A stretch of DNA of 64,000 nt, from NCBI RefSeq assembly GCF_002855575.1, contig NZ_PKRQ01000001.1, forward strand, positions 496,001 through 560,000. Direction: 5' to 3'. The stretch comes from Tabrizicola sp. TH137. GTDB taxonomy: Bacteria; Pseudomonadota; Alphaproteobacteria; Rhodobacterales; Rhodobacteraceae. Shown here one piece after another: positions 1 through 64,000 of the stretch. Under the pieces are notes generated by a model. The model saw only the letters and a list, made by a program, of their open reading frames with translations. It did no database searches and was not told where the DNA came from. The translations under genes were made by a program, and so were the position numbers. Positions within the stretch are counted from its first letter, which is position 1. The number at the start of each line of letters is the position of its first letter.

Positions 1-17
1 TTTCCGCGGAGAAAATC

Positions 18-2540
18 ATGATCCTCTCGAATAAGCCTCGGATTCGTAAATGCATTACCGCGCTGCCCCTGATTCTCCTCCTTCCCGGCATCGGAAACCC
101 AGCGGGTGCGGCGACTGTTGACCTGGTCGGGACAAACGGAATTCTGGGCGTTTCGGGCGTGAATCCCGGGGAGTCCGGGACGGACGGGGGGAATGGCGGC
201 GATGCCGTGGCCCTGTCGAATGCGGATGTGACCAGTAACGAGGCCTATGCGACCGGGGGCAACGGGGGGGATGGCGGCGTTGGCGTGCTTCCGGGCGGGT
301 CGCAGGGTGCGGGCGGCAATGGCGGCGGGGCGAGTGCGACGGCGACCACGGTCAATCCGGGCGGCGGGGCGACTGCGTCGGCACGGGCGACGGGCGGAAC
401 GGGTGGAAACGCCGGCTTCGTCGGAGAGCTTGGCGCAGGCGGCGGGGCCGGTGGCGCGGCGACGGCCAGCGCCAGTACGGAAGCGGCGGGTGGCAATGCG
501 GATTCGCGGAGCGAAGCCTATGGCGGCACTGGCGGCGCGGGATATGGGGTCGGGCATGTCGGTGGAGAGGGCGGGATCGCGACGGCCTTTGCCGATGCGG
601 TTCAGAATTCCGCTGACGGTGGAGTGTACGCGCAGGCATGGCAATTCGGCGGCGCGGGCGGCATCGGTTTTGCGGGGGCCGATGGCGGGAGCGGCGCAGA
701 ATCGGTGATGACCAATGCCACCACGGCGACTGGGCTGGCGTTCAACACTACCCTGAACTCCTACGGCGCTGGGGGCGCCGGGGGCGATACCGCAGGTGGC
801 GGGAATGGCGGGCGCGGCGGGGATGCAACGACGGTGCTGTCCTTCAGCAAGGATGGCGACAGCCAGACGTTTAACAGCGCGAGGGCCGACGCGACGGGGG
901 GCACGGGTGGCAGCACCAATGACGGGGGCCTGGGCGGACAGGGCGGCAATGCCGGGGTTGATCTGGATATGGTTGCGTCGGGGCTGGACCATTGGCTGAC
1001 CGCAACCGGCACTGCGACGGGCGGGGCCTCGGGTAGATCGACCAGCGGAAACGGCCTTGCGGGCGGGTCGGCGACGTCTTCGGTTTCGGTGATGTCCGAG
1101 AAGAGTGAACGCCGATGGTTTCAGTATGACTCGGCAAGCAGTTCGGCTTTCGGTGGCAAGGGGGGCGATGCAAGTGGCCCCGGCTTTGCTGGCGGCGTCG
1201 GGGGGACGGCATCGGCATCGGCTTCGGCCGTCAGTGATGGATATGCCGCAGCGACTGCGAGCCAGATTGGCGGAGCGGGCGGAGATGGGCGGAATGGTGC
1301 GCGTGGCGGGGACGGGGCTGCCTCTATAATGACGAATGCCGTCGCGGCGACTTCGCCGTTCGGCATCAACCTCGCGCAAAATGCCTATGGAGGTGCAGGC
1401 GGAGCAAGCGACAGCCAAGGGGGACGTGGCGGGGATGCAACCTCTTCCCTCACGCTCGACATGGGAACGGCTGCGAGTGATGTGTTTGCCTCTGTTTATG
1501 CCGCGGGCGGGGCTGGAGGAACGACCTTCGGCAACCCCCTTAGCATTGACGGGGATGGGGGGGATGCGACGGCGCTTGTGGACGTCACCGCACTCAACAC
1601 GACGTCGGCAACAGTTTATGCACAGGCGCGAGGCGGATCAGCGGGAAATGTTTTCTATTCCGGTGGTTCGGATGAGGCTGACGGAAGCGCCACGGCCAAC
1701 GCGCGGCTGACCATGGGGGCTGATAACGCCTACGGGGCAGTGAGTGCAAATGCCTATAGCGGGACCGCCTGCCTTGGCTGCGGAAGCAATACAGGCAACA
1801 GCGCCGATGCCCTGGCCGAGGTGGTGGGTGCGACCGGAGGCTATGCCGCGGCAAACAGCACATCGGCGGGCAGCAGCGGCTATGTCGAGGCCAACAGCTA
1901 TGCGACGGTCGCCAGCCCGGCCACGGCGGTGACGCATTCAAGCGTCGGGACGGCGGTCACGCCCGGTGTCTTTGGCCTTCTGGCCGGGACGGCGGTCAGC
2001 AAGGCGGTTCTGGCGCCGACGGGGCCGGACTTCGGAACGGCGACTCAGACCTTCGGCTATGGCCTGTTCGAGGCCGCCTATGGCGGGATCGGGGAAACCG
2101 CTGGCCAGTACCGGGGATCTGCCTCCTTCTCCTTCCTGACGACCCTGGGCGAGGGGCTTTATCTGGATTTCCTGACGTCCAGAGCCCTGGAGACGGCCTT
2201 TGACACGCTGACCTTCAGCCTGACGCTTGGCGCGTTGAACCTGAACGAGACCTTTTCCGACCTTGCCTCGTTCCAGAGCTTTTTCGATGCGGATCATTTC
2301 CTTGGGAATGGCGATGGCGGGTTTCAGACGGTGTTCGTCAGCTATACCTACACCTCGCTCTTCCAAGGTTCGGGCTTCGGCTTTGATTACCGGCTGGCGA
2401 ACGGGCCGCGGGTGGAGGTGAATCCGGTGCCTCTGCCCGGCGGGTTCGTGCTGCTGCTGGGGGCGCTTTTGTCCGGCGTGCTGATGGCGCGGGGGCGGAA
2501 GGCGGCGCGGGGCGACGGGGCGCTGCTGCGGGCGGCCTGA
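18..2540 (+). CDS. Gly/Ala-rich exported protein with VPLPA-CTERM-type sorting signal
   Basis: An 840-residue protein. An N-terminal signal peptide (about residues 1-31, basic n-region, hydrophobic core, AxA-like end) precedes roughly 600 residues of low-complexity sequence. That stretch is built on GGxGG and GGNGGD-type motifs alternating with Ala/Ser/Thr segments. Residues about 660-790 are a non-repetitive domain I do not recognise. The C-terminus carries VPLPG (about 804-808), a short hydrophobic helix and a basic Arg/Lys tail, the layout of VPLPA-CTERM proteins thought to be handled by an exosortase-like enzyme in alphaproteobacteria. No exosortase gene is in the window. Probably a surface or secreted structural protein; the exact role is unknown. 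It is the first gene, so upstream context is not visible. Start ATG is the only one before the signal peptide. Confidence 0.85.
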   Translation: MILSNKPRIRKCITALPLILLLPGIGNPAGAATVDLVGTNGILGVSGVNPGESGTDGGNGGDAVALSNADVTSNEAYATGGNGGDGGVGVLPGGSQGAGGNGGGASATATTVNPGGGATASARATGGTGGNAGFVGELGAGGGAGGAATASASTEAAGGNADSRSEAYGGTGGAGYGVGHVGGEGGIATAFADAVQNSADGGVYAQAWQFGGAGGIGFAGADGGSGAESVMTNATTATGLAFNTTLNSYGAGGAGGDTAGGGNGGRGGDATTVLSFSKDGDSQTFNSARADATGGTGGSTNDGGLGGQGGNAGVDLDMVASGLDHWLTATGTATGGASGRSTSGNGLAGGSATSSVSVMSEKSERRWFQYDSASSSAFGGKGGDASGPGFAGGVGGTASASASAVSDGYAAATASQIGGAGGDGRNGARGGDGAASIMTNAVAATSPFGINLAQNAYGGAGGASDSQGGRGGDATSSLTLDMGTAASDVFASVYAAGGAGGTTFGNPLSIDGDGGDATALVDVTALNTTSATVYAQARGGSAGNVFYSGGSDEADGSATANARLTMGADNAYGAVSANAYSGTACLGCGSNTGNSADALAEVVGATGGYAAANSTSAGSSGYVEANSYATVASPATAVTHSSVGTAVTPGVFGLLAGTAVSKAVLAPTGPDFGTATQTFGYGLFEAAYGGIGETAGQYRGSASFSFLTTLGEGLYLDFLTSRALETAFDTLTFSLTLGALNLNETFSDLASFQSFFDADHFLGNGDGGFQTVFVSYTYTSLFQGSGFGFDYRLANGPRVEVNPVPLPGGFVLLLGALLSGVLMARGRKAARGDGALLRAA

Positions 2541-2654
2541 CGGGGGCGGCCTGACGGGGGCAGCCCGGCGGGGGCCGTCCTGCGATGGATGCTTGATCTT
2601 CGCCCCCCTCCTGTTCCAAGGGTGGCGGTGGCGCAGGTTCAAGGACGACCCCGA

Positions 2655-3875
2655 ATGGACGACAGACCCCCCACCGCCGCCTGGCGGCCGCAGACCATGG
2701 CGCTGGATGGCGGGCTGGTGATCGACCCGGTGACGGGGGCGATCCAGCCCAACATCTCCATGTCCGTGAACAACCTTGTGGTGCCGGGCGAAGGGGCGTT
2801 TTCGGCGGCGGAACTGGGGGATATCGCTGCGGAGCCCTTTACCTATGCGCGCTGGCTGAACCCCACGGTGCGGGGGCTGGAGGCGCGGATGGCGGCGCTG
2901 GAAGGGGCCGAGGATGCGGTGGCCTTTGCGACCGGGGTTGCGGCCATCGCGGGGGTGTTCCTGACGCTGCTGAAGGCGGGCGACCATCTGGTGATCGCCG
3001 ATGTGACCTATGCGGGGGCGGCGGAACTGGCGCGGACGATCCTGCCCGATCTGGGGATCGACGTGACGCCGGTGAACCTGTCGGACCCCGGCGCGCTGGA
3101 GGCGGCGCTGCGGCCCAATACGCGGCTGGTGCATTGCGAAAGCCCGGCCAACCCCATCCTGCGGCTGACCGATCTGGCAGAAGTGGCGCGCATCGCCCAT
3201 GCCCATGGCGCGCTGGTATCGGTGGACAGCACGCTGGCGACGCCGGTGGCGACGCGGCCCCTGGCGCTGGGGGTCGATCTGGTGATCCATTCGCTGACCA
3301 AGTTCATCAACGGCCATGGCGATGCCCTGGGCGGCATCGTGGCGGGGCGGCGCGATCTGGTGGCACGTTTGCGGGGGCGGGCGGGGGTCTATCTGGGCGC
3401 GGCGCTGCCGGCGATGAACGCCTGGCTGATCCTGCGGGGGATCGACACGCTGTTCCCCCGGATGCGGCAGATCTCGGAAACGGCGGGGCGGGTGGCAGCC
3501 TTCCTTGAGGGGCATCCAAAGGTGGAGCGGGTGATCCATCCGGGGCTGCCGTCGCATCCGCAGCGCGACCTTGTGCAGCGGCAGATGGACCTGCCGGGGG
3601 GGATGATCTTCTTCCAGACCCGCGACCTGCGGGCGACGGCGGCGCGGATCGCGGCGCGGCTGAAGGTGGCGCATTACGCCTTTTCGCTGGGCCATCAGCG
3701 CAGCATCATCGTGCTGTTGGAAACGGATGAGATGATGCGCGGCACCTATCGCCTGACCCCGTCGCAGGAGGCGGCCTATCGCGCCTATGCCGGGGATGGC
3801 GGATTCCGCCTTTCGGTCGGGCTGGAGGCGGCGGAGGATCTGATCGCCGATCTGGATCAGGCGCTGGCGGACTAG
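2655..3875 (+). CDS. Cys/Met metabolism PLP-dependent enzyme (cystathionine gamma-synthase/lyase family)
   Basis: 406 residues, normal for the fold-type I transsulfuration family that includes cystathionine gamma-synthase, cystathionine gamma-lyase and methionine gamma-lyase. The PLP lysine lies in HSLTKFINGHGDALGG, with the aspartate of VDSTLATP upstream of it; the YARWLNPT stretch near the N-terminus matches the family's Tyr-x-Arg phosphate-binding region. The C-terminal SVGLE motif is also present. The ATG at 2655 is chosen because AAGGAC lies about 10 nt upstream and the family homology begins shortly after; an earlier in-frame ATG at 2589 would add 22 unconserved residues. The gene stands alone ahead of the arsenic operon. 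Substrate cannot be decided from sequence. Confidence 0.85.
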   Translation: MDDRPPTAAWRPQTMALDGGLVIDPVTGAIQPNISMSVNNLVVPGEGAFSAAELGDIAAEPFTYARWLNPTVRGLEARMAALEGAEDAVAFATGVAAIAGVFLTLLKAGDHLVIADVTYAGAAELARTILPDLGIDVTPVNLSDPGALEAALRPNTRLVHCESPANPILRLTDLAEVARIAHAHGALVSVDSTLATPVATRPLALGVDLVIHSLTKFINGHGDALGGIVAGRRDLVARLRGRAGVYLGAALPAMNAWLILRGIDTLFPRMRQISETAGRVAAFLEGHPKVERVIHPGLPSHPQRDLVQRQMDLPGGMIFFQTRDLRATAARIAARLKVAHYAFSLGHQRSIIVLLETDEMMRGTYRLTPSQEAAYRAYAGDGGFRLSVGLEAAEDLIADLDQALAD

Positions 3876-3910
3876 GCTGTCATCAAAGCTTCATTTGAGG
3901 CGGGCCATCA

Positions 3911-3928
3911 TTTCCGATATTCGGGAAA
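3911..3928. promoter_or_regulatory. Probable ArsR operator upstream of the arsR-arsC fusion
   Basis: The imperfect palindrome TTTCCGATATTCGGGAAA ends one base before the arsR-arsC start codon. An 18-bp element of the same plan (TTTC-N10-GAAA) precedes the second arsR gene at 8495-8512. A candidate -35 (TTGAGG, 3895-3900) lies upstream, and the GATATT inside the palindrome could serve as the -10, so a bound repressor would block the promoter. Inference from symmetry and position. Confidence 0.5.
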
Positions 3929-3929
3929 T

Positions 3930-4775
3930 ATGGAACAGAATCGCGCCGCCCATGCCTTTGCCACGCTTGGCCATCCCGGCCGGTTGGCCGTCTTTCGCCT
4001 GCTGATGCGCTTTGCGCCGCAGGGGCAGCGGCCGACCGAGATTGCCGAGGCGCTGGCCCTGAAGGCCAACACGCTGTCGCATCATCTGGCGGACCTGACG
4101 GCCTCGGGTCTGGTGCAGGTCGAACGGCGGGGGCGGTCGCTGTTCTATTCCGTCGATCTGGAGGTGACCGAAGGGTTGATCGGGCATCTGGTCTTTGACA
4201 TCGGGCGGGGCCGGCCGGACCTGATCCCGCCGCTGCTGGCTGCTGCACAGGAGGCGCATATGCGCGACACGGATTTCGACGTGCTGTTCATCTGTTCGGG
4301 CAATTCCTCCCGGTCGATCTTTGCCGAGGCGCTGCTGCGCGATCTGGGCAAGGGAAAGTTCCAGGCCTTTTCGGCGGGGACGCGGCCCAATACGGAGTTG
4401 AACCCGCTGGCGCTGGAGGTGCTGCGGCGCAATGGGCATGAGGTAGAGGGGCTGCGGTCCAAGCATATCAGCGAATTCCAGCAGCCCGGGTCCATCGTGA
4501 TGGATTTCGTCTTCACCGTCTGCGACACGGCGGCGGCGGAGGAATGCCCGCCCTGGCCGGGCCAGCCGATCACCGGGCATTGGGGCCTGCCCGACCCGGT
4601 GAAGGCCACGGGGACGGAGGCCGAGAAGGCGCTGGTCTTCGCCCAGACCTATGCCGCCCTGCGCCGCCGGATCGCGGCCTTTGTGGAACTGCCCTTCGAG
4701 CAATTGGGGCGGATGTCGCTTCAGGCCCGCGTCGATGCCATTGGCACCGATCAACTGACCCCCGAGAAAGGCTGA
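3930..4775 (+). CDS. ArsR-ArsC fusion: transcriptional regulator plus arsenate reductase
   Basis: 281 residues with two domains. Residues 1-105 are an ArsR/SmtB winged helix; the recognition helix is around [16 protein letters not shown], residues 45-60. Residues 113-281 are a low-molecular-weight phosphatase-fold arsenate reductase. Its P-loop is CSGNSSRS (nucleophile Cys122, Arg128), followed by a second cysteine pair Cys198 and Cys206 in [11 protein letters not shown]. The ArsR part contains no cysteine, so the usual As(III) thiol site is missing there. The Cys that ends the S. aureus-type P-loop (CTGNSCR) is Ser here, as in some other ArsC branches. First gene of an operon with gapdh and arsJ (4-nt gap to gapdh). 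No clear ribosome-binding site precedes the ATG; the mRNA may be leaderless. Confidence 0.88.
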
Positions 4776-4779
4776 CCCC

Positions 4780-5787
4780 ATGCCCCGTATCGCGTTGAAC
4801 GGCCTTGGCCGTATCGGCAAGCTTGTCCTGCGCGACCTGATCGACAGCGGCGCGGGGGGCGAGATCGTCCTGCTGAACGATCCTGTCGGGGATGCCGAAC
4901 AGCATGCCCTGCTGATGGAGTTTGATTCCGTCCATGGCCGCTGGCGGACGCCGGTCGCGGCGGCGGAGGGGGCGCTGATCCTGAACGGGCAGCGCATCCG
5001 GCTGACGCATGAGAAGACGATCGAGGCGCTGCCTCTGGCCGAGATGGGGGTCGATCTGGTGATCGACGCGACCGGGGTCTTCAAGACGGGGGCGAAGGTC
5101 GCGCCCTATTACGCGGCGGGCGTGAAGAAGGTTGTGGTCAGCGCGCCGGTCAAGGATGGCGGGGCGCTGAACCTTGTCTATGGGGTGAACCATCATCTTT
5201 ATGACGGGTCGCAGACCCTTGTGACCGCCGCCTCCTGCACGACGAATTGCCTTGCCCCGGTGGTGAAGGTGATCCACGAAAGCCTTGGCATCCGGCACGG
5301 GTCGATCACCACGATCCATGACGTGACAAACACCCAGACCATCGTGGACCGCCCCGCCAAGGATATGCGCCGCGCGCGGTCGGCGCTGATGAACCTGATC
5401 CCCACGACGACGGGCAGCGCCACGGCGATCACGCTGATCTATCCCGAGTTGAAGGGGCGGCTGAACGGCCATGCGGTGCGGGTGCCGCTGCTGAATGCCT
5501 CGCTGACCGATTGCGTCTTCGAGGTGGAGCGGGCGACGACGGTGGAGGAGGTGAATACCCTGTTCGCCGCCGCTGCGGACGGGCCGCTGAAAGGTATCCT
5601 TGGATATGAGACGCGGCCGCTTGTCTCGTGCGATTTCACCAATGATCCGCGGTCTTCGATCGTGGATGCGCAATCGACCATGGTCATCAACGGGACGCAG
5701 GTGAAGATCTACGCCTGGTATGACAATGAATGGGGCTATGCCTGCCGCCTGGCCGATATCGCGCGCATGGTGGCGGCGCGGCTGTGA
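4780..5787 (+). CDS. ArsJ-associated glyceraldehyde-3-phosphate dehydrogenase
   Basis: 335 residues, full-length GAPDH. The N-terminal NAD-binding GLGRIGK motif, the active site SCTTNCLAP (Cys153), the general-base His180 and the C-terminal [11 protein letters not shown] signature are all present. In ars operons with arsJ this enzyme uses arsenate in place of phosphate to make 1-arseno-3-phosphoglycerate, which ArsJ exports (established for Pseudomonas aeruginosa). Here it follows the arsR-arsC fusion and overlaps arsJ by 4 bp (GTGA), so translation is probably coupled. Dedication to arsenic rather than central glycolysis is inferred from the operon. Confidence 0.93.
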
Positions 5788-7031
5788 CGGCGGCGAACCC
5801 GATCCGGGCCTATATGGCGGTGACGGCGGCCTATTGGGCCTTCATGCTGTCGGATGGCGCGTTGCGGATGCTGGTTCTGCTGCATTTCAACGGGCTGGGA
5901 TTCACGCCGCTGCAACTGGCCTGGCTGTTCCTGCTCTATGAACTGGCGGGGATCGTGACGAATCTGGGGGCGGGATGGCTGGCGGCGCGGTTCGGGCTGG
6001 CGGCGACGCTTTATGGCGGGCTGGCCTTGCAGATCGGGGCCCTGGCGGCGCTGGCGCAGCTTGATCCGACTTGGGGCATCGCGGCCTCGGTCGCCTTCGT
6101 GATGGCGGTGCAGGGCGTTTCGGGCGTGGCCAAGGACCTGGCGAAGATGTCTTCCAAATCGGCGGTGAAGCTGCTGGCCCCGGCGGAAGAGGGCGGGCTG
6201 TTCCGCTGGGTCGCCTATCTGACCGGATCGAAGAACGCGGTGAAGGGGGCGGGATTCTTCCTTGGCGCGGCGCTGCTGGCGCTGGCGGGGTTCGAGACGG
6301 CGGTCTGGGGCATGGCGGGGGTTCTGGCGGTGATCCTGGCAGCGGTGGCGCTGTTCCTGCCACCCGGCCTGCCGGGGCGGATGAAGGCCGAGGAAAGCTG
6401 GGGCGGCTGGCGGTCGCAGGATGCACGGGTGAATCGCCTGAGTCTGGCGCGGATGTTCCTCTTCGGGGCGCGGGATGTGTGGTTCGTGGTGGGCATCCCG
6501 ATCTATTTCCAGGCGATCCTGTCGGATGGCACCGCCGAGGGGCGGCGCGAGGCGTTCTTCCTTGTCGGCGGGTTCATGGCGCTGTGGATCATCGCCTATG
6601 GCGCGGTGCAGGCACTGGCCCCGCGCATTCTGGGCGGCAAGGGGCAGGCGGTGGAAGAGACGACGCGCAAGGCGGTGCGTTGGGCGGGGCTTCTGGTGCC
6701 GATCCCCTTTGTGCTGGCGGCGGCGGCCTATCTGGCCGGGGAACCGGAGGGATGGCTGACCGGGGCGCTGGTGGCGGGGCTTTTGCTGTTCGGCTTTGTC
6801 TTTGCGGTGAATTCGTCGGTCCATTCCTATCTGATCCTTGCCTTCGGATCGGCAGAGCGGATCACCCGCGATGTGGGGTTCTATTACATGGCCAATGCGG
6901 CGGGGCGTCTGATCGGGACGCTGCTGTCGGGGGTCAGTTATCAGGTCGGGGGGTTGCCGCTGTGCCTTGCGACGGCGGGGGGGATGGCGCTGTGCAGTTG
7001 GCTTGCGGGGCGGCGGCTTAGCCGCGTCTGA
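5784..7031 (+). CDS. arsJ: ArsJ organoarsenical efflux transporter (MFS)
   Basis: 415 residues, about 12 hydrophobic helices, major facilitator superfamily. The N-terminal [19 protein letters not shown] stretch and the [21 protein letters not shown] loop are characteristic of ArsJ. Exports 1-arseno-3-phosphoglycerate made by the adjacent GAPDH, which breaks down outside the cell to release arsenate. The start is the GTG at 5784, which overlaps the gapdh stop codon; an upstream ATG in the same frame at 5730 lies inside gapdh and is less likely. The 3' end overlaps the convergent MFS gene by 14 bp. Confidence 0.88.
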
Positions 7032-8175
7032 GCAGGAAGAGCGCGAGCGTGGCGAGGCAGCCGATCCCGGCCGTCAGCCAGATGGCGTTGAGGCCCCAGG
7101 CGGTGAGCGCCGCCCCGAAGATCAGCGGGGCGGCCGCCTGCGCGATGCGGGCGGGGGCGTTCAGCCAGCCAAGACGCTGGCCATAGCCCCCTGCCCCGAA
7201 CAGCGCGAGGGGAAGCGTTCCCTTGGCGATGGTCAGTATGCCGTTGCCTGCCCCGTGCAGCAGGGCGAAGGCATAGGCCGCCGGGCCGCCAAAGGCCATC
7301 AGGACCATCGCCGCCACCGGATGCGCCGCAGCCGCCATGCGGGCCGAGGCGAGCGGGTGGAAGCGGCGCAGAAGGCCGAATTCCAGGACCCGCGCCGCCA
7401 CCTGCGCCGGGCCGATCAACGCGCCTGCGGCGATGGCCAGCGCGGTGCTGGCCCCCGCGGCCTGAAGGAGGCCCGGCAGATGCGCCGCCATCGCGGTGGC
7501 GTTGAACCATGTCGCGGCAAAGACGAAGGCCAGAAGGGCCATCGCCCCGCGCGGCGGGGGTGGGGCGTCGGGGGCGGTGTCGGGTTCAGCCTCGGGTTTG
7601 GTTTCGGTCCCGGTGGGCAGAAGTGCGTTCAGCGGCAGGGCAAGGCAGAGATGCAGGATCGCCCAGCCCAGACAGGCCTCGCGCCAGCCCCATTGCGCGA
7701 GCATGAGGCCCGAAAGCGGCCATCCCACGGTGCTGGCAAAGCCCGCGATCAGGGTGATGCCGGTGATCGGCCCGCGCGCCCCGCGCCCGTAGATGCCTGC
7801 GAGCGTGGCGAATCCCGCCTCGTAAAGACCCATCCCCATGCCCAGGCCGATGATGGCCCAGCCCGCGAAAAGCACCGCCGGAGAGGGTGCGACGGCCAGC
7901 AGGACAAGGCCCGTGGCGAAGACGAGGTTCGACAGCATCAGCACGCCGCGCCCGCCGATCCGGTCGATCCGCGCGCCCGCCCAGGGGCCGATGGCGGCCG
8001 AAACGACCATGGCCATGGAGAAGGCCCCGAAGACCCAGACGGGCGAGAGGCCGAAGCTGGCCGCCATCGGCGTGGCGAGGACGGCAGGGATGTAATAGCT
8101 GGAGGCCCAGCCCACGGTCTGGGCCGTGCCGAGGGCGGCGACGATCCAGCCGCGACGGTCAGGGGACAGGCGCAT
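7018..8175 (-). CDS. MFS transporter next to an ArsR-family regulator
   Basis: 385 residues (ATG at 8175), roughly 12 membrane segments split by a Pro/Glu-rich central loop (about residues 200-220, ending in PPPPRG). It begins MRLSPDRRGWIVAALG. Major facilitator family; substrate not recognisable. It lies 2 bp downstream of an arsR gene on the same strand and is almost certainly its operon partner. It converges on arsJ, so the two arsenic-type transcription units meet tail to tail. It could export arsenite or another metalloid, but no diagnostic residues are visible, so the arsenic role is inference from context. Confidence 0.75.
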   Translation of the reverse strand: MRLSPDRRGWIVAALGTAQTVGWASSYYIPAVLATPMAASFGLSPVWVFGAFSMAMVVSAAIGPWAGARIDRIGGRGVLMLSNLVFATGLVLLAVAPSPAVLFAGWAIIGLGMGMGLYEAGFATLAGIYGRGARGPITGITLIAGFASTVGWPLSGLMLAQWGWREACLGWAILHLCLALPLNALLPTGTETKPEAEPDTAPDAPPPPRGAMALLAFVFAATWFNATAMAAHLPGLLQAAGASTALAIAAGALIGPAQVAARVLEFGLLRRFHPLASARMAAAAHPVAAMVLMAFGGPAAYAFALLHGAGNGILTIAKGTLPLALFGAGGYGQRLGWLNAPARIAQAAAPLIFGAALTAWGLNAIWLTAGIGCLATLALFLLRRG

Positions 8176-8177
8176 GG

Positions 8178-8474
8178 TCAGGGGTGCCCCGCATCGGCAC
8201 AGCATTCCGCCGCCAGATCGCCCAGCAGCGCCTGCATCACCGGATAGTTCGTGCGGCAGATCAGCGCCGTCCCGGCGCGTTCCTGCGTGATGAGCCCGAC
8301 CAGAACCAGCGCGCGGACGTGATGCGACAGGGTGGAGGCCGGGATGCCCAGCCGATCCTGCACCTGCCCCATGGTCAGCCCGCCCTCCCCCGCCCGGACC
8401 AGCAGGCGATACAGGCGCAGCCGCGTCGGATTGCCCAGCGCGGCAAGGCGGGCGGCGGTGGTGTCGATGTCCAT
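8178..8474 (-). CDS. ArsR-family transcriptional regulator
   Basis: 98 residues from the ATG at 8474, which has an AGAGG ribosome site upstream; an ATG at 8525 would add 17 residues that run through the putative operator. Winged helix with recognition helix near IPASTLSHHVRALV. Cysteines occur at 73, 91 and 92; the C-terminal ECC pair resembles the vicinal Cys95-Cys96 of the Acidithiobacillus ferrooxidans ArsR-type As(III) site, although that protein's third cysteine (Cys102) has no equivalent here. Likely repressor of itself and the adjacent MFS gene. Confidence 0.85.
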   Translation of the reverse strand: MDIDTTAARLAALGNPTRLRLYRLLVRAGEGGLTMGQVQDRLGIPASTLSHHVRALVLVGLITQERAGTALICRTNYPVMQALLGDLAAECCADAGHP

Positions 8475-8494
8475 TGGGGGCCTCTTTTTCGGTA

Positions 8495-8512
8495 TTTCTA
8501 GAATATTCGAAA
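8495..8512. promoter_or_regulatory. Probable ArsR operator upstream of the second arsR
   Basis: TTTCTAGAATATTCGAAA, an imperfect palindrome containing TTCTAGAA and TTCGAA, lies 20 bp upstream of the arsR start at 8474. It shares length and half-sites (TTTC-N10-GAAA) with the element at 3911-3928 in front of the arsR-arsC fusion. Binding is inferred. Confidence 0.5.
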
Positions 8513-8640
8513 CTCTGGCCTGCACGCAAGGCCCCGCCCGGTTATCCCAAGGAAATGCCCCGCCCCGGCAAGAGCGAAGGCCGCGCCGTCTTGCCCCCGG
8601 CAGGCCGCAGGCACTAGGTTGGCCCGATCAAGGAGCGTCC

Positions 8641-10398
8641 ATGACCGAAGCCACCGACAAAGCCTATCGCGTATTGGCCCGGAAATACCGGCCCGAGACC
8701 TTTGCCGATCTGGTGGGGCAGGAGGCGATGGTGCGCACCCTGCGCAACGCCTTTGCCGCCGACCGGATCGCCCATGCCTTCATCATGACGGGCATCCGGG
8801 GGACCGGGAAGACGACGACGGCGCGGATCATCGCCAAGGGGCTGAACTGCGTCGGCCCTGACGGGACGGGGGGACCGACCACCGACCCTTGCGGGAAATG
8901 CGACCCCTGCCGCGCCATCGCGGAAGGGCGGCATGTCGATGTGATGGAGATGGACGCAGCCAGCCGGACGGGCGTGGGCGATATCCGCGAGATCATCGAC
9001 TCGGTGCACTATCGGGCGGCCTCGGCGCGCTACAAGATCTATATCATCGACGAGGTTCACATGCTGTCGAACAGCGCGTTCAACGCGCTGCTCAAGACGC
9101 TGGAGGAACCGCCCGCCCATGTGAAGTTCATCTTCGCCACGACGGAAATCCGGAAGGTTCCGGTCACCGTCCTGTCGCGCTGCCAGCGCTTTGACCTGCG
9201 GCGGATCGAGCCGGAGGTGATGATGTCCCTGCTGCGCCGGATCGCCACGGCGGAAGGGGCGCAGATCACGGATGGGGCGCTGGCCCTGATAACCCGGGCG
9301 GCGGAAGGGTCGGCGCGGGATGCGACCTCCATGCTCGATCAGGCCATTGCCAACGGCATGGGCGAGGTGACCGCCGATCAGGTGCGCGCCATGCTGGGGC
9401 TGGCGGATCGCGGGCGGGTGCTGGACCTGTTCGATCTGGTGGTGACGGGCGATGCGGGCGGCGCGCTGGCGGAACTGGCGGCGCAATATGCCGACGGGGC
9501 CGATCCGATGGCGGTGCTGCGCGATCTGGCCGAGATCACGCATTGGCTTTCGGTGGTGAAGGTGACGCCTGCCGCCGCAGAGGACCCGACCACCCCGCCG
9601 GATGAGGCGGCGCGGGGTCTGGAGATGGCCGGAAAGCTGCCGATGCGGGTACTGACGCGGCTGTGGCAGATGCTGCTGAAGGCGCTGGAAGAGGTGGCGC
9701 TGGCCCCCAATGCGATGATGGCGGCCGAGATGGCGGTCATCCGCATGACGCATGTGGCCGACCTGCCCGATCCCGAAACGCTGATCCGCAAGCTGAGCGA
9801 GGCCCCCTCCCCCGGCCCGATGCCGGGCGGTGCGCCGGCAGGCGGTGGTGGTGGCGGCGGGCGGGTGATGCATGCCCCGGCGATGCGGATGGCCCCATCC
9901 GGCCCCGCGCGCGGCCCCGTCATGCAGGGCGGGCAGGCGCTGGCCGTGGCGGAAGGGACGCTCCAGGTCTTTGTCAGCTTTGATCAGGTGGTGGAGCTGA
10001 TCCGCGAAAAGCGGGACATGAAGCTGCTTTACGAGGTGGAGCAGGGGTTGCGGCTGGTGCGCTATGCCCCCGGCAGGATCGAGTTCCAGCCGACGCCCGA
10101 AGCGCCACCCGACCTTGCCGCGCAACTGGGCGCGCGGTTGCAGATGTGGACGGGCGCGCGCTGGGGCGTGTCTGTGGTGAATGAAGGTGGCGCGCCCACC
10201 ATCGCCGAAACGCGCGATACGGCGCGGCGGATGGCCGAGGCCGAGGCGATGCAGAACCCGTTGGTTCAGGCCGTGCTGGCGGCCTTTCCGGGCGCGAAGA
10301 TTGCCGATATCCGCACGCCCGAGGCGATGGCGGCGGCGGCCGAGGCCGAGGCCCTGCCGGAAGTCGAGGATGAATGGGACCCGTTCGAGGACGGCTGA
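8641..10398 (+). CDS. dnaX: DNA polymerase III subunit gamma/tau
   Basis: 585 residues; clamp-loader ATPase. Walker A GIRGTGKTT at 51-59, zinc-binding cysteines 70, 84, 87 and 90, Walker B DEVHMLS, the LKTLEEPP segment and the sensor SRCQRFDLRR follow in order. A poly-Gly linker (about 400-405) separates the ATPase part from the C-terminal tau-like region that binds polymerase and helicase. Start ATG at 8641 has AAGGAG 7 nt upstream. No A-rich slippery heptamer for a programmed frameshift is visible, so a gamma form by that route is not supported. Heads the conserved dnaX-ybaB-recR block, with one small membrane gene inserted. Confidence 0.97.
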   Translation: MTEATDKAYRVLARKYRPETFADLVGQEAMVRTLRNAFAADRIAHAFIMTGIRGTGKTTTARIIAKGLNCVGPDGTGGPTTDPCGKCDPCRAIAEGRHVDVMEMDAASRTGVGDIREIIDSVHYRAASARYKIYIIDEVHMLSNSAFNALLKTLEEPPAHVKFIFATTEIRKVPVTVLSRCQRFDLRRIEPEVMMSLLRRIATAEGAQITDGALALITRAAEGSARDATSMLDQAIANGMGEVTADQVRAMLGLADRGRVLDLFDLVVTGDAGGALAELAAQYADGADPMAVLRDLAEITHWLSVVKVTPAAAEDPTTPPDEAARGLEMAGKLPMRVLTRLWQMLLKALEEVALAPNAMMAAEMAVIRMTHVADLPDPETLIRKLSEAPSPGPMPGGAPAGGGGGGGRVMHAPAMRMAPSGPARGPVMQGGQALAVAEGTLQVFVSFDQVVELIREKRDMKLLYEVEQGLRLVRYAPGRIEFQPTPEAPPDLAAQLGARLQMWTGARWGVSVVNEGGAPTIAETRDTARRMAEAEAMQNPLVQAVLAAFPGAKIADIRTPEAMAAAAEAEALPEVEDEWDPFEDG

Positions 10399-10775
10399 TC
10401 GCGGCCTTCGCCCTGCTGCCCCTGCCCGCCGGGGCCGAGGTCTGTGACAAGGTCCGTCCCGGCTGGACCCCTGTCGACGGCCCGGTGGGGGCGTTGGCCG
10501 AGGCGGGCTATGTGCTGACCTCGCCCGTGGGTCTGATCCTGCTGGCCTTTGTCGCGGTGGCGATGGTCTGGCCGCGCCGCTGGCTGGCGGTGGTGGTGGC
10601 GCTGCCGGTCTTGGCGCTGGCAGGGTTGCTGTTTCTGGCGCGGCGGGCCGAGGTTGCGGTGGCGGCCATGGCAGAGGGCTGCATCGGCGGGATCGGGCCG
10701 ACGGTGGTGATCCTGATCCTGATTGCAGCGGCGGTTCTGGTGCGGGGCTTTGCCGCGCGGCGGCGGCAGCCTTGA
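10374..10775 (+). CDS. Small membrane protein of unknown function
   Basis: 133 residues, not recognised. A signal-like start (residues 1-20, ending PAGA before EVCDK) is followed by three or four hydrophobic segments at roughly 47-65, 70-88 and 103-123 and a basic C-terminus. The ATG overlaps the end of dnaX by 25 bp, suggesting coupled translation. Two cysteines (24 and about 101) could form a periplasmic pair. It sits between dnaX and ybaB; no functional link is implied by the sequence. Confidence 0.6.
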   Translation: MGPVRGRLIAAFALLPLPAGAEVCDKVRPGWTPVDGPVGALAEAGYVLTSPVGLILLAFVAVAMVWPRRWLAVVVALPVLALAGLLFLARRAEVAVAAMAEGCIGGIGPTVVILILIAAAVLVRGFAARRRQP

Positions 10776-10828
10776 AGCGGCCGGGGGCAACCCCTATCAC
10801 TGCAACAGGCGATGGAGGGAGCGGCGCG

Positions 10829-11182
10829 ATGCTGAAAGGTTTGGGCGGATTGGGCGGTCTGGGCGACATGGCCAAGATGATGAAGGCCGCGCAAGAGATG
10901 CAGACAAAGATGGCCGAGATGCAGGAGCAGATGGCATCGACCGTCGTCATCGGGGAATCGGGCGCAGGGTTGGTGAAGGTGCGCGCCACCGCCAAGGGCG
11001 AGGTGACGGGGCTGGAGATCGACCCGTCGATCCTTGTCGCCTCGGAAAAGGAGGTGGTGGAAGACCTGATCGTCGCCGCCATCAAGGATGCGCAGGTGAA
11101 GGGCCAGCAGCGGATGGGCGAAGAGATGCGCCGGATGACCGAGGCGCTGGGTCTGCCCGCCGACATGAAACTGCCCTTCTGA
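10829..11182 (+). CDS. YbaB/EbfC family nucleoid-associated protein
   Basis: 117 residues, the usual length. N-terminal Gly-rich [21 protein letters not shown], a long coiled-coil helix with repeated Met/Gln, and the conserved central [11 protein letters not shown] strand and [10 protein letters not shown] helix of the family. It dimerises like tweezers and binds DNA. The genes dnaX, ybaB and recR are adjacent in many bacteria, and recR follows here after 10 bp. The ATG at 10829 has GGAGGGAGCGGC upstream. Confidence 0.95.
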
Positions 11183-11192
11183 GGCGGGGTTC

Positions 11193-11801
11193 ATGGCCAC
11201 CGGGGGCGAGGCCCCGCGCGAGATCGAGGCGCTGATCGACCTGATGGCGCGGCTGCCGGGGCTGGGGCCGCGCTCGGCCCGCCGGGCGGTGCTGGTGCTG
11301 TTGAAGCGGCGTGGGGCGCTGATGGCCCCCTTGGCGCAGGCGATGGCGCAGGTCGCGGCCTCGGCCCGCGATTGCCGGGTCTGCGGGAATATCGGAACGG
11401 CGGATATCTGCGGCATCTGCGCCGATGACCGCCGCGCCACGGGCGAGATCTGCGTGGTGGAGGATGTGGCCGATCTCTGGGCGCTGGAACGGGCGGGGGT
11501 GTTCCGGGGGCGCTATCATGTGCTGGGCGGCACGCTGTCGGCGCTGGATGCCGTGGGGCCCGAGGAATTGCGCATCCCCGCGCTGATCGACCGGGTGCAG
11601 GCCGAAGGCGCGCGCGAGGTGATCCTTGCGCTGAACGCCACGGTGGATGGGCAGACGACGGCACATTACATCGCCGATGCGCTGGCGGGGACGGGGGTGA
11701 CGGTGACGTCACTGGCCCAAGGCGTGCCGATTGGCGGTGAACTGGATTACCTCGACGATGGCACGCTGGGCGCGGCGCTCAGGGCGCGGAAGTCGTTCTG
11801 A
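11193..11801 (+). CDS. recR: Recombination mediator RecR
   Basis: 202 residues, typical. N-terminal helix-hairpin-helix ([11 protein letters not shown]), a four-cysteine zinc finger [16 protein letters not shown] and a Toprim domain beginning at [14 protein letters not shown], with a Walker-like C-terminal [12 protein letters not shown]. RecR with RecO loads RecA onto SSB-coated gaps. Follows ybaB in the same operon; a hairpin terminator lies 16 bp after its stop. Confidence 0.97.
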
Positions 11802-11817
11802 TAGCGGCAAAAGGAAA

Positions 11818-11842
11818 GGGCCGGGGATATGCCCCCCGGCCC
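11818..11842. terminator. GC-rich hairpin between convergent recR and trcR
   Basis: Stem GGGCCGGGG paired with CCCCGGCCC around a short ATATGCC loop, located between the recR stop (11801) and the trcR stop (11865). There is no clear T-run, so it may act weakly or on both strands. Confidence 0.55.
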
Positions 11843-11864
11843 CTGATCCTGCTGCCTGCCGAAA

Positions 11865-12623
11865 TCAGCGGCGGCGGGTGTTGTCTTCCTCATCCTCGTC
11901 ATCGTCATCCGACTGCGGGAGGTTGAAGAAGCTTTCGGCATCCGAGAAATCGGCGGGCTTCTCTTCCTCTTCGCGGCGGGTGAAGGCGTCGAGCCCTTCG
12001 ATGCCGGTGGGCGTCCGGGCTTCGTCGGACATGCCGAGCGACTGTTCGGTGGAAACCAGCTTGCGCCGTTCGTCATCCGACATGACCGAGCCTTCGGCGG
12101 CCTTGCGGCGGGCGGCCTGCTGCACGGCGGTATCGAGTTCCGTCTGCCGGCACAGGCCCAGCGCGACAGGGTCGATCGGCGTGATGTTGTTGATGTTCCA
12201 GTGGGTGCGTTCGCGGATCGACTGGATGGTGGGCTTGGTCGTGCCGACCAGCTTGCCGATGGCGCCATCCGAGAGCTCGGGGTGGAACTTCACCAGCCAG
12301 AGGATGGCCGCCGGACGATCCTGCCGCTTGGAGAGCGGGGTGTAGCGCGGGCCGCGCCGCTTTTCCTCGCCCACCGCGGCAAGGTTGTGCTTGAGGCGGA
12401 GCTTGTAGGCCGGATCGGCCTGACCGCGTTCGATTTCGATCTGTTCAAGCTGGTTGTTGGCGATGGGATCGAAGCCCTTCACCCCTGCGGCAACGTCACC
12501 ATCGGCGATGCCCTGCACTTCCAGCTCGTGCATCCCGCAGAAATCGGCGATCTGCTTGAAGGACAGGGTGGTGTTGTCCACAAGCCAGACGGCGGTGGCC
12601 TTTGCCATGAGGGGCTTCGTCAT
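11865..12623 (-). CDS. TrcR/DUF1013 family cell-cycle transcriptional regulator
   Basis: 252 residues. The N-terminal MAKATAVWLVDNTTLSFKQIADFCGMHELEVQGIADG and the GTTKPTIQSIRERTHWN segment are hallmarks of the alphaproteobacterial DUF1013 family, annotated as cell-cycle regulator TrcR. Two helix-turn-helix-like parts lie at about 15-45 and 105-140. The C-terminal 50 residues are acidic, ending in a run of Asp/Glu and Arg. Start at 12623 is supported by AAGGAGCG 6 nt upstream. Convergent with recR, divergent from the RNase gene. Confidence 0.88.
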   Translation of the reverse strand: MTKPLMAKATAVWLVDNTTLSFKQIADFCGMHELEVQGIADGDVAAGVKGFDPIANNQLEQIEIERGQADPAYKLRLKHNLAAVGEEKRRGPRYTPLSKRQDRPAAILWLVKFHPELSDGAIGKLVGTTKPTIQSIRERTHWNINNITPIDPVALGLCRQTELDTAVQQAARRKAAEGSVMSDDERRKLVSTEQSLGMSDEARTPTGIEGLDAFTRREEEEKPADFSDAESFFNLPQSDDDDEDEEDNTRRR

Positions 12624-12747
12624 CGGATCGCTCCTTGCAATATCTCTCTCGGGCCGGGAAATCGGCTGCGGCCGGGGCCGCCATTCCACGATTTCGGGGA
12701 AGTTCAGGCGCGGATATAGTCAGTTTCGCAAGCGGAGGGAAGGGAAA

Positions 12748-13383
12748 ATGCGTGTGATCTTTGCGGCGCTGATGGCGCTGGCGCTGGCGGGCGTGGCGCG
12801 GGCCGAGGGCGAGCGGGCGGGGTATTTCGACTATTACGTGATGGCCCTGTCCTGGTCGGCCAACTGGTGCGCGCGGGAAGGGGATGCGCGCAACGATCCG
12901 CAATGCGATGCGGGGCGCGGGGTGGATTTCGTGCTGCACGGGCTGTGGCCGCAATATGAGGAGGGCTGGCCCAGCTTCTGCCGGACGGCAGAGCGGGACC
13001 CGCCGCGCAGCCTGACCGCCGCGCAGGCCGATCTGTTTGGCGGCGCGGGGGCGGCCTTCTATCAGTGGAAGAAGCATGGGCGCTGTTCCGGCCTGTCGGC
13101 GGCGGGGTTCTATGATCTGGCGCGGCAGGCCCGGGCGCGGGTGGCGGTGCCGGAGGTGTTTCGCGGGCTGGCACGCGATATCCGGCTGGAGGCCGATGTG
13201 GTGGAAGAGGCGTTTCTGGAGGCAAATCCGACACTTGCGCCCGACGGGGTGGTGGTCACCTGCCGCGACGGGCTGGTGCAGGAGCTGCGCATCTGCCTGA
13301 CCAGCGGGCTGGAGTTCCGCACCTGCGGGGAGGATGTCGGACGGGTCTGCCGCGGCGTCGTGGGGATGGAGGCGGTGCGTTAG
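12748..13383 (+). CDS. RNase T2 family ribonuclease
   Basis: 211 residues with a signal peptide (residues 1-19, cut after ARA). The two catalytic segments are present: CAS I FVLHGLWPQ (His64) and CAS II QWKKHGRC (Lys109, His110). The glutamate that normally precedes Trp in CAS II (EWxKHG) is Gln106. Multiple cysteines (41, 53, 78, 113 and several near the C-terminus) fit the disulphide-rich fold. Expected to be a periplasmic or secreted RNase. GGAGGGAAGGG precedes the ATG. Confidence 0.9.
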   Translation: MRVIFAALMALALAGVARAEGERAGYFDYYVMALSWSANWCAREGDARNDPQCDAGRGVDFVLHGLWPQYEEGWPSFCRTAERDPPRSLTAAQADLFGGAGAAFYQWKKHGRCSGLSAAGFYDLARQARARVAVPEVFRGLARDIRLEADVVEEAFLEANPTLAPDGVVVTCRDGLVQELRICLTSGLEFRTCGEDVGRVCRGVVGMEAVR

Positions 13384-13440
13384 GGGGAAGGTTGCCGCAT
13401 GGCAAACTCTGCCATATCCTTCGTGCAAAAGGAGCCTGTC

Positions 13441-13686
13441 ATGGGAACGATGAACATTTCGCTGCCCGATCCGATGAAGGCCTGGGTCGAAGAGCAGGCC
13501 AAGTCCGGCCGCTATGCGAATTCCAGCGACTATGTCCGCGACCTGATCCGCCGCGACCGGGCGCGGCAGGAGGCGGTGTCGGAAATCCAGACGGCCATCA
13601 GTGCGGGCCTGACCAGCGGTCCTGCCAAGGCCGTTGACCCGGATGCCTTCAAGACGCGGATGCGCAGGCCGGATGACCGGATCTGA
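13441..13686 (+). CDS. parD: ParD-type antitoxin
   Basis: 81 residues. It starts MGTMNISLPDPMKAWVEEQAKSG, the ribbon-helix-helix pattern of ParD/CC2985 antitoxins, with SDYVRDLIRRDRAR forming helix 2. The C-terminal part binds toxin. ATG at 13441 has AAAGGAG 8 nt upstream; an ATG at 13399 would add 14 residues. Overlaps the toxin gene by 14 bp, typical for coupled antitoxin-toxin pairs, and probably autoregulates the operon. Confidence 0.92.
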   Translation: MGTMNISLPDPMKAWVEEQAKSGRYANSSDYVRDLIRRDRARQEAVSEIQTAISAGLTSGPAKAVDPDAFKTRMRRPDDRI

Positions 13687-13981
13687 CGGCTGGGTCCTGC
13701 GTCCCGCAGCCGAGGCCGACCTGTCCGAAATCTGGCGGAGTGGCGCGGCAGACTGGGGCGCCGATCAGGCGGATCGCTATGCCGACGGGTTGTTCGCGCT
13801 GTTCGATCTGCTGGCCGCATTTCCAGAAATGGCGCGGGAGAGGGACGAGTTCACCCCGCCTGTCCGTATCCACCCGACCGGCGCGCATCTGGTCATCTAC
13901 CGATGGGAGGGCGGACCTGTGGAGATCATCCGCATCCTGCACGCCCATCAGAACCTGACGGCCTTTCTACGGGACGGGTGA
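13673..13981 (+). CDS. parE: ParE-type toxin (RelE/ParE superfamily)
   Basis: 102 residues. The pattern WVLRPAAEADLSEIWRSGA, then GADQADRYADGLFALFDLLAAFPEMARERDEF and finally HLVIYRWEGGPVEIIRILHAHQN is the ParE toxin layout; family members inhibit DNA gyrase. The ATG at 13673 lies inside parD. It ends 4 bp before the stop of the convergent oxidoreductase gene. The module appears intact. Confidence 0.92.
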   Translation: MTGSDGWVLRPAAEADLSEIWRSGAADWGADQADRYADGLFALFDLLAAFPEMARERDEFTPPVRIHPTGAHLVIYRWEGGPVEIIRILHAHQNLTAFLRDG

Positions 13982-13985
13982 TCCG

Positions 13986-14975
13986 TCACTCCACCTTCAG
14001 GACGATCTTGCCGACATGGCCGGAGCTTTCCATCCGGGCATGAGCGGCGGCGGCGTCGTTCAGGGGGAATTCGCTGTCCATCACGGGGCGCAGCTTTCCT
14101 GCGGCGATCATCGGCCAGACATGCGCCTCCACCTCGGCGGCGATGCGGGCCTTGGCGAGGTCGCTCTGCGGGCGCAGGGTCGATCCGGTGATCGTCAGGC
14201 GGCGCATCATCACCTCGGCGAAGTTCAATTCCACCTTGGGCCCTCGCAGGAAGGCGATCTGCACCAGCCGCCCTTCGGTCGCCAAGGCCTTGACATTGCG
14301 GGGAAGATAGCTGCCCCCGACCATGTCGAGGATGAGTTGCGCCCCGCCTTCGTCATGCATCATGGCGACGAAATCGCCCGTACGGTAGTTCAGCGCCTTT
14401 TCGGCCCCCAGCGCCTCACAGGCGGCGCATTTCTCATCCGAACCGGCGGTGGTGAAGACCCGCGCGCCCAGCGCCCTGGCGATCTGGATCGCGGTCGTCC
14501 CGATGCCCGAGGACCCGCCATGGACGAGGAAGCGTTCCCCGGCCTTCAGCCCGCCGCGCATCACCACATTGGACCAGACGGTGAAGCAGGTTTCGGGCAG
14601 GCAGGCGGCTTCCTTCAGCGAAAGTCCTTCGGGGATGGGCAGGGCATGGGCTTCGGGCGTGGAGACATATTCGGCATAGCCACCCCCGGGCAGCAGGGCG
14701 CAGACCTTGTCGCCGATGGACCAGCGCGTCACGCCGGGGCCGATTTCCACAACGGTTCCAGAGGCTTCGAGCCCCGGCAGGGGGGAGGCATTGGCGGGGG
14801 GCGCATAGCTGCCCGCGCGTTGCAGCGCATCGGGGCGGTTCACCCCGGCATAGGCCACGCGGATGACGATCTGGCCGTGGCCCGGCACGGGCACGGGGCG
14901 GGTGCAGGGTTTCAGAACCTCCGGCCCGCCGGGCTCGGAGATTTCCACGGCGCGCATGGTATGGGAAAGTTCCAT
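13986..14975 (-). CDS. NAD(P)H:quinone oxidoreductase (zeta-crystallin-like MDR family)
   Basis: 329 residues, zinc-free medium-chain reductase family. The N-terminal GroES-like domain contains YAGVNRPDALQRAGSYAPP. The coenzyme site is LVHGGSSGIGTTAIQIARALGARV, followed by FTTAGSDEKCAACEALGAEKALNYR. No catalytic zinc cysteines are present. AAGGA lies 9 nt before the ATG at 14975. Co-directional with the downstream-lying COQ9 gene start (15-bp gap), which hints at a link with quinone metabolism, though this is only context. Confidence 0.9.
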   Translation of the reverse strand: MELSHTMRAVEISEPGGPEVLKPCTRPVPVPGHGQIVIRVAYAGVNRPDALQRAGSYAPPANASPLPGLEASGTVVEIGPGVTRWSIGDKVCALLPGGGYAEYVSTPEAHALPIPEGLSLKEAACLPETCFTVWSNVVMRGGLKAGERFLVHGGSSGIGTTAIQIARALGARVFTTAGSDEKCAACEALGAEKALNYRTGDFVAMMHDEGGAQLILDMVGGSYLPRNVKALATEGRLVQIAFLRGPKVELNFAEVMMRRLTITGSTLRPQSDLAKARIAAEVEAHVWPMIAAGKLRPVMDSEFPLNDAAAAHARMESSGHVGKIVLKVE

Positions 14976-14990
14976 CGTCTGTCCTTGGGC

Positions 14991-15695
14991 TTAGCCGCGG
15001 CGGAAGCGGTCCATCATCTTGCCGGGCAGGTCGTCGGGAACCGTCGGCACCCGCCATTTCTCCATCACCTTCGCCGGGCCTGCAAGCAGGGCCTTGCCCA
15101 GGGGATTTTCGCGCAGCTTGCCCTTGATCGTTTCGATCTGCATCACGTCGCCGATGCGGCGGTCGAGGAAATCCCAGGTCGCCTGATGACCGAGACTGTC
15201 ATCGCCCAGCCAGTAGAGCACCGTCGATCCATAGACCGCCGAGAGGGTGGCCCGTTTGGAATACCAGTTCAGATCGCGGGTCTTGTCGCCGAGCGCGGTC
15301 CAGATCGCATCCGAGGTGCCCCAGATCAGTTTCGCCCCTTCGGCGGCGTGCTGCGGCAAAGCGAAAAGCGTGGTGCCGCGGCGGACAAGTTCGCGGTCTT
15401 CGACCAGATCAAGCCGGGTTCGGATGGCAAAGGCGATGCGGTCGCGAAAGCGCATCTGGGAAAGATCCGTCTTTTCAAGAGCTTCGACCATGCGGCGGTC
15501 GCCGTCCTTGTGATAGGCCACCGCAAGGTCGATGCCGCCGCGGGGATAGAGGGCGCGGGCCAGGCCTTCGGCCACGCCCGAATCGGCGATGGCGGCGCGG
15601 AGCGTCACCGCCGACCAGCCGTCGAAGGGGACATGCGCGAGCGCGGCCTGAAGCACCGCCTCGCGGGGGTTTTCAGTGGTTGGCTGGCTTTCCAT
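14991..15695 (-). CDS. COQ9 family protein
   Basis: 234 residues. A TetR-like N-terminal part (REAVLQAALAHVPFDGWSAVTLRAAIADSGV) leads to the COQ9 lipid-binding domain with WYSKRATLSAVYGSTVLYWLGD, the family signature. COQ9 supports COQ7-type hydroxylation in ubiquinone synthesis. ATG at 15695 (MESQPTTENP) is preceded by GAAGGAGAC. Divergent from rpsU with 108 bp between the starts, so the two share an upstream region. Confidence 0.93.
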   Translation of the reverse strand: MESQPTTENPREAVLQAALAHVPFDGWSAVTLRAAIADSGVAEGLARALYPRGGIDLAVAYHKDGDRRMVEALEKTDLSQMRFRDRIAFAIRTRLDLVEDRELVRRGTTLFALPQHAAEGAKLIWGTSDAIWTALGDKTRDLNWYSKRATLSAVYGSTVLYWLGDDSLGHQATWDFLDRRIGDVMQIETIKGKLRENPLGKALLAGPAKVMEKWRVPTVPDDLPGKMMDRFRRG

Positions 15696-15803
15696 GGCAG
15701 TCTCCTTCGCGGGGGTCGGTGGACAGGGAGCGTTTCCTTTGTTATAGGGCGCGCGCCTGCACACTGTAGTGCAACTCTAACTTAGGAAGGTGGTGACAAC
15801 CAC

Positions 15804-16010
15804 ATGCAGGTCAGCGTCCGCGACAATAACGTCGAACAGGCACTCCGTGCCCTGAAGAAAAAGCTCCAGCGCGAAGGCGTTTTCCGCGAAATGAAGCTCA
15901 AGCAGCATTTCGAGAAACCGTCCGTCAAGAAAGCGCGCGAGCAAGCCGAAGCGGTCCGCCGTGCGCGCAAACTCGCGCGCAAGAAGGCGCAGCGCGAAGG
16001 CGCCATCTGA
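15804..16010 (+). CDS. rpsU: 30S ribosomal protein S21
   Basis: 68 residues, [20 protein letters not shown] at the start and a highly basic Lys/Arg tail ([19 protein letters not shown]), typical for alphaproteobacterial bS21. AGGAAGG lies upstream of the ATG. A strong intrinsic terminator follows, so it is a monocistronic unit. Confidence 0.98.
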
Positions 16011-16048
16011 GGCGTTAGCGACACTGGGGGAGCGATCCCCACCCGATC

Positions 16049-16077
16049 AACCCCCGTCCGCAAGGCCGGGGGTTTTT
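16049..16077 (+). terminator. Factor-independent terminator of rpsU
   Basis: Stem AACCCCCG/CGGGGGTT around a 10-nt loop, followed by TTT in a TTTTT run ending at 16077. Lies 38 bp after the rpsU stop. Confidence 0.9.
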
Positions 16078-16078
16078 C

Positions 16079-16266
16079 ATTTTGGCAGGTTTCTTAAGGA
16101 TCACGGATTTTCCCGGTTTTTCAGCGGGATGGGCGAAAACGCCTGTGCCCTGTTCTGTGCCGCAAACTGTGCAGCAAAGTGTACATACAAGTTCCGGCAG
16201 AGAGGCGCGGGGAAAACTGGTTAACCGTGCGCCTGCGCAGGGCGCATCCGGGGCCGGGCGGCCGGG
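16079..16266. other. Intergenic stretch with no recognised gene
   Basis: About 190 bp between the rpsU terminator and the end of the CPBP gene. It has slightly lower GC than its surroundings and short repeats such as TGTGC/TGTGCAGC, but I see no convincing ORF with a ribosome site, tRNA or terminator. Confidence 0.4.
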
Positions 16267-17037
16267 TCAACTGGACGGATCGGCATTGTCACGCCCGATG
16301 TTGCGCATCAGGTAGAGCGCATAGATCGCGTTGGGCAGCACGAGGAGGACGGGGAAGACCATCATCACGATGCTGGGGTCGGTCGCATCCGTCGGCCCGC
16401 CCTGGGCCGAGGCGCCCAGCGTGAAGGTGGCGAAGTCCCACAGACCGTGGAGGACCATCGGCGGCCAGATGGACCCGGTGCGCAGGCGCATGGCCATGAA
16501 GATGAGCCCGCTGAGCGCCGCGGCGCAGGACTGGATCAGGGATTGCGCCACCTCGCCGGTGGTGAAGATGTTCAGGCTGTGCACCGCCCCGAAGAGGAGC
16601 GAGGTGAGGAGGACCGCAGGCCAGATGGAAAAACGCCTGCGGAAGCTGCGCAGCATCACGCCGCGGAACATGAGTTCCTCGGAGAAGCCCACGATCAGCG
16701 TGTTGATGAGAACCCAGATCATGACCGTTGCGGGTGGCAGCCCCAGGGCGACGGCTGTCCCCAGCCCGCCGAGGATGTAGAGCATCGGGAACCAGGCCAG
16801 CCGCAGGGTGCCGGGATGCTGCACTGCGCGCAGGCCCGTCTCTTCCGCCCGGCCCTGCCAGAGCGCGACGCCAAGGATGAAGGCACCAGCGGCGAGGATC
16901 GGCCAGTCGATCCCACGTCCCAGCGCGCCGCCAAGTTCTTCCGTCCCCCCTGCCATCAGGCGCGAGCCTATCACGGTGATGGCCGCCCAGAGGGCGAAGG
17001 CGGCAAGGGTGATCGGAATGGCGATGCGGGGCGTCAT
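16267..17037 (-). CDS. CPBP (Abi/Rce1) family intramembrane metalloprotease
   Basis: 256 residues with about seven hydrophobic helices. Motif 1 is SEELMFRG (Glu120, Glu121, Arg125), motif 2 is FGAVHSLN (His153), and a further FMAMRLRTGSIWPPMVLHGLWD carries the last histidine of the family. These residues coordinate the metal in Rce1-like proteases. Substrate unknown; members act in prenyl-protein processing, bacteriocin immunity or signalling. The upstream region contains an array of four palindromes. Confidence 0.9.
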   Translation of the reverse strand: MTPRIAIPITLAAFALWAAITVIGSRLMAGGTEELGGALGRGIDWPILAAGAFILGVALWQGRAEETGLRAVQHPGTLRLAWFPMLYILGGLGTAVALGLPPATVMIWVLINTLIVGFSEELMFRGVMLRSFRRRFSIWPAVLLTSLLFGAVHSLNIFTTGEVAQSLIQSCAAALSGLIFMAMRLRTGSIWPPMVLHGLWDFATFTLGASAQGGPTDATDPSIVMMVFPVLLVLPNAIYALYLMRNIGRDNADPSS

Positions 17038-17124
17038 CGGGTTTCCTTTTCGGTCGGGCGTGTTGCGAGAGAACAGGGGCGGGAGGCGGGGCGCTATCCG
17101 CTTTCCGAAAGGGGCAGGCGGAAA

Positions 17125-17242
17125 CGATTTCTGGCGCAGAAATCGGGACGAAATCTGACTCAGATTTCGCCTGTCGGCGTGGCGGGGGGAAGGGGGCCGA
17201 AATCTGCGTCAGATTTCGGGGCGGAATTTGCGTCAAATTCCG
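17125..17242. repeat. Array of four short palindromes with 3-nt loops
   Basis: Four hairpins with 9-10-bp perfect stems and 3-nt loops: CGATTTCTG/CAGAAATCG (17125-17145), CGAAATCTG/CAGATTTCG (17149-17169), CCGAAATCTG/CAGATTTCGG (17197-17219) and CGGAATTTG/CAAATTCCG (17222-17242). Centres are 24, 49 and 24 bp apart. The array lies in the 252-bp gap between the Lrp gene end and the CPBP start, both on the minus strand. It could be a REP-type element, a transcript processing site or a protein-binding array. Confidence 0.8.
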
Positions 17243-17289
17243 TTCCAGGCGGGGCATCGGGCGGGTGGCATGGCGGGGAGACCCCCGCC

Positions 17290-17751
17290 CTACACCGCCA
17301 GCGCCGTGGTCTGCACCACGGTCCTGAGCGCGAAGGAGGAATGCATCTGCCGCACGCCGGGCAGGCGCGACAGATATTGGCGGTGAATGCGGGCGAAATC
17401 CTCGGTGTCTTGCGCGAGGATCTTGAGCAGGTAGTCCGCCTGTCCCGCCATCAGATGGCATTCGAGGATGTCGGGGATGCGCGCCACCTCACGCTCAAAG
17501 GCATCGAGCAGCTCGTCGGCCTGCCCTTGCAGGGTGATTTCCACATAGACCGTCGTTGGGCGGCCGAGGCGGCGCGGGTCGAGAAGCGCCACGTAACCGG
17601 CGATGAACCCCTCTTCCTCCAGCCGTTGGGTGCGGCGGTGGCAGGCGGAGGGTGACAGGTTCACCCGTTCCGACAATTCGGCATTGGTGATGCGGCCTTC
17701 CTTCTGCAAGACGGTCAGGATGCGGCGGTCGGTTGCGTCAAGTTCGGACAT
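17290..17751 (-). CDS. Lrp/AsnC family transcriptional regulator
   Basis: 153 residues. Starts [40 protein letters not shown], the Lrp helix-turn-helix, followed by a RAM/AsnC effector domain ([25 protein letters not shown]). Divergent from alanine dehydrogenase with 150 bp between starts. This is the usual arrangement for an ald activator that senses alanine or another amino acid, so it is likely an AldR-type regulator by context. Confidence 0.95.
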
Positions 17752-17819
17752 TCGCGGGAGAAACCTTCGCCTGATGGGGTTTTCGCGATGGAATCTACCG
17801 CAAGGCGGCGATCCCGTCA

Positions 17820-17841
17820 TGCAATATTCAAAGCATTTGCA
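17820..17841. promoter_or_regulatory. Candidate Lrp-type operator between lrp and ald
   Basis: Inverted repeat TGCAA-N12-TTGCA in the AT-richer centre of the divergent intergenic region, 61 bp upstream of the ald start. Position and symmetry suit an Lrp/AldR site; no direct evidence. Confidence 0.35.
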
Positions 17842-17901
17842 CCGGATGTGGCGGAAGCTTTTCCCATCCGGGCCGAGGAGGGCCCGCACGGGAGAGAGCA
17901 T

Positions 17902-19020
17902 ATGAAGATCGGATGTCCGAAAGAGATCAAGCCGCAGGAATTCCGCGTCGGCATGACGCCGATTGCGGCACGCGAGGCGGTGGCGCATGGGCATGAGGTG
18001 CTGGTGGAAACCGGCGCGGGGCTGGGCGCGGGCTTTGCCGATGCCGATTACATCGCGGCGGGGGCGTCCATCGCCGCCGATGCGGCGGAGGTTTTCGCCA
18101 AGTCCGAAATGATCGTGAAGGTGAAGGAGCCGCAGGCGGTGGAACGCGCGCGGCTGCGCGAGGGGCAGGTGCTGTTCACCTACCTGCACTTGGCGCCCGA
18201 TCCGGAGCAGACGAAGGACCTTCTGGCCTCGGGCGTGACGGCCATCGCCTATGAGACGGTGACGGATGATCGCGGCGGCCTGCCGCTGCTGGCCCCGATG
18301 TCGGAGGTGGCCGGGCGGCTGGCACCGCAGGTCGGGGCCTGGACCTTGCAGAAGGCCAATGGCGGGCGCGGGGTTCTGATGGGCGGGGTTCCCGGCGTGC
18401 TGCCTGCGAAGGTGGTGGTGATCGGCGGCGGCGTCGTCGGCACCCATGCGGCGCGGGTCGCGGCGGGGATGGGGGCGGATGTCACCATCCTGGATCGGTC
18501 GGTGCCGCGCCTGCGCTATCTGGACGACATTTTCCACGGCACGGTGAAGACGGGCTATGCCAGCGCGGGCCTGACGGCGGAACTGGTGGCCGAGGCCGAC
18601 ATGGTGATCGGCGCGGTGCTGATCCCCGGTGCGGCGGCACCGAAGCTGGTGACGCGGGCGCAGTTGAAGACGATGAAGCCCGGCGCGGCCATTGTCGATG
18701 TGGCGATCGACCAGGGCGGCTGTTTCGAAACCTCCCGCGCCACGACGCATCAGGACCCGATCTATGAGGTGGACGGCATCCTGCATTACTGCGTGGCCAA
18801 TATGCCGGGCGCGGTGGCGCGGACCTCTACGCTGGCGCTGGGGAATGCGACCATGCCCTTCATGCTGGCCCTGGCCGACAAGGGGTGGAAGCGCGCCTGC
18901 GCCGAGGACAAGCATCTGCTGAACGGGTTGAACACCCATAAGGGCAAGCTGACCTATGCCGCTGTGGGCGCGGCACTGGGACTGCCGTCGATCAGCGGGG
19001 CCGAGGCGCTGGCGCTGTGA
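17902..19020 (+). CDS. ald: Alanine dehydrogenase
   Basis: 372 residues, standard length. Opens [20 protein letters not shown]. The substrate Lys lies in MIVKVKEPQ and the catalytic His in TYLHLAPD. The NAD-binding fold is [28 protein letters not shown], and the C-terminal [22 protein letters not shown] and [15 protein letters not shown] motifs are intact. Interconverts alanine and pyruvate plus ammonium with NAD. The ATG at 17902 follows GGAGAGAGC. Divergent from its probable Lrp-type regulator; a terminator follows. Confidence 0.97.
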
Positions 19021-19027
19021 TGCGGAA

Positions 19028-19057
19028 GGGCCGCGGGATTGCCCCCGCGGCCCCTTT
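19028..19057. terminator. Hairpin terminator between convergent ald and mscL
   Basis: Perfect 10-bp stem GGGCCGCGGG/CCCGCGGCCC with a 6-nt loop (ATTGCC), then CTTT. It sits 7 bp after the ald stop and 19 bp before the mscL stop, so it may serve both strands. Confidence 0.8.
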
Positions 19058-19075
19058 GCCCGGTCGGTGACAGGG

Positions 19076-19507
19076 TCACTTCTTCAGGGCGTCGCGAATT
19101 TCCATCAGGATGTCCAGTTCCGTCGGGCCTGCGGGCGCGGCAGCGGCTTCGGCGGCCTCTTTCTTGGCGGTGGCCTCTTTCAGCTTGTTCACCGCCTTGA
19201 CCAGAAGGAACACGACCCAGGCGATGATCAGGAAGTTGATCACCGCGGTGATGAAGGCCCCATAGGCGAAGACCGGGGCGCCGGCGTCGCGGGCGGCTTT
19301 GAGCGAGGTATAGGCCGGATCGGCGCCCGACAGGTCGATGAAGAGGTTGGAGAAATCGATCCCGCCGGTGATCAGGCCGATGATCGGGTTGATGAGATCG
19401 CCCACGAGCGAGTTGACGATGGCCGTAAAGGCCGCACCGATGATGATACCGACGGCAAGGTCCACGACATTGCCGCGGGCGATGAATGTCTTGAATTCGT
19501 TGAGCAT
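19076..19507 (-). CDS. mscL: Large-conductance mechanosensitive channel
   Basis: 143 residues. [41 protein letters not shown] is the N-terminal helix plus TM1 of MscL. TM2 is [22 protein letters not shown], followed by a charged C-terminal helix ending [16 protein letters not shown]. Opens under membrane tension to release solutes in hypo-osmotic shock. Confidence 0.97.
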
Positions 19508-19640
19508 TCCACTGGTTCCCTGTTTCTTTAGACTTTGGCCCCTGCCCCGTCAGGGGGCCGGACAGGCGCAGCTATGCACAGATTCATGAATAATTCATCA
19601 TTTTCGAACATGTCGCCGCAACACGGGGCCGGGGCTGTGT

Positions 19641-20234
19641 TCAGACGGTGCGCACCATCGTATGGGCGGCGTTGAAGCCGAAGATCAGGCGCAGCGGGCC
19701 GATGCCTGCGGTCCGGTCCAGCACGAAGCCGCGCCGTTCATACAGCGCCTTGGCCCGCCAGTTGGTATCGACCACGTCCAGCCGCACCGCCGGATAGCCG
19801 CGCTTGCGGGCCTCGGCCACGATCGCCTCCAGCAGCGCGGTGCCGACGCCCTGCCCGCGCACGGAGCGGGCGACGCAGAGCCCGTCGAGGAGGAAGCGCT
19901 TGTTGTCGATCTCATTGCCCAGAAGGCGCAGGACGAGGCCGCGCCAGCGCCCGCCGATCGGGCCGTAGATGGCGCGGAGATCGGACTCGCTGCCGCCGGC
20001 AAAGCTGCCGCCGGGCGATTTGAACCCGGCGATGCCGACGAGGCGACCGTCGCCGTCGATGGCGGTCAGGCAATGGTCGGCGCGCATGACGCGGTTGAGG
20101 AAGCGGATCGCCTGCGGCTGGGGGCCGAGGACGCGGCCCAGCTTGCCGCCGAAGGCCTGCCAGTAGAGGGCCGCCGCCTCGGCGCGGAGGTGGTCGGGAA
20201 GGCCGAGTTCGATGCGGATGTCGCGGCGGGTCAT
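19641..20234 (-). CDS. GNAT family N-acetyltransferase
   Basis: 197 residues. The acetyl-CoA loop is VARSVRGQGVGTALLEAIV, followed by RLDVVDTNWRAKALYERRGFV, the C-terminal GNAT core. Substrate not recognised. Its start overlaps the end of the mobB fusion gene by 4 bp (ATGA), so it is likely the third gene of a mobA-mobB-GNAT operon. Confidence 0.9.
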   Translation of the reverse strand: MTRRDIRIELGLPDHLRAEAAALYWQAFGGKLGRVLGPQPQAIRFLNRVMRADHCLTAIDGDGRLVGIAGFKSPGGSFAGGSESDLRAIYGPIGGRWRGLVLRLLGNEIDNKRFLLDGLCVARSVRGQGVGTALLEAIVAEARKRGYPAVRLDVVDTNWRAKALYERRGFVLDRTAGIGPLRLIFGFNAAHTMVRTV

Positions 20235-21580
20235 GCTGCGGCCGCCTGAAGCAGGGCCGCCTCGTGGCCGGCGCCGAGAATCCAGCCCTCTTCGGCGATA
20301 TCGGCGATATCGGGCAGGGCGAGGAGCGGGTCGAGCGCGCCCTCTTGCGACAGGCGGTGCAGGGCGCGGGCGAGGAGCGTGACCTGCGCGGCATCCTTGA
20401 TGCCCGGCTGCTGCGCGACAAGGGGGGCGAGGAGCGAGGGATAGACCTCGGCCAGCACGGCGGGGGCGCGGGCGGGGGGATCGAAGGGCCAGACGGCAAC
20501 GCCGGGGCGGCGGGACAGGCGGTGGATCATCGGCAGGCCCATCAGCGCCTGCGACCCGACGGAGCCGGTGGTGTAGAGTTTCCAGACGGGTTGGGCGCGG
20601 GGCACCTGCCGTTCCACGGCCCGGCGCTCGGGCAGGGCGAGGGCGGGGTAATCCACGGCCTTCCGTTCCGGCAGATGCGGCAGCGGCAGGCGGGCGGGGC
20701 GGCCCCAGAAGGGGCCCTTGCCGATGCTGGCATTGATGGCATCGGCGACGGCAAAGCGGTTGTTGCGGTTGCCGTCATCGGTGATCCGGTCGGCGAGCCA
20801 ATGCCAGAGGGCGCGGGGGTCGCCCTGCCCCGTCAGCCGCGCGGCAAAGCCCTTGGGATAGCCCATCGGGAAATCGAAGCCGATCAGCAGGCGGCGGCCT
20901 GCGGCCTGTTCGGTATCCATCAGGGCGGCAAGATGGGCCTCTGCCTCGGCCCGTGTGCGGAAATAGCGCGCTTCGGTCCCTGTGGCGCTGGCGGTGCCGA
21001 TCCAGATGGCATCGGCAGAGGGTTTCGCGGGCGAGGGGCCGTTGGAGGCGGACCAATCCACGATGGCGACGGTGTCGAAGCGCTGCGCGGTCAGCCCGAC
21101 CTCGGCCAGGATGAAATCGGCCACGGCGGCGGTATCGTTCAGGTCCAGCACGGGAACGGGCAGCGAAAGGCCCGGCGCATCCGTCGCCACGGCGCGGACG
21201 AGGGGATCGCCGGTCTGGATCAGGTCCTGCCCCGTTTCGCGCCGCCAGACCTCCAGCTTCCGGTGGCGGTCGCGCTTGTAGCCTTCGACCAGCACCAGAT
21301 CGACAGGGGCGAGGCGGGCCAGCACGGCGGCGAGGTCGGGTTCCGGGCCGCGATGTTCCACCATCAGGGCGAAGCGGTCTTTTGACGCCAGCACCACCTC
21401 GCGCGCGCCGGCCTGACGGTGGCGGTAGGTGTCCTTGCCGGGTTGGTCGAGGTCCACGTCGTGATGGACGTGTTTCACGGTGGAGACGGAAAAGCCGCGC
21501 GCCGTGATCTCGGCCACCAGACGTTCCATCAGGCTGGTCTTGCCGGAATTCTTCCAGCCGATGACGCCATAGACTTTCAT
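20231..21580 (-). CDS. MobB-type GTPase fused to a DUF429-like domain
   Basis: 449 residues, far longer than MobB (about 170). Residues 1-165 are MobB: P-loop GWKNSGKTSL, TVKHVHHDVDLDQPGKDTYRHRQAGA, and LVLVEGYKRDRHRKLEVWRR. From about residue 175 a second domain begins (VAIVDWSASNGP, LLIGFDFPMGYPKG) that looks like a DUF429/RNase H-like fold with an acidic residue pattern. MobB assists MobA in attaching GMP to molybdopterin; the role of the second part is unknown. Overlaps mobA by 4 bp. Confidence 0.85.
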   Translation of the reverse strand: MKVYGVIGWKNSGKTSLMERLVAEITARGFSVSTVKHVHHDVDLDQPGKDTYRHRQAGAREVVLASKDRFALMVEHRGPEPDLAAVLARLAPVDLVLVEGYKRDRHRKLEVWRRETGQDLIQTGDPLVRAVATDAPGLSLPVPVLDLNDTAAVADFILAEVGLTAQRFDTVAIVDWSASNGPSPAKPSADAIWIGTASATGTEARYFRTRAEAEAHLAALMDTEQAAGRRLLIGFDFPMGYPKGFAARLTGQGDPRALWHWLADRITDDGNRNNRFAVADAINASIGKGPFWGRPARLPLPHLPERKAVDYPALALPERRAVERQVPRAQPVWKLYTTGSVGSQALMGLPMIHRLSRRPGVAVWPFDPPARAPAVLAEVYPSLLAPLVAQQPGIKDAAQVTLLARALHRLSQEGALDPLLALPDIADIAEEGWILGAGHEAALLQAAAA

Positions 21581-22197
21581 GCCGCGCCCTCTTTGGCCGC
21601 GCCCTCTTTGGCTGCGGCTTTCAGCCTTGCCTCGGCGGCGGCGAGGTCTTCGGGCGTGTTGAGGTTGGCGAAGGCCCCATCGGCGGGGAAATCGGCTCGC
21701 GCGGCGCGCAGGGTTTCGGCGAAGTCGCGGACGCGCGGCGTGGCGCCGCTGGCGAGGAAGGCGCGCAGGGCGGTTGTCGCGGTGACGGGCCAGAGGCCGC
21801 AGGTCGGGTGATCGTTGCCCCCGGAGCGGGCCAGCGCCGCGCCCGTATCATCGGCGGCGAGCAGAAGGCGCGGCACGAGGTCGGGCGGCAGGAACGGGGC
21901 ATCCGTGGGCGCGGTGACGAGATGGGTCGCGCCGAGGGGCGCGGCCCAGTCCAGCGCAGCGAGCAGGCCGGACAAGGGGCCGTGCGAGCCGCCCTCATCC
22001 GGCAGCACGGGCAGGCCGAAGGCGGCGAAGCGGGCGGGATCGCCATTCGCGCTGATTGCCAGCCGGTCCACCTGCGGTTCAATCCGGTCGATCGCATGGG
22101 CAATCAGGGGGCGGCCCGCCAGCGGCAGAAGCGCCTTGTCGGCACCGCCCATGCGGCGGCCCTGTCCACCTGCGAGGATTACCCCGAAAATCCGCAT
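21577..22197 (-). CDS. mobA: Molybdenum cofactor guanylyltransferase
   Basis: 206 residues from the ATG at 22197. Signature FGVILAGGQGRRMGGADKALLPLAGRPLI at the N-terminus binds GTP, and TAPTDAPFLPPDLV supplies the metal-binding Asp. Transfers GMP to Mo-molybdopterin to make the bis-MGD cofactor used by DMSO-reductase-family enzymes. The C-terminus carries a short KEGAAKEGAA duplication encoded by an imperfect DNA repeat. Followed by the mobB fusion and divergent from azlC. Confidence 0.95.
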   Translation of the reverse strand: MRIFGVILAGGQGRRMGGADKALLPLAGRPLIAHAIDRIEPQVDRLAISANGDPARFAAFGLPVLPDEGGSHGPLSGLLAALDWAAPLGATHLVTAPTDAPFLPPDLVPRLLLAADDTGAALARSGGNDHPTCGLWPVTATTALRAFLASGATPRVRDFAETLRAARADFPADGAFANLNTPEDLAAAEARLKAAAKEGAAKEGAA

Positions 22198-22264
22198 CCC
22201 GACCTTTCCCTTCGCTGCGGAAAGGCCTAAGCCACGAATTGCGCAAGGTAAAGCGCGAGGCCCG

Positions 22265-22969
22265 ATGACCCCCCTACGCACCGCCTTCTTTCGCGGCTTT
22301 CTGGCCGCCCTGCCGATGATCGTGGTCGTCGGTCCCTTTGCCATGCTGTTTGGCGTGGTGGCGACCGAGGCGGGGCTGAACGTGGTGGAGACGATGCTTT
22401 TCTCCGTGTCGGTCTTTGCCGGGGCGTCGCAATTCGCAGCGTTGCAGACGATGCAGGAGAATGCGCCCGCCTTGGTGGTGCTGGCGACGGCGCTGGCGGT
22501 GAATCTGCGGATGGTGATGTATTCGGTGACGCTGGCCCCGCATTTCGGGGAATTGCCACTGCGGTCGCGCGCCCTGATGGCCTATTTCCTGGTGGATCAG
22601 AGTTTCGCCACCACGATGGCCGAGATCGACCGGCATCCTGCCATGACCGCGCGGGAAAAGCGGGCGGTGTTCTTCGGCGCGGTGGTGGCGGTGGCGCCCT
22701 TGTGGTTCGTGGCCTCGCTGGCGGGGGCGATGGTGGGGCGGGCGATCCCGCCCGAATATGCGCTGGATTTCGCGCTGCCGATCACCTTTCTGGCCATGGT
22801 CGCGCCGATGCTGCGCAGCCTGCCGCATCTGGTGGCGGCGGGGGTGTCGATCCTGCTGTCGCTGCTGCTGGCCGGGATGCCCTATGGCACCGGGCTGCTG
22901 GTCGCGGCCTCGGTCGCCATGGCGGCGGGGGCCGGGCTGGAGCGGTGGCGGGAGGGGCGGCGGGCATGA
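22265..22969 (+). CDS. azlC: AzlC family branched-chain amino acid exporter, large subunit
   Basis: 234 residues, five to six hydrophobic segments. FGVVATEAGLNVVETMLFSVSVFAGASQFAAL and VNLRMVMYSVTLAPHF are the conserved AzlC stretches. It works with AzlD to export branched-chain amino acids. Overlaps azlD by 4 bp (ATGA). Confidence 0.93.
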   Translation: MTPLRTAFFRGFLAALPMIVVVGPFAMLFGVVATEAGLNVVETMLFSVSVFAGASQFAALQTMQENAPALVVLATALAVNLRMVMYSVTLAPHFGELPLRSRALMAYFLVDQSFATTMAEIDRHPAMTAREKRAVFFGAVVAVAPLWFVASLAGAMVGRAIPPEYALDFALPITFLAMVAPMLRSLPHLVAAGVSILLSLLLAGMPYGTGLLVAASVAMAAGAGLERWREGRRA

Positions 22970-23292
22970 TCGACAAGGCCACCTTCTGGATCGTGATGCC
23001 GGCGCTGGCGCTGGGGACCTATGCGATCCGGTTTTCCTTTCTTGGCACGCTGGGGGCGCGGCCTTTGCCCGGTTGGCTGACGCGGGCCTTGCGCTATACC
23101 GCAGTGGCGGTGCTGCCCGCGCTGGTGGCGCCGGGCGTGTTGTGGCCCGCCGCGACCGGGGGCGAGACGGACCCGGCCCGGCTGGCCGCCGCGCTGGTGA
23201 CGCTGGGGGTGGGGGTGATCACGCGCAGCACGATGGGCGCGATCCTGGCCGGGGGCGGGACGCTGTTCGCGCTGCTGGCGCTGACGGGTTAG
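22966..23292 (+). CDS. azlD: AzlD family small subunit of amino acid exporter
   Basis: 108 residues, four hydrophobic helices. TYAIRFSFLG and the LRYTAVAVLPALVAPGVL segment are typical of AzlD. Partner of AzlC; overlaps it by 4 bp. The last 4 bp overlap the convergent lipoprotein gene. Confidence 0.93.
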   Translation: MIDKATFWIVMPALALGTYAIRFSFLGTLGARPLPGWLTRALRYTAVAVLPALVAPGVLWPAATGGETDPARLAAALVTLGVGVITRSTMGAILAGGGTLFALLALTG

Positions 23293-23897
23293 AGCGGTGC
23301 CTGCGCGGATTGCACCAGAAGGACACCGTGGTTCTTGTCGGCATCCTGGTCATAGATGACGCGGGTGGTGACGCCTGGGAGGCGGCCGAAATCTTCCATC
23401 AGCCGGTTGGGATACCAGGTGGAGCCGATGGATTCGAAGCCCGGCACGCCGCGCAGGATATCGGAGATGGACCGCGCGCATTGCGCCTTTGGCACGGCGC
23501 CATAGGCCTTGGCCCGCCGCGCCACCAGATCGGCCACGCCGGGCGAGACGATGACGGTCTGTTCCACGACGCGGAACGTCTCGCGCGCGTGGTAGTCGAT
23601 GTAGAAGTTCACGATGCGCGGGGTGATGCCGAAATGCACATCGTTGCGTTCGGGGATGCGGGGATGGTTCCAGGTTCCAGCCGGGTCGAACATGATCCGT
23701 TCGGAATCGTTGATCATCAGCCCGCTATGCGCCCCGGCATTGGAGCGGTTGTTGATCACGGTGAAGAGCGTGATCGCATTCGGGCCGTCATGCACATAGC
23801 GCGCCGCCTGCACCCGTTCCTCGGGCGCCCAGACGGGTTCGGCCCCGCAGGCCGCAAGCGTGAGAAGCGCGAAAAGGGCAAGGACGACGCGCAGCAT
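23289..23897 (-). CDS. Putative lipoprotein of unknown function
   Basis: 202 residues. Signal peptide with lipobox LTLAACG (Cys17), then about 185 residues that I cannot place in a named family. It contains TLFTVINNRSNAGAHSGLMI and an HFGITPRIVNFYIDYHARETF stretch, suggesting a compact alpha/beta periplasmic domain. Lies 37 bp downstream of the cox subunit IV gene on the same strand and could be co-transcribed with it. Confidence 0.75.
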   Translation of the reverse strand: MLRVVLALFALLTLAACGAEPVWAPEERVQAARYVHDGPNAITLFTVINNRSNAGAHSGLMINDSERIMFDPAGTWNHPRIPERNDVHFGITPRIVNFYIDYHARETFRVVEQTVIVSPGVADLVARRAKAYGAVPKAQCARSISDILRGVPGFESIGSTWYPNRLMEDFGRLPGVTTRVIYDQDADKNHGVLLVQSAQAPL

Positions 23898-23934
23898 GAT
23901 CCGATCCTGGGATGAAGAGGGCGGCGACGGCCCG

Positions 23935-24081
23935 TCAGGCCCCGACGAGGGCGAGGAAGATCAGCAGGGCAAGGATGATGATCACGCCCCATTTGGTGAA
24001 GGCCAGGAAGCCCGCAAAGGTCTTTTCCTGGGCGCGGATGTCCATGCTGCCGGGCTTGTGTTCGGGGTGGTGGTCGGCCAT
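23935..24081 (-). CDS. aa3-type cytochrome c oxidase subunit IV
   Basis: 48 residues, readable directly on the minus strand. It begins MADHHPEHKPGSMDIRAQEK, then TFAGFLAFTKWGV and one membrane helix (IIILALLIFLALV). This is the small subunit IV of Rhodobacter/Paracoccus aa3 oxidase; the family is defined by the MDIRxQEKTFxGF pattern. A GGGAACC stretch, only weakly like a ribosome site, precedes the ATG. No other oxidase subunits are in the window, which is normal because this gene is often unlinked. Confidence 0.88.
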   Translation of the reverse strand: MADHHPEHKPGSMDIRAQEKTFAGFLAFTKWGVIIILALLIFLALVGA

Positions 24082-24157
24082 GTCGGTTCCCTTTTGTCGT
24101 CTTTCCCGGTCCGATAGCCGATAAACGGGCGGCTGTCACCCCTCGCGGCGTCGCAGG

Positions 24158-24643
24158 TCAGGCGGAACCGTCGCCGGATTCGCCACCTGCCCATTGCCGC
24201 ATCATCTGAAAGCCGATCCGGCGCGGCGGGTCTTCGGGCTGGTCCTTGGGGATGGCGCGCAGAAGGACGTTCAACTGGCTGACATGCTGGATGAGCTGGG
24301 TCTTCAGACCGTCTTCGTCGCGGCCGTAGAAGGTGACGAGATCGGGGTCGAAGAAGCCCAGCCCTTCGATGGCCAGAACCCCGGCCTGACCGCCCGCGAA
24401 GCCCATCGCCACTTCCTGATCGGCATCAAGCTGGGCTTCGAAATTCTGGATGTAGAGGATGAGGCGTTCATAGGCCCATTCGGCGGGGCTTTTGTCTTCG
24501 AGCTTGCGGCGCGTGGCGGCCTTGGGCAGGGGCGCGGTTTCCAGCTTGCCGCATTGCGCGGGGTCGGAATGCACCGCCTTGGCGCGGGGCGCGGCAGAGG
24601 CTTCGGCAGGGGTTTGGGTCGGCGGGGGGTTGGTCTGGGTCAT
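24158..24643 (-). CDS. DUF6173 family protein
   Basis: 161 residues from the ATG at 24643 (GGAGGCG upstream). A disordered Pro/Ala-rich start leads to the conserved SPAEWAYERLILYIQNFEAQLDADQEVAMGFAGG segment and IGFQMMR near the end, as in DUF6173 proteins of Rhodobacterales. Function unknown. No signal peptide; predicted cytoplasmic. Confidence 0.8.
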   Translation of the reverse strand: MTQTNPPPTQTPAEASAAPRAKAVHSDPAQCGKLETAPLPKAATRRKLEDKSPAEWAYERLILYIQNFEAQLDADQEVAMGFAGGQAGVLAIEGLGFFDPDLVTFYGRDEDGLKTQLIQHVSQLNVLLRAIPKDQPEDPPRRIGFQMMRQWAGGESGDGSA

Positions 24644-24714
24644 CGGGGCGCCTCCTGGCGGGCAGGGAACGGGATCGGGCGGGCGAGTGCAAGGGGGGAC
24701 AGGATCGGGGGGCG

Positions 24715-25758
24715 CTAGGCGGCCTGCCAGAGCCAGGCCCCCTGCGGCGACAGGCGGCGGGTGACCAGCCCGCGGGCGAGAAGGCAGTTCAGATGCGCCA
24801 CCGATTCGACCAGCGCCATGCCATATTCCGCCCCGTCGATCTGCCGCTTGAAGAGCGGCAGGAAGCAGTCGGCGGCGGTCTGCGGGGTGGCGAGGTGGTC
24901 GCAGAGCCGCGCCAGGGCCGCTTCGTGGTTCTCGATCATCTGGCGCAGGCGCAGAGGCAGGCCGGTGAAGGGCAGCTTGTGGCCGGGCAGGACGAGGTGA
25001 TCGGCCTGCGCCAGCGGCTGGAACCGCGCGCAACTGTCCAGCCATTCGGTCAGGGGATCGGCGTCGGGTTCCGTCGGATAGACGCCGATATTGGCCGAGA
25101 TGCCGGGAAGAAGCTGGTCGCCGCCAAGAATGAGATGGTCCTCCAGCGACCAGAGCGTCGCATGTTCCGGCGCATGGCCATCGCCGCAGCGCACTTGCCA
25201 GCGGCGGCCCCCGGCGGTGAGGATGTCGCCTTCGCGGATGCGGGTGAAGCCGGGGGGAAGCGGCGCCACGACATCGGCAAAGTTGAAGGGCCGGGTGGCG
25301 GCATAGGCGGCAAGCCGGTCCGGCGAGACCCCCGCGCGGCGCTGAAACTCCACCTGCTCGGGCAAGGGAAGGGCCTGTTCGTCCAGCGTGAGCATCCGGG
25401 CATAGAGCCAGCTTGTCCGCGTCGTCACCAGCTCCGCCCCGCGCGACTGGAACCAGCCGGCAAGCCCGATGTGATCAGGGTGGTAATGGGTGACGATGAC
25501 GCGGGTGACGGGCCTGCCGCGCAGCGGCCCGGACAGCAAGACCTCCCAGATCGCCTTGGCGCGGCGGGAGGAGAAGCCGGTATCGACGATGGTCCAGCCA
25601 TCGCCATCCTCCAGCGCGAAGACATTGACATGGTCCAGCGCCATGGGCAGGGGCAGGCGCAGCCAGAGGATGCCGGGCGCGACCTCCACGCCTTCGCCTT
25701 CGGCGGGTGGGGTATCGAAGGGGTGGCGGATGCCCGCCTCTGCTGCCGCGTCGGTCAT
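24715..25758 (-). CDS. MBL-fold metallo-hydrolase
   Basis: 347 residues. The metal motif THYHPDHIG (HxHxDH) follows TIVDTGFSS; later ligands are the His of GHAPEH and the Asp of LGGDQLLPG, and the end is LPGHKLPFTGL. A C-terminal helical winged domain (VESVAHLNCLLARGLVTRR) resembles the LACTB2-like group. Probably a hydrolase of thioester or related substrate. Next to an acyl-CoA dehydrogenase gene on the same strand, 25 bp apart, so a fatty-acyl role is plausible but unproven. Confidence 0.88.
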   Translation of the reverse strand: MTDAAAEAGIRHPFDTPPAEGEGVEVAPGILWLRLPLPMALDHVNVFALEDGDGWTIVDTGFSSRRAKAIWEVLLSGPLRGRPVTRVIVTHYHPDHIGLAGWFQSRGAELVTTRTSWLYARMLTLDEQALPLPEQVEFQRRAGVSPDRLAAYAATRPFNFADVVAPLPPGFTRIREGDILTAGGRRWQVRCGDGHAPEHATLWSLEDHLILGGDQLLPGISANIGVYPTEPDADPLTEWLDSCARFQPLAQADHLVLPGHKLPFTGLPLRLRQMIENHEAALARLCDHLATPQTAADCFLPLFKRQIDGAEYGMALVESVAHLNCLLARGLVTRRLSPQGAWLWQAA

Positions 25759-25783
25759 GGCGCCCGGCTTATGCCGCGCGCCC

Positions 25784-27487
25784 TCAGGCGGCAAGGTCTT
25801 CGGGCGACAGTGCGAAGAGTTGCGCCGCCCCTTCCCGCGCCTCGGCCAGCAGGCCCGCATGGGCGGGCAGCAGGCGACGGATCGCCACGCGGGCCAGCGC
25901 AAGGCGCGCGCCCCCGGCAAGATGGGCCGCGCGCAGATGGGCATCCGCCCCCAGCACCAGCGCGAAGGCGCGCAGGTAAGGCACGGCCCCGGCGAAACGG
26001 TCGGTCAGATCCTGCTTCAGCAGCGCCTCGGTCCCTTCGCGCAGGGCCTCGGCGGCGTTCCAGACATCGGTCGCCAGATCGGGAAGCGTGGCGCGGGCGG
26101 CCTCGGCCGCGGACTGCACCTCGTCGATCAGCGTGAAGGCGGCGGCCCCGCCATCGGCCATCTTGCGGGCGGTCAGGTCCATCGCCTGGATGCCGTTGGT
26201 GCCTTCGTAGATCGTCGTCACCCGCACGTCGCGGGCGAATTGCGCGGCGCCGGTTTCTTCGATGAAGCCCATGCCGCCATGGATTTGCAGGCCCATCTGC
26301 GCGATCTCGTTGCCGGTATCGGTGCCATAGGCCTTGGCGATGGGGGTCAGCAGTGCGGCGCGGGCCTGCCAGTCGGGGCTTCCGGTGGCGGCGGCCATGT
26401 CGATGGCCAGGGCGCAGGACAGGGCGATGGCGCGGGCGGAATAGACCTGCGCCCGCATGGTGGCCAGCATCCGGCGCACATCGGCATGATCGGTGATCGG
26501 CGCGCGGCCCGTGGGGGTGCGGCCCTGCACCCGCCCCTCGGCATAGGCGAGCGCCTGCTGGAAGGCGGCCTCGGCCACGCCCACGCCCTGCACGGCGACG
26601 CCAAGGCGCGCGTTGTTCATCATGGTGAACATGGCGGCCAGGCCCTTGTGCGGCTCACCGACCAGCCAGCCCTGCGCGCCGTCATATTGCATGACGCAGG
26701 TCGGCGAGCCATGCAGGCCCAGCTTGTGTTCCAGCGAGACAACCGAAAGGCTGTTGCGTCGCCCCGGATTGCCCGCCGCATCGGGGATGAATTTCGGCAC
26801 GAGGAAGAGGCTGATCCCCGCCGATCCCGGCGCGGCATCCGGCAGGCGGGCCAGCACCAGATGGCAGATATTCGGCAGGAAATCCGCATCGCCCCAAGAG
26901 ATGTAGATTTTCTGCCCGGTGATCGCATGGCTGCCATCGCCCCGCGGTTCGGCCTTGGTGCGCAGCGCGCCAAGATCGGTTCCGGCCTGCGGTTCGGTCA
27001 GGTTCATCGTGCCGCCCCATTCGCCCGAGACGAGCCGGGGCAGATAGGTCGCGCGCAATTCGGCCGAGGCGTGATGTTCCAGCGCCTCGATCTGGCCCTG
27101 CGTCAGGAGCGGGCCGATTTGCAGGGCGAGGCAGGCGCCCGCCATCATCTCGTTCACCGCGGTGGCCAGGGCCATGGGAAGGCCCATCCCGCCCGAACCG
27201 GGCCGGGCGGCCATGCCGATCCAGCCGCCCGCCGCAATGGCGCGATAGGCTTCGGCAAAGCCGGGCGGGGTGCGGACGATGCCGTTCTCCAGCCGGGCAC
27301 CGACCTTGTCGCCGACGCGGTTCAGCGGCGCGAGCGTGGTTTCGCAAAGGCGCCCGGCCTCGGCCAGAACGGCGCGGGCGGTGTCGAGCGAGGCATCGGC
27401 GAAGCGGTCGGTGGCGGCAACGCGGCCATAGCCAAGCCCCTGCGCGAGAAGGAAGTCGTAATCGGCAAGCGGCGCGCGGTAGGGCAT
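25784..27487 (-). CDS. Acyl-CoA dehydrogenase, DmdC-like long form
   Basis: 567 residues, longer than the usual 380-400 because of N- and C-terminal extensions. The flavin and substrate motifs GGTMNLTEPQAGTDLGAL and GQKIYISWGDAD are present, and the catalytic Glu lies in TTIYEGTNGIQAMDL. The length and N-terminal YRAPLADYDFLL motif match the group containing 3-methylmercaptopropionyl-CoA dehydrogenase DmdC and long-chain FadE-like enzymes. Substrate cannot be fixed by sequence. Uses ETF as acceptor; ETF-QO is encoded 3 kb away. Confidence 0.9.
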   Translation of the reverse strand: MPYRAPLADYDFLLAQGLGYGRVAATDRFADASLDTARAVLAEAGRLCETTLAPLNRVGDKVGARLENGIVRTPPGFAEAYRAIAAGGWIGMAARPGSGGMGLPMALATAVNEMMAGACLALQIGPLLTQGQIEALEHHASAELRATYLPRLVSGEWGGTMNLTEPQAGTDLGALRTKAEPRGDGSHAITGQKIYISWGDADFLPNICHLVLARLPDAAPGSAGISLFLVPKFIPDAAGNPGRRNSLSVVSLEHKLGLHGSPTCVMQYDGAQGWLVGEPHKGLAAMFTMMNNARLGVAVQGVGVAEAAFQQALAYAEGRVQGRTPTGRAPITDHADVRRMLATMRAQVYSARAIALSCALAIDMAAATGSPDWQARAALLTPIAKAYGTDTGNEIAQMGLQIHGGMGFIEETGAAQFARDVRVTTIYEGTNGIQAMDLTARKMADGGAAAFTLIDEVQSAAEAARATLPDLATDVWNAAEALREGTEALLKQDLTDRFAGAVPYLRAFALVLGADAHLRAAHLAGGARLALARVAIRRLLPAHAGLLAEAREGAAQLFALSPEDLAA

Positions 27488-27618
27488 GGGTCTTTCCTTC
27501 GGCATCGGGTCCGGGGCGCTGGCGGCTTGGCATCGGGGCCGGGGCGCGCTAGGACAGCGGACCTGCAAAGGTTTACAGGGCCTTGCCCCCCACTCAAGCC
27601 CAACGCTGCGTCACGGCC

Positions 27619-28572
27619 ATGCCAGAGACCCTTACCCTGCCCGCGACCGAGGACGGACTGGCCCGCGCCGCCGCCCTGTTGCGCGCGGGCGACCTTGTCG
27701 CCTTCCCGACGGAGACGGTCTATGGCCTGGGCGGGGATGCGCGGAATGACAGGGCCGTGGCGGCGATCTTTGCCGCCAAGGGGCGGCCCAGTTTCAACCC
27801 GCTGATCGTGCATCTGCCCGATCTGGCGGCGGCGCGGGCGGTGGCGGTGTTCGATGACCGGGCCGAGGCGGTGGCGGCGGGGTTCTGGCCCGGCCCGCTG
27901 ACGCTGGTGTTGCCGTTGCGGCCGGAGGCGGGGATTTCGCCGCTGGTCACGGCAGGGCTGGCGACAGTGGCAGTGCGGGTTCCGGCGCATCCGGTGGCGC
28001 AGGGCCTGCTGCGCGCCTTCGGCGGGCCGCTGGCCGCGCCTTCGGCCAATCCGTCAGGCAAGGTGTCGCCCACGCGGGCGGCGCATGTTCTGGCGGGGCT
28101 GGCGGGGCGAATCGCGGCGGTGGTGGAGGGCGGCGACTGCGCGGTGGGGGTGGAGTCGACGATCCTCGGCCTGGACGGCGCGCCCGTGCTGCTGCGCCCC
28201 GGCGGGGTGACGGTGGAGGCGCTGGAAGCGGTGCTGGGCCTGCCGCTGGTGGCGGGCGGGTCGGAGACGCGGCCCAATGCGCCGGGGCAACTGGCCAGCC
28301 ATTACGCGCCGGGGGCGATGGTGCGGCTGGGCGTGACGGCGCCGGAGGCGGGCGAGGTCTGGGTCGGCTTCGGCCCCTGCCCCGGCGCGGCGCTGACGCT
28401 GTCGGAGACCGGGGACCTTGTCGAAGCGGCGGCGCGGCTGTTCCATGTCCTGCGGCAGGCGGATGCGGTGGCGGGCGAGCGCGGGCGCATCGCCTTTGCC
28501 CCGGTGCCGGAGACGGGGCTGGGCCGCGCGATCAATGACCGGCTGCGGCGCGCGGCAGCCCCGCGCGGCTGA
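27619..28572 (+). CDS. L-threonylcarbamoyladenylate synthase (Sua5/YrdC family)
   Basis: 317 residues. The YrdC domain is about residues 1-200 with VAFPTETVYGLGGDA, KGRPSFNPLIVH and SANPSGKVSPT. The Sua5 C-terminal domain follows (APGQLASHYAPGA linker). Makes threonylcarbamoyl-AMP for the t6A37 modification of ANN-decoding tRNAs. ATG at 27619 chosen; an in-frame ATG at 27583 would add 12 residues. A double palindrome begins immediately after the stop. Confidence 0.95.
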   Translation: MPETLTLPATEDGLARAAALLRAGDLVAFPTETVYGLGGDARNDRAVAAIFAAKGRPSFNPLIVHLPDLAAARAVAVFDDRAEAVAAGFWPGPLTLVLPLRPEAGISPLVTAGLATVAVRVPAHPVAQGLLRAFGGPLAAPSANPSGKVSPTRAAHVLAGLAGRIAAVVEGGDCAVGVESTILGLDGAPVLLRPGGVTVEALEAVLGLPLVAGGSETRPNAPGQLASHYAPGAMVRLGVTAPEAGEVWVGFGPCPGAALTLSETGDLVEAAARLFHVLRQADAVAGERGRIAFAPVPETGLGRAINDRLRRAAAPRG

Positions 28573-28616
28573 CAAATTTCTTCGAAGAAATTTGCAAAAA
28601 TCTTCGAAGATTTTTG
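28573..28616. repeat. Twin TTCGAA-centred palindromes, copy 1
   Basis: Two adjacent perfect 22-bp palindromes, the first (28573-28594) centred on CTTCGAAG and the second (28595-28616) built on AAAAATCTTCGAAGATTTTT. Starts at the first base after the Sua5 stop codon. The same pair, with one base changed, recurs at 38800-38843. The stems are AU-rich and followed by T, so it could double as a bidirectional terminator between Sua5 and the convergent membrane-protein gene. Confidence 0.85.
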
Positions 28617-28632
28617 GTCTTCGGCGCGGCGG

Positions 28633-29655
28633 TCAGTCGAAGATGCCGGTCACCCGACCAAAGAGCATGAAGGCCCGCGCCGTGCGCGTATCGGCCAGTT
28701 CGGCGAGATCGGCGTCGGAGGCGACCTTCTCGAATTCCTGGAACGTCTTGTCGAAGCTGCGCAGGAAGTGATGCGCGGCATCGCGAAAGACCGTGTCCTC
28801 GCGCATCCGCGCCGCCGTCAGGGCAAGGGAGGACCGGTCGCGGATGCCGCCCAGTGCCGCGATGGTGCGGCCGCGTTCGCCCTGGGCGAAACGGCGCCAG
28901 AGTTCCGGGCGGGCGCGGTCGGGGCGGAGGTCATCCATATAGATGCCTTCCTGGGACAGCAGCGTGAGCACATCCTGCGCGGCGCGGATCAGCTTGGCCG
29001 TGTTGCGGTCTTCCAGCGCGAGGCGCAGGGCGCGGAAGCCTTCACGGTCATCCGGGTTTTCGGGGAAGTTGAGCGCGCGGATCATGTCGGCGACGGAGAG
29101 GGGCGCGCGCAGATCCTCGGCCGGGGTGCCGAGTGCCAGCGCGGGCTGTTCGTCCTGCGGCGCGGGGCGGGCGGGCGGCACCAGGGCCGCCTTGCGGTCG
29201 GCGGAGGCGACGGTCATGCCCGGATCGCGGCGGGTCTGGAAGGTGGCGAGCACACCTGCCGCCTCTTTGGTGACCTGCGCCACCTCGTCCAGCTTCTGTT
29301 CCATCACCGGCTTGATCGCGGCGGAGGTCTGTTGCGACAGGAGGTAGGCGTTGCGCATCGCATCCACCGTGGCCTGAAGCCGTGCCGCTTCGGCCCGCAG
29401 GACGCGGACGGAGCGCAGCGTCGTCACCGCCGCCCAGATCAGCGCGAGCGGCAGGAACACCACCAGCAGCGTCATCACCAGACCCAGCAGCCCGCCGCCA
29501 TCCGTGGCGGGCGAGATCAGCGCATAGGCGATGACGGCCACGACCCAGACCAGCGCCAGAAGGGCGGCGACGATCTCGGTCGGGCCGAAGGGCGGGCTGT
29601 CCTCGCTGCGCAGGAAAAGCCCCAGCGGTTCCGGCCTGTCACGGTCTTCCGGCAT
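28633..29655 (-). CDS. Membrane protein of unknown function
   Basis: 340 residues, not recognised as a named family. Two membrane helices (about 26-48 and 57-78) lie near the N-terminus, then a predicted coiled coil (RSVRVLRAEAARLQATVDAMRNAY) and a helical, charged cytoplasmic part. The latter contains LSVADMIRALNFPENPDDREGFRALRLAL and repeated helical segments. Looks like a scaffold or regulator anchored at the membrane. Downstream of greA on the same strand by 27 bp. Confidence 0.7.
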   Translation of the reverse strand: MPEDRDRPEPLGLFLRSEDSPPFGPTEIVAALLALVWVVAVIAYALISPATDGGGLLGLVMTLLVVFLPLALIWAAVTTLRSVRVLRAEAARLQATVDAMRNAYLLSQQTSAAIKPVMEQKLDEVAQVTKEAAGVLATFQTRRDPGMTVASADRKAALVPPARPAPQDEQPALALGTPAEDLRAPLSVADMIRALNFPENPDDREGFRALRLALEDRNTAKLIRAAQDVLTLLSQEGIYMDDLRPDRARPELWRRFAQGERGRTIAALGGIRDRSSLALTAARMREDTVFRDAAHHFLRSFDKTFQEFEKVASDADLAELADTRTARAFMLFGRVTGIFD

Positions 29656-29682
29656 TCTGTCCCCGGCCTCCTCTGGCTGTGG

Positions 29683-30153
29683 TCAGACGTAGCGGATGGT
29701 CAGGATTTCATAGCTCTTGGTGCCGCCGGGCGTCTTGACCTCGACGCTGTCGCCTTCGTCCTTGCCGATCAGGGCACGGGCGAGCGGGGAACGGATGTTC
29801 AGCAGCCCGCGTTCGATATCGGCCTCGGCCTCGCCCACGATCTGATAGGTGCGTTCCTCGTCGCTGTCTTCGTCCACGATCGTCACGGTCGCGCCGAATT
29901 TCACCGCGCCCGAGAGTTTCGACGGGTCGATGACATCGGCAAGGGACAGCATCCCTTCGAGTTCCTTGATCCGGCCCTCGATGAAGGACTGCTTTTCGCG
30001 GGCCGCGTGGTATTCGGCGTTTTCGGACAGGTCACCATGTTCCCGCGCCTCGGCGATGGCGCGGATCACGGCGGGGCGTTCGACCGATTTCAGGGTCTTG
30101 AGTTCTTCGTCCAGCGCGGTGAAGCCCGCGCGCGTCATCGGAATCTTTTCCAT
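29683..30153 (-). CDS. greA: Transcription elongation factor GreA
   Basis: 156 residues. N-terminal coiled coil with [21 protein letters not shown], whose acidic tip stimulates transcript cleavage by RNA polymerase, then the FKBP-like C-terminal domain ([41 protein letters not shown]). The start is the ATG at 30153 (MEKIPMT); upstream residues in the open frame look non-genuine. Confidence 0.97.
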
Positions 30154-30452
30154 CGGTCCCAACATAAAGAAAAGGAAGGCCACGGCCCTGTTTCCGGGGC
30201 AGTGGCGTGATCCGTCCTGCGATTTCCGGTCTCACCCAACCCGACCGGACGGGCAATTGCAAGGCCCAGACGTGGCGGAATGCGGAAATCGGCGGCAGTC
30301 CATGGCCCTGCGACGCCGCGACATGCCGCGAAGCGACATTGTGATGCCGCGTTCCGATTGACCCTTTGGCGCGGCATCGGCTAGGGGATTGCGAGCCGCC
30401 CGCAAGATTATTGCGCGGGCAAGCAAGGGATAGCGGGGAAGGAGCAGGCGGA
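30154..30452. other. 299-bp intergenic region between greA and ETF-QO
   Basis: Divergent starts on either side, so it must carry both promoters. TTGACC at 30358-30363 is a possible -35 for ETF-QO, with no good -10. A short hairpin GCCCGC/GCGGGC with an AT-rich loop lies near 30398-30422. I see no tRNA or convincing small ORF. Confidence 0.4.
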
Positions 30453-32099
<1,647 letters not shown>

Positions 32100-32238
32100 G
32101 CGATGCGGTGACATTTCCGTGTGCGGCGGCGGGCCGGGTGGCGAAAAGCCCCCGGCCCGATTGCCAGCGGGGGCTGGCCCGGCTAGCTTTCTTCCTGCCC
32201 TTGACGCCCAAGCCCCCCTTACGCCGGAGCGCCGCCTG

Positions 32239-33966
32239 ATGCCCACCCGCCCCCTGCCTGCCCTGCGCGCCCCGGCGCTGTTGATGGCCCTTGCCATGGC
32301 GCTGGCGCTGCCCGCCACGGCGCAGGAGGCGGTGGACGGATCGGCGGGCGCCTTCCTTGCCGCCCGCGTGGCCGCCTCGGAAAACGATTTCCGCGAGGCG
32401 GCCCGCTGGTATGACCGGCTGATCGCGACGGGGGTGAATGATCCGGCCACGCTGGAAGGCGCGGTGATCGCGCATCTGAGCCTGGGCGAGATGGACCGTG
32501 CGGCCGAACTGTCGCGGCAACTGGTGCAGAAGGGCGGGCGCAGCCAGACGGCCTATATCGCGCTTCTGGCCGATCAGGCGAAGCGCGAGGATTATGCCGG
32601 GCTGATCGCCGACATCACGGCAGGGCGGACGGTCGGGCGGCTGGTGGATGATCTGGTCATGGCCTGGGCGGCGCTGGGCGACGGGCGCATGTCGGATGCG
32701 CTGGATGCCTTTGACGCGCTGGCCAAATCGCCGGGGCTGGAGGCTTTCGGCCTGTATCACAAGGCGCTGGCGCTGGCCTCGGTGGGGGATTTCGAAGGGG
32801 CGGACAATATCCTGTCGGGGCGCGAGGCGGGGCAGATCGTGCTGATGCGGCGCGGGGCCATCGCCCATGTGCAGGTCCTGAGCCAGCTGGAGCGCAACCC
32901 CGAGGCGCTGGCCCTGCTGGACCGCGCTTTCGGGACGGAGGCCGATCCGCAGCTTGACGGGCTGCGGGCGCGGCTGGCGGCGGGGGAGCCGATCCCCTTT
33001 GACATCGTGCGCAACGCGCAAGACGGGATTGCCGAGGCCTTTTTCACCCTTGCCACCGCCCTGCGCGGCGAGGCGGAGGATGGCTATACCCTGATCTATG
33101 CCCGCGTGACCGGCCATCTGCGCCCCGATCATGCCGAGTCGCAGCTTCTGGCCGGCGGGTTGCTGGAGGCGCTGGATCAATATGCGCTGGCGGGCGAGGT
33201 CTATGCCCGGATCCCGCCCGAGAACCCGGCCTATCACGTGGCCGAGGTGGGCCGCGCCGATACGTTGATTGCCGAGGGCAAGGTGGATGCGGCGCTGGAA
33301 GTGTTGCAGGCCCTGACCCGCAGCCATGGCCATCTGGTGGAGGTGCAGTCTGCCATGGGCGATGCCCTGCGGCGCGAGGAACGCTTTGCCGATGCCATTC
33401 CCTATTACACCGCCGCCATCGACCGGATCACCGAGACGGAGCAGCGGCACTGGACGCTGTTTTACTCGCGCGGGATCAGCAATGAACGGGCGGGCAACTG
33501 GCCCGAGGCCGAGGCCGATTTCCGCCGCGCGCTGGAACTGAACCCGGATCAGCCGCAGGTCTTGAACTATCTGGGCTATTCCTTCGTGGACCGGGGCGAG
33601 AATCTGGACGAGGCTTTGGGGATGATCGAACGCGCCGTCGCGGCGCAGCCCGATGCCGGATACATCATCGACAGCCTCGCCTGGGCGCTGTTCCGCCTTG
33701 GCCGCTATGAAGAGGCGGTGGAGCCGATGGAACGGGCGGCGCTGCTGGAACCCGTCGATCCGGTGGTGACGGATCATCTGGGCGATGTCTATTGGGCCGT
33801 GGGCCGCAAGCTGGAGGCGCGGTTCCAGTGGCACCGCGCGCTGTCCTTCGATCCTGCGGAAAAGGATGCCGAGCGCATCCGCCGCAAGCTGGAGGTGGGT
33901 CTTGATGCCGTGCTGGCGGAAGAGGGCGCGAAACCCCTGACCGAAGTGGCGAATGGCAGCAACTGA
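32239..33966 (+). CDS. TPR repeat protein, exported
   Basis: 575 residues with a signal peptide (cut near PATAQE). Tandem tetratricopeptide units run through the protein, clearest from about 385 to 560 ([45 protein letters not shown]). A general periplasmic or lipid-envelope scaffold; members of this Rhodobacterales family precede ispE. Overlaps ispE by 14 bp, so the two are coupled. Confidence 0.9.
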
Positions 33967-34795
33967 CTTCGCGCCGGCCAAGATCAACCTCTGCCTGCAT
34001 GTCACGGGGCGGCGGGCGGATGGCTATCATCTGCTGGATTCCATGGTTGTCTTTGCCGGGGTGGGGGATCGGGTCAGCGGGACGCTGGCCGATCCCCCGT
34101 CGCTGGCGGTGACGGGGCCGATGGCGGCGAGCCTGTCGGGCGAGGGCGACAACCTTGTCCTGCGGGCCGCGCGGGCGATGGGGGTGTCGGCACGGATCGT
34201 GCTGGAAAAGCACCTGCCGGTATCATCCGGGATCGGCGGCGGGTCGGCAGATGCGGCCGCGACCCTGCGCCTTCTGGCGCGGCTGTCGGGCAGGCCCCTG
34301 CCGGATGCGGCGGCGGTGCTGGCGCTTGGCGCGGATGTGCCGGTCTGTCTGGCGGGCCGCCCCCTGCGGATGACGGGGATCGGCGAGGGGCTGGCCCCCC
34401 TGCCCCCGCTGCCCGAGGCCTGGCTGGTGCTGGCCAATCCGGGTGTGGCGGTGGCGACGCCCGCGATCTTTCGCGCGCTGGCGCGGGCCGACAACGCCCC
34501 CCTGCCCCGCGATCTTCCGCGGCTGAAGACGGCGGCGGAACTGGCCGCCTTCCTGATGATGCAGAGAAACGATCTGGAACCGCCGGCGATCACGCTGGAA
34601 CCCGTCATCGCGCGGGTGAAGGAGCGGCTTTCGGCGCAGGCGGGCTGCCTGATGGCACGGATGTCGGGATCGGGGGCGACCTGTTTCGGCCTTTTCGCCG
34701 ATCCCCTGTCGGCACATGCCGCCGCCCGCGCGATTCGCGCGGCGGAACCGGGCTGGTGGGTGGCCGACGCGCCGCTGCTTCAGCCCCAGTCGTGA
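33953..34795 (+). CDS. ispE: 4-diphosphocytidyl-2-C-methyl-D-erythritol kinase
   Basis: 280 residues, GHMP kinase. N-terminal [28 protein letters not shown], the ATP loop [21 protein letters not shown] and the C-terminal [12 protein letters not shown] are intact. Fourth-step kinase of the MEP isoprenoid pathway. The polyprenyl synthase gene (35.6 kb) uses its products. Overlaps the TPR gene and, at its end, the convergent BOF-like gene by 16 bp. Confidence 0.97.
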
Positions 34796-35106
34796 CGGAA
34801 GGCCACCTCGCGCCCATCGGCGCGGCGGATGGCACGGGCCACGAATTCGGGCGGGAACCCTTCCTCCAGCGCGCCGACAACCGTCACCTCTTCGCCCACC
34901 TCGACCGGCAGGCTGTTCGGGCCGATATAGACGGTCACAACCCCCGTCTCGTCCTTCAGCCGGAAGGCATCGGTATCGGTGATCCGCAACACCTTGCCCG
35001 CCAGCGTGACGGGCTGGCCACGCGGGGCCTTGGTGATGGGAACCGGGACGGCAAAGGCAGCAGAGGCAGACAGCAGAACGGCGGCCATCGCGGCGGAACG
35101 GATCAT
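34780..35106 (-). CDS. Exported BOF (YgiW/YdeI)-like OB-fold protein, copy A
   Basis: 108 residues, signal peptide (cut near AFA). The rest is one OB-fold-like domain: [44 protein letters not shown]. The pattern GxVxxIxDxDxFxLxDxxGxxxVYIGP fits the BOF family of small periplasmic proteins. Start ATG at 35106 has GGGAG 6 nt upstream; an ATG at 35112 is an alternative. Paralogue of the next gene. Confidence 0.8.
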
Positions 35107-35187
35107 CGTCATCTCCCTGTTGTTGTCTTGTTGCACAGGGAGGTGGGAAAGCCGCCCGCCCTCCGCAAGGGGGGCGGCCTGCCCGGA

Positions 35188-35526
35188 TCATTCATACTGA
35201 TGCGAGAAAGCCACCCGGCTGCCATCGGCGCGCACCGCTTCGCGCGCATAAACCTCCAGCCGGCCGAAATCGCGGTCCACGATGCCGCTGAGGGTGATCG
35301 TCTCGCCGGTGTTGAAGGGCACGATGCCGGGGCCGACATAGACCAGCACCGAGCCGCTTTCGTCGCGGAGGCGGAATTCATCCTCATCGGTGATCTGTTC
35401 CACCACTCCGCTGATGGTGGCGGTGGTGCCATATTGCAGGTCGCCGATGGCGACCGTGGTCGCCGCCGTATTGGCCAGAACGGGACCGGCCACCAGCAGG
35501 CCGGCAAGAAGAAGAACGCTGCGCAT
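35188..35526 (-). CDS. Exported BOF (YgiW/YdeI)-like OB-fold protein, copy B
   Basis: 112 residues with a signal peptide (MRSVLLLAGLLVAGPVLANT). Mature domain: ATISGVVEQITDEDEFRLRDESGSVLVYVGPGIVPFNTGETITLSGIVDRDFGRLEVYAREAVRADG. It aligns along its length with copy A, including the shared ADG.-.VAF endings. Function unknown; E. coli relatives respond to stress. Upstream of copy A on the same strand, so a two-gene unit. Confidence 0.8.
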   Translation of the reverse strand: MRSVLLLAGLLVAGPVLANTAATTVAIGDLQYGTTATISGVVEQITDEDEFRLRDESGSVLVYVGPGIVPFNTGETITLSGIVDRDFGRLEVYAREAVRADGSRVAFSHQYE

Positions 35527-35622
35527 CGAACCCTCCGTGATGTTTCACTCGGGTCGAGGTCGGCACGCGACCATGCCCGCACAACCGGCCTGACGCGGAG
35601 TTTATCGGGCGTGAGCGGCGGA

Positions 35623-36624
35623 TCAGCTAATCCGTGCCACCACGTAATCGGCAAGGTCCGACAGCATGTCGCGCAGATCATGCGCGGGCAGATGGTCCAG
35701 CGCCTGCCGCGCCGTGGCCGCCCACATCAGCGCCTCGTCCCGCGCGGCCTCCATCGCGCCATGGCGGGCCATCAGCGCCATCGCATGGGAAAGATCGCCG
35801 TCGCGCTGATCCCCCTTCTCGATCACGCGGGTCCAGAAGGCGCGTTCCTCGGCATCGGCCCGCGCCACCGCCTTGATGACCGGCAGCGTCAGCTTCCGTT
35901 CGCGGAAATCGTCGCCGGTGTTCTTGCCGATGGCGGCATCGGTGCCGCCGTAATCCAGCAGGTCATCGACGATCTGGAAGGCGATGCCCAGCGCATCGCC
36001 ATAGGCGCGCAGCGCCTGCACCTGCGCCTCGGGCACCGCCGCGATGACGCCGCCCACTTCCATGGCGGCGGCGAAAAGCGCCGCCGTCTTGCCGCGGATC
36101 ACCTGAAGGTAGATGGCTTCCGTCGTGCCAAGGTCCTGCGCGGCGGTGAGTTGCAGCACCTCGCCCTCGGCGATCACGGCGGAGGCATTGGCGAGGATGT
36201 CCATCACCCGCAGCGACTGCGTTTCCACCATCAACTGGAAGGACCGCGCGAAAAGGTAATCGCCGACAAGGACCGAGGATTTGTTGTCCCACAGCAGGTT
36301 CGCCGTGGGCCGCCCCCGGCGGCGCTGGCTTTCATCCACCACATCGTCATGCAGAAGCGTGGCGGTGTGGATGAATTCCACCGTCGCGGCCAGTTTCACA
36401 TGGTTCTCGCCCGTGTATCCACACATGCGCGCGGCGGCGAGGGTCAGCATCGGGCGCAGACGTTTCCCCCCGGCCTCGACCAGATGCGCCGTCACTTCGG
36501 GGATGCGCGGGGCGTGCTCGCTGGCCATGCGGGTGCGGATCAGGGCATTCACCGCCGCCATATCCTCGGCCAGCCATTCGGCCAGCCGGTCATGCGGTTT
36601 TCGCGCGGCCTCGTCCAAACCCAT
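35623..36624 (-). CDS. Polyprenyl synthetase (octaprenyl/decaprenyl diphosphate synthase type)
   Basis: 333 residues from the ATG at 36624 (GAGGCGGGGG upstream; an ATG at 36642 is the alternative). The first Asp-rich motif is LLHDDVVDES and the second is QIVDDLLDYGG, with GGKRLRPML at the start and GKTAALFAAA near mid-protein. Elongates isoprenoid chains; long-chain products feed ubiquinone. Uses IPP from the pathway that includes the nearby ispE. Confidence 0.94.
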   Translation of the reverse strand: MGLDEAARKPHDRLAEWLAEDMAAVNALIRTRMASEHAPRIPEVTAHLVEAGGKRLRPMLTLAAARMCGYTGENHVKLAATVEFIHTATLLHDDVVDESQRRRGRPTANLLWDNKSSVLVGDYLFARSFQLMVETQSLRVMDILANASAVIAEGEVLQLTAAQDLGTTEAIYLQVIRGKTAALFAAAMEVGGVIAAVPEAQVQALRAYGDALGIAFQIVDDLLDYGGTDAAIGKNTGDDFRERKLTLPVIKAVARADAEERAFWTRVIEKGDQRDGDLSHAMALMARHGAMEAARDEALMWAATARQALDHLPAHDLRDMLSDLADYVVARIS

Positions 36625-36671
36625 ACCCCCGCCTCTCGACATTCCGGGGCGGTGCCCCTTTACTCTGCCCC

Positions 36672-36890
36672 ATGAAAGAACTTCTGCGCAGCACCGATCC
36701 GACGATCATCGCCTTCGCCTCCGCCCTTCTTGAAGGCGAGGATATAGAGGTATTCGATCTGGACGTCCACATGAGCATCCTTGACGGCAGCCTCGGCATT
36801 TTGCCGCGCCGGTTAATGGTGCGGGACGAGGATCTGTTCATCGCCCGCGCGGTGCTGCGCGACAATGGCATCCCGACGGGGCTGGAGTGA
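36672..36890 (+). CDS. DUF2007 domain protein
   Basis: 72 residues. MKELLRSTDPTIIAFASALLEGEDIEVFDLDVHMS is the DUF2007 ferredoxin-like signature, sometimes called a putative signal-transducing protein. Divergent from the polyprenyl synthase, 47 bp apart. Overlaps the methyltransferase gene by 4 bp (GTGA). Confidence 0.88.
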   Translation: MKELLRSTDPTIIAFASALLEGEDIEVFDLDVHMSILDGSLGILPRRLMVRDEDLFIARAVLRDNGIPTGLE

Positions 36891-37672
36891 GCGTGTTTCC
36901 CGACGAGGCCCTGTCGGATGACAAGTTCCTGATGGGCCGCCTGCGCCTGCTGCAACCGGTCAAGGGCTATCGCGCGGCGACGGACCCCGTGCTGCTGGCC
37001 GCCGCCTGCCCGGCGCGGGCGGGGGAGAGCGTGCTGGATCTGGGCTGCGGCGCGGGGGCGGCGGCGCTGTGCCTGGCGGCGCGGGTGCCGGGGGTGGTGC
37101 TGGCGGGGCTGGAGGTGCAGCCGGAATATGCCGATCTGGCCCGCCGCAATGCCGCGCGCAACGGCGTGACGATGGAGGTGGTGGAGGGCGATCTGGCGGC
37201 GATGCCACGGGTGCTGCGGCGCGACTTCGACCATGTCATCGCCAACCCGCCCTATTACGACGCGGGCGGATCGCCCTCGCCCGTCGCGGCGCGGGACCGG
37301 GCGCTGCGGGTGGCCACGCCCATCGCCGCCTGGGTCGCCGCCGCGGGGGCGCGGCTGCGGCCAGGCGGCTGGCTGACCATGATCTTCGCGACGCAATGCC
37401 TGCCCGAGGCGCTGGCGGCGCTGCCGCCCAAGCTCGGCTCTGCCGCCGTGCTGCCCCTGGAACCGCGGATCGGACGGGCGCCGCCGCGCGTGATCCTTCA
37501 GGCACGCAAAGGGGGCCGGGCGGCCTTCCGGCTGCTGGCCCCTGTGACCCTGCATGAGGGCGCGGCGCATGATGGCGACCGCGAGAATTACACCCCTTTG
37601 GCGAGGGCCGTCCTGCGCGAGGGGGCCGATCTGTCGGCGGCCTTTGGCCGGGATGGGAACACCTGTCCGTAA
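36887..37672 (+). CDS. SAM-dependent methyltransferase, TrmN6-like
   Basis: 261 residues. SAM site VLDLGCGAGAAALCLA (motif I) and the base-flipping NPPYYDAG (motif IV, N6-adenine type). N-terminal LMGRLRLLQPVKGYRAATDPVLLAAA matches the tRNA1(Val) A37 N6-methyltransferase family. GTG start at 36887 overlaps the DUF2007 stop. Target tRNA is inferred from the family. Confidence 0.85.
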   Translation: MSVFPDEALSDDKFLMGRLRLLQPVKGYRAATDPVLLAAACPARAGESVLDLGCGAGAAALCLAARVPGVVLAGLEVQPEYADLARRNAARNGVTMEVVEGDLAAMPRVLRRDFDHVIANPPYYDAGGSPSPVAARDRALRVATPIAAWVAAAGARLRPGGWLTMIFATQCLPEALAALPPKLGSAAVLPLEPRIGRAPPRVILQARKGGRAAFRLLAPVTLHEGAAHDGDRENYTPLARAVLREGADLSAAFGRDGNTCP

Positions 37673-37752
37673 GTCGGCACCGAATATCCGTGACACGACT
37701 CGGTGGTTGTGTTGCACTCAACCTGTCGGAACCAGTCACGAGGAGGACGGAT

Positions 37753-37920
37753 ATGACGATTGCTTCGCATCTGCAGGAACTGCGCCGCAAGCATGAGCAC
37801 CTCTCTGAAATGGTCGAGCGTGAGCAGCGAAGCCCCGGCGCGGATGCCCTGAGGATCGCCGAGCTGAAGAAACAGAAACTCAGGCTCAAGGAAGAAATGA
37901 CCCGCCTGCAACAGGCGTAA
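37753..37920 (+). CDS. YdcH/DUF465 small protein
   Basis: 55 residues from the ATG at 37753 with a strong AGGAGG upstream. MTIASHLQELRRKHEHLSEMVEREQRSPGADALRIAELKKQKLRLKEEM is a helical-hairpin pattern of the YdcH family. Function unknown. Confidence 0.88.
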   Translation: MTIASHLQELRRKHEHLSEMVEREQRSPGADALRIAELKKQKLRLKEEMTRLQQA

Positions 37921-37924
37921 GGGA

Positions 37925-38788
37925 TCAGTCCCCGGCGCTGGTGCCCGCCCGGGCCGCCAGCGCCGCCCCCCCCGTGATCAGCACCGCCGCGCCGAGGATT
38001 GTCCAGGACGCCGGGCTGATACCCGCGATGACCAAGGCAAGGGTGGACAGCAGCGGTGCCGCGTAGGAGGCGACGCCGAGAAGCTGGATGTCGCCCTTCT
38101 TCATCCCGATATCCCAGGTGAAGAAGGCCGCCCCCACCGGGCCGATGCCCAGCGCGAGGATGGACAGCCAGCCGAGGCCCGTGGCGGGCCAGACCGTTTC
38201 CTCCACCAGCGGATGCACCAGCGCGGACAGGATCGCCGTGCCGAGGCAGAAGATGGTGACGCTCTCCGTCGGCACATCGCCCAGGCGGCGCGACAGGGTG
38301 GAATAGCCGGCCCATGTGATCGCGCAGAGAAAACCGAGGAACAGGCCCAGCGGCGTGGCCGCGCCGCCCGCCTCGCGCCCCAGAACGATCAGCGCGGCCC
38401 CGGCAAAGGCGATGACGGCCCCGATCAGGACCATGGGGCGCAGCCTTTCGCCCGGCAGGAAACTGGCGAAAAGCACGATGAAGAGCGGCCAGAGATAGGC
38501 CATCAGCCCCGTCTCGGCCGCAGGCGCGATGCGGAAGGCGGTGAAATAGAGCGCGTGATAGCCGAAAAGGCCGAGGATGCCGAAGGCATAGACCTTCCAC
38601 GAAATGCCGCGCAGCCGGTCCAGCCCGTTCCTGAGTGTCCAGATCAGGCCCAGCATGCCGCCGATGCCGAAGGTGAGGGCATTCAGCAGGAAGGGCGGCA
38701 CCGGGGCCGACCCGATGGTGAAGAGCGCAAGCAGCGCCCACATCAGGACGGCGGTAAAGCCGATGGCTGTTGCGCGTGACGTCTTCAT
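37925..38788 (-). CDS. EamA/DMT family transporter
   Basis: 287 residues from the ATG at 38788, ten membrane helices in two five-helix repeats. GFTAVLMWALLALFTI and a LPGERL... linker, with the second half starting LGLFLGFLCAITWAGYSTLSRRLG. Drug/metabolite transporter superfamily; likely an aromatic amino acid or metabolite exporter, substrate unknown. Followed upstream by the second twin-palindrome copy. Confidence 0.88.
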   Translation of the reverse strand: MKTSRATAIGFTAVLMWALLALFTIGSAPVPPFLLNALTFGIGGMLGLIWTLRNGLDRLRGISWKVYAFGILGLFGYHALYFTAFRIAPAAETGLMAYLWPLFIVLFASFLPGERLRPMVLIGAVIAFAGAALIVLGREAGGAATPLGLFLGFLCAITWAGYSTLSRRLGDVPTESVTIFCLGTAILSALVHPLVEETVWPATGLGWLSILALGIGPVGAAFFTWDIGMKKGDIQLLGVASYAAPLLSTLALVIAGISPASWTILGAAVLITGGAALAARAGTSAGD

Positions 38789-38799
38789 CCCTGCCTCAC

Positions 38800-38843
38800 C
38801 AAATTTCTTCGAAGAAATTTGCAAAAACCTTCGAAGATTTTTG
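38800..38843. repeat. Twin TTCGAA-centred palindromes, copy 2
   Basis: Same pair of adjacent 22-bp palindromes as at 28573-28616: the first (38800-38821) is perfect and identical, the second (38822-38843) has one change (AAAAAC for AAAAAT) that breaks symmetry at one pair. It sits 11 bp upstream of the EamA start codon and 74 bp beyond the phbB stop. Confidence 0.85.
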
Positions 38844-38870
38844 GCCCTTCTACCGGCTGCGGCGCAAAAG

Positions 38871-38899
38871 CAAAAGGCCCGCGCCGAGCGCGGGCCTTT
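38871..38899 (-). terminator. Factor-independent terminator of phbB
   Basis: Perfect 11-bp stem AAAGGCCCGCG/CGCGGGCCTTT with a 5-nt loop (38873-38899). Reading the minus strand, it is followed by TGCTTTTGC. It lies 19 bp after the phbB stop. Confidence 0.85.
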
Positions 38900-38917
38900 C
38901 CTGCGAAAACTGCCGGT

Positions 38918-39643
38918 TCAGACGAAGAACTGCCCGCCATTGGCCGAGATGGTGGAGCCGGTGATGAAGCCCGCATCATCCGAGGCCAGGAAGACCACCG
39001 TCCGCGCGATTTCCTCCGGTTCGCCCAGACGGCCCACCGGGATCTGCGGGATGATGCGTTCGTTCAGCACCTTTTCGTCGATCGCCTTGACCATCTCGGT
39101 CGCGATATAGCCCGGGCAGATCGCGTTGACGGTGATGCCCGCCCGCGCCCCTTCCTGCGCCAGCGCCTTGGTGAAGCCCAGATCGCCCGACTTGGCGGCG
39201 GAATAGTTGGCCTGCCCCGCCTGCCCCTTCTGCCCGTTGATGGAGGAGATGTTGATGACGCGCCCGAACTTGCGGTCGCGCATCCCCGACCAGAGCGGAT
39301 GAGTCATGTTGAAGAGGCCGGTGAGGTTGGTGTCGATCACCTCTTTCCACTGCTGCGGCGTCATCTTGTGGAACATGGCGTCGCGGGTGATGCCCGCATT
39401 GTTCACCAGCACATCCACCGGGCCGACCTCGGCCTCGACCTTGGCGATGCCCGCCACGCAGGCATCGTAATCCGCGACCGACCATTTGAAGGTGGGGATG
39501 CCCGTCTCCTTGGTGAAGGCCGCCGCCGCCTCATCGTTCCCGGCATAGTTGGCAGCCACCTTGTAGCCCGCCGCCTTCAGCGCCACCGAAATCGCGGCGC
39601 CGATCCCGCGCGAACCACCCGTCACCAAAGCCACTCGTGCCAT
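38918..39643 (-). CDS. phbB: Acetoacetyl-CoA reductase
   Basis: 241 residues, short-chain dehydrogenase. NADPH site ALVTGGSRGIGAAI, NNAG motif, catalytic Ser-Tyr-Lys in NISSINGQKGQAGQANYSAAKSG. C-terminal GFITGSTISANGGQFFV matches PhbB. Second step of poly-3-hydroxybutyrate synthesis. Downstream of phbA on the same strand, but separated by a 119-bp gap that contains a hairpin. Confidence 0.95.
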   Translation of the reverse strand: MARVALVTGGSRGIGAAISVALKAAGYKVAANYAGNDEAAAAFTKETGIPTFKWSVADYDACVAGIAKVEAEVGPVDVLVNNAGITRDAMFHKMTPQQWKEVIDTNLTGLFNMTHPLWSGMRDRKFGRVINISSINGQKGQAGQANYSAAKSGDLGFTKALAQEGARAGITVNAICPGYIATEMVKAIDEKVLNERIIPQIPVGRLGEPEEIARTVVFLASDDAGFITGSTISANGGQFFV

Positions 39644-39698
39644 TCGTCCCTCCTCCTGAATTCGGACATGCTTGAAATGGTGTTACCGAAACGAAGAA

Positions 39699-39723
39699 GG
39701 GCGCGCAACATTATTGCGCGCCC
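39699..39723 (-). terminator. Hairpin between phbA and phbB
   Basis: Perfect 10-bp stem GGGCGCGCAA/TTGCGCGCCC with a 5-nt loop. On the minus strand it is followed by TTCTTCG and then TTTC, so it resembles a leaky terminator or attenuator between phbA and phbB. Confidence 0.6.
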
Positions 39724-39762
39724 ATTTCGCATCTGCGGCATTGTGGCCGCAGCATCCGCCGA

Positions 39763-40938
39763 TCAGGCGCGTTCCAGGCACATGGCGACACCCATGCCGC
39801 CGCCGATGCAGAGCGTGGCAAGGCCGCGCTTGGCGTCGCGCCGCGCCATTTCAAAGAGCAGCGTGTTCAGGATGCGCGCGCCCGAGGCGCCGATCGGGTG
39901 GCCGATGGCGATGGCGCCGCCGTTCACGTTCACGATGGACGGGTCCCATCCCATGTCCTTGTTCACCGCGCAGGCCTGGGCGGCGAAAGCCTCGTTCGCC
40001 TCCACGAGGTCGAGGTCGCCCACCTTCCAGCCCGCCTTGGCCAGCGCCTTGCGGCTGGCATGGATCGGGCCGACGCCCATGATCGACGGATCAAGTCCCG
40101 CGGTGGCATAGGAGGCGATGCGGGCGAGCGGCGTCAGCCCGCGCTTTTCCGCCTCTTCGGCCGACATGATCAGCACCGCCGCCGCGCCATCATTCAGGCC
40201 CGAGGCATTGCCCGCCGTGACCGACCCGTCCTTGGTGAAGGCGGGTTTCAGCTTCTGCATCGAGTCGAGCGTCGCGCCGTGGCGGATGTACTCGTCCGAA
40301 TCGACCGTCACATCGCCCTTGCGGGTGGAGATGGTGAAGGGGATCACCTCATCCTTGAACTTGCCGGCCTTCTGCGCGGCTTCGGCCTTGTTCTGGCTGG
40401 CCAGCGCAAATTCATCCTGCATGTCGCGGGAGATTTGCCACTGCGCGGCGACATTCTCGGCCGTCTGGCCCATGTGATAGCCGTTGAAGGCATCCCACAG
40501 CCCGTCCTTGATCATCGAATCGATGAACTTCATGTCGCCCATCTTGGTGCCCGCGCGCATATGCGCGACATGGGGCGACAGCGACATGCTTTCCTGCCCG
40601 CCCGCGACCACGATCCGCGCATCGCCAAGCTGCACATGCTGCGCGCCCAGCGCCACGGCCCGCAGGCCCGACCCGCAGACCTGATTGAGCGACCAGGCGC
40701 TGGCCTCCTTGGCCAGACCGGCCTTGATATGCGCCTGCCGGGCCGGGTTCTGGCCCTGACCGGCGGTCAGCACCTGACCGAGGATCGTCTCCTCAACCTC
40801 GGCCTTGTCGACACCGGCGCGGGCCACCACGGCCTCGATCACCGCCGCGCCAAGGTCATGGGCCGGGGTATTGGCGAAGGCCCCGTTGAAGCTGCCGACG
40901 GCCGTCCGGGCCGCGGAAACGATGACGACATTGGTCAT
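39763..40938 (-). CDS. phbA: Acetyl-CoA acetyltransferase
   Basis: 391 residues, thiolase. [21 protein letters not shown], active-site Cys in [12 protein letters not shown], the [17 protein letters not shown] motif and second Cys in [12 protein letters not shown]. First step of PHB synthesis, condensing two acetyl-CoA. ATG at 40938 chosen over an upstream start. Transcribed ahead of phbB. Confidence 0.96.
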
Positions 40939-41056
40939 GGCTGATCCTCTCTCTCCCACACCGGGCAGGGTCCACGCGACCCCGCCGCCTTGCAGCATGG
41001 CCTAGACGCGGGGGGAAACAAAAGCAACAATCTTGCGGGCCCGGATTGACGCAGGG

Positions 41057-41839
41057 TCATAGCCCCTGGGGATAGAGCTTGGGCAGGCCAAGATGGTGGC
41101 CCTGAAGGCAATCCACCCCCAGGGCGGCAAGCCATTCAGCCTCGGCCGCCGTTTCCACCCCCTGGGCCACGGTCAGCATGTCGAATTCCCGCGCCAGGGC
41201 GAGGCAGGCAGAGACCATCACCTGATTGTCCGCCTGCGCGGCGACGTCGCGGGAAAAGGCGGCGTCGATCTTCATCAGGTCGAAGGGCAGGTCGCGCAGA
41301 TGGCGCAGATGCGTCAGCCCGGCCCCGAACCCGTCCAGCGCGAAGGCGATGCCTTTGGGGCGCAGCTCCGCCATCAGCCCGGCCAGCAGTTCCGGCACCG
41401 TCATCGCGCTGGACTGGCTGATTTCCAGGATCAGCCGGTCGCCCAGACCCGCCTCGCGCGCAAGGCCCGCGCGCAGCAGGCGCAGCCAGCGCGGCCAGCC
41501 CACCGAGCGGGCCGACATGTTGACCGACAGGCGCAGCGTCGGATGGCGGATCAGCGCCTCGATCCCGATGGCCAGGGCGGCGCAGTCGATGTCGCGGCCC
41601 AGCGCGTGATTTTCCACCGCGGCGATGAAATCGCGGGCGGGAATCACCTGCCCGCCGGGATCGAGCAGCCGGATCAGCCCTTCGTGGAACCCGATGCGGG
41701 ACGGGCGGCGCGCCACGACGACCGGCTGATAGGCCAGCCGGAGGCGGCGCTGGCGCACCGCTTCGGCCACCCGGTCCAGTATCCGCCCGTCGCTTTCGGC
41801 CAAAGCCGCCGAAAGCGGGCTGCCAAGCCCGTCTTCCAT
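41057..41839 (-). CDS. EAL-domain protein with degenerate active site
   Basis: 260 residues from the ATG at 41839; a TTG at 41866 with AAGGG upstream is an alternative start. It is a whole EAL domain with no sensor part. Expected catalytic residues are partly lost: EAL is EGL (Glu53 kept), Asn107 and Glu139 are kept, the second Asp of DDFG is Gly170 (DGFG), Lys190 is kept, and the AEGVE glutamate is Gln226. So c-di-GMP hydrolysis is unlikely; it may bind c-di-GMP or protein partners. Divergent from tag. Confidence 0.85.
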   Translation of the reverse strand: MEDGLGSPLSAALAESDGRILDRVAEAVRQRRLRLAYQPVVVARRPSRIGFHEGLIRLLDPGGQVIPARDFIAAVENHALGRDIDCAALAIGIEALIRHPTLRLSVNMSARSVGWPRWLRLLRAGLAREAGLGDRLILEISQSSAMTVPELLAGLMAELRPKGIAFALDGFGAGLTHLRHLRDLPFDLMKIDAAFSRDVAAQADNQVMVSACLALAREFDMLTVAQGVETAAEAEWLAALGVDCLQGHHLGLPKLYPQGL

Positions 41840-41945
41840 CGCCCGCGCCCCCTGCGCATCCTTCAAGCCAAACCCTTGGCAAGACTGCCCGCCTCCCCGT
41901 AAAGATCGGGTAAAGCCGTGCGCCGCGCCGGGGAGGGACCGACAG

Positions 41946-42524
41946 ATGACCGACCGTTGCCCCTGGTGCGGGACCGATCCGCTTTACGTCGCCTATCATG
42001 ATGAAGAATGGGGCGTTCCCGAACGCGACCCGCGCGCCTTGTGGGAAAAGCTGGTGCTGGACGGGTTCCAGGCCGGGCTGAGCTGGATCACGATCCTGAA
42101 AAAGCGCGACAATTTCCGCGCGGCCTTTGCCGGATTCGATCCCGTCACCATCGCCGGATGGGGCGAGGCCGAGGTGGCGCGCCTGCTGGCCGATCCCGGC
42201 ATCGTCCGCCATAGGGGCAAGATCGAAGGCACAATCCGTTCGGCCCAAGCCTTTTTGGCGGTGGAAGAGCGGGAAGGTTTCGCCCCCTATCTGTGGAAGC
42301 ATCTGGACGGCCGGCCCTTGCAGAACGCGCCGCGCAGCATGGCCGACATCCCGACCCAGACGCCGCTGTCAGAGGCGATTTCGCGGCAGTTGCGGAAGGA
42401 TGGCTTCACCTTCTGCGGGCCGACCATCGTCTATGCCTTCCTTCAGGCCACGGGGCTGGTGAATGATCATCTGGTGACCTGCCCCGCCCATGCCCGCGTG
42501 CGGGCGCTGGCCGATCCGGCCTGA
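41946..42524 (+). CDS. tag: DNA-3-methyladenine glycosylase I
   Basis: 192 residues. N-terminal CPWCGTDPLYVAYHDEEWGVP, then WEKLVLDGFQAGLSWITILKKR and GPTIVYAFLQATGLVNDHLVTC. Zinc ligands Cys5, His18, His175 and Cys179 agree with E. coli Tag. Excises 3-methyladenine from DNA. Confidence 0.96.
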   Translation: MTDRCPWCGTDPLYVAYHDEEWGVPERDPRALWEKLVLDGFQAGLSWITILKKRDNFRAAFAGFDPVTIAGWGEAEVARLLADPGIVRHRGKIEGTIRSAQAFLAVEEREGFAPYLWKHLDGRPLQNAPRSMADIPTQTPLSEAISRQLRKDGFTFCGPTIVYAFLQATGLVNDHLVTCPAHARVRALADPA

Positions 42525-42532
42525 CCGCCGCC

Positions 42533-44413
42533 TCAGCGGCGGGCGGGGCCGATCAGTCGCGCCAGCCTGGTAAAGACCTCGTCGGGGTCGAGGGTGACAT
42601 TGGCGATATTCGGCCGCCGGTCATGGATCGACTTGCGCGCCCCCTGCGCCACGGGCCGTGCCCGCAGCAAGAGGGGCGGCACTGTATCCTGCACCTGCCA
42701 GGCACCGCTGACGGGGATATCCTCGTCATCCGTGCCATCCGGCACCGCCTGATAGACCAGACCGGGCGCCCGGGAAAACCAGCCGACCTTGTGCTGCGTC
42801 GTGCCATAGGGCGTGAGATAGACATCCGCCCGCTCGGCCCAGAGCACGCTTTCGCGCAGCGAATTGCCCACCATGTTGACCACCCGGTCGGGCTGGGTGA
42901 CGCGGGCACGGATGCCCTCGGCGATGGCGTGCAGACGGTCGATGGTGGCGGCCCAGCGATCCGTGATCTCGTCCCGGCCCACCGGATAGGAAAACCCGTC
43001 AAGCAGAAGCCGCGCCTCGGGATAGGCCGCGAAGAGCCGGTCGGCGATATGGCGGATGCCGTCTTCCTGACCAATCCAGCTTTTGTCGCCGAGGCGCATC
43101 CCGATCCAGACCACGGGCCAGGCCGGGGGCAGCGCCTCGGGCGACAGGGCGCCGCGGGCCGGGGGCAGGCGCCGCATCGCGGCGCGCAGCCGTTCGATCA
43201 GCGAGAAGGCCACGAAGTACCCCCCCGCCACGACCAGAAGATCGGTTTCCGACCAGGGGCAGGGGTCCACGATGGCCGAACGCGGCACCGTCCGCAGCCG
43301 CCCGCGCAATTCGGGATAGAAGTCATCGAGCGGGCCGAAGAATTCCGTCCCGCCGAACAGCACTTCGGCGATCCGGTCACCATTGCCTTCAAGGAAGACA
43401 CGCTCCAGCCCGCTGTAATAGTTCCAGATGTGATGGGCAAAGTTCGGGACCTGGGTGATCGACAGGAGCACCCGGCGCGGCCTGTCAGGGGCCGGACCGC
43501 GCGCCATCGCGGCATTGTAGTCGGACACCGACCGCGCCGCCCGCGTGGCCAGCACCACCAGCAGATTGGTCAATTCGCGGGTGAAGCCCGCCCGGTTCGC
43601 CTTTGCCCCCAGATCGAGGACAAGATCGAATTTCGGGATGTAGATCGCGCTGGCCTTGGCCCCGCTGCCATGGGTGATCAGGAAAAAGGGATGGGTGCCC
43701 AGATAGTGATAGCAGGCCCGCCCGTAGATCGCGCAGGAATCGACCGGATGCACCATCCGGCCAGAGAACGGGTCGGGCATCGGCAGGCGGCCCGTCTCGA
43801 CCGCGCGGTCCTGATAGCCGCAGAAGGGTTCCACCGTCTCGACATGCGTCCTTGCGCCACCTTCGGGAAAGGCCGTCTGATCCAGCACCGCCGCCCAGAC
43901 GGGATGGCAGCGCAGAAGGGGCCGCAACGCCTCGGCCAGCGCGGCAAGGTCGATCCCCAGCCTGGCGCACTGCGCGAGGTCGGCCCGGCCGGGCGCAAAG
44001 ACCGAAACCCGGCGCCGGTTCTGCGGGGCCAGCAGGAAGAGAAGGAACTTGTCGGCCGCCAGCATCGCCCGCGCCTCTGCGGGGCCGATGGGGCGGCCCT
44101 CGGCGAAGAGACGCCAGAAGCGCCGGGCCCTGACCATCGGCGGGGTCTGGAAGAGCCGGGCGATTCGGTCGGCCAGCCGGGCCTTCAGATCGGCGGGCGG
44201 CATCAGGTCGGCCAGCCGCATCACCACGCTGCGCATCAGGTCGGGGCTTTCGTCCAGCAGGGCGAAGAGCGCTTCGATCCGGTCTTCGCCCGGCCCGATG
44301 GCGACCGCCTCCCAGGCGGCCAGCCGCGTGCGATCCGTGGGATGGGCAAGGACGGCGGCCCGCAATTCGGCGCATTCGTCCAGGCTGGCCGGGGCGGCCT
44401 GCATTTCTTCCAT
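42533..44413 (-). CDS. Unrecognised 626-residue protein, possibly glycosyltransferase-like
   Basis: I do not recognise this family with confidence. The N-terminal 150 residues are helical and Leu/Arg-rich; no signal peptide or membrane helix. The second half has alternating beta-strand/helix pattern with NFAHHIWNYYSGLERVFLEG, VVWIGMRLGDKSWIGQEDGI and a C-terminal GNSLRESVLWAERADVYLTPYGTTQHKVGWFSRAPG. The last resembles the nucleotide-binding half of GT-B or GT61-type glycosyltransferases. Its stop is 9 bp from the tag stop; convergent. Function unproven. Confidence 0.55.
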   Translation of the reverse strand: MEEMQAAPASLDECAELRAAVLAHPTDRTRLAAWEAVAIGPGEDRIEALFALLDESPDLMRSVVMRLADLMPPADLKARLADRIARLFQTPPMVRARRFWRLFAEGRPIGPAEARAMLAADKFLLFLLAPQNRRRVSVFAPGRADLAQCARLGIDLAALAEALRPLLRCHPVWAAVLDQTAFPEGGARTHVETVEPFCGYQDRAVETGRLPMPDPFSGRMVHPVDSCAIYGRACYHYLGTHPFFLITHGSGAKASAIYIPKFDLVLDLGAKANRAGFTRELTNLLVVLATRAARSVSDYNAAMARGPAPDRPRRVLLSITQVPNFAHHIWNYYSGLERVFLEGNGDRIAEVLFGGTEFFGPLDDFYPELRGRLRTVPRSAIVDPCPWSETDLLVVAGGYFVAFSLIERLRAAMRRLPPARGALSPEALPPAWPVVWIGMRLGDKSWIGQEDGIRHIADRLFAAYPEARLLLDGFSYPVGRDEITDRWAATIDRLHAIAEGIRARVTQPDRVVNMVGNSLRESVLWAERADVYLTPYGTTQHKVGWFSRAPGLVYQAVPDGTDDEDIPVSGAWQVQDTVPPLLLRARPVAQGARKSIHDRRPNIANVTLDPDEVFTRLARLIGPARR

Positions 44414-44536
44414 GGGTCACTCGCACTCTGTCACTGGGTCAACACGCGGCCCCGTCGGGCCGGGGCTGACGCTAAACCCTGCCCGCCCCCCTGTTCAAGA
44501 CAGCAGCGGCGGATTTGCCGCCGCGCTGCCTGCCGA

Positions 44537-45082
44537 TCAGTTGGCGGCCATCAGGGCCCTGAGGATGGTCTGGGCATGGGCGCTGTCCCATTCGGCATCG
44601 CCGATCAGGCGGCCCACCTCCTGCCCCTCGGGGTTCAGGATCACCGTGACCGGCAGGCCCATCACTGCCATGGGCCGGGCGAAATCGCTGCGCGGGTCGC
44701 GCAGGATGGGCAGGGCCTGCACCCCCGCCTCTTCATAGAACCGTTCGATCCCTTCCACCGCATTGCGCCCCGTCGCCACCGGCAGCACCGCAATCTCGGG
44801 CATGGCCTGTTGCAGGCGCAGCAGGGACGGCATTTCCTTCCGGCAGGGCGCGCACCAGGTGGCCCAGAAGTTCAGCACCACCCATTGCCCGCGCCACTGC
44901 ACCAGCGGCACCTCGGCATCCTGCGCATCGAGGAACACCCCCTCCGGCACGGCGGCGGGTTCGGAATGCAGCGCCAGCTTCTTCATGTCGCCTTCGCGCA
45001 GGTCGGCAAGGTCGCCTGCAAGGGCCGCATTTGCACCGATGGCCAAGGCCGTGTAGAGGACGGCCAGAATTTTCCGCAGCAT
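44537..45082 (-). CDS. TlpA-family thiol:disulfide interchange protein
   Basis: 181 residues from the ATG at 45082 (GGAGGG just upstream; another ATG at 45085 is adjacent). Signal peptide ends near NAALAGD. Thioredoxin fold with [16 protein letters not shown], active-site Cys-Ala-Pro-Cys, and the cis-Pro in GLPVTVIL. Periplasmic reductant in cytochrome c maturation or similar. Divergent from argH, 22 bp apart. Confidence 0.93.
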
Positions 45083-45104
45083 CATCCCTCCGAAGGCCGC
45101 CCCC

Positions 45105-46508
45105 ATGTCCGCTTCCTCCGATGCCAAATCCGCCAACCAGATGTGGGGCGGGCGCTTTGCCGAAGGGCCGGATGCCATCATGACGGCGATCAACGCCTCC
45201 ATCGGCTTCGACAAACGGCTTTACGCGCAAGACATCGCAGGGTCACGCGCCCATGCGGCAATGCTCGCCGCGACAGGCATCCTGACGAATAGTGACGCCG
45301 AGGCGATCGGGGAAGGCCTTCTCACGGTCTTGTCAGAGATTGAAACCGGTTCCTTCCCCTTCCGCACCGATCTGGAAGACATCCACATGAATGTGGAAGC
45401 GCGGCTGAAAGAGATCATTGGTGCGCCCGCAGGCCGCCTGCACACCGCCCGGTCGCGCAATGATCAGGTGGCGGTCGATTTCCGCCTCTGGGTCCGCGAT
45501 CAATGCGATGCCGCCATCGCGGGGCTGGAGGCGCTGATCCGCGCCTTCCTGGCCCAGGCCGAGGCCGGGGCGGATTGGGTGATGCCCGGCTTCACGCATC
45601 TTCAGACCGCGCAGCCGGTGACCTGGGGCCATCACATGATGGCCTATGTCGAGATGCTGTCACGCGACCGGGGCCGGTTCATGGATGCCCGCGCGCGGAT
45701 GAACGAATGCCCGCTGGGCGCGGCGGCGCTGGCGGGCACCTCCTTCCCCATTGACCGGCACATGACGGCAAAGGCGCTGGGCTTTGACCGACCCACGGCC
45801 AATTCGCTGGACAGCGTCAGCGACCGCGACTTCGCGCTGGAATTCCTGGCCGCCAGCAGCATCTGCGCCATGCATCTGTCGCGCTTTGCCGAGGAACTGG
45901 TGATCTGGTCTTCGGCGCAATTCCGCTTTGTCCGGCTGTCCGACCGCTGGACCACCGGCAGCAGCATCATGCCGCAGAAGAAGAACCCCGATGCGGCGGA
46001 ATTGCTGCGGGCCAAGCTGGGCCGCATCCTGGGGGCCACGGTGGCGCTCTTCACCGTGATGAAGGGGCTGGCGCTGACCTATTCCAAGGACATGCAGGAA
46101 GACAAGGAACAGGTCTTCGACGCCGCCGATACGCTGATGCTGGCGCTGGCCGCGATGACGGGGATGGTTTCGGACATGACCGCGAACCGCGCCGTGCTGG
46201 CGCAGGCGGCGGCGAGCGGGTTTTCCACCGCGACGGACCTTGCCGACTGGCTGGTGCGCGAACTTGGCCTGCCCTTCCGCGAGGCGCATCATGTGACCGG
46301 CACCTTGGTGGCAAAGGCCGAAGCGAAGGGCTGCGACCTGCCCGACCTGTCGCTGGACGAGATGCAGGCCGTGCATCCGGGCATCCGCGCCGATGTCTTC
46401 GACGTGCTGGGGGTGGAAAACTCCGTCCGGTCGCGCCGCTCCTATGGCGGCACCGCGCCGGATCAGGTGCGCGCGCGCATCGCCGAGTGGAAGGCGCGGC
46501 TGGGCTGA
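45105..46508 (+). CDS. argH: Argininosuccinate lyase
   Basis: 467 residues. [11 protein letters not shown] start, the [24 protein letters not shown] substrate loop, and the signature [15 protein letters not shown] with the catalytic Ser. Last step of arginine synthesis: argininosuccinate to arginine and fumarate. Followed by three tiny lipoprotein genes and a DUF2834 gene. Confidence 0.97.
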
Positions 46509-46557
46509 TCTGGCGACGGCCTTGCCTCTGTTGCCCGGTTGAGGGACACTCCGTCCC

Positions 46558-46746
46558 ATGATCCCGACTGCCGCCCTTGCTGCTGGCCTGCTGCCCCTGC
46601 TCGCCCTTGCTGGCTGCGAGGACACGCGCCTGCCGAGCCTGACCGTGCCATTGGGAGACCACAGCACCTTTGGCACCGACCTGCGCGCCGAGGACCCGGT
46701 CCTTGGCATCACCGTGATCGACCCTTTCGACAGGTTGCCCGGATGA
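46558..46746 (+). CDS. Small putative lipoprotein
   Basis: 62 residues, hydrophobic N-terminus with lipobox LALAGC (Cys19), then a short mature chain EDTRLPSLTVPLGDHSTFGTD. No known domain. Overlaps the next tiny gene by 4 bp (ATGA), so both are likely real. Function unknown. Confidence 0.65.
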   Translation: MIPTAALAAGLLPLLALAGCEDTRLPSLTVPLGDHSTFGTDLRAEDPVLGITVIDPFDRLPG

Positions 46747-46898
46747 TCCGCCCCCTTGCGCTTGCCACCCTGATCGCCCTTTGCGCCTGTTCCTCGCCAC
46801 GCCTGAATGCCGGGCTAAGTCTTGGCCCGGACGGGCTGAGCGTCAGCCCGTCGGTATCCGCCGGGCTGGGCGGGGGACGCATCAGCTATGCCCCATGA
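46743..46898 (+). CDS. Small putative lipoprotein
   Basis: 51 residues, start MIRPLALATLIALCACSSPR, lipobox Cys near 16. Mature part is Gly/Ser-rich (GLSLGPDGLSVSPSVSAGLGGGR). Too short for a domain call. Overlaps the preceding gene by 4 bp. Confidence 0.55.
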   Translation: MIRPLALATLIALCACSSPRLNAGLSLGPDGLSVSPSVSAGLGGGRISYAP

Positions 46899-46935
46899 CG
46901 CCCGCCCCCGCGCCGGCACCAGATCAGAGGACCAC

Positions 46936-47094
46936 ATGACGCGCCTTCTTGCCCTTGCCTGCCTTGCCCTTGTTGCCGCCTGCGGCGTGGATGGCCCGCC
47001 GATCCCGCCCTCGCAGGTGCCTGCCGAAGCGCAAACCACCGGCATTTCGGTGACCGGAACGGCCGAGATCGGCATCGTGGGGGGCAACGGATGA
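46936..47094 (+). CDS. Small putative lipoprotein
   Basis: 52 residues from the ATG at 46936. MTRLLALACLALVAACGVDGPPIPPSQ has a lipobox ending in Cys17 and a Pro-rich start of the mature chain. Overlaps DUF2834 by 4 bp (ATGA). Such a short lipoprotein after argH is common in Rhodobacterales; function unknown. Confidence 0.7.
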   Translation: MTRLLALACLALVAACGVDGPPIPPSQVPAEAQTTGISVTGTAEIGIVGGNG

Positions 47095-47402
47095 CGCCGC
47101 TGCGCTGGGTCTGGCTTGCGCTGGCCATCTGGGGCGCGGTGCATCCGATGTATTGGTTCGTCACCTACATGCAGGAAACCGGCACCGGGCTTTCGGGCCT
47201 GATCGACGCCTGGTATGTGAACGCCTCGACCACCGGGCTGACCTGGGACCTGACCATCGCAGCCGTCACGCTGACCGTCTGGGTGCTGGCGGAAAGCATC
47301 GGGCGGCGGCACTGGCGGGGGCTGGTGGCGATCCCTGCCACCTTCTGCATCGGCGTAAGCTGCGGCCTGCCCTTGTATCTGCTGCTGCGGCGCGCGGGCT
47401 GA
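47091..47402 (+). CDS. DUF2834 domain membrane protein
   Basis: 103 residues, three membrane helices. The TGLTWDLTIAAVTLTVWVLAE and LPLYLLLRR segments match DUF2834. ATG start overlaps the lipoprotein stop. Function unknown. Ends in front of a three-hairpin cluster. Confidence 0.85.
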   Translation: MTPLRWVWLALAIWGAVHPMYWFVTYMQETGTGLSGLIDAWYVNASTTGLTWDLTIAAVTLTVWVLAESIGRRHWRGLVAIPATFCIGVSCGLPLYLLLRRAG

Positions 47403-47413
47403 GGCCCGCGCAG

Positions 47414-47492
47414 GAAGATTTTTCGTCCGAAAAATCTTCGCCGCTCTGCCAAGGCAGAGCGGAGCGAAAAATTTTCGCATGAAAATTTTTCG
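47414..47492. repeat. Three consecutive hairpins between DUF2834 and lysA
   Basis: Three back-to-back hairpins: GAAGATTTTTCG/CGAAAAATCTTC (47414-47439), CCGCTCTGCC/GGCAGAGCGG (47441-47462) and CGAAAAATTTTC/GAAAATTTTTCG (47465-47492). Stems are 12, 10 and 12 bp with 2-4-nt loops. Located 12 bp after DUF2834 and 78 bp before lysA. The A/T-rich outer pair echoes the TTCGAA palindromes in style but differs in sequence. May be a terminator or REP-type element. Confidence 0.8.
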
Positions 47493-47569
47493 GCCCCAGC
47501 CGCGAATTGCGCCCCCCGGCGGGTCTGCTATAGCAACGGGCGACATGTGTTTTCCGCAGGGGCCGAGGG

Positions 47570-48835
47570 ATGGACCATTTCCTGTATCGCAACGGCACCC
47601 TGCATGCCGAGGATGTGCCGGTCGCTGATATCGCGGCGCAGGTGGGCACGCCCTTCTATGTCTATTCCGCCGCCACGCTGACCCGGCATTACCACCTCTT
47701 CACCGAGGCGCTTTCGCCGCTGCCGCATCTTGTCTGCTTTGCCATCAAGTCGCTGTCCAACGTGGCCGTGCTGAAGCTGCTGGGGGACCTTGGGGCGGGG
47801 ATGGATGTGGTCTCGGGCGGGGAATACCGCCGGGCGCGGGCGGCGGGCGTGCCGGGGGACCGGATCGTCTTTTCCGGCGTCGGCAAGACGCGCGAAGAGA
47901 TGCGGCTGGCCCTGACCGGCGGCATCCGGCAGTTCAACGTGGAAAGCGAACCGGAACTGCGCGCCCTGTCCGAAGTGGCCATGTCCCTGGGCGTGACCGC
48001 CCCCATCACCATCCGCGTCAACCCCGACGTGGACGCCCGCACGCATGAGAAGATTGCCACCGGCAAGAAGGAAAACAAGTTCGGCATCCCCATCGCCCGG
48101 GCCTCCGAAGTCTATGCCGAAGCGGCCCGCCTGCCGGGGATCGAGGTGATCGGGATCGACGTCCATATCGGCAGCCAGTTGACCGAGCTGGAACCCTTCG
48201 AACAGGCCTATCTCAAGGTGGCGGACCTGACCCGCCGCCTGCGGAGCGAAGGCCATGACATCCGCCGCCTCGATCTGGGGGGCGGTCTGGGCATCCCCTA
48301 TACGCGGTCGAACGAAGCCCCGCCTTTGCCCACCGATTACGGCGCGCTGATCAAGCGCACCGTGGGCGATCTGGGCTGCGAGGTGGAGATCGAACCCGGC
48401 CGCCTGATTTCCGGCAATGCCGGGCTGCTGGTCGCCTCGGTCATCTATGTCAAGAACGGCGAGGGGCGGGATTTCCTGATCCTCGACGCCGCGATGAACG
48501 ATCTGGTGCGCCCGTCCATGTATGGCGCGCATCATGACATCGTGCCGGTGGTCGAACCGCCGCCCGCCGCCCCGACCCGGCCCTTCGATGTGGTCGGCCC
48601 GGTCTGCGAGACGGGCGACACCTTCGCCAAGGCGCGCGACCTGCCGCTGGTGGGCGAGGGCGATCTGGTCGCCTTCCGGTCGGCCGGGGCCTATGGGGCG
48701 GTGATGGCCTCGGAATACAATTCCCGCCCGCTGGTGCCCGAGGTGCTGGTGAAAGGGGATCACTTCGCCGTCATTCGGGAAAGACCGACCTTTGACGAAA
48801 TCCTGAACCGAGATACCATCCCCGCATGGTTGTAA
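47570..48835 (+). CDS. lysA: Diaminopimelate decarboxylase
   Basis: 421 residues. The PLP lysine is in CFAIKSLSNVAVLK, HIGSQLTELEPFEQAY is the HxGS substrate motif, and GPVCETGDTFAKARDLP carries the conserved Cys-Glu. Final step of lysine synthesis: meso-diaminopimelate to lysine. Start ATG follows the Arg-rich GGGGCCGAGGG stretch. Confidence 0.97.
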   Translation: MDHFLYRNGTLHAEDVPVADIAAQVGTPFYVYSAATLTRHYHLFTEALSPLPHLVCFAIKSLSNVAVLKLLGDLGAGMDVVSGGEYRRARAAGVPGDRIVFSGVGKTREEMRLALTGGIRQFNVESEPELRALSEVAMSLGVTAPITIRVNPDVDARTHEKIATGKKENKFGIPIARASEVYAEAARLPGIEVIGIDVHIGSQLTELEPFEQAYLKVADLTRRLRSEGHDIRRLDLGGGLGIPYTRSNEAPPLPTDYGALIKRTVGDLGCEVEIEPGRLISGNAGLLVASVIYVKNGEGRDFLILDAAMNDLVRPSMYGAHHDIVPVVEPPPAAPTRPFDVVGPVCETGDTFAKARDLPLVGEGDLVAFRSAGAYGAVMASEYNSRPLVPEVLVKGDHFAVIRERPTFDEILNRDTIPAWL

Positions 48836-48880
48836 GGCGGCAAGGCCGCGCCCCAAGCGACAGAGGCCCCGCCCCGACGG

Positions 48881-51394
48881 ATGGAACAGGATCAGCACAG
48901 CCCGCTTTCCGCCCTTTCCCGCCCGCTGCGGCTGACGCTGCTGGGCATGTGGGCCGAGCGGCTGGTCCGCTGCTTCTGGCCGTTCTGGACCGTCCTGCTG
49001 ATCGCGCTTTCCGCCCTGTCCTTCGGCGTGCAGGATCATCTTCCGCTGGAAGCGGCCTGGTTCGCGCTGGTCATGGCCATCGTGGCGGCGCTGGCCACGT
49101 TGTGGCGCGGGCTGCGCGCCTTCCGCGCCCCCTCGCGGGCAGAGGCGCTGATCCGGCTTGATTCCCGCCTTCCCGGCCAGCCCATCGCCGCGCTGACTGA
49201 TACGCAGGCGATCGGTGGCGATGATCCGGCCTCGCTGGCTGTCTGGCAGGCGCATCGCGCCCGGATGGCGGCCCGTGCCGCCGCTGCGCGCCCTGTGGAA
49301 CCCGACCTGAAACTTGCCCGGCGCGACCCTTTCGCCCTGCGCTATGTCGCGCTGACGGCCTTTGTCATGGCGATGATCTTCGGCTCGCTCTGGCGCGTCA
49401 CCTCGGTCGAGGCGCTGGCACCTGGGGCAGGGAACGAGCTTGCCGCCGGTCCCGCCTGGGAAGGCTGGGCGCAGCCGCCCGCCTATACGGGCAAACCCTC
49501 GCTCTATCTGAATGACATTGCCGAAGGCGCGCTGGACCTGCCCGTCGGCACCCGCCTGCAATTCCGCCTCTATGGCGAGGTGGGCGAACTGACGCTGTCG
49601 GAAACCGTCTCGGGGCGGACGGGGACGGATGTTCCCCCCGCCTCGGACCCGCTGCACGACTTCACGCTGCTCCGCAGTGGCGAGGTCACCGTCGGCGGGC
49701 CGGGCGGGCGGAGCTGGCGCATCACGGCGACGCCGGACATGGCCCCCTCTGTCACCCCGTCCTCCACCGCCGAGCGCGAGGGGGATGGCCAGTTCACCAT
49801 GGAATTCACCGCGGCCGATGATTACGGCGTGGCCGCGGGCCGGGTCAGCATCGCGCTGGACCTGCCTGCCATCGACCGCCGCTTCGGCCTTGCCGCCGAT
49901 CCCGAACCGCGTGATCCCGTCGTGCTTGACCTGCCGATGCCGATGACGGGCGACCGCGCGCAGATTTCCGAAACGCTGGTCGATGACCTGTCGCAGCATC
50001 CTTTCGCCAATCTGCCCGTCGCCATGACCTTCACCGTCGCCGATGCCGCCGGCCAGGAAGGCAGCGCCGAACCGGTGCGCCTGACCCTGCCCGCCAAGCG
50101 TTTCTTCGATCCGCTGGCGGCGGCGCTGATCGAGATGCGGCGCGATCTTCTCTGGACCACCGCCAACGCCCCGCGTGCCGCGCAGATCCTGAAGGCCGTC
50201 ACCCATCGCCCCGAAGACCTGATCCGCAACCAGCGCGCCTATCTGCGCCTGCGCGTCCTGATGCGGGATCTGGAGGCGCAGCAGGTGAGCCTCTCGCCCG
50301 ACGCCCGCGATGCCTTCGCCGCCGAATTGTGGGAAATCGCCCTGCTGGTGGAGGAAGGCGACCTTGCCTCGGCCATGGAACGGCTGCGCCGCGCGCAGGA
50401 CCGGCTGGATGAGGCGATGCGGAACGGGGCCGACCAGTCCGAAATCGAACAACTCATGCAGGAATTGCGCGAGGCGATGAACGATTACATGCGCGAACTG
50501 GCCGAAGAGGCCGAGCGCAACCCCGACAGCCAGCTTTCCCAGAACATGGAAGGGATGGAGATGTCGGGCGACCAGCTTCAGCAGATGCTGGATGAATTGC
50601 AGCGCCTTATGGAAGAGGGCCGGATGGCCGAGGCGCAGGAACTGATGGAAATGCTGCGCCAGCTTATGGAAAACATGCAGGTGGCGCAGGGCGAAGGCCA
50701 GGGTCAGGGCCAGGGCGGCCCCGGCCAGCAGGCCATGCGCGAATTGCAGGACACGCTGCGCGGCCAGCAGGGCCTGTCCGACGATGCCTTCCGCGATCTT
50801 CAGGACGGGCAGGAAGGCAATGAAGGCCAGCGTCCGGGTCAGGGCGAAGGGCAGCAGCAGGGCGAGGGCGGGGAGGAGGGCCAGACCGAGGGCCGCAGCC
50901 TCGCCGAACGCCAGCAGGACCTGCGCGACCGTCTGGGCCAGTTGCAGAACGGCCCGCTGCCCGGCGATGGCAGCGAGAATGGCGAAGAGGGCCGCCGCCA
51001 GCTTGATCGTGCCGGCCGCGCGATGGAAGAGGCGGAAGAGGCGCTGCGCGAGGGCGATCTTCCCGGCGCGCTCGACCGTCAGGCAGAGGCGATGGAGGCG
51101 CTGCGCGACGGGATGCAGCAACTCGGCGAAGCGATGGCCGAGGACCAGCAGCAGCAGGGCAATGCCGAACAGGGCCAGGAATTCGGGCAGGCCGATCCGA
51201 ATGGCCAGCGCGATCCTCTGGGGCGCGAGCCGGGCAATTCCGCCCGCATCGGTTCGGATCGCAACATGCTTCAGGGCGAGGATGTCTATCGCCGCGCGCA
51301 GGACATTCTGGATGAAATCCGCCGCCGGTCCGGCGAACAGGCCCGACCGGAAAGCGAACGCGACTATCTGCGTCGCCTTCTGGATCAGTTCTGA
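48881..51394 (+). CDS. DUF4175 (TIGR02302 family) membrane protein
   Basis: 837 residues, 45 bp downstream of lysA. Two N-terminal membrane helices (about 25-45 and 50-72) and a third near 150-170, then a long soluble part. The C-terminal third is Gln/Glu/Gly-rich and coiled-coil-like, including GQGQGQGG and QQQGEGGEEGQ repeats and long Met/Glu helices. Rhizobial and rhodobacterial relatives are known only by family name. Possibly an envelope-spanning structural protein. Confidence 0.88.
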   Translation: MEQDQHSPLSALSRPLRLTLLGMWAERLVRCFWPFWTVLLIALSALSFGVQDHLPLEAAWFALVMAIVAALATLWRGLRAFRAPSRAEALIRLDSRLPGQPIAALTDTQAIGGDDPASLAVWQAHRARMAARAAAARPVEPDLKLARRDPFALRYVALTAFVMAMIFGSLWRVTSVEALAPGAGNELAAGPAWEGWAQPPAYTGKPSLYLNDIAEGALDLPVGTRLQFRLYGEVGELTLSETVSGRTGTDVPPASDPLHDFTLLRSGEVTVGGPGGRSWRITATPDMAPSVTPSSTAEREGDGQFTMEFTAADDYGVAAGRVSIALDLPAIDRRFGLAADPEPRDPVVLDLPMPMTGDRAQISETLVDDLSQHPFANLPVAMTFTVADAAGQEGSAEPVRLTLPAKRFFDPLAAALIEMRRDLLWTTANAPRAAQILKAVTHRPEDLIRNQRAYLRLRVLMRDLEAQQVSLSPDARDAFAAELWEIALLVEEGDLASAMERLRRAQDRLDEAMRNGADQSEIEQLMQELREAMNDYMRELAEEAERNPDSQLSQNMEGMEMSGDQLQQMLDELQRLMEEGRMAEAQELMEMLRQLMENMQVAQGEGQGQGQGGPGQQAMRELQDTLRGQQGLSDDAFRDLQDGQEGNEGQRPGQGEGQQQGEGGEEGQTEGRSLAERQQDLRDRLGQLQNGPLPGDGSENGEEGRRQLDRAGRAMEEAEEALREGDLPGALDRQAEAMEALRDGMQQLGEAMAEDQQQQGNAEQGQEFGQADPNGQRDPLGREPGNSARIGSDRNMLQGEDVYRRAQDILDEIRRRSGEQARPESERDYLRRLLDQF

Positions 51395-51428
51395 CGGGGG
51401 TCGGGCGGCATAGGCCGGGCGGCAGGGA

Positions 51429-52382
51429 TCAGCCGCCCGCCACGCCGGCATCGGCGGCGGTCAGGCCGCGCACCATGTCTGTCGCCGCGCGCATCATGCC
51501 ATCCAGCCAGAGGCGCAGCCCGTCCACGCCAGAGACATAGGCATCCATGCCCCCGGCCAGCGCCGGAATCTGCGCCTTGATCAGCGGCGCCGCCACATAG
51601 GCTGCAAGCAGCAGGACCGCCACCATCAGGGCCAGCGCAAAGCCGCTGCGGAAACCGCGCGCTTCGGCGGCCGGGGTCTGGCTGCGGTCTTCGGACAGGT
51701 CCGCGACCGGCAGTTCGCTGCCCTTGAGCGAGGAATTGATCTCTTCGATATCCGGCAGAAGGTCGCGCCGGGCCGCCGGGCGGGGCGGGGCGGGGGGCGG
51801 GGCATCGGGGTCGATCCCCTGCATCTGCGCGATGCGCCGCGCGGCCCCGGCAAGGCCAGACCCGGCGGCCGTGGCCGAAGGCGCGGCGGCGGGCGGGGCG
51901 GCCAGCCCCAGATCGGGCTGCGTCTCGATGGCGCTGCCTTCGATGCGGCGGGCTGCGGCTTCGCGCTCTGCCTCTTCGCGCAGGATCGCCATCAGGCTGT
52001 CATCCAGGGGGCGGCGCGGCAGTTCGGCCATGGGCGGGGCGGTTTGCGGGGCGGGCGCGGGCGGGGCGGACCGGGCCGCCGCGGCCAGCACCGCCTCGGG
52101 ATCGGCAGGCTGCGGCGCAGCACTGGCCGCAGCCGATGCCGTCACCGGCGCAGCCTCGGCCACAGGCGACGGCGCAGGTGGGGGCGCAGGTGCGGGGGCC
52201 GGATCGGCCTCTGCCACCTGGCCGAAAAGCTCTTCTTCCTGTTCCAGCGCCAGTTCAATCTCGGGCGGAAGCTGGAACCAGGCATGACCGCAATTCGAAC
52301 ATTGCACGTCCCGCCCGGTATCCGGAATGGCGGATTCCTCCACCTCGTATTCCGCATCGCAATTCGGACAGATGAGCCGCAT
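51429..52382 (-). CDS. Zinc-ribbon (MJ0042) membrane protein
   Basis: 317 residues. N-terminal zinc ribbon MRLICPNCDAEYEVEESAIPDTGRDVQCSNCGHAWFQL, with two CxxC pairs. A long Pro/Ala-rich, probably disordered linker (about 65-150) follows, then a basic segment and one membrane helix near 240-265. No enzyme motif. Convergent with the DUF4175 gene; ftsE starts 178 bp upstream on the other strand. Confidence 0.85.
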   Translation of the reverse strand: MRLICPNCDAEYEVEESAIPDTGRDVQCSNCGHAWFQLPPEIELALEQEEELFGQVAEADPAPAPAPPPAPSPVAEAAPVTASAAASAAPQPADPEAVLAAAARSAPPAPAPQTAPPMAELPRRPLDDSLMAILREEAEREAAARRIEGSAIETQPDLGLAAPPAAAPSATAAGSGLAGAARRIAQMQGIDPDAPPPAPPRPAARRDLLPDIEEINSSLKGSELPVADLSEDRSQTPAAEARGFRSGFALALMVAVLLLAAYVAAPLIKAQIPALAGGMDAYVSGVDGLRLWLDGMMRAATDMVRGLTAADAGVAGG

Positions 52383-52560
52383 TTCCCTCGATCCCCAAGT
52401 TCACCCCCGGCCAAGGGCCGGAAAACACCCACCGTCACCGCAGGATGACACCAACCCACAAGCACCACAACTGCAAGTCAGGCCGCATTGCAACCGGGGC
52501 CACCTTGGGCAATGCTGCGCGCGCAAGCAAGGGCCCGCAAGCAAGGGGCAGTGAATACCC

Positions 52561-53232
52561 GTGATCGCCTTCGACAACGTCGCCTATAATTACGGCGGGG
52601 GAGAGCTTCTTTCTGAGGTCACCCTGCGTCTTTCTCCGGGGTCCTTCCATTTCCTGACCGGACCCTCCGGCGCGGGCAAGACGACATTCCTGAAACTGGC
52701 CTATGCCGAATTGCAGGCCACGGCAGGCCGGGTGACGATCTTTGACCGCGATGTCCGCAGCCTGTCGCGCGACGATGTGGCGCGCACCCGGCGGCGGATC
52801 GGGGTGGTGCATCAGGATGTGCAATTCCTCGACCATCTGCCGATGGCGGCGAATGTGTCCCTGCCGCTGACGGTTTCGGGCAAGGCGGGCGATCCGCGCG
52901 ACCTGACCGACCTTCTCGCCTGGGTTGGCCTCGGCCAATTGGCCGACGCCCTGCCGCCGCAGCTTTCGGGCGGCGAAAGGCAGCGCGCGGCGCTGGCGCG
53001 GGCGGTCATCATGGGGCCGGATGTGATCCTTGCCGATGAACCGACCGGCAACCTCGACTGGGAGATGTCGCTGCGCCTGCTGACCCTGCTGGTGGAACTG
53101 AACAAGATGGGCAAGACCATCCTCGTCGCCACCCATGACATGAACCTGATCCGCACCGCCAAGAACCAGGTCGCGGCGCGGGTCCTGCGCATCCGCAACC
53201 GCCGCATCCAGCTTGCGGGGGCGGACCTGTGA
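52561..53232 (+). CDS. ftsE: Cell division ATP-binding protein FtsE
   Basis: 223 residues, ABC ATPase. GPSGAGKTTFLKLAYAE (Walker A), LSGGERQRAALARA (signature), ILADEPTGNLD (Walker B) and the H-loop THDMN. Works with FtsX to regulate peptidoglycan hydrolases at the septum. GTG start at 52561; weak AAGGGGCAG upstream. Overlaps ftsX by 4 bp. Confidence 0.95.
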   Translation: MIAFDNVAYNYGGGELLSEVTLRLSPGSFHFLTGPSGAGKTTFLKLAYAELQATAGRVTIFDRDVRSLSRDDVARTRRRIGVVHQDVQFLDHLPMAANVSLPLTVSGKAGDPRDLTDLLAWVGLGQLADALPPQLSGGERQRAALARAVIMGPDVILADEPTGNLDWEMSLRLLTLLVELNKMGKTILVATHDMNLIRTAKNQVAARVLRIRNRRIQLAGADL

Positions 53233-54125
53233 TCGACCGCCTCCGCCTGTTCCTGACGCCCGACCGGCAGGCCGACCGCGTGGTCCCGCCCACCGGCCAT
53301 ACTGCCTGGCTGACCGGCTTTACCGCCGGCGCCATGACCTTCCTCGCCGTCTTCGCGCTGGCCTTGTCGATGGCCGCCGACCGGCTGGCGGACCGCTGGT
53401 CGGATGCGCTGGCCCGCACCGCGACCATCCGCATCTCGGCCCCGGCCGACCAGATGCAGGCCCAGACCGCCGCCGTGCTGGAGGTGCTGCGCACCACGCC
53501 GGGCATCGCCGAGGCCCGCGCGCTGAGCGATGACGAACAGAAGGCCCTGCTCGCCCCCTGGTTCGGCCCCGATCTGCCCATTGACGCCCTGCCCCTGCCC
53601 CGGCTTGTCGAGGTGACAGAGGCGCCCGAAGGCTATGACGGCGAAGGGCTGCGCCAGCGCCTGCTGGCCGAAGCGCCGGGCGCCGTGCTGGACGATCACA
53701 CCCGCTGGCGCCGCCCGCTGGCTACCGCTGCCGCGCGGCTCAATCTGCTGGGCGGCCTGTCGATCCTGCTGATCGGCGCGGCCATGGCGGCGATGATCAC
53801 GCTGGCCGCCAATGCCGCCCTTGCCGCCAATGCGCAGGTCATCCGCGTGCTGCGGGTGGTGGGGGCGCAGGACGACTATATCGCCGCCGCCTTCGTCCGC
53901 CGCTTTACCCTGCGGGCGCTGGCCGGGTCGGCCATCGGGGCCGTGGCCGGGATGATCGGCATCGCCCTCCTGCCCCCGGTGGACGAGGCGGGGGGCTTCC
54001 TCACCGGCCTCGGCTTTCAGGGGGCTGGATGGCTGCTGCCGCTTCTGCTACCCCCGGTGGCGGCGCTGGTTGCGCTGCTGGCCACGCGCGCCGCGGCCTT
54101 CCGCAAGCTTCGGGAACTGCCATGA
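53229..54125 (+). CDS. ftsX: Cell division protein FtsX
   Basis: 298 residues. One membrane helix near 30-50, a periplasmic loop, then three helices in the C-terminal half (LLGGLSILLIGAAMAAMITLAANAA and following). FtsEX couples ATP hydrolysis to amidase activation. Overlaps plsC by 4 bp (ATGA). Confidence 0.93.
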   Translation: MIDRLRLFLTPDRQADRVVPPTGHTAWLTGFTAGAMTFLAVFALALSMAADRLADRWSDALARTATIRISAPADQMQAQTAAVLEVLRTTPGIAEARALSDDEQKALLAPWFGPDLPIDALPLPRLVEVTEAPEGYDGEGLRQRLLAEAPGAVLDDHTRWRRPLATAAARLNLLGGLSILLIGAAMAAMITLAANAALAANAQVIRVLRVVGAQDDYIAAAFVRRFTLRALAGSAIGAVAGMIGIALLPPVDEAGGFLTGLGFQGAGWLLPLLLPPVAALVALLATRAAAFRKLRELP

Positions 54126-54862
54126 CCTATCCGCTGCGCTGGCTGATGTCGCTGCTCTTCATCGCCCAGATGTATCTGGCGATGCTGGTGCTGGCCATCG
54201 CCTTCGCCCCCTATGCCATCGCCAGCCGCAACGGCGCCTGGGCGGGCATCCGCACCTATTGCCGCTGGGTGCGCTTTTCCGCGCGCCACATGGTGGGCCT
54301 GCGGTCCGAAATTCGCGGCACCGTCCCGCAGGGCGAAGTGCTGATCGCCTCCAAACATCAAAGCTTCTTCGACATCATCCTGATCTGCTCGGTCGTCGCC
54401 CGGCCGAAGTTCATCATGAAGAAGGAGTTGAAATGGGCGCCCCTTCTGGGCTTCTACGCCTGGCGGATCGGCTGCATCCCGGTGGATCGCGGCAAGAAGG
54501 GCCGTGCCATCGCCGAGATGAAGAAGGCCGTCGCCGCCGGGTCCGCCGTTCCGGGGCAGCTCATCATCTATCCGCAAGGCACCCGCGTCGCGCCGGGCGC
54601 GGCCCTGCCCTACAAGGTGGGCACCGGGCTGCTCTATCAGCAACTGGCGCAGCCCTGCATCCCGGCCGCCACCAATGTGGGCGTATTCTGGCCGCGCCAC
54701 GGCATCTATCGCAGGCCCGGCCTCGCCGTGGTGGAGTTCCTGCCCGCCATCGTCCCGGGCCGATCCGTCGCCGATTTCATGGCGGAACTGGAGCGGGTGG
54801 TGGAAACCGCCTCGGACGCCCTGATGGCCGAGGCGGGGTTCACCTATGCCAAGGCGGCCTGA
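54122..54862 (+). CDS. plsC: 1-acyl-sn-glycerol-3-phosphate acyltransferase
   Basis: 246 residues. One N-terminal membrane helix, motif I SKHQSFFD (HX4D, His79 and Asp84), motif III YPQGTRVAPGA. Converts lysophosphatidate to phosphatidate in phospholipid synthesis. The ftsE-ftsX-plsC order is common in Rhodobacterales. Confidence 0.95.
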   Translation: MTYPLRWLMSLLFIAQMYLAMLVLAIAFAPYAIASRNGAWAGIRTYCRWVRFSARHMVGLRSEIRGTVPQGEVLIASKHQSFFDIILICSVVARPKFIMKKELKWAPLLGFYAWRIGCIPVDRGKKGRAIAEMKKAVAAGSAVPGQLIIYPQGTRVAPGAALPYKVGTGLLYQQLAQPCIPAATNVGVFWPRHGIYRRPGLAVVEFLPAIVPGRSVADFMAELERVVETASDALMAEAGFTYAKAA

Positions 54863-54879
54863 GCGGACGGGAGAGGGGC

Positions 54880-55485
54880 ATGCACTGGATCACCACGCTG
54901 GATGACCTTCACGCCCAGTATGGCACGCCTTCTGATCCGGCGCTGCGCAAGGTCGTGGCACATCTCATCCCATCCTACCGCGCCGTGCTGGAGCGGAGCC
55001 GCTTCTGCATCCTCTCCACCGTTGGCCCAGAAGGCACGGATGGCAGCCCGCGTGGCGATGACGGCCCGGTCGTCGCCGTGCTGGACGACCGCACCCTCGC
55101 CTTGCCGGACTGGAAGGGCAACGAACGCATCGACAGCCTGCGCAACATCGTGCGCGACGGGCGGGTGAGCCTGTGCTTTCTCATCCCCGGCTGGAAGAAC
55201 CTGCTGCGCGTCAACGGCTCCGCCCGGCTGACCGCCGATCCCGACCTGCGCGCAAGGTTCGACCGCAACGGGCTGCAGCCGCGCAGCGTCATCGTGATCG
55301 CCATTGCCGAGGTCTATTCGCAATGCGCCCGCGCCGTGCTGCGCGCCGGGCTCTGGACCGGGGGCGACCAGTCTGCAGGCCTGCCCAGCATCGGCCAGAT
55401 GCTGGACGAGGCGACGGCGGGCCAGATCGACGGCGCGGCCTATGACGCGGGTTGGGCCGACCGTGCCAAGGGCACGATGTGGTGA
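54880..55485 (+). CDS. Pyridoxamine 5'-phosphate oxidase-family (MSMEG_1061-like) protein
   Basis: 201 residues. LERSRFCILSTVGPEGTDGSPRGD, LPDWKGNERIDSLRNIVRDGRVSLCFLIPGWKNLLRVNG and SCARAVLRAGLW-like C-terminal pattern are typical of the split-barrel flavin-binding family with a C-terminal extension. A flavin- or F420-type cofactor and substrate are not determinable. Starts 17 bp after plsC; stops 1 bp before the convergent regulator's stop. Confidence 0.85.
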   Translation: MHWITTLDDLHAQYGTPSDPALRKVVAHLIPSYRAVLERSRFCILSTVGPEGTDGSPRGDDGPVVAVLDDRTLALPDWKGNERIDSLRNIVRDGRVSLCFLIPGWKNLLRVNGSARLTADPDLRARFDRNGLQPRSVIVIAIAEVYSQCARAVLRAGLWTGGDQSAGLPSIGQMLDEATAGQIDGAAYDAGWADRAKGTMW

Positions 55486-55486
55486 G

Positions 55487-56884
55487 TCACACCTCGAACC
55501 GCGTTGCGCCGCGCCGCTTTTCATCCACCGGCTGGGACAGCACCACCGCCTGATGCGCCCGCTGGTCGCAGCCGGACCTTGGGCAGATGCGGCAGTTGAT
55601 CCCGACCGGCGTCATCCTTGCGCCGGTCACCGAAAACGCCTCGGCATAGCCGATCTCGGGCGCGTGTTCGATGGCGCAGCCCATCGCCACGGCAAGGCGG
55701 TTGTCCTGCGCGTGGCGCGCCCAGGTGGGCCGGTCCACCGTGCGGGAAAAGACGAAAAATTGCGACTTGTCCGGCATCTCCACGAATTGCGGGACGATCC
55801 GCCCCGGCGTGCGGAAACTCGTATGCACATCCAGCCGCGGGCAGGCCCCGCCATGTTCGGCCAGATGGAAGCCCGTTGCATTGAACCGCTTCGTGACATT
55901 CCCGCCCTTGTCGATCCGCAGGAAGAAGAACGGCACCCCCAGCGCCCCTTCGCGCTGGAGCGTGGTCGCCCGGTGGCAGGCCTGTTCGAAACTGACGCCG
56001 AACCGCGTGGCGATATGGTCGAGATCGTATTTCGTCGCCCGCGCCTCGGCCAGAAAGGCCTCGTAGGGCATCAGCACGGCGGCGGCGAAATAATTCGCCA
56101 GTTCCACCCGCAGCCGCGCCACCCCGCGCGGATCGGTGATGCCCGACCTTGCGACCAGCGAGTCGAGAAGCGCCCGCTGTTCCAGCAGCCCCGCCATATG
56201 CACAAGCTGGAAGATGCGGTTGGTGTGATCCAGCGCCTCGGACAGAAGGATTTCGCGCCGCCCTTCGTCATACTGGCGCAGGGTGCCGGGCAGATCCTCC
56301 ACCCGCACCAGCCGGACGGTGACGCCGACCCGCCCCCGCAGCCGCCGCTTCAGCGCGACATAGATCTCGTCCGGTTCCACCGTCACGCTGCCCCAGAAGC
56401 CTTCTGCCGCCTCTTCCAACTCGCGGAAATGGTTCCGGTGCTTGCGGAATTCGTTATGCACCGCCGCCTCGGGCGTTGACAGGATTTGCGGCGCCTCCCC
56501 CTCGGTCAGGGCCAGAAGCTGATCTGTCGCCGCCTGATAGGCACTGTGCAACCGCAGAAAAGAGGCCGCCAGCCCCGGCGCATGAACCAGCGCCGCGCGC
56601 ATCTGGGCAAGATCTGGCCGAGTGTCCGAAAACAGCGGATCCTGCATCACCGCCCGCAGATCGGCGAGTTGGCTGGTGCCATCCTCATCCGCGATTTCCC
56701 GCCAATCCACACCATAGACATCGAACACCCGCAAGAGGACCGAGACGGAAACCGATCTTTCGTTGTTCTCCAGAAGGTTGACGTAAGAGGCGCTGATCCC
56801 CAGCGCCTTGGCCATCTGGCTCTGCGTCTCGCCCCGCTCGATCCGCAGCCGCCGCAGATGCGGGCCGATGAAGGTTTTCTGCAT
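55487..56884 (-). CDS. ScfR-family (short-chain fatty acyl-CoA) transcriptional regulator
   Basis: 465 residues. N-terminal HTH (RRLRIERGETQSQMAKALGISASYVNLLENNERSVS), an IrrE-like middle (HTNRIFQLVHMAGLLEQ, without HExxH) and a C-terminal DUF2083 part ending in a cysteine cluster CRICPRSGCDQRA. This is the layout of PccR, MccR and RamB, which sense acyl-CoA and control propionyl-, methylmalyl- or glyoxylate-linked genes. It is divergent from the malyl-CoA operon, so control of that operon is the simplest inference. Confidence 0.93.
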   Translation of the reverse strand: MQKTFIGPHLRRLRIERGETQSQMAKALGISASYVNLLENNERSVSVSVLLRVFDVYGVDWREIADEDGTSQLADLRAVMQDPLFSDTRPDLAQMRAALVHAPGLAASFLRLHSAYQAATDQLLALTEGEAPQILSTPEAAVHNEFRKHRNHFRELEEAAEGFWGSVTVEPDEIYVALKRRLRGRVGVTVRLVRVEDLPGTLRQYDEGRREILLSEALDHTNRIFQLVHMAGLLEQRALLDSLVARSGITDPRGVARLRVELANYFAAAVLMPYEAFLAEARATKYDLDHIATRFGVSFEQACHRATTLQREGALGVPFFFLRIDKGGNVTKRFNATGFHLAEHGGACPRLDVHTSFRTPGRIVPQFVEMPDKSQFFVFSRTVDRPTWARHAQDNRLAVAMGCAIEHAPEIGYAEAFSVTGARMTPVGINCRICPRSGCDQRAHQAVVLSQPVDEKRRGATRFEV

Positions 56885-56914
56885 ACCGTCGCACACATAT
56901 CTGGCTTCGTCATG

Positions 56915-56946
56915 TTTACAATATTACAAATTACAAGCTTTGTAAA
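56915..56946. promoter_or_regulatory. Candidate ScfR binding region
   Basis: AT-rich block in the 162-bp gap between the regulator and sgaA. It contains TTTACAA (56915-56921), TTACAA at 56924-56929 and 56931-56936, and the inverse TTGTAA (56940-56945). TTACAA-GCT-TTGTAA is a 15-bp palindrome. The nearby TTTGTAAA resembles the TTTGCAAA-like half-sites reported for RamB/PccR-type proteins. Binding is inferred. Confidence 0.5.
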
Positions 56947-57046
56947 TTCTCGCATTCACAGCAGAACCCGCTTTCGGTTTGCCTGAATCGCAGGCAGTGG
57001 CATCTGTCCTTCCAACAGAACAGCCGATGCAAGCGGGAGGATCACC

Positions 57047-58267
57047 ATGAAGACCGGAACCCAGCACCTTTACATCCCCGGCCCGACCAATGTGCCGGAG
57101 TCGGTGCGTCAGGCGATGATCGTCCCGATGCAGGACCACCGCGCCCCGGATTTCGGCGACCTGACGCTGAACCTCTTCGCTGACATGAAAAAGGTTTTCA
57201 AAACCGAAACCGGCACCGTGATGATGTTCCCCGGATCGGGCACCGGCTGCTGGGAAGCGGCGATCACCAATACCCTGAACCCCGGCGACAAGGTGCTGAT
57301 GGCGCGGCACGGGCAATTCTCGCTGCTCTGGGCCGATATGGCGGTCAAGCTGGGCCTTGATGTGGAAATCGTCGATCTGGCCTGGGGCGCGGGCTGCCCG
57401 GCGAATGAATTCGCCCGCATCCTGGGCAATGACCGGCATGGCAAGATCAAGGCCGTCTTCGTCACCCATAACGAAACCGCCACCGGCGTCACCTCGGATG
57501 TGGCGCAGGTCCGCCGCGCGCTGGACGAATCCTTCCACGATGCGCTGCTCTTTGTGGATGGCGTGTCCTCCATCGGCTCCATCGACTTCCGCATGGATGA
57601 ATGGGGCGTGGACCTTGCCGTGACCGGCAGCCAGAAGGGATTCATGCTGCCCGCAGGGCTTGGCATGATCGGCGTCTCGGCCAAGGCGATGGCGATGGCC
57701 GAAACCGCCAAGATGCGCCGCGCCTATTTCGACTTCGCCGACATGGCCCGCGTCAACGCCACCGGCTATTTCCCCTACACCCCGCCCGTCCCGCTGTTCC
57801 ACGGCCTGCGCAAATCGCTGGACCGGATGCTGGACGAAGGCATGGAAAACATCTTCGCCCGTCACCGGCGCCTGGCGACCGGTGTCCGCAACGCCGTTGC
57901 CGCCTGGGGGATGGAGCTGTGCGCCGAACACCCCTCGCTCTACTCCGACACGGTCAGCGCGATCCGCGTGCCGCAGGGGGTGGATGCGCGCGACGTGATC
58001 CGCATCGCCTATGACCGCTACAACTGCTCTTTCGGCGCAGGCCTCGGCCCGCTGAACGGCAAGGTCTTCCGCATCGGCCATCTGGGCGACCTGAACGAAG
58101 GCATGTGCCTCTCGGCCATCTCCATCGCCGAACTGTGCCTTGCCGCCGCCGGGGCGCAGATCCGCTTTGGATCGGGCGTTGCCGCCGCGCAGGAAGTCTA
58201 TGCCGAACCCGTCGCCCGCGCGGTGCAGCGCAGCGCCCGCAGCGCAAGCCGCATCGCCGCCGAATAA
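57047..58267 (+). CDS. sgaA: Serine-glyoxylate aminotransferase
   Basis: 406 residues, class V aminotransferase. TQHLYIPGPTNVPESV start, PLP Lys197 in TGSQKGFMLP, and FVDGVSSIGSIDFRMDEWGVD. Transfers amino from serine to glyoxylate, giving hydroxypyruvate and glycine; a serine-cycle step. First gene of a four-gene operon with mcl and mtkAB. Confidence 0.95.
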   Translation: MKTGTQHLYIPGPTNVPESVRQAMIVPMQDHRAPDFGDLTLNLFADMKKVFKTETGTVMMFPGSGTGCWEAAITNTLNPGDKVLMARHGQFSLLWADMAVKLGLDVEIVDLAWGAGCPANEFARILGNDRHGKIKAVFVTHNETATGVTSDVAQVRRALDESFHDALLFVDGVSSIGSIDFRMDEWGVDLAVTGSQKGFMLPAGLGMIGVSAKAMAMAETAKMRRAYFDFADMARVNATGYFPYTPPVPLFHGLRKSLDRMLDEGMENIFARHRRLATGVRNAVAAWGMELCAEHPSLYSDTVSAIRVPQGVDARDVIRIAYDRYNCSFGAGLGPLNGKVFRIGHLGDLNEGMCLSAISIAELCLAAAGAQIRFGSGVAAAQEVYAEPVARAVQRSARSASRIAAE

Positions 58268-58282
58268 CCACCTGAGGAAATC

Positions 58283-59221
58283 ATGTCCCACACTTTGTAC
58301 CCGCTGCGGCGTCAACGCCTGCAGCGCTCGGAACTCGCTGTCCCGGCCTCCAACCCGACGATGATCGACAAGGCCGCCCAAGGCCCCGCCGATTATGTCT
58401 TCCTTGATCTGGAAGACGCCGTTGCTCCCCCGGAAAAGGAACAGGCCCGCAAGAACGCGATCCAGGCCCTGAATGACATCGACTGGGCCGCCAAGGGCAA
58501 GACCGTTTCGGTCCGCATCAACGGGCTGGATACACATTACATGTATCGTGACGTGGTCGATGTGATGGAACAGGCGGGCAGCCGCGTGCATACGCTCCTC
58601 GTGCCCAAGGTCGGCGTGCGCGATGACCTTTACATGGTCGAGGCGATGGTCAACCAGATCGAACAGGCCAAGGGCTATACCACCCGCGTGGGGCTGGAGG
58701 CGCTGATCGAAACCGCGCTCGGCATGGCCAATGTCGAAAGCATCGCGCAATTCGGCGGCCGGCTTGAGGCGCTGCATTTCGGCGTGGCCGACTATGCCGC
58801 CTCGATGCGCGCCCGCACCACGAATATCGGCGGTCTGAACCCGCATTATCCGGGCGATCAGTGGCACGCCGCCATCAGCCGCATGGTCATCGCCTGCCGC
58901 GCCTATGGCCTGCGCGCCATCGACGGCCCCTTCGGCGATTTCTCCGATCCCGAAGGCTACAAGGAAGGGGCACGCCGTGCCGCAGCCCTGGGCTGCGAAG
59001 GCAAATGGGCCATCCATCCGTCGCAGGTTGCCATGGCAAACGAGGTCTTCAGCCCGACCGAGGCCGAGGTCACCAAGGCGCAGCGCATCATCGAGGAACT
59101 GAAGATCGCGGAATCCCAGGGCAAGGGCGCGGCCAGCCTCGACGGCAAGATGATCGACGCGGCATCGGAAAAGATGGCGCGCAACGTTCTGGTGATCGCC
59201 GAGGCCATCGCCGGGAAGTGA
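58283..59221 (+). CDS. mcl1: L-malyl-CoA/beta-methylmalyl-CoA lyase
   Basis: 312 residues, HpcH/HpaI-CitE family. SELAVPASNPTMIDKA, the metal-binding EDAVAPPEKE segment, VRINGLDT, GLEALIETALGMANVESIA and DFSDPEGYKEGARRAA. About the length of Rhodobacter sphaeroides Mcl1. Cleaves malyl-CoA to acetyl-CoA and glyoxylate, and in the ethylmalonyl-CoA pathway also methylmalyl-CoA. AGGA precedes the ATG. Confidence 0.95.
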   Translation: MSHTLYPLRRQRLQRSELAVPASNPTMIDKAAQGPADYVFLDLEDAVAPPEKEQARKNAIQALNDIDWAAKGKTVSVRINGLDTHYMYRDVVDVMEQAGSRVHTLLVPKVGVRDDLYMVEAMVNQIEQAKGYTTRVGLEALIETALGMANVESIAQFGGRLEALHFGVADYAASMRARTTNIGGLNPHYPGDQWHAAISRMVIACRAYGLRAIDGPFGDFSDPEGYKEGARRAAALGCEGKWAIHPSQVAMANEVFSPTEAEVTKAQRIIEELKIAESQGKGAASLDGKMIDAASEKMARNVLVIAEAIAGK

Positions 59222-59231
59222 CCCAAGCCGG

Positions 59232-59286
59232 AGGATGGGCCAATGGCCCATCCTACAGGCCCGTAGGATGGGCGATCCGCCCATCC
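59232..59286. repeat. REP-like hairpin pair between mcl1 and mtkA
   Basis: Two hairpins in tandem: AGGATGGGCC/GGCCCATCCT with loop AAT (59232-59254), and GGATGGGCG/CGCCCATCC with loop ATC (59266-59286). TCCTAC (59251-59256) can pair with GTAGGA (59263-59268) as an alternative. The same GGATGGGC word in both arms suggests a repetitive-element family. It lies between two genes of one operon, so it may stabilise or separate the upstream message. Confidence 0.75.
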
Positions 59287-59311
59287 CCGCTCAAAGAGGG
59301 AGGAATACCGA

Positions 59312-60484
59312 ATGGACATTCATGAATATCAGGCCAAGGAAATCCTCGCCCGCTTCGGCGTGCCCGTCCCGCGCGGCGGCCTGGCCTACAGCCCCGAACA
59401 GGCGGGCTATCGCGCCCGCGAACTGGGTGGCAATGCCTGGGTCGTCAAGGCGCAGATCCATTCCGGCGGCCGTGGCGCGGCGGGCGGGGTGAAACTCTGC
59501 CGGTCTGAAACCGAGGTGCAGGAATTCGCCGCCACCCTCTTCGGCAAGCAGCTTGTCACCAAGCAGACCGATGCCAATGGCAAGGGCGTCTATCGCCTCT
59601 GGGTCGAAGGCGCATCGGACATCAAGCAGGAACTTTACCTCGGCTTCGTCCTCGACCGGAAATCCGAACGCATCATGATCGTCGCCTCCGCCCATGGCGG
59701 GATGGAGATTGAGGATCTCGCCGAAAGCGACCCCAACAGCCTGCGCCGCATGACGATCGACCCGGCGGTGGGCCTGTCGGAGTTCCAGGCGCGCGAACTG
59801 GCCTTCCAGCTTGGCCTGAAGGGCGGCCAGATCGCCCAGATGGTCAACATCCTCAAGGCCTGCTACCGCGCCTACCGCGATCTCGACGCCATGATGGTGG
59901 AGATCAATCCGCTCGTCATCACCGGCGCGGGCGACCTTGTCGCGCTTGACGCCAAGATGTCCTTCGACACCAATGCCCTCTTCCGCCGCCCGGAAATCGC
60001 GGAACTCCGCGACCGCAGCCAGGAAGACCCGCGCGAAAGCACGGCGGGCGACCACGGCCTCGCCTATGTCGGCCTTGATGGCGATATCGGCTGCATCATC
60101 AACGGTGCGGGCCTCGCGATGGCCACGATGGACATGATCAAACTCGCCGGGGGGGAGCCTGCAAACTTCCTCGATATCGGCGGGGGGGCCAGCCCGGAGC
60201 GGGTGGTGCGGGCTTTCCGCACCGTGCTGGCCGACCGTAACGTCAGCGTCATCCTCGTGAACATCTTCGCCGGCATCAACCGCTGCGACTGGGTCGCGCA
60301 AGGCGTGGTGCTGGCCTATCGCGAGCTTGGGCTGACCCTGCCCGTCGTCGTCCGCCTTGCAGGAACGAATGTCGAGGAAGGTCGCCGCATCATTGATGAA
60401 TCCGGCCTGCCGCTGATCACTGCCGACACGCTGGAAGACGCCGCCCGCAAGGCCGTCGCCACGCGCCAGAAACTCGCCGCGTAA
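59312..60484 (+). CDS. mtkA: Malate-CoA ligase subunit beta
   Basis: 390 residues, ATP-grasp/SucC family. [57 protein letters not shown] and the C-terminal [13 protein letters not shown] CoA-ligase part. Next to mcl1 and sga it is assigned malate-CoA ligase rather than succinyl-CoA synthetase, because the two are close relatives. Makes malyl-CoA for the lyase with mtkB. Confidence 0.88.
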
Positions 60485-60496
60485 GGGGGAAACGCC

Positions 60497-61396
60497 ATGG
60501 CCATTCTCATCACCGAAAAGACCCGCGTCATCGTGCAGGGCATGTCCGGCCGCATCGGCCAGTTCCATGCCGAAGACATGATCAAGCACGGCACCAATGT
60601 CGTCGGCGGCGTGACCCCCGGCAAGGGCGGCGAACGCCTGCTGGACCGCCCGCTCTTCAACACCGTGCGCGAGGCGGTGGAGGCGACGGGGGCCGAAGCC
60701 TCCCTCGTCTTCGTGCCCCCGCCCTTCGCGGCGGATGCGATCATGGAGGCCGCGGATGCCGGCATCAAGACCGCCGTCTGCGTGACCGACGGCATCCCGT
60801 CGCAGGACATGATGAAGGTGAAGCGTTTCCTGAAACGCTATCCCGCCGACCGCAAGATGCGCCTCGTCGGCCCCAACTGCGCGGGCATCATCTCGCCCGG
60901 CAAGGGCTTCATGGGCATCATGCCGCCGCATATCTACATGCCGGGCCGCGTGGGCATCGTCGGTCGCTCCGGCACGCTGGGCTATGAGGCGGCCTCGCAG
61001 ATGAAGGCGCTGGGCATCGGCGTCTCCACCTCGGTCGGCATCGGCGGCGACCCGATCAACGGGTCTTCCTTCCGCGACATCCTCGAACTGTTCGAGGCGG
61101 ATCCGGAAACCGATGCCGTGATGATGATCGGCGAAATCGGTGGCCCGCAAGAGGCCGAGGCCGCGATCTATGCCCGCGATCACATGACGAAACCCGTCGT
61201 TGCCTATATCGCCGGTCTCTCCGCCCCCAAGGGCCGCAAGATGGGCCATGCCGGGGCGATCATCTCGGCCTTCGGCGAAAGCGCGCAGGAAAAGGTGGAA
61301 ATCCTCTCCGCCGCCGGCATCACCATCGCGCCGAACCCCTCCGCGATGGGCGAAACCATGTCCCGCGTGCTCAGCACCCGCCGCGCGGCGGCCTGA
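60497..61396 (+). CDS. mtkB: Malate-CoA ligase subunit alpha
   Basis: 299 residues, SucD family. [67 protein letters not shown] and the phosphohistidine in [13 protein letters not shown] (His of KMGHAG). 12 bp after mtkA. Closes the operon; a terminator follows. Confidence 0.9.
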
Positions 61397-61415
61397 GGCA
61401 GCGGTTCAGAAAAGC

Positions 61416-61449
61416 AAGGGGCGGTCCGGTTGTCCGCCCCTTCTTCTTT
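61416..61449 (+). terminator. Factor-independent terminator of mtkB
   Basis: Stem AAGGGGCGG/CCGCCCCTT with a 9-nt loop, followed by CTTCTTTG. Starts 20 bp after the mtkB stop. Confidence 0.85.
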
Positions 61450-61470
61450 GCCCTCGGCTTCATCTTGGCC

Positions 61471-61517
61471 CAAATACTCCGGGGTCCGGGGCAGCGCCCC
61501 GGGGGTTCCACCCCACG
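61471..61517. other. GC-rich intergenic element with CCGGGGC hairpin
   Basis: Contains CAAATACTCCGGGG followed by CCGGGGC/GCCCCGG with a 3-nt loop (61486-61502), then GGGGTTCCACCCC. Resembles intergenic GC-rich palindromes seen in Rhodobacteraceae, but I cannot confirm copies elsewhere. It lies just before the sugE stop (61521). Confidence 0.45.
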
Positions 61518-61520
61518 CCG

Positions 61521-61835
61521 TCAGGCGAATTTCAGCGCGATGATCCCCGCGATGATCAGCAGCACGCCCACCACCCGCATCAGATTGACCGGGTCCCCGA
61601 ACAGGAAGACCGACAGGATCGCCGTCCCCACCGCGCCGATCCCCACCCAGACGGCATAGGCCGTGCCGACCGGCAGGTCCTTCATCGCGATGGACAGAAG
61701 CCAGAAGGAGGCCGCCGCCCCGATCACCGTCAGGATCGACGGGATCGGCTTGGTGAACCCGTCGGAATATTTCAGGCCCAGCGCCCAGCCGGTTTCCAGC
61801 AAGCCCGCGATCAGGACGATCAGCCAGGCATTCAT
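61521..61835 (-). CDS. sugE: SMR-family transporter, SugE/Gdx type
   Basis: 104 residues, four membrane helices. [17 protein letters not shown] and [18 protein letters not shown] are SugE-type; the conserved Glu is in [10 protein letters not shown]. Such proteins export guanidinium or quaternary cations. Its ATG overlaps the accA stop by 4 bp, so it is translated after accA. Confidence 0.93.
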
Positions 61836-62791
61836 GCGGCCAGCCCTTTCGACCCCATATCCACGAATTTCGCGCGGCGTTCCTTGATCAGGCTGTCGGG
61901 CTTCTTCCCCGCCAGTTCCTTCAGCATCGCCTCGATGCCCTTGCCCACGGCTTCGATGGTTTCCTTCCGGCCCCGCTGTGCGCCGCCCAGCGGTTCCTTG
62001 ATGATGCGGTCGATCACGCCCAGCTTTTGCAGATCCTGCGCCGTCAGGCGCAGCGCCTCGGCCGCCTCGCGCATCTTCTCGGCATCCTTCCACAGGATGG
62101 AGGCGCAGCCTTCCGGCGAGATCACCGAATAAACGGAATGTTCCAGCATCGCCACGCGATTGGCCGTGGCAAAGGCCACCGCCCCGCCCGACCCGCCCTC
62201 TCCGATCACCACGGAAATCAGCGGCACGCCGATCTCCAGGCATTTCTGCGTGGACCGGGCAATCGCCTCGGCCTGCCCCCGCTCTTCCGCGCCCTTGCCC
62301 GGATAGGCGCCGGGCGTATCGACCAGCGTCACCACCGGCAGGCGGAACCGGTCCGCCATATCCATCAGGCGGATCGCCTTGCGGTATCCTTCCGGCCGCG
62401 CCATGCCGAAATTCCGCTCGATGCGCGACTTGGTGTCGTTGCCCTTCTCATGCCCGATCACCACGACCGGCTGATCATTGAACCGCGCCACGCCGCCCAT
62501 CACCGCATGGTCATCGGCAAAGTTCCGGTCCCCCGCCAGCGAGGTGAATTCGGTGAACAGAGCGTCGATGTAATCCTTGCAATGCGGCCGGTCCGGGTGC
62601 CGCGCCACCTGGCATTTCCGCCAGGGCGTCAGGTCCTTGTAGAGGTCCTTGAGCAGCGCCTCCGCCTTGCGGTCCAGCGCCTCGGCCTCCTTGGTCACAT
62701 CCATCCCAGAATTGCCCCGCGCCATGGCGCGCAGCTCTTCCGCCTTGCCCTCGATCTCGGCCAGCGGCTTTTCGAATTCCAGATAGTTCAT
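61832..62791 (-). CDS. accA: Acetyl-CoA carboxylase carboxyltransferase subunit alpha
   Basis: 319 residues from the ATG at 62791 ([20 protein letters not shown]). [69 protein letters not shown] and [17 protein letters not shown] are the AccA core. First committed step of fatty acid synthesis. Overlaps sugE by 4 bp. Confidence 0.97.
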
Positions 62792-62869
62792 CGGACAGTC
62801 TCCAGACGGATCGCCCCTATATGGCCAGAGGCGGGGCAAGATGCAACTCGCCCGCGCCTGCGCCCGGCC

Positions 62870-63307
62870 CTATCCCGCCGCCTGCCCCTGATCCAGCGCG
62901 ATCAGATGCGCCACATGGTCCGGCCCGCAGGAGAGTTTCTTGGCCACCTTGCTGTCGGGCGTCACCACCCGCCAGAAGGGCACCACCTGATCCAGCGACT
63001 TGCCCTCGGCCAGATCGGTCAGCGCCACCTCGGCCACCACGCGCAGATAGATGGCCGTCGTCACCGGGCACATCGCATTGGCCCCCGCCTTGCGCGCCAA
63101 TTCGTTGCGCAGCCGGTCCATCGTCCGCGTTTCGCCCTGCGGGATACGGGCGAGGTAGTTGGCAATCTCGCCGGGCGAGGAAATCAGCATCGTGTTCCCC
63201 GCCTTCACCCCCGCGAAATCGGCATGCAGCATCACCACATGCGGGTCCTTCGCCGCGCCAAAGCGTTTGCGCCAATCGGTCGGTTTCTTCTTCTTCTCCG
63301 TCATCAC
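62870..63307 (-). CDS. MGMT/ATL-like conserved protein
   Basis: 145 residues, no signal peptide. ARIPQGETRTMDRLRNELARKAGANAMCPVTT and VVPFWRVVTPDSKVAKKL parallel the IPxGxVxTYG and P(C/W)HRVV parts of MGMT and alkyltransferase-like proteins. The alkyl-acceptor Cys position is Phe (PFWRV), so methyl transfer is not expected. An alternative is a separate conserved hypothetical family. Overlaps the SRPBCC gene by 4 bp and is likely coupled to it. Confidence 0.6.
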   Translation of the reverse strand: MMTEKKKKPTDWRKRFGAAKDPHVVMLHADFAGVKAGNTMLISSPGEIANYLARIPQGETRTMDRLRNELARKAGANAMCPVTTAIYLRVVAEVALTDLAEGKSLDQVVPFWRVVTPDSKVAKKLSCGPDHVAHLIALDQGQAAG

Positions 63308-63789
63308 ATACCCTCCACACGCGACTTCAGCGCCGCAAGATAAGTAGTGGCAAAAGCCTCCGGATCAAAGAAGAGCCGCGCCAGAATCCGGCCCAGCGGT
63401 GAAGGCACCTCTGCCCGTTCCACCACCGAAATCCGTGTGCCGTCCCCGTCCGGCACCAGCACCGCCTCCCATGTCCCCGAATAGCCGGCATCCGAGGCAA
63501 AGCGCAGGCGGATGCGCGCCTCGCCCATCTCCTCCGCCACGAAGGATATCCGCTCCCCCCGCGCCGTCACCTCGGTCCAGCCGTCGCCCGTCCGCTCCAC
63601 CGCCGCGATGCCCGCGCGCCAGGCGGCCTGCGCCTCCACATCGGCGATCACCGCCACGATCTGCGCGGGCGGCGCCGCAATCACCACCTCTGCCCGTCCC
63701 TCCCGCGTGGCGGGCAAAAGCCATCCCACAAGAAACACCAGCCCCGCCAGTAGCAGCAGCGCGACACATATCCAGACCAGAAACCGCAT
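63304..63789 (-). CDS. SRPBCC family protein with N-terminal membrane anchor
   Basis: 161 residues. One membrane helix (RFLVWICVALLLLAGLVFLVGWLL), then a START-like SRPBCC fold (VVIAAPPAQIVAVIADVEAQAAWRAGIAAVERTGDGWTEV, LDSRISVVERAEVPSPLG-like end). Probably binds a hydrophobic ligand on the periplasmic side. Overlaps the MGMT-like gene (ATGA). Confidence 0.85.
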   Translation of the reverse strand: MRFLVWICVALLLLAGLVFLVGWLLPATREGRAEVVIAAPPAQIVAVIADVEAQAAWRAGIAAVERTGDGWTEVTARGERISFVAEEMGEARIRLRFASDAGYSGTWEAVLVPDGDGTRISVVERAEVPSPLGRILARLFFDPEAFATTYLAALKSRVEGM

Positions 63790-64000
63790 GACATCCTCCG
63801 CATGACACCGGACCCTGCGCTAGCAAAGGATCGGGGCCTGCCGAAGTATCTCGATTTTTCTTGTTTGAGGTCAGGGACTTACGCCAAATCCGCACCCCGG
63901 AAACAGCAGCGCCCCGTGGGGTTGCCACGGGGCGTGCGTCCTCCCCTTTGCTGCGCGGGGCCTCCTCTCCCCGTGGGTCGCAGCGCGGGTAATCTTTTCA
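63790..64000. other. Window end, 211 bp without a gene
   Basis: Upstream of the SRPBCC start at 63789, so probably carries its promoter. Holds one perfect 10-bp hairpin (next entry). I see no complete ORF with a ribosome site and no tRNA before the window ends. Confidence 0.4.
63910..63934. terminator. Perfect 10-bp inverted repeat
   Basis: CGCCCCGTGG/CCACGGGGCG with a 5-nt loop (GGTTG). No T-run follows on the plus strand; the minus strand has CTGCTGTTTCC. Could terminate a transcript entering from beyond the right edge. Confidence 0.45.

Follow-up and report, generated by a model that had tools for sequence, protein, structure and literature searches.

An ArsR-ArsC fusion without thiols in its ArsR half heads a gapdh-arsJ operon behind a Pho-box-like element in Tabrizicola sp. 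TH137

Fusions between ArsR and ArsC, gapdh-arsJ operons and the Pho control of other arsenic genes are all already known, as far as the excerpted literature goes. ArsR-ArsC fusions have been reported in L. ferriphilum, Microbacterium, Sinorhizobium and Actinobacteria (PMC6205960, PMC6514093, PMC4443643); the same two proteins are joined there, and the excerpts of those papers mention neither a loss of the ArsR thiols, nor a gapdh-arsJ partner, nor a Pho box. In V. cholerae, the var operon (arsR-gapdh-varH-arsJ) is arsenate-inducible and, according to the excerpted text, its authors found no As(III) production there and suggested that its ArsR senses As(V) (PMC9601151). This ArsR (vc1068), in which the As(III) motif carries E-to-K and C-to-A changes, represses the operon and, like the fusion presented here, stands at the head of gapdh-arsJ with an altered As(III) motif; however, an ArsC fusion is not described in those excerpts, and the V. 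cholerae operon has an extra phosphatase gene (PMC9601151). By analogy, and within the excerpted account, it could be taken as a precedent for arsenate induction under an ArsR of this kind. Regarding phosphate, a Pho box lies before the aioBA genes of Halomonas sp. HAL1, with binding of PhoB shown in the excerpted report (PMC4563254); those are arsenite oxidase genes, whereas the box described below precedes arsRC-gapdh-arsJ and is predicted only. In Nodularia under phosphate limitation, the excerpted data give log2 increases of up to 2.4 for the ArsJ-associated GAPDH and 1.2 for ArsJ while ArsR falls, and the authors indicate that most arsenate-related genes had no clear change (PMC9846622). 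A literature search carried out largely without subscription papers and bioRxiv preprints returned no account of thiol-less ArsR halves in ArsR-ArsC fusions, nor of a Pho box before arsRC-gapdh-arsJ.

Among solved proteins, the thioredoxin-type ArsC enzymes (B. subtilis 1jl3, S. aureus pI258, D. indicus 8p5n) have the same fold and catalytic cysteines as the second half of our protein, but they are free enzymes, whereas the reductase of the fusion is joined to a DNA-binding domain. The closest solved ArsR, by sequence (4.1e-9 with the window protein) as well as by fold, is 6j05, which we take to be the ArsR from Acidithiobacillus ferrooxidans. Its As(III) ligands are presumably C95, C96 and C102, located at the C-terminal end of the dimerisation helix, and we know of no characterised As(III)-sensing ArsR that does without thiols. 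The 6j05 protein is stand-alone and thiol-bearing; in contrast, the protein studied here has I91, G92 and I99 in place of the three cysteines, plus an ArsC half.

The window analysed is a stretch of 64,000 nucleotides of the Tabrizicola sp. TH137 genome, and the features that concern us are the following.

3877..3898, plus strand: Pho-box-like element, two 11-bp direct repeats, CTGTCATCAAA and GCTTCATTTGA (matrix score, conservation)
3910..3929, plus strand: putative operator, palindrome ATTTCC-N8-GGAAAT abutting the ATG, 0 mismatches, single match in the window
3930..4775, plus strand: arsRC, ArsR-ArsC fusion of 281 residues (translation, Pfam and NCBIfam profiles, structure matches)
3930..4259, plus strand: ArsR half, residues 1-110, winged helix without cysteine (translation, Pfam, AF2 model against 6j05)
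4200..4226, plus strand: former thiol site, residues 91-99, IGRGRPDLI in the window protein (alignment of fusions, alignment with 6j05)
4275..4685, plus strand: ArsC half, residues 116-252, thioredoxin-type, P-loop C122-SGNSSRS, C198/C206 (NCBIfam, structure matches)
4780..5787, plus strand: ArsJ-associated glyceraldehyde-3-phosphate dehydrogenase (NF033735, 543.1 bits against a cut-off of 450)
5784..7031, plus strand: ArsJ, MFS organoarsenical exporter (NF033734, 515.6 bits against a cut-off of 400)
7018-8525, minus strand: ArsR with an ECC tail, then an ArsK-like MFS gene, facing the arsRC-gapdh-arsJ operon (NCBIfam)

Since the fusion is followed by an ArsJ-associated GAPDH and then by ArsJ, both above their curated cut-offs, it is the first gene of an arsRC-gapdh-arsJ operon of the arsenate-efflux type, in which ArsJ, as read by eye, starts at a GTG overlapping the gapdh stop. 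Translation of 3930-4775 places cysteines only at 122, 198 and 206, the ArsC catalytic set, and thus bears out the earlier note, which had described an ArsR-ArsC fusion whose ArsR part has no Cys. Pfam recognises HTH_20 (13-64), HTH_5 (16-63) and LMWPc (118-250), and NCBIfam HTH_metalloreg (7-80) and arsC_pI258_fam (118-250). The winged helix is of the ArsR/SmtB type, with HTH_5 at 26 bits (cut-off 22) and HTH_metalloreg at 55.2 bits (cut-off 55). The arsC_pI258_fam match, of 67.8 bits, is under the family cut-off of 174.3 bits; the marks of a thioredoxin-type ArsC (P-loop Cys, two redox cysteines and HWG.xDP) are found as C122, C198, C206 and HWGLPDP. The ArsC half is a thioredoxin-type arsenate reductase, its activity being predicted from the sequence. 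An AlphaFold2 monomer model (66 sequences, mean pLDDT 87.5, pTM 0.80) matches both the ArsR (6j05) and the ArsC folds; among solved chains, the second half is nearest to ArsC-type enzymes and the first to 6j05.

The former thiol site was followed through 176 distinct full-length fusions plus the window protein (177 rows, drawn from 268 loci), which came from the best 80 of 571 confirmed stretches in named genomes and from loci selected among the matches listed at the family (295 genomes), class (385) and phylum (398) levels. This is a sample weighted to the relatives of the window protein, not a census; the relatives from named genomes, among those best 80 of 571, are mostly Rhodobacterales. 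At columns 91, 92 and 99, 73 fusions have all three cysteines and 90 have none, a proportion that is no population ratio because fusions near the window protein are over-represented, while seven keep only the first, six the first two and one only the second. Three rows (L252, L257 and L260), in which the end of the N-half is unalignable, were dropped from some counts, leaving 174 rows, 88 of them Cys-less at the site; 68 of these 88 have no Cys anywhere in residues 1-111. In the ArsC half, by comparison, C122 and C198 are kept in 177/177 fusions and C206 in 176/177, the sole exception being one of the three rows unalignable at the ArsR site.

Where the window protein reads IGRGRPDLI, triad-bearing fusions read CCRGRPxLC, and alignment of their N-half with 6j05 (3e-16), whose record title names an As(III)-responsive repressor, puts the Cys pairs in register, the ENCC stretch of 6j05 lining up with DCC. 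From this likeness, the ancestral triad of the fusions would have sensed As(III). As a control, stand-alone ArsR proteins of the same family have the Cys pair at the site in all 60 reads (59 distinct genes, as L393 repeats the gene of L348), a set that leans to Cys because its members were picked among the matches listed with a triad-containing search model. Around the site, D90 is found in 163/177 fusions and R95 in 169/177, and G92 in 98% of 87 Cys-less rows (L142 left out).

A separate observation concerns column 93, which is Arg in 155/174 fusions, whereas in stand-alone reads the position following the Cys pair holds Arg in 2/60 only. It is possible that this Arg marks a contact with the fused ArsC half; it is also common in triad-bearing fusions.

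A quick tree of 157 fusion rows, built with columns 91-99 excluded, has support below 80 on 69 of its 154 inner branches. Triad-bearing fusions are deep and paraphyletic in it, and the window protein falls within a set of 43 rows, 42 Cys-less and one with only the second cysteine. This set lies in a larger fork (support 84) of 70 rows, of which 68 are Cys-less, one keeps only the first cysteine and one only the second; near the base of this fork lie the triad-bearing L065 and L066 together with partial-triad rows. Among 154 rows, the minimum number of changes is four for 'none' versus 'some' and eight for 'full triad' versus 'not', counts that do not separate gain from loss. Of the four changes, we read one as the main loss and one as an independent loss in L142, a Cys-less row inside an otherwise triad-bearing group; the remaining two we assign to two single-Cys rows inside the Cys-less clade. 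Partial loss of the triad also occurs in several other rows. The loss of the ArsR thiols is thus secondary, having happened once in the large clade that holds the window protein and apparently again in L142.

Two causes of the loss were considered and rejected. The fusion event is ruled out by the deep position of triad-bearing fusions, and the gapdh-arsJ context alone by the fact that 58/73 triad-bearing fusions, too, are followed on the same strand by GAPDH at no more than 1.5 kb (82/89 Cys-less). The earlier note had held that homologues with the Cys present in the ArsR half would tell against its proposal, and such homologues abound: since 73/177 sampled fusions keep the full triad there, mostly in the same operon type, fusion did not require thiol loss, nor did the fusion arise as a replacement sensor.

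Constraint on the repressor half was estimated from 150 random Cys-less pairs, which are non-independent and leave out L142, and from 11 triad pairs within 78-95% identity. In the Cys-less set, residues 90-99 have a dN/dS of 0.044, compared with 0.104 in the winged helix and 0.111 in ArsC; residues 77-100, at 0.128, are as a whole no more constrained than the rest of the protein. In the triad set, residues 90-99 are likewise low, at 0.034 from 11 pairs only. By this estimate the emptied thiol site, at residues 90-99, is still under purifying selection. Its decay, which was also considered, is not supported there at a dN/dS of 0.044.

Immediately before the gene, the earlier note had placed an element at 3911-3928; the element is present as a perfect 6+6 palindrome and is slightly wider, spanning 3910-3929. 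In a scan of the window, the mean expected by chance at up to one mismatch is 0.09, and between the arms there is an A+T-rich, -10-like core. We infer that this palindrome is the binding site of the ArsR half. Across upstream regions, the arms pair at three core positions in 95-97% of 88 Cys-less and in 87-99% of 71 triad-bearing cases. The presumed recognition helix differs between the two sets at residues 51, 52 and 55, and the inner base of the operator differs as well, being CC..GG in the Cys-less set versus mostly C..G in the triad-bearing one; from these patterns we infer that DNA binding was kept and retuned in the Cys-less fusions. In 14/88 Cys-less fusions, column 59, past the recognition helix and before the wing, holds a single Cys. 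The mRNA of the operon may be leaderless, because the operator abuts the ATG (3910-3932) and there is no visible room for a ribosome-binding site. No match to a sigma-70-like promoter was found at 3800-4100.

Upstream of the operator, and starting one base past the stop codon of the preceding gene, lies the Pho-box-like element, whose 11-bp direct repeat, CTGTCAT.AAA-CCTTCA in the Cys-less set, resembles the PHO box as defined in the excerpted text of PMC4415409, with a second half-site, CTTCAT, that deviates from the canonical GTCAY. With a matrix made from 68 sites of other loci, it has the best score in the window (36.4 versus 3.7 for the next). At up to three mismatches to TGTCAYNNAANTGTCAY, a box of this kind is present in 80/90 Cys-less and 25/73 triad-bearing upstreams and in 0/90 shuffles, and a stricter pattern is present in 70/90 and 13/73, respectively; among the 78 Cys-less upstreams with a match, 75 have the core of the box ending 34-35 nt ahead of the ATG. 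The repeat resembles the boxes upstream of pstS, most often with two mismatches, and 15/20 pstS-type upstreams (20 of 30 fetched loci were used) match TGTCAYNNAANTGTCAY with no more than two. The Tabrizicola genome has two PhoB genes above the cut-off in a profile search and exactly one occurrence of the ars-type pattern. Among three further copies with one mismatch, one begins 78 nt ahead of an ORF read as phnG, and the others stand before groES-like and Mrp/ApbC-like ORFs (names by eye). Given that the box is present in 25/73 triad-bearing fusions and that the tree-controlled test of box against Cys loss, with 5-6 independent pairs only, was not significant, box and loss may share no more than ancestry. 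The element, overlooked in the earlier note, offers a route to induction that needs no arsenic sensing by the fusion.

At L283, a locus in a more distant genome of the same class, the ars-type boxes CTGTCATCAAAGGTTCAT and GTGTCATCAAAGGTTCAT (minus strand, ~1263 and ~2522) score highly near a pstS-type gene, one of the two being upstream of it.

With respect to arsenite export, a profile search of the Tabrizicola genome found no match to ACR3 or ArsB. Three ACR3 references, two taken from triad-bearing genomes and one from a Cys-less genome, were compared with the loci that extend 4 kb downstream of the fusion. A same-strand ACR3 is present in these 4 kb in 19/61 triad-bearing versus 1/69 Cys-less cases (Fisher p 2e-6, not corrected for ancestry), and an ACR3 anywhere in the locus in 21/61 and 9/69, respectively. 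At the level of whole genomes, ACR3 exceeds the cut-off in 24/34 triad-bearing and 15/34 Cys-less cases (p 0.05), and ArsB is rare in both sets (3/68 genomes above the cut-off). These counts make the Cys-less operon look closer to an arsenate-only cassette. The neighbouring ArsK-like MFS scores 222.4 bits, under the ArsK cut-off of 400, and may supply As(III) export.

At the beginning of the window, an 840-aa glycine-/alanine-rich repetitive ORF (18-2540, plus strand) closes with VPLPGG, followed by a hydrophobic segment and a basic tail; by eye, it resembles a cell-surface protein that carries a sorting signal at its C-terminus.

From the operon, the cysteine pattern, the nested loss, the operator and the Pho-box-like repeat, all of them read from the sequence, we derive repression, PhoB control and a release step, and we lean, with slightly more confidence than doubt, towards an operon wired to PhoB, in which the repressor has lost its reading of As(III) by ArsR thiols and is released most likely via the ArsC half. 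The ancestor would most likely have carried a 6j05-kind As(III) triad in its ArsR half and, presumably, was relieved by As(III). In the clade of the window protein, the three thiols have been replaced by V/L/I-G...L/I/M in a site that stays constrained. Since the thiols are gone and the winged helix and operator are kept, the fusion is probably still the repressor of its own operon, no longer relieved by As(III) at the ArsR half, which, having no thiols, cannot bind As(III) through them. Because the Pho-box-like element stands at a fixed distance upstream of the operator, phosphate limitation would most likely be what switches the operon on, at a time when Pst would let arsenate in, and the ArsR half would serve as a brake at the -10 region. 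Taken singly, the likeliest way to release this brake would be for arsenate or a redox change to engage the tethered ArsC half; close alternatives are that a non-thiol ligand binds the remodelled hinge, or that PhoB simply overrides the repressor. Speaking against this reading are the non-canonical second half-site of the box, the two genomic one-mismatch copies before groES-like and Mrp/ApbC-like ORFs, and the lack of a sigma-70-like match at 3800-4100.

The earlier note had proposed that ArsC could be the sensor, in a one-protein sensor-enzyme where its redox or As-bound state may control DNA binding. Spelled out, bound arsenate, arsenite or a C122-C198-C206 disulfide cascade in ArsC would alter the ArsR dimer and free the DNA. 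The part of this idea that stands is that the ArsC half holds the sole thiols available for direct sensing in the window protein, and most Cys-less fusions (68/88) have no Cys in residues 1-111 either. The ArsC cysteine set is kept in 176/177 fusions while the clade loses its ArsR thiols, but these cysteines are equally conserved in fusions that retain ArsR thiols, so that catalysis alone can explain their retention. The constraint on the emptied site (dN/dS 0.044) and the Arg at residue 93, much more frequent than in stand-alone ArsR reads, are consistent with a coupling of both halves; however, R93 is common to triad-bearing fusions and the structure model is that of a monomer only. Bulk As(III) production would lack a standard exit in a genome without ACR3 and ArsB, although the ArsK-like MFS may provide one. 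Taking both sides into account, we regard this proposal as tentative and on balance doubtful. It is very improbable that As(III) is sensed in trans by the neighbouring ECC-tail ArsR (8178-8525, minus strand), which has a Cys pair and lies 3.4 kb downstream of the fusion, also controlling the fusion operon: a similar ArsR is near 8/69 and an ArsK-like gene near 12/69 Cys-less fusions only, and the fusion operator is present just once in the window even when a mismatch is tolerated, on which ground an operator shared by both repressors was rejected. A palindrome suspected before the neighbouring arsR was not confirmed in the sequence.

A plain autorepressor, whose ArsR half reads no signal and sets a ceiling while induction comes from PhoB only, would agree with the fixed spacing of the Pho-like box in most Cys-less upstreams (80/90), with the presence of PhoB and with the lack of a sigma-70 match in the promoter region. 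A senseless sensor site would nevertheless be odd where residues 90-99 are at least as constrained as the winged helix and ArsC, an objection softened by the structural hinge role that could explain this constraint, and we consider such a repressor somewhat unlikely. Also unlikely is an effector that needs no thiols, for instance arsenate, phosphate or 1-arseno-3-phosphoglycerate, held by the remodelled ArsR half, perhaps at a D90/R93/R95 hinge. The arsenate-inducible var operon of V. cholerae, for which the authors suggest As(V) sensing by ArsR (excerpts of PMC9601151), speaks for this possibility, as do the conservation of D90 and R95 and the near-fixed G92 of the Cys-less rows; against it, D90, R93 and R95 are also conserved in triad-bearing fusions.

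The preferred reading, of a PhoB-wired operon released most likely via ArsC, could be carried further to the whole clade: after the thiol loss, the tethered reductase would read arsenate by its catalytic state and, at a PhoB-requiring promoter, the result would be an AND-type switch for arsenate and phosphate starvation. We hold this extension to be improbable as it stands.

The Cys-less fusions represent a natural experiment: at three defined positions a metalloid sensor has lost the thiols of its ligand site, with the repressor half, the operator and the enzyme all kept, and close relatives with an intact triad are available for direct comparison. They make testable the question raised for V. 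cholerae of whether the ArsR of a gapdh-arsJ operon responds to pentavalent arsenic instead of As(III), and they suggest that arsenate efflux is connected with phosphate control in Rhodobacterales.
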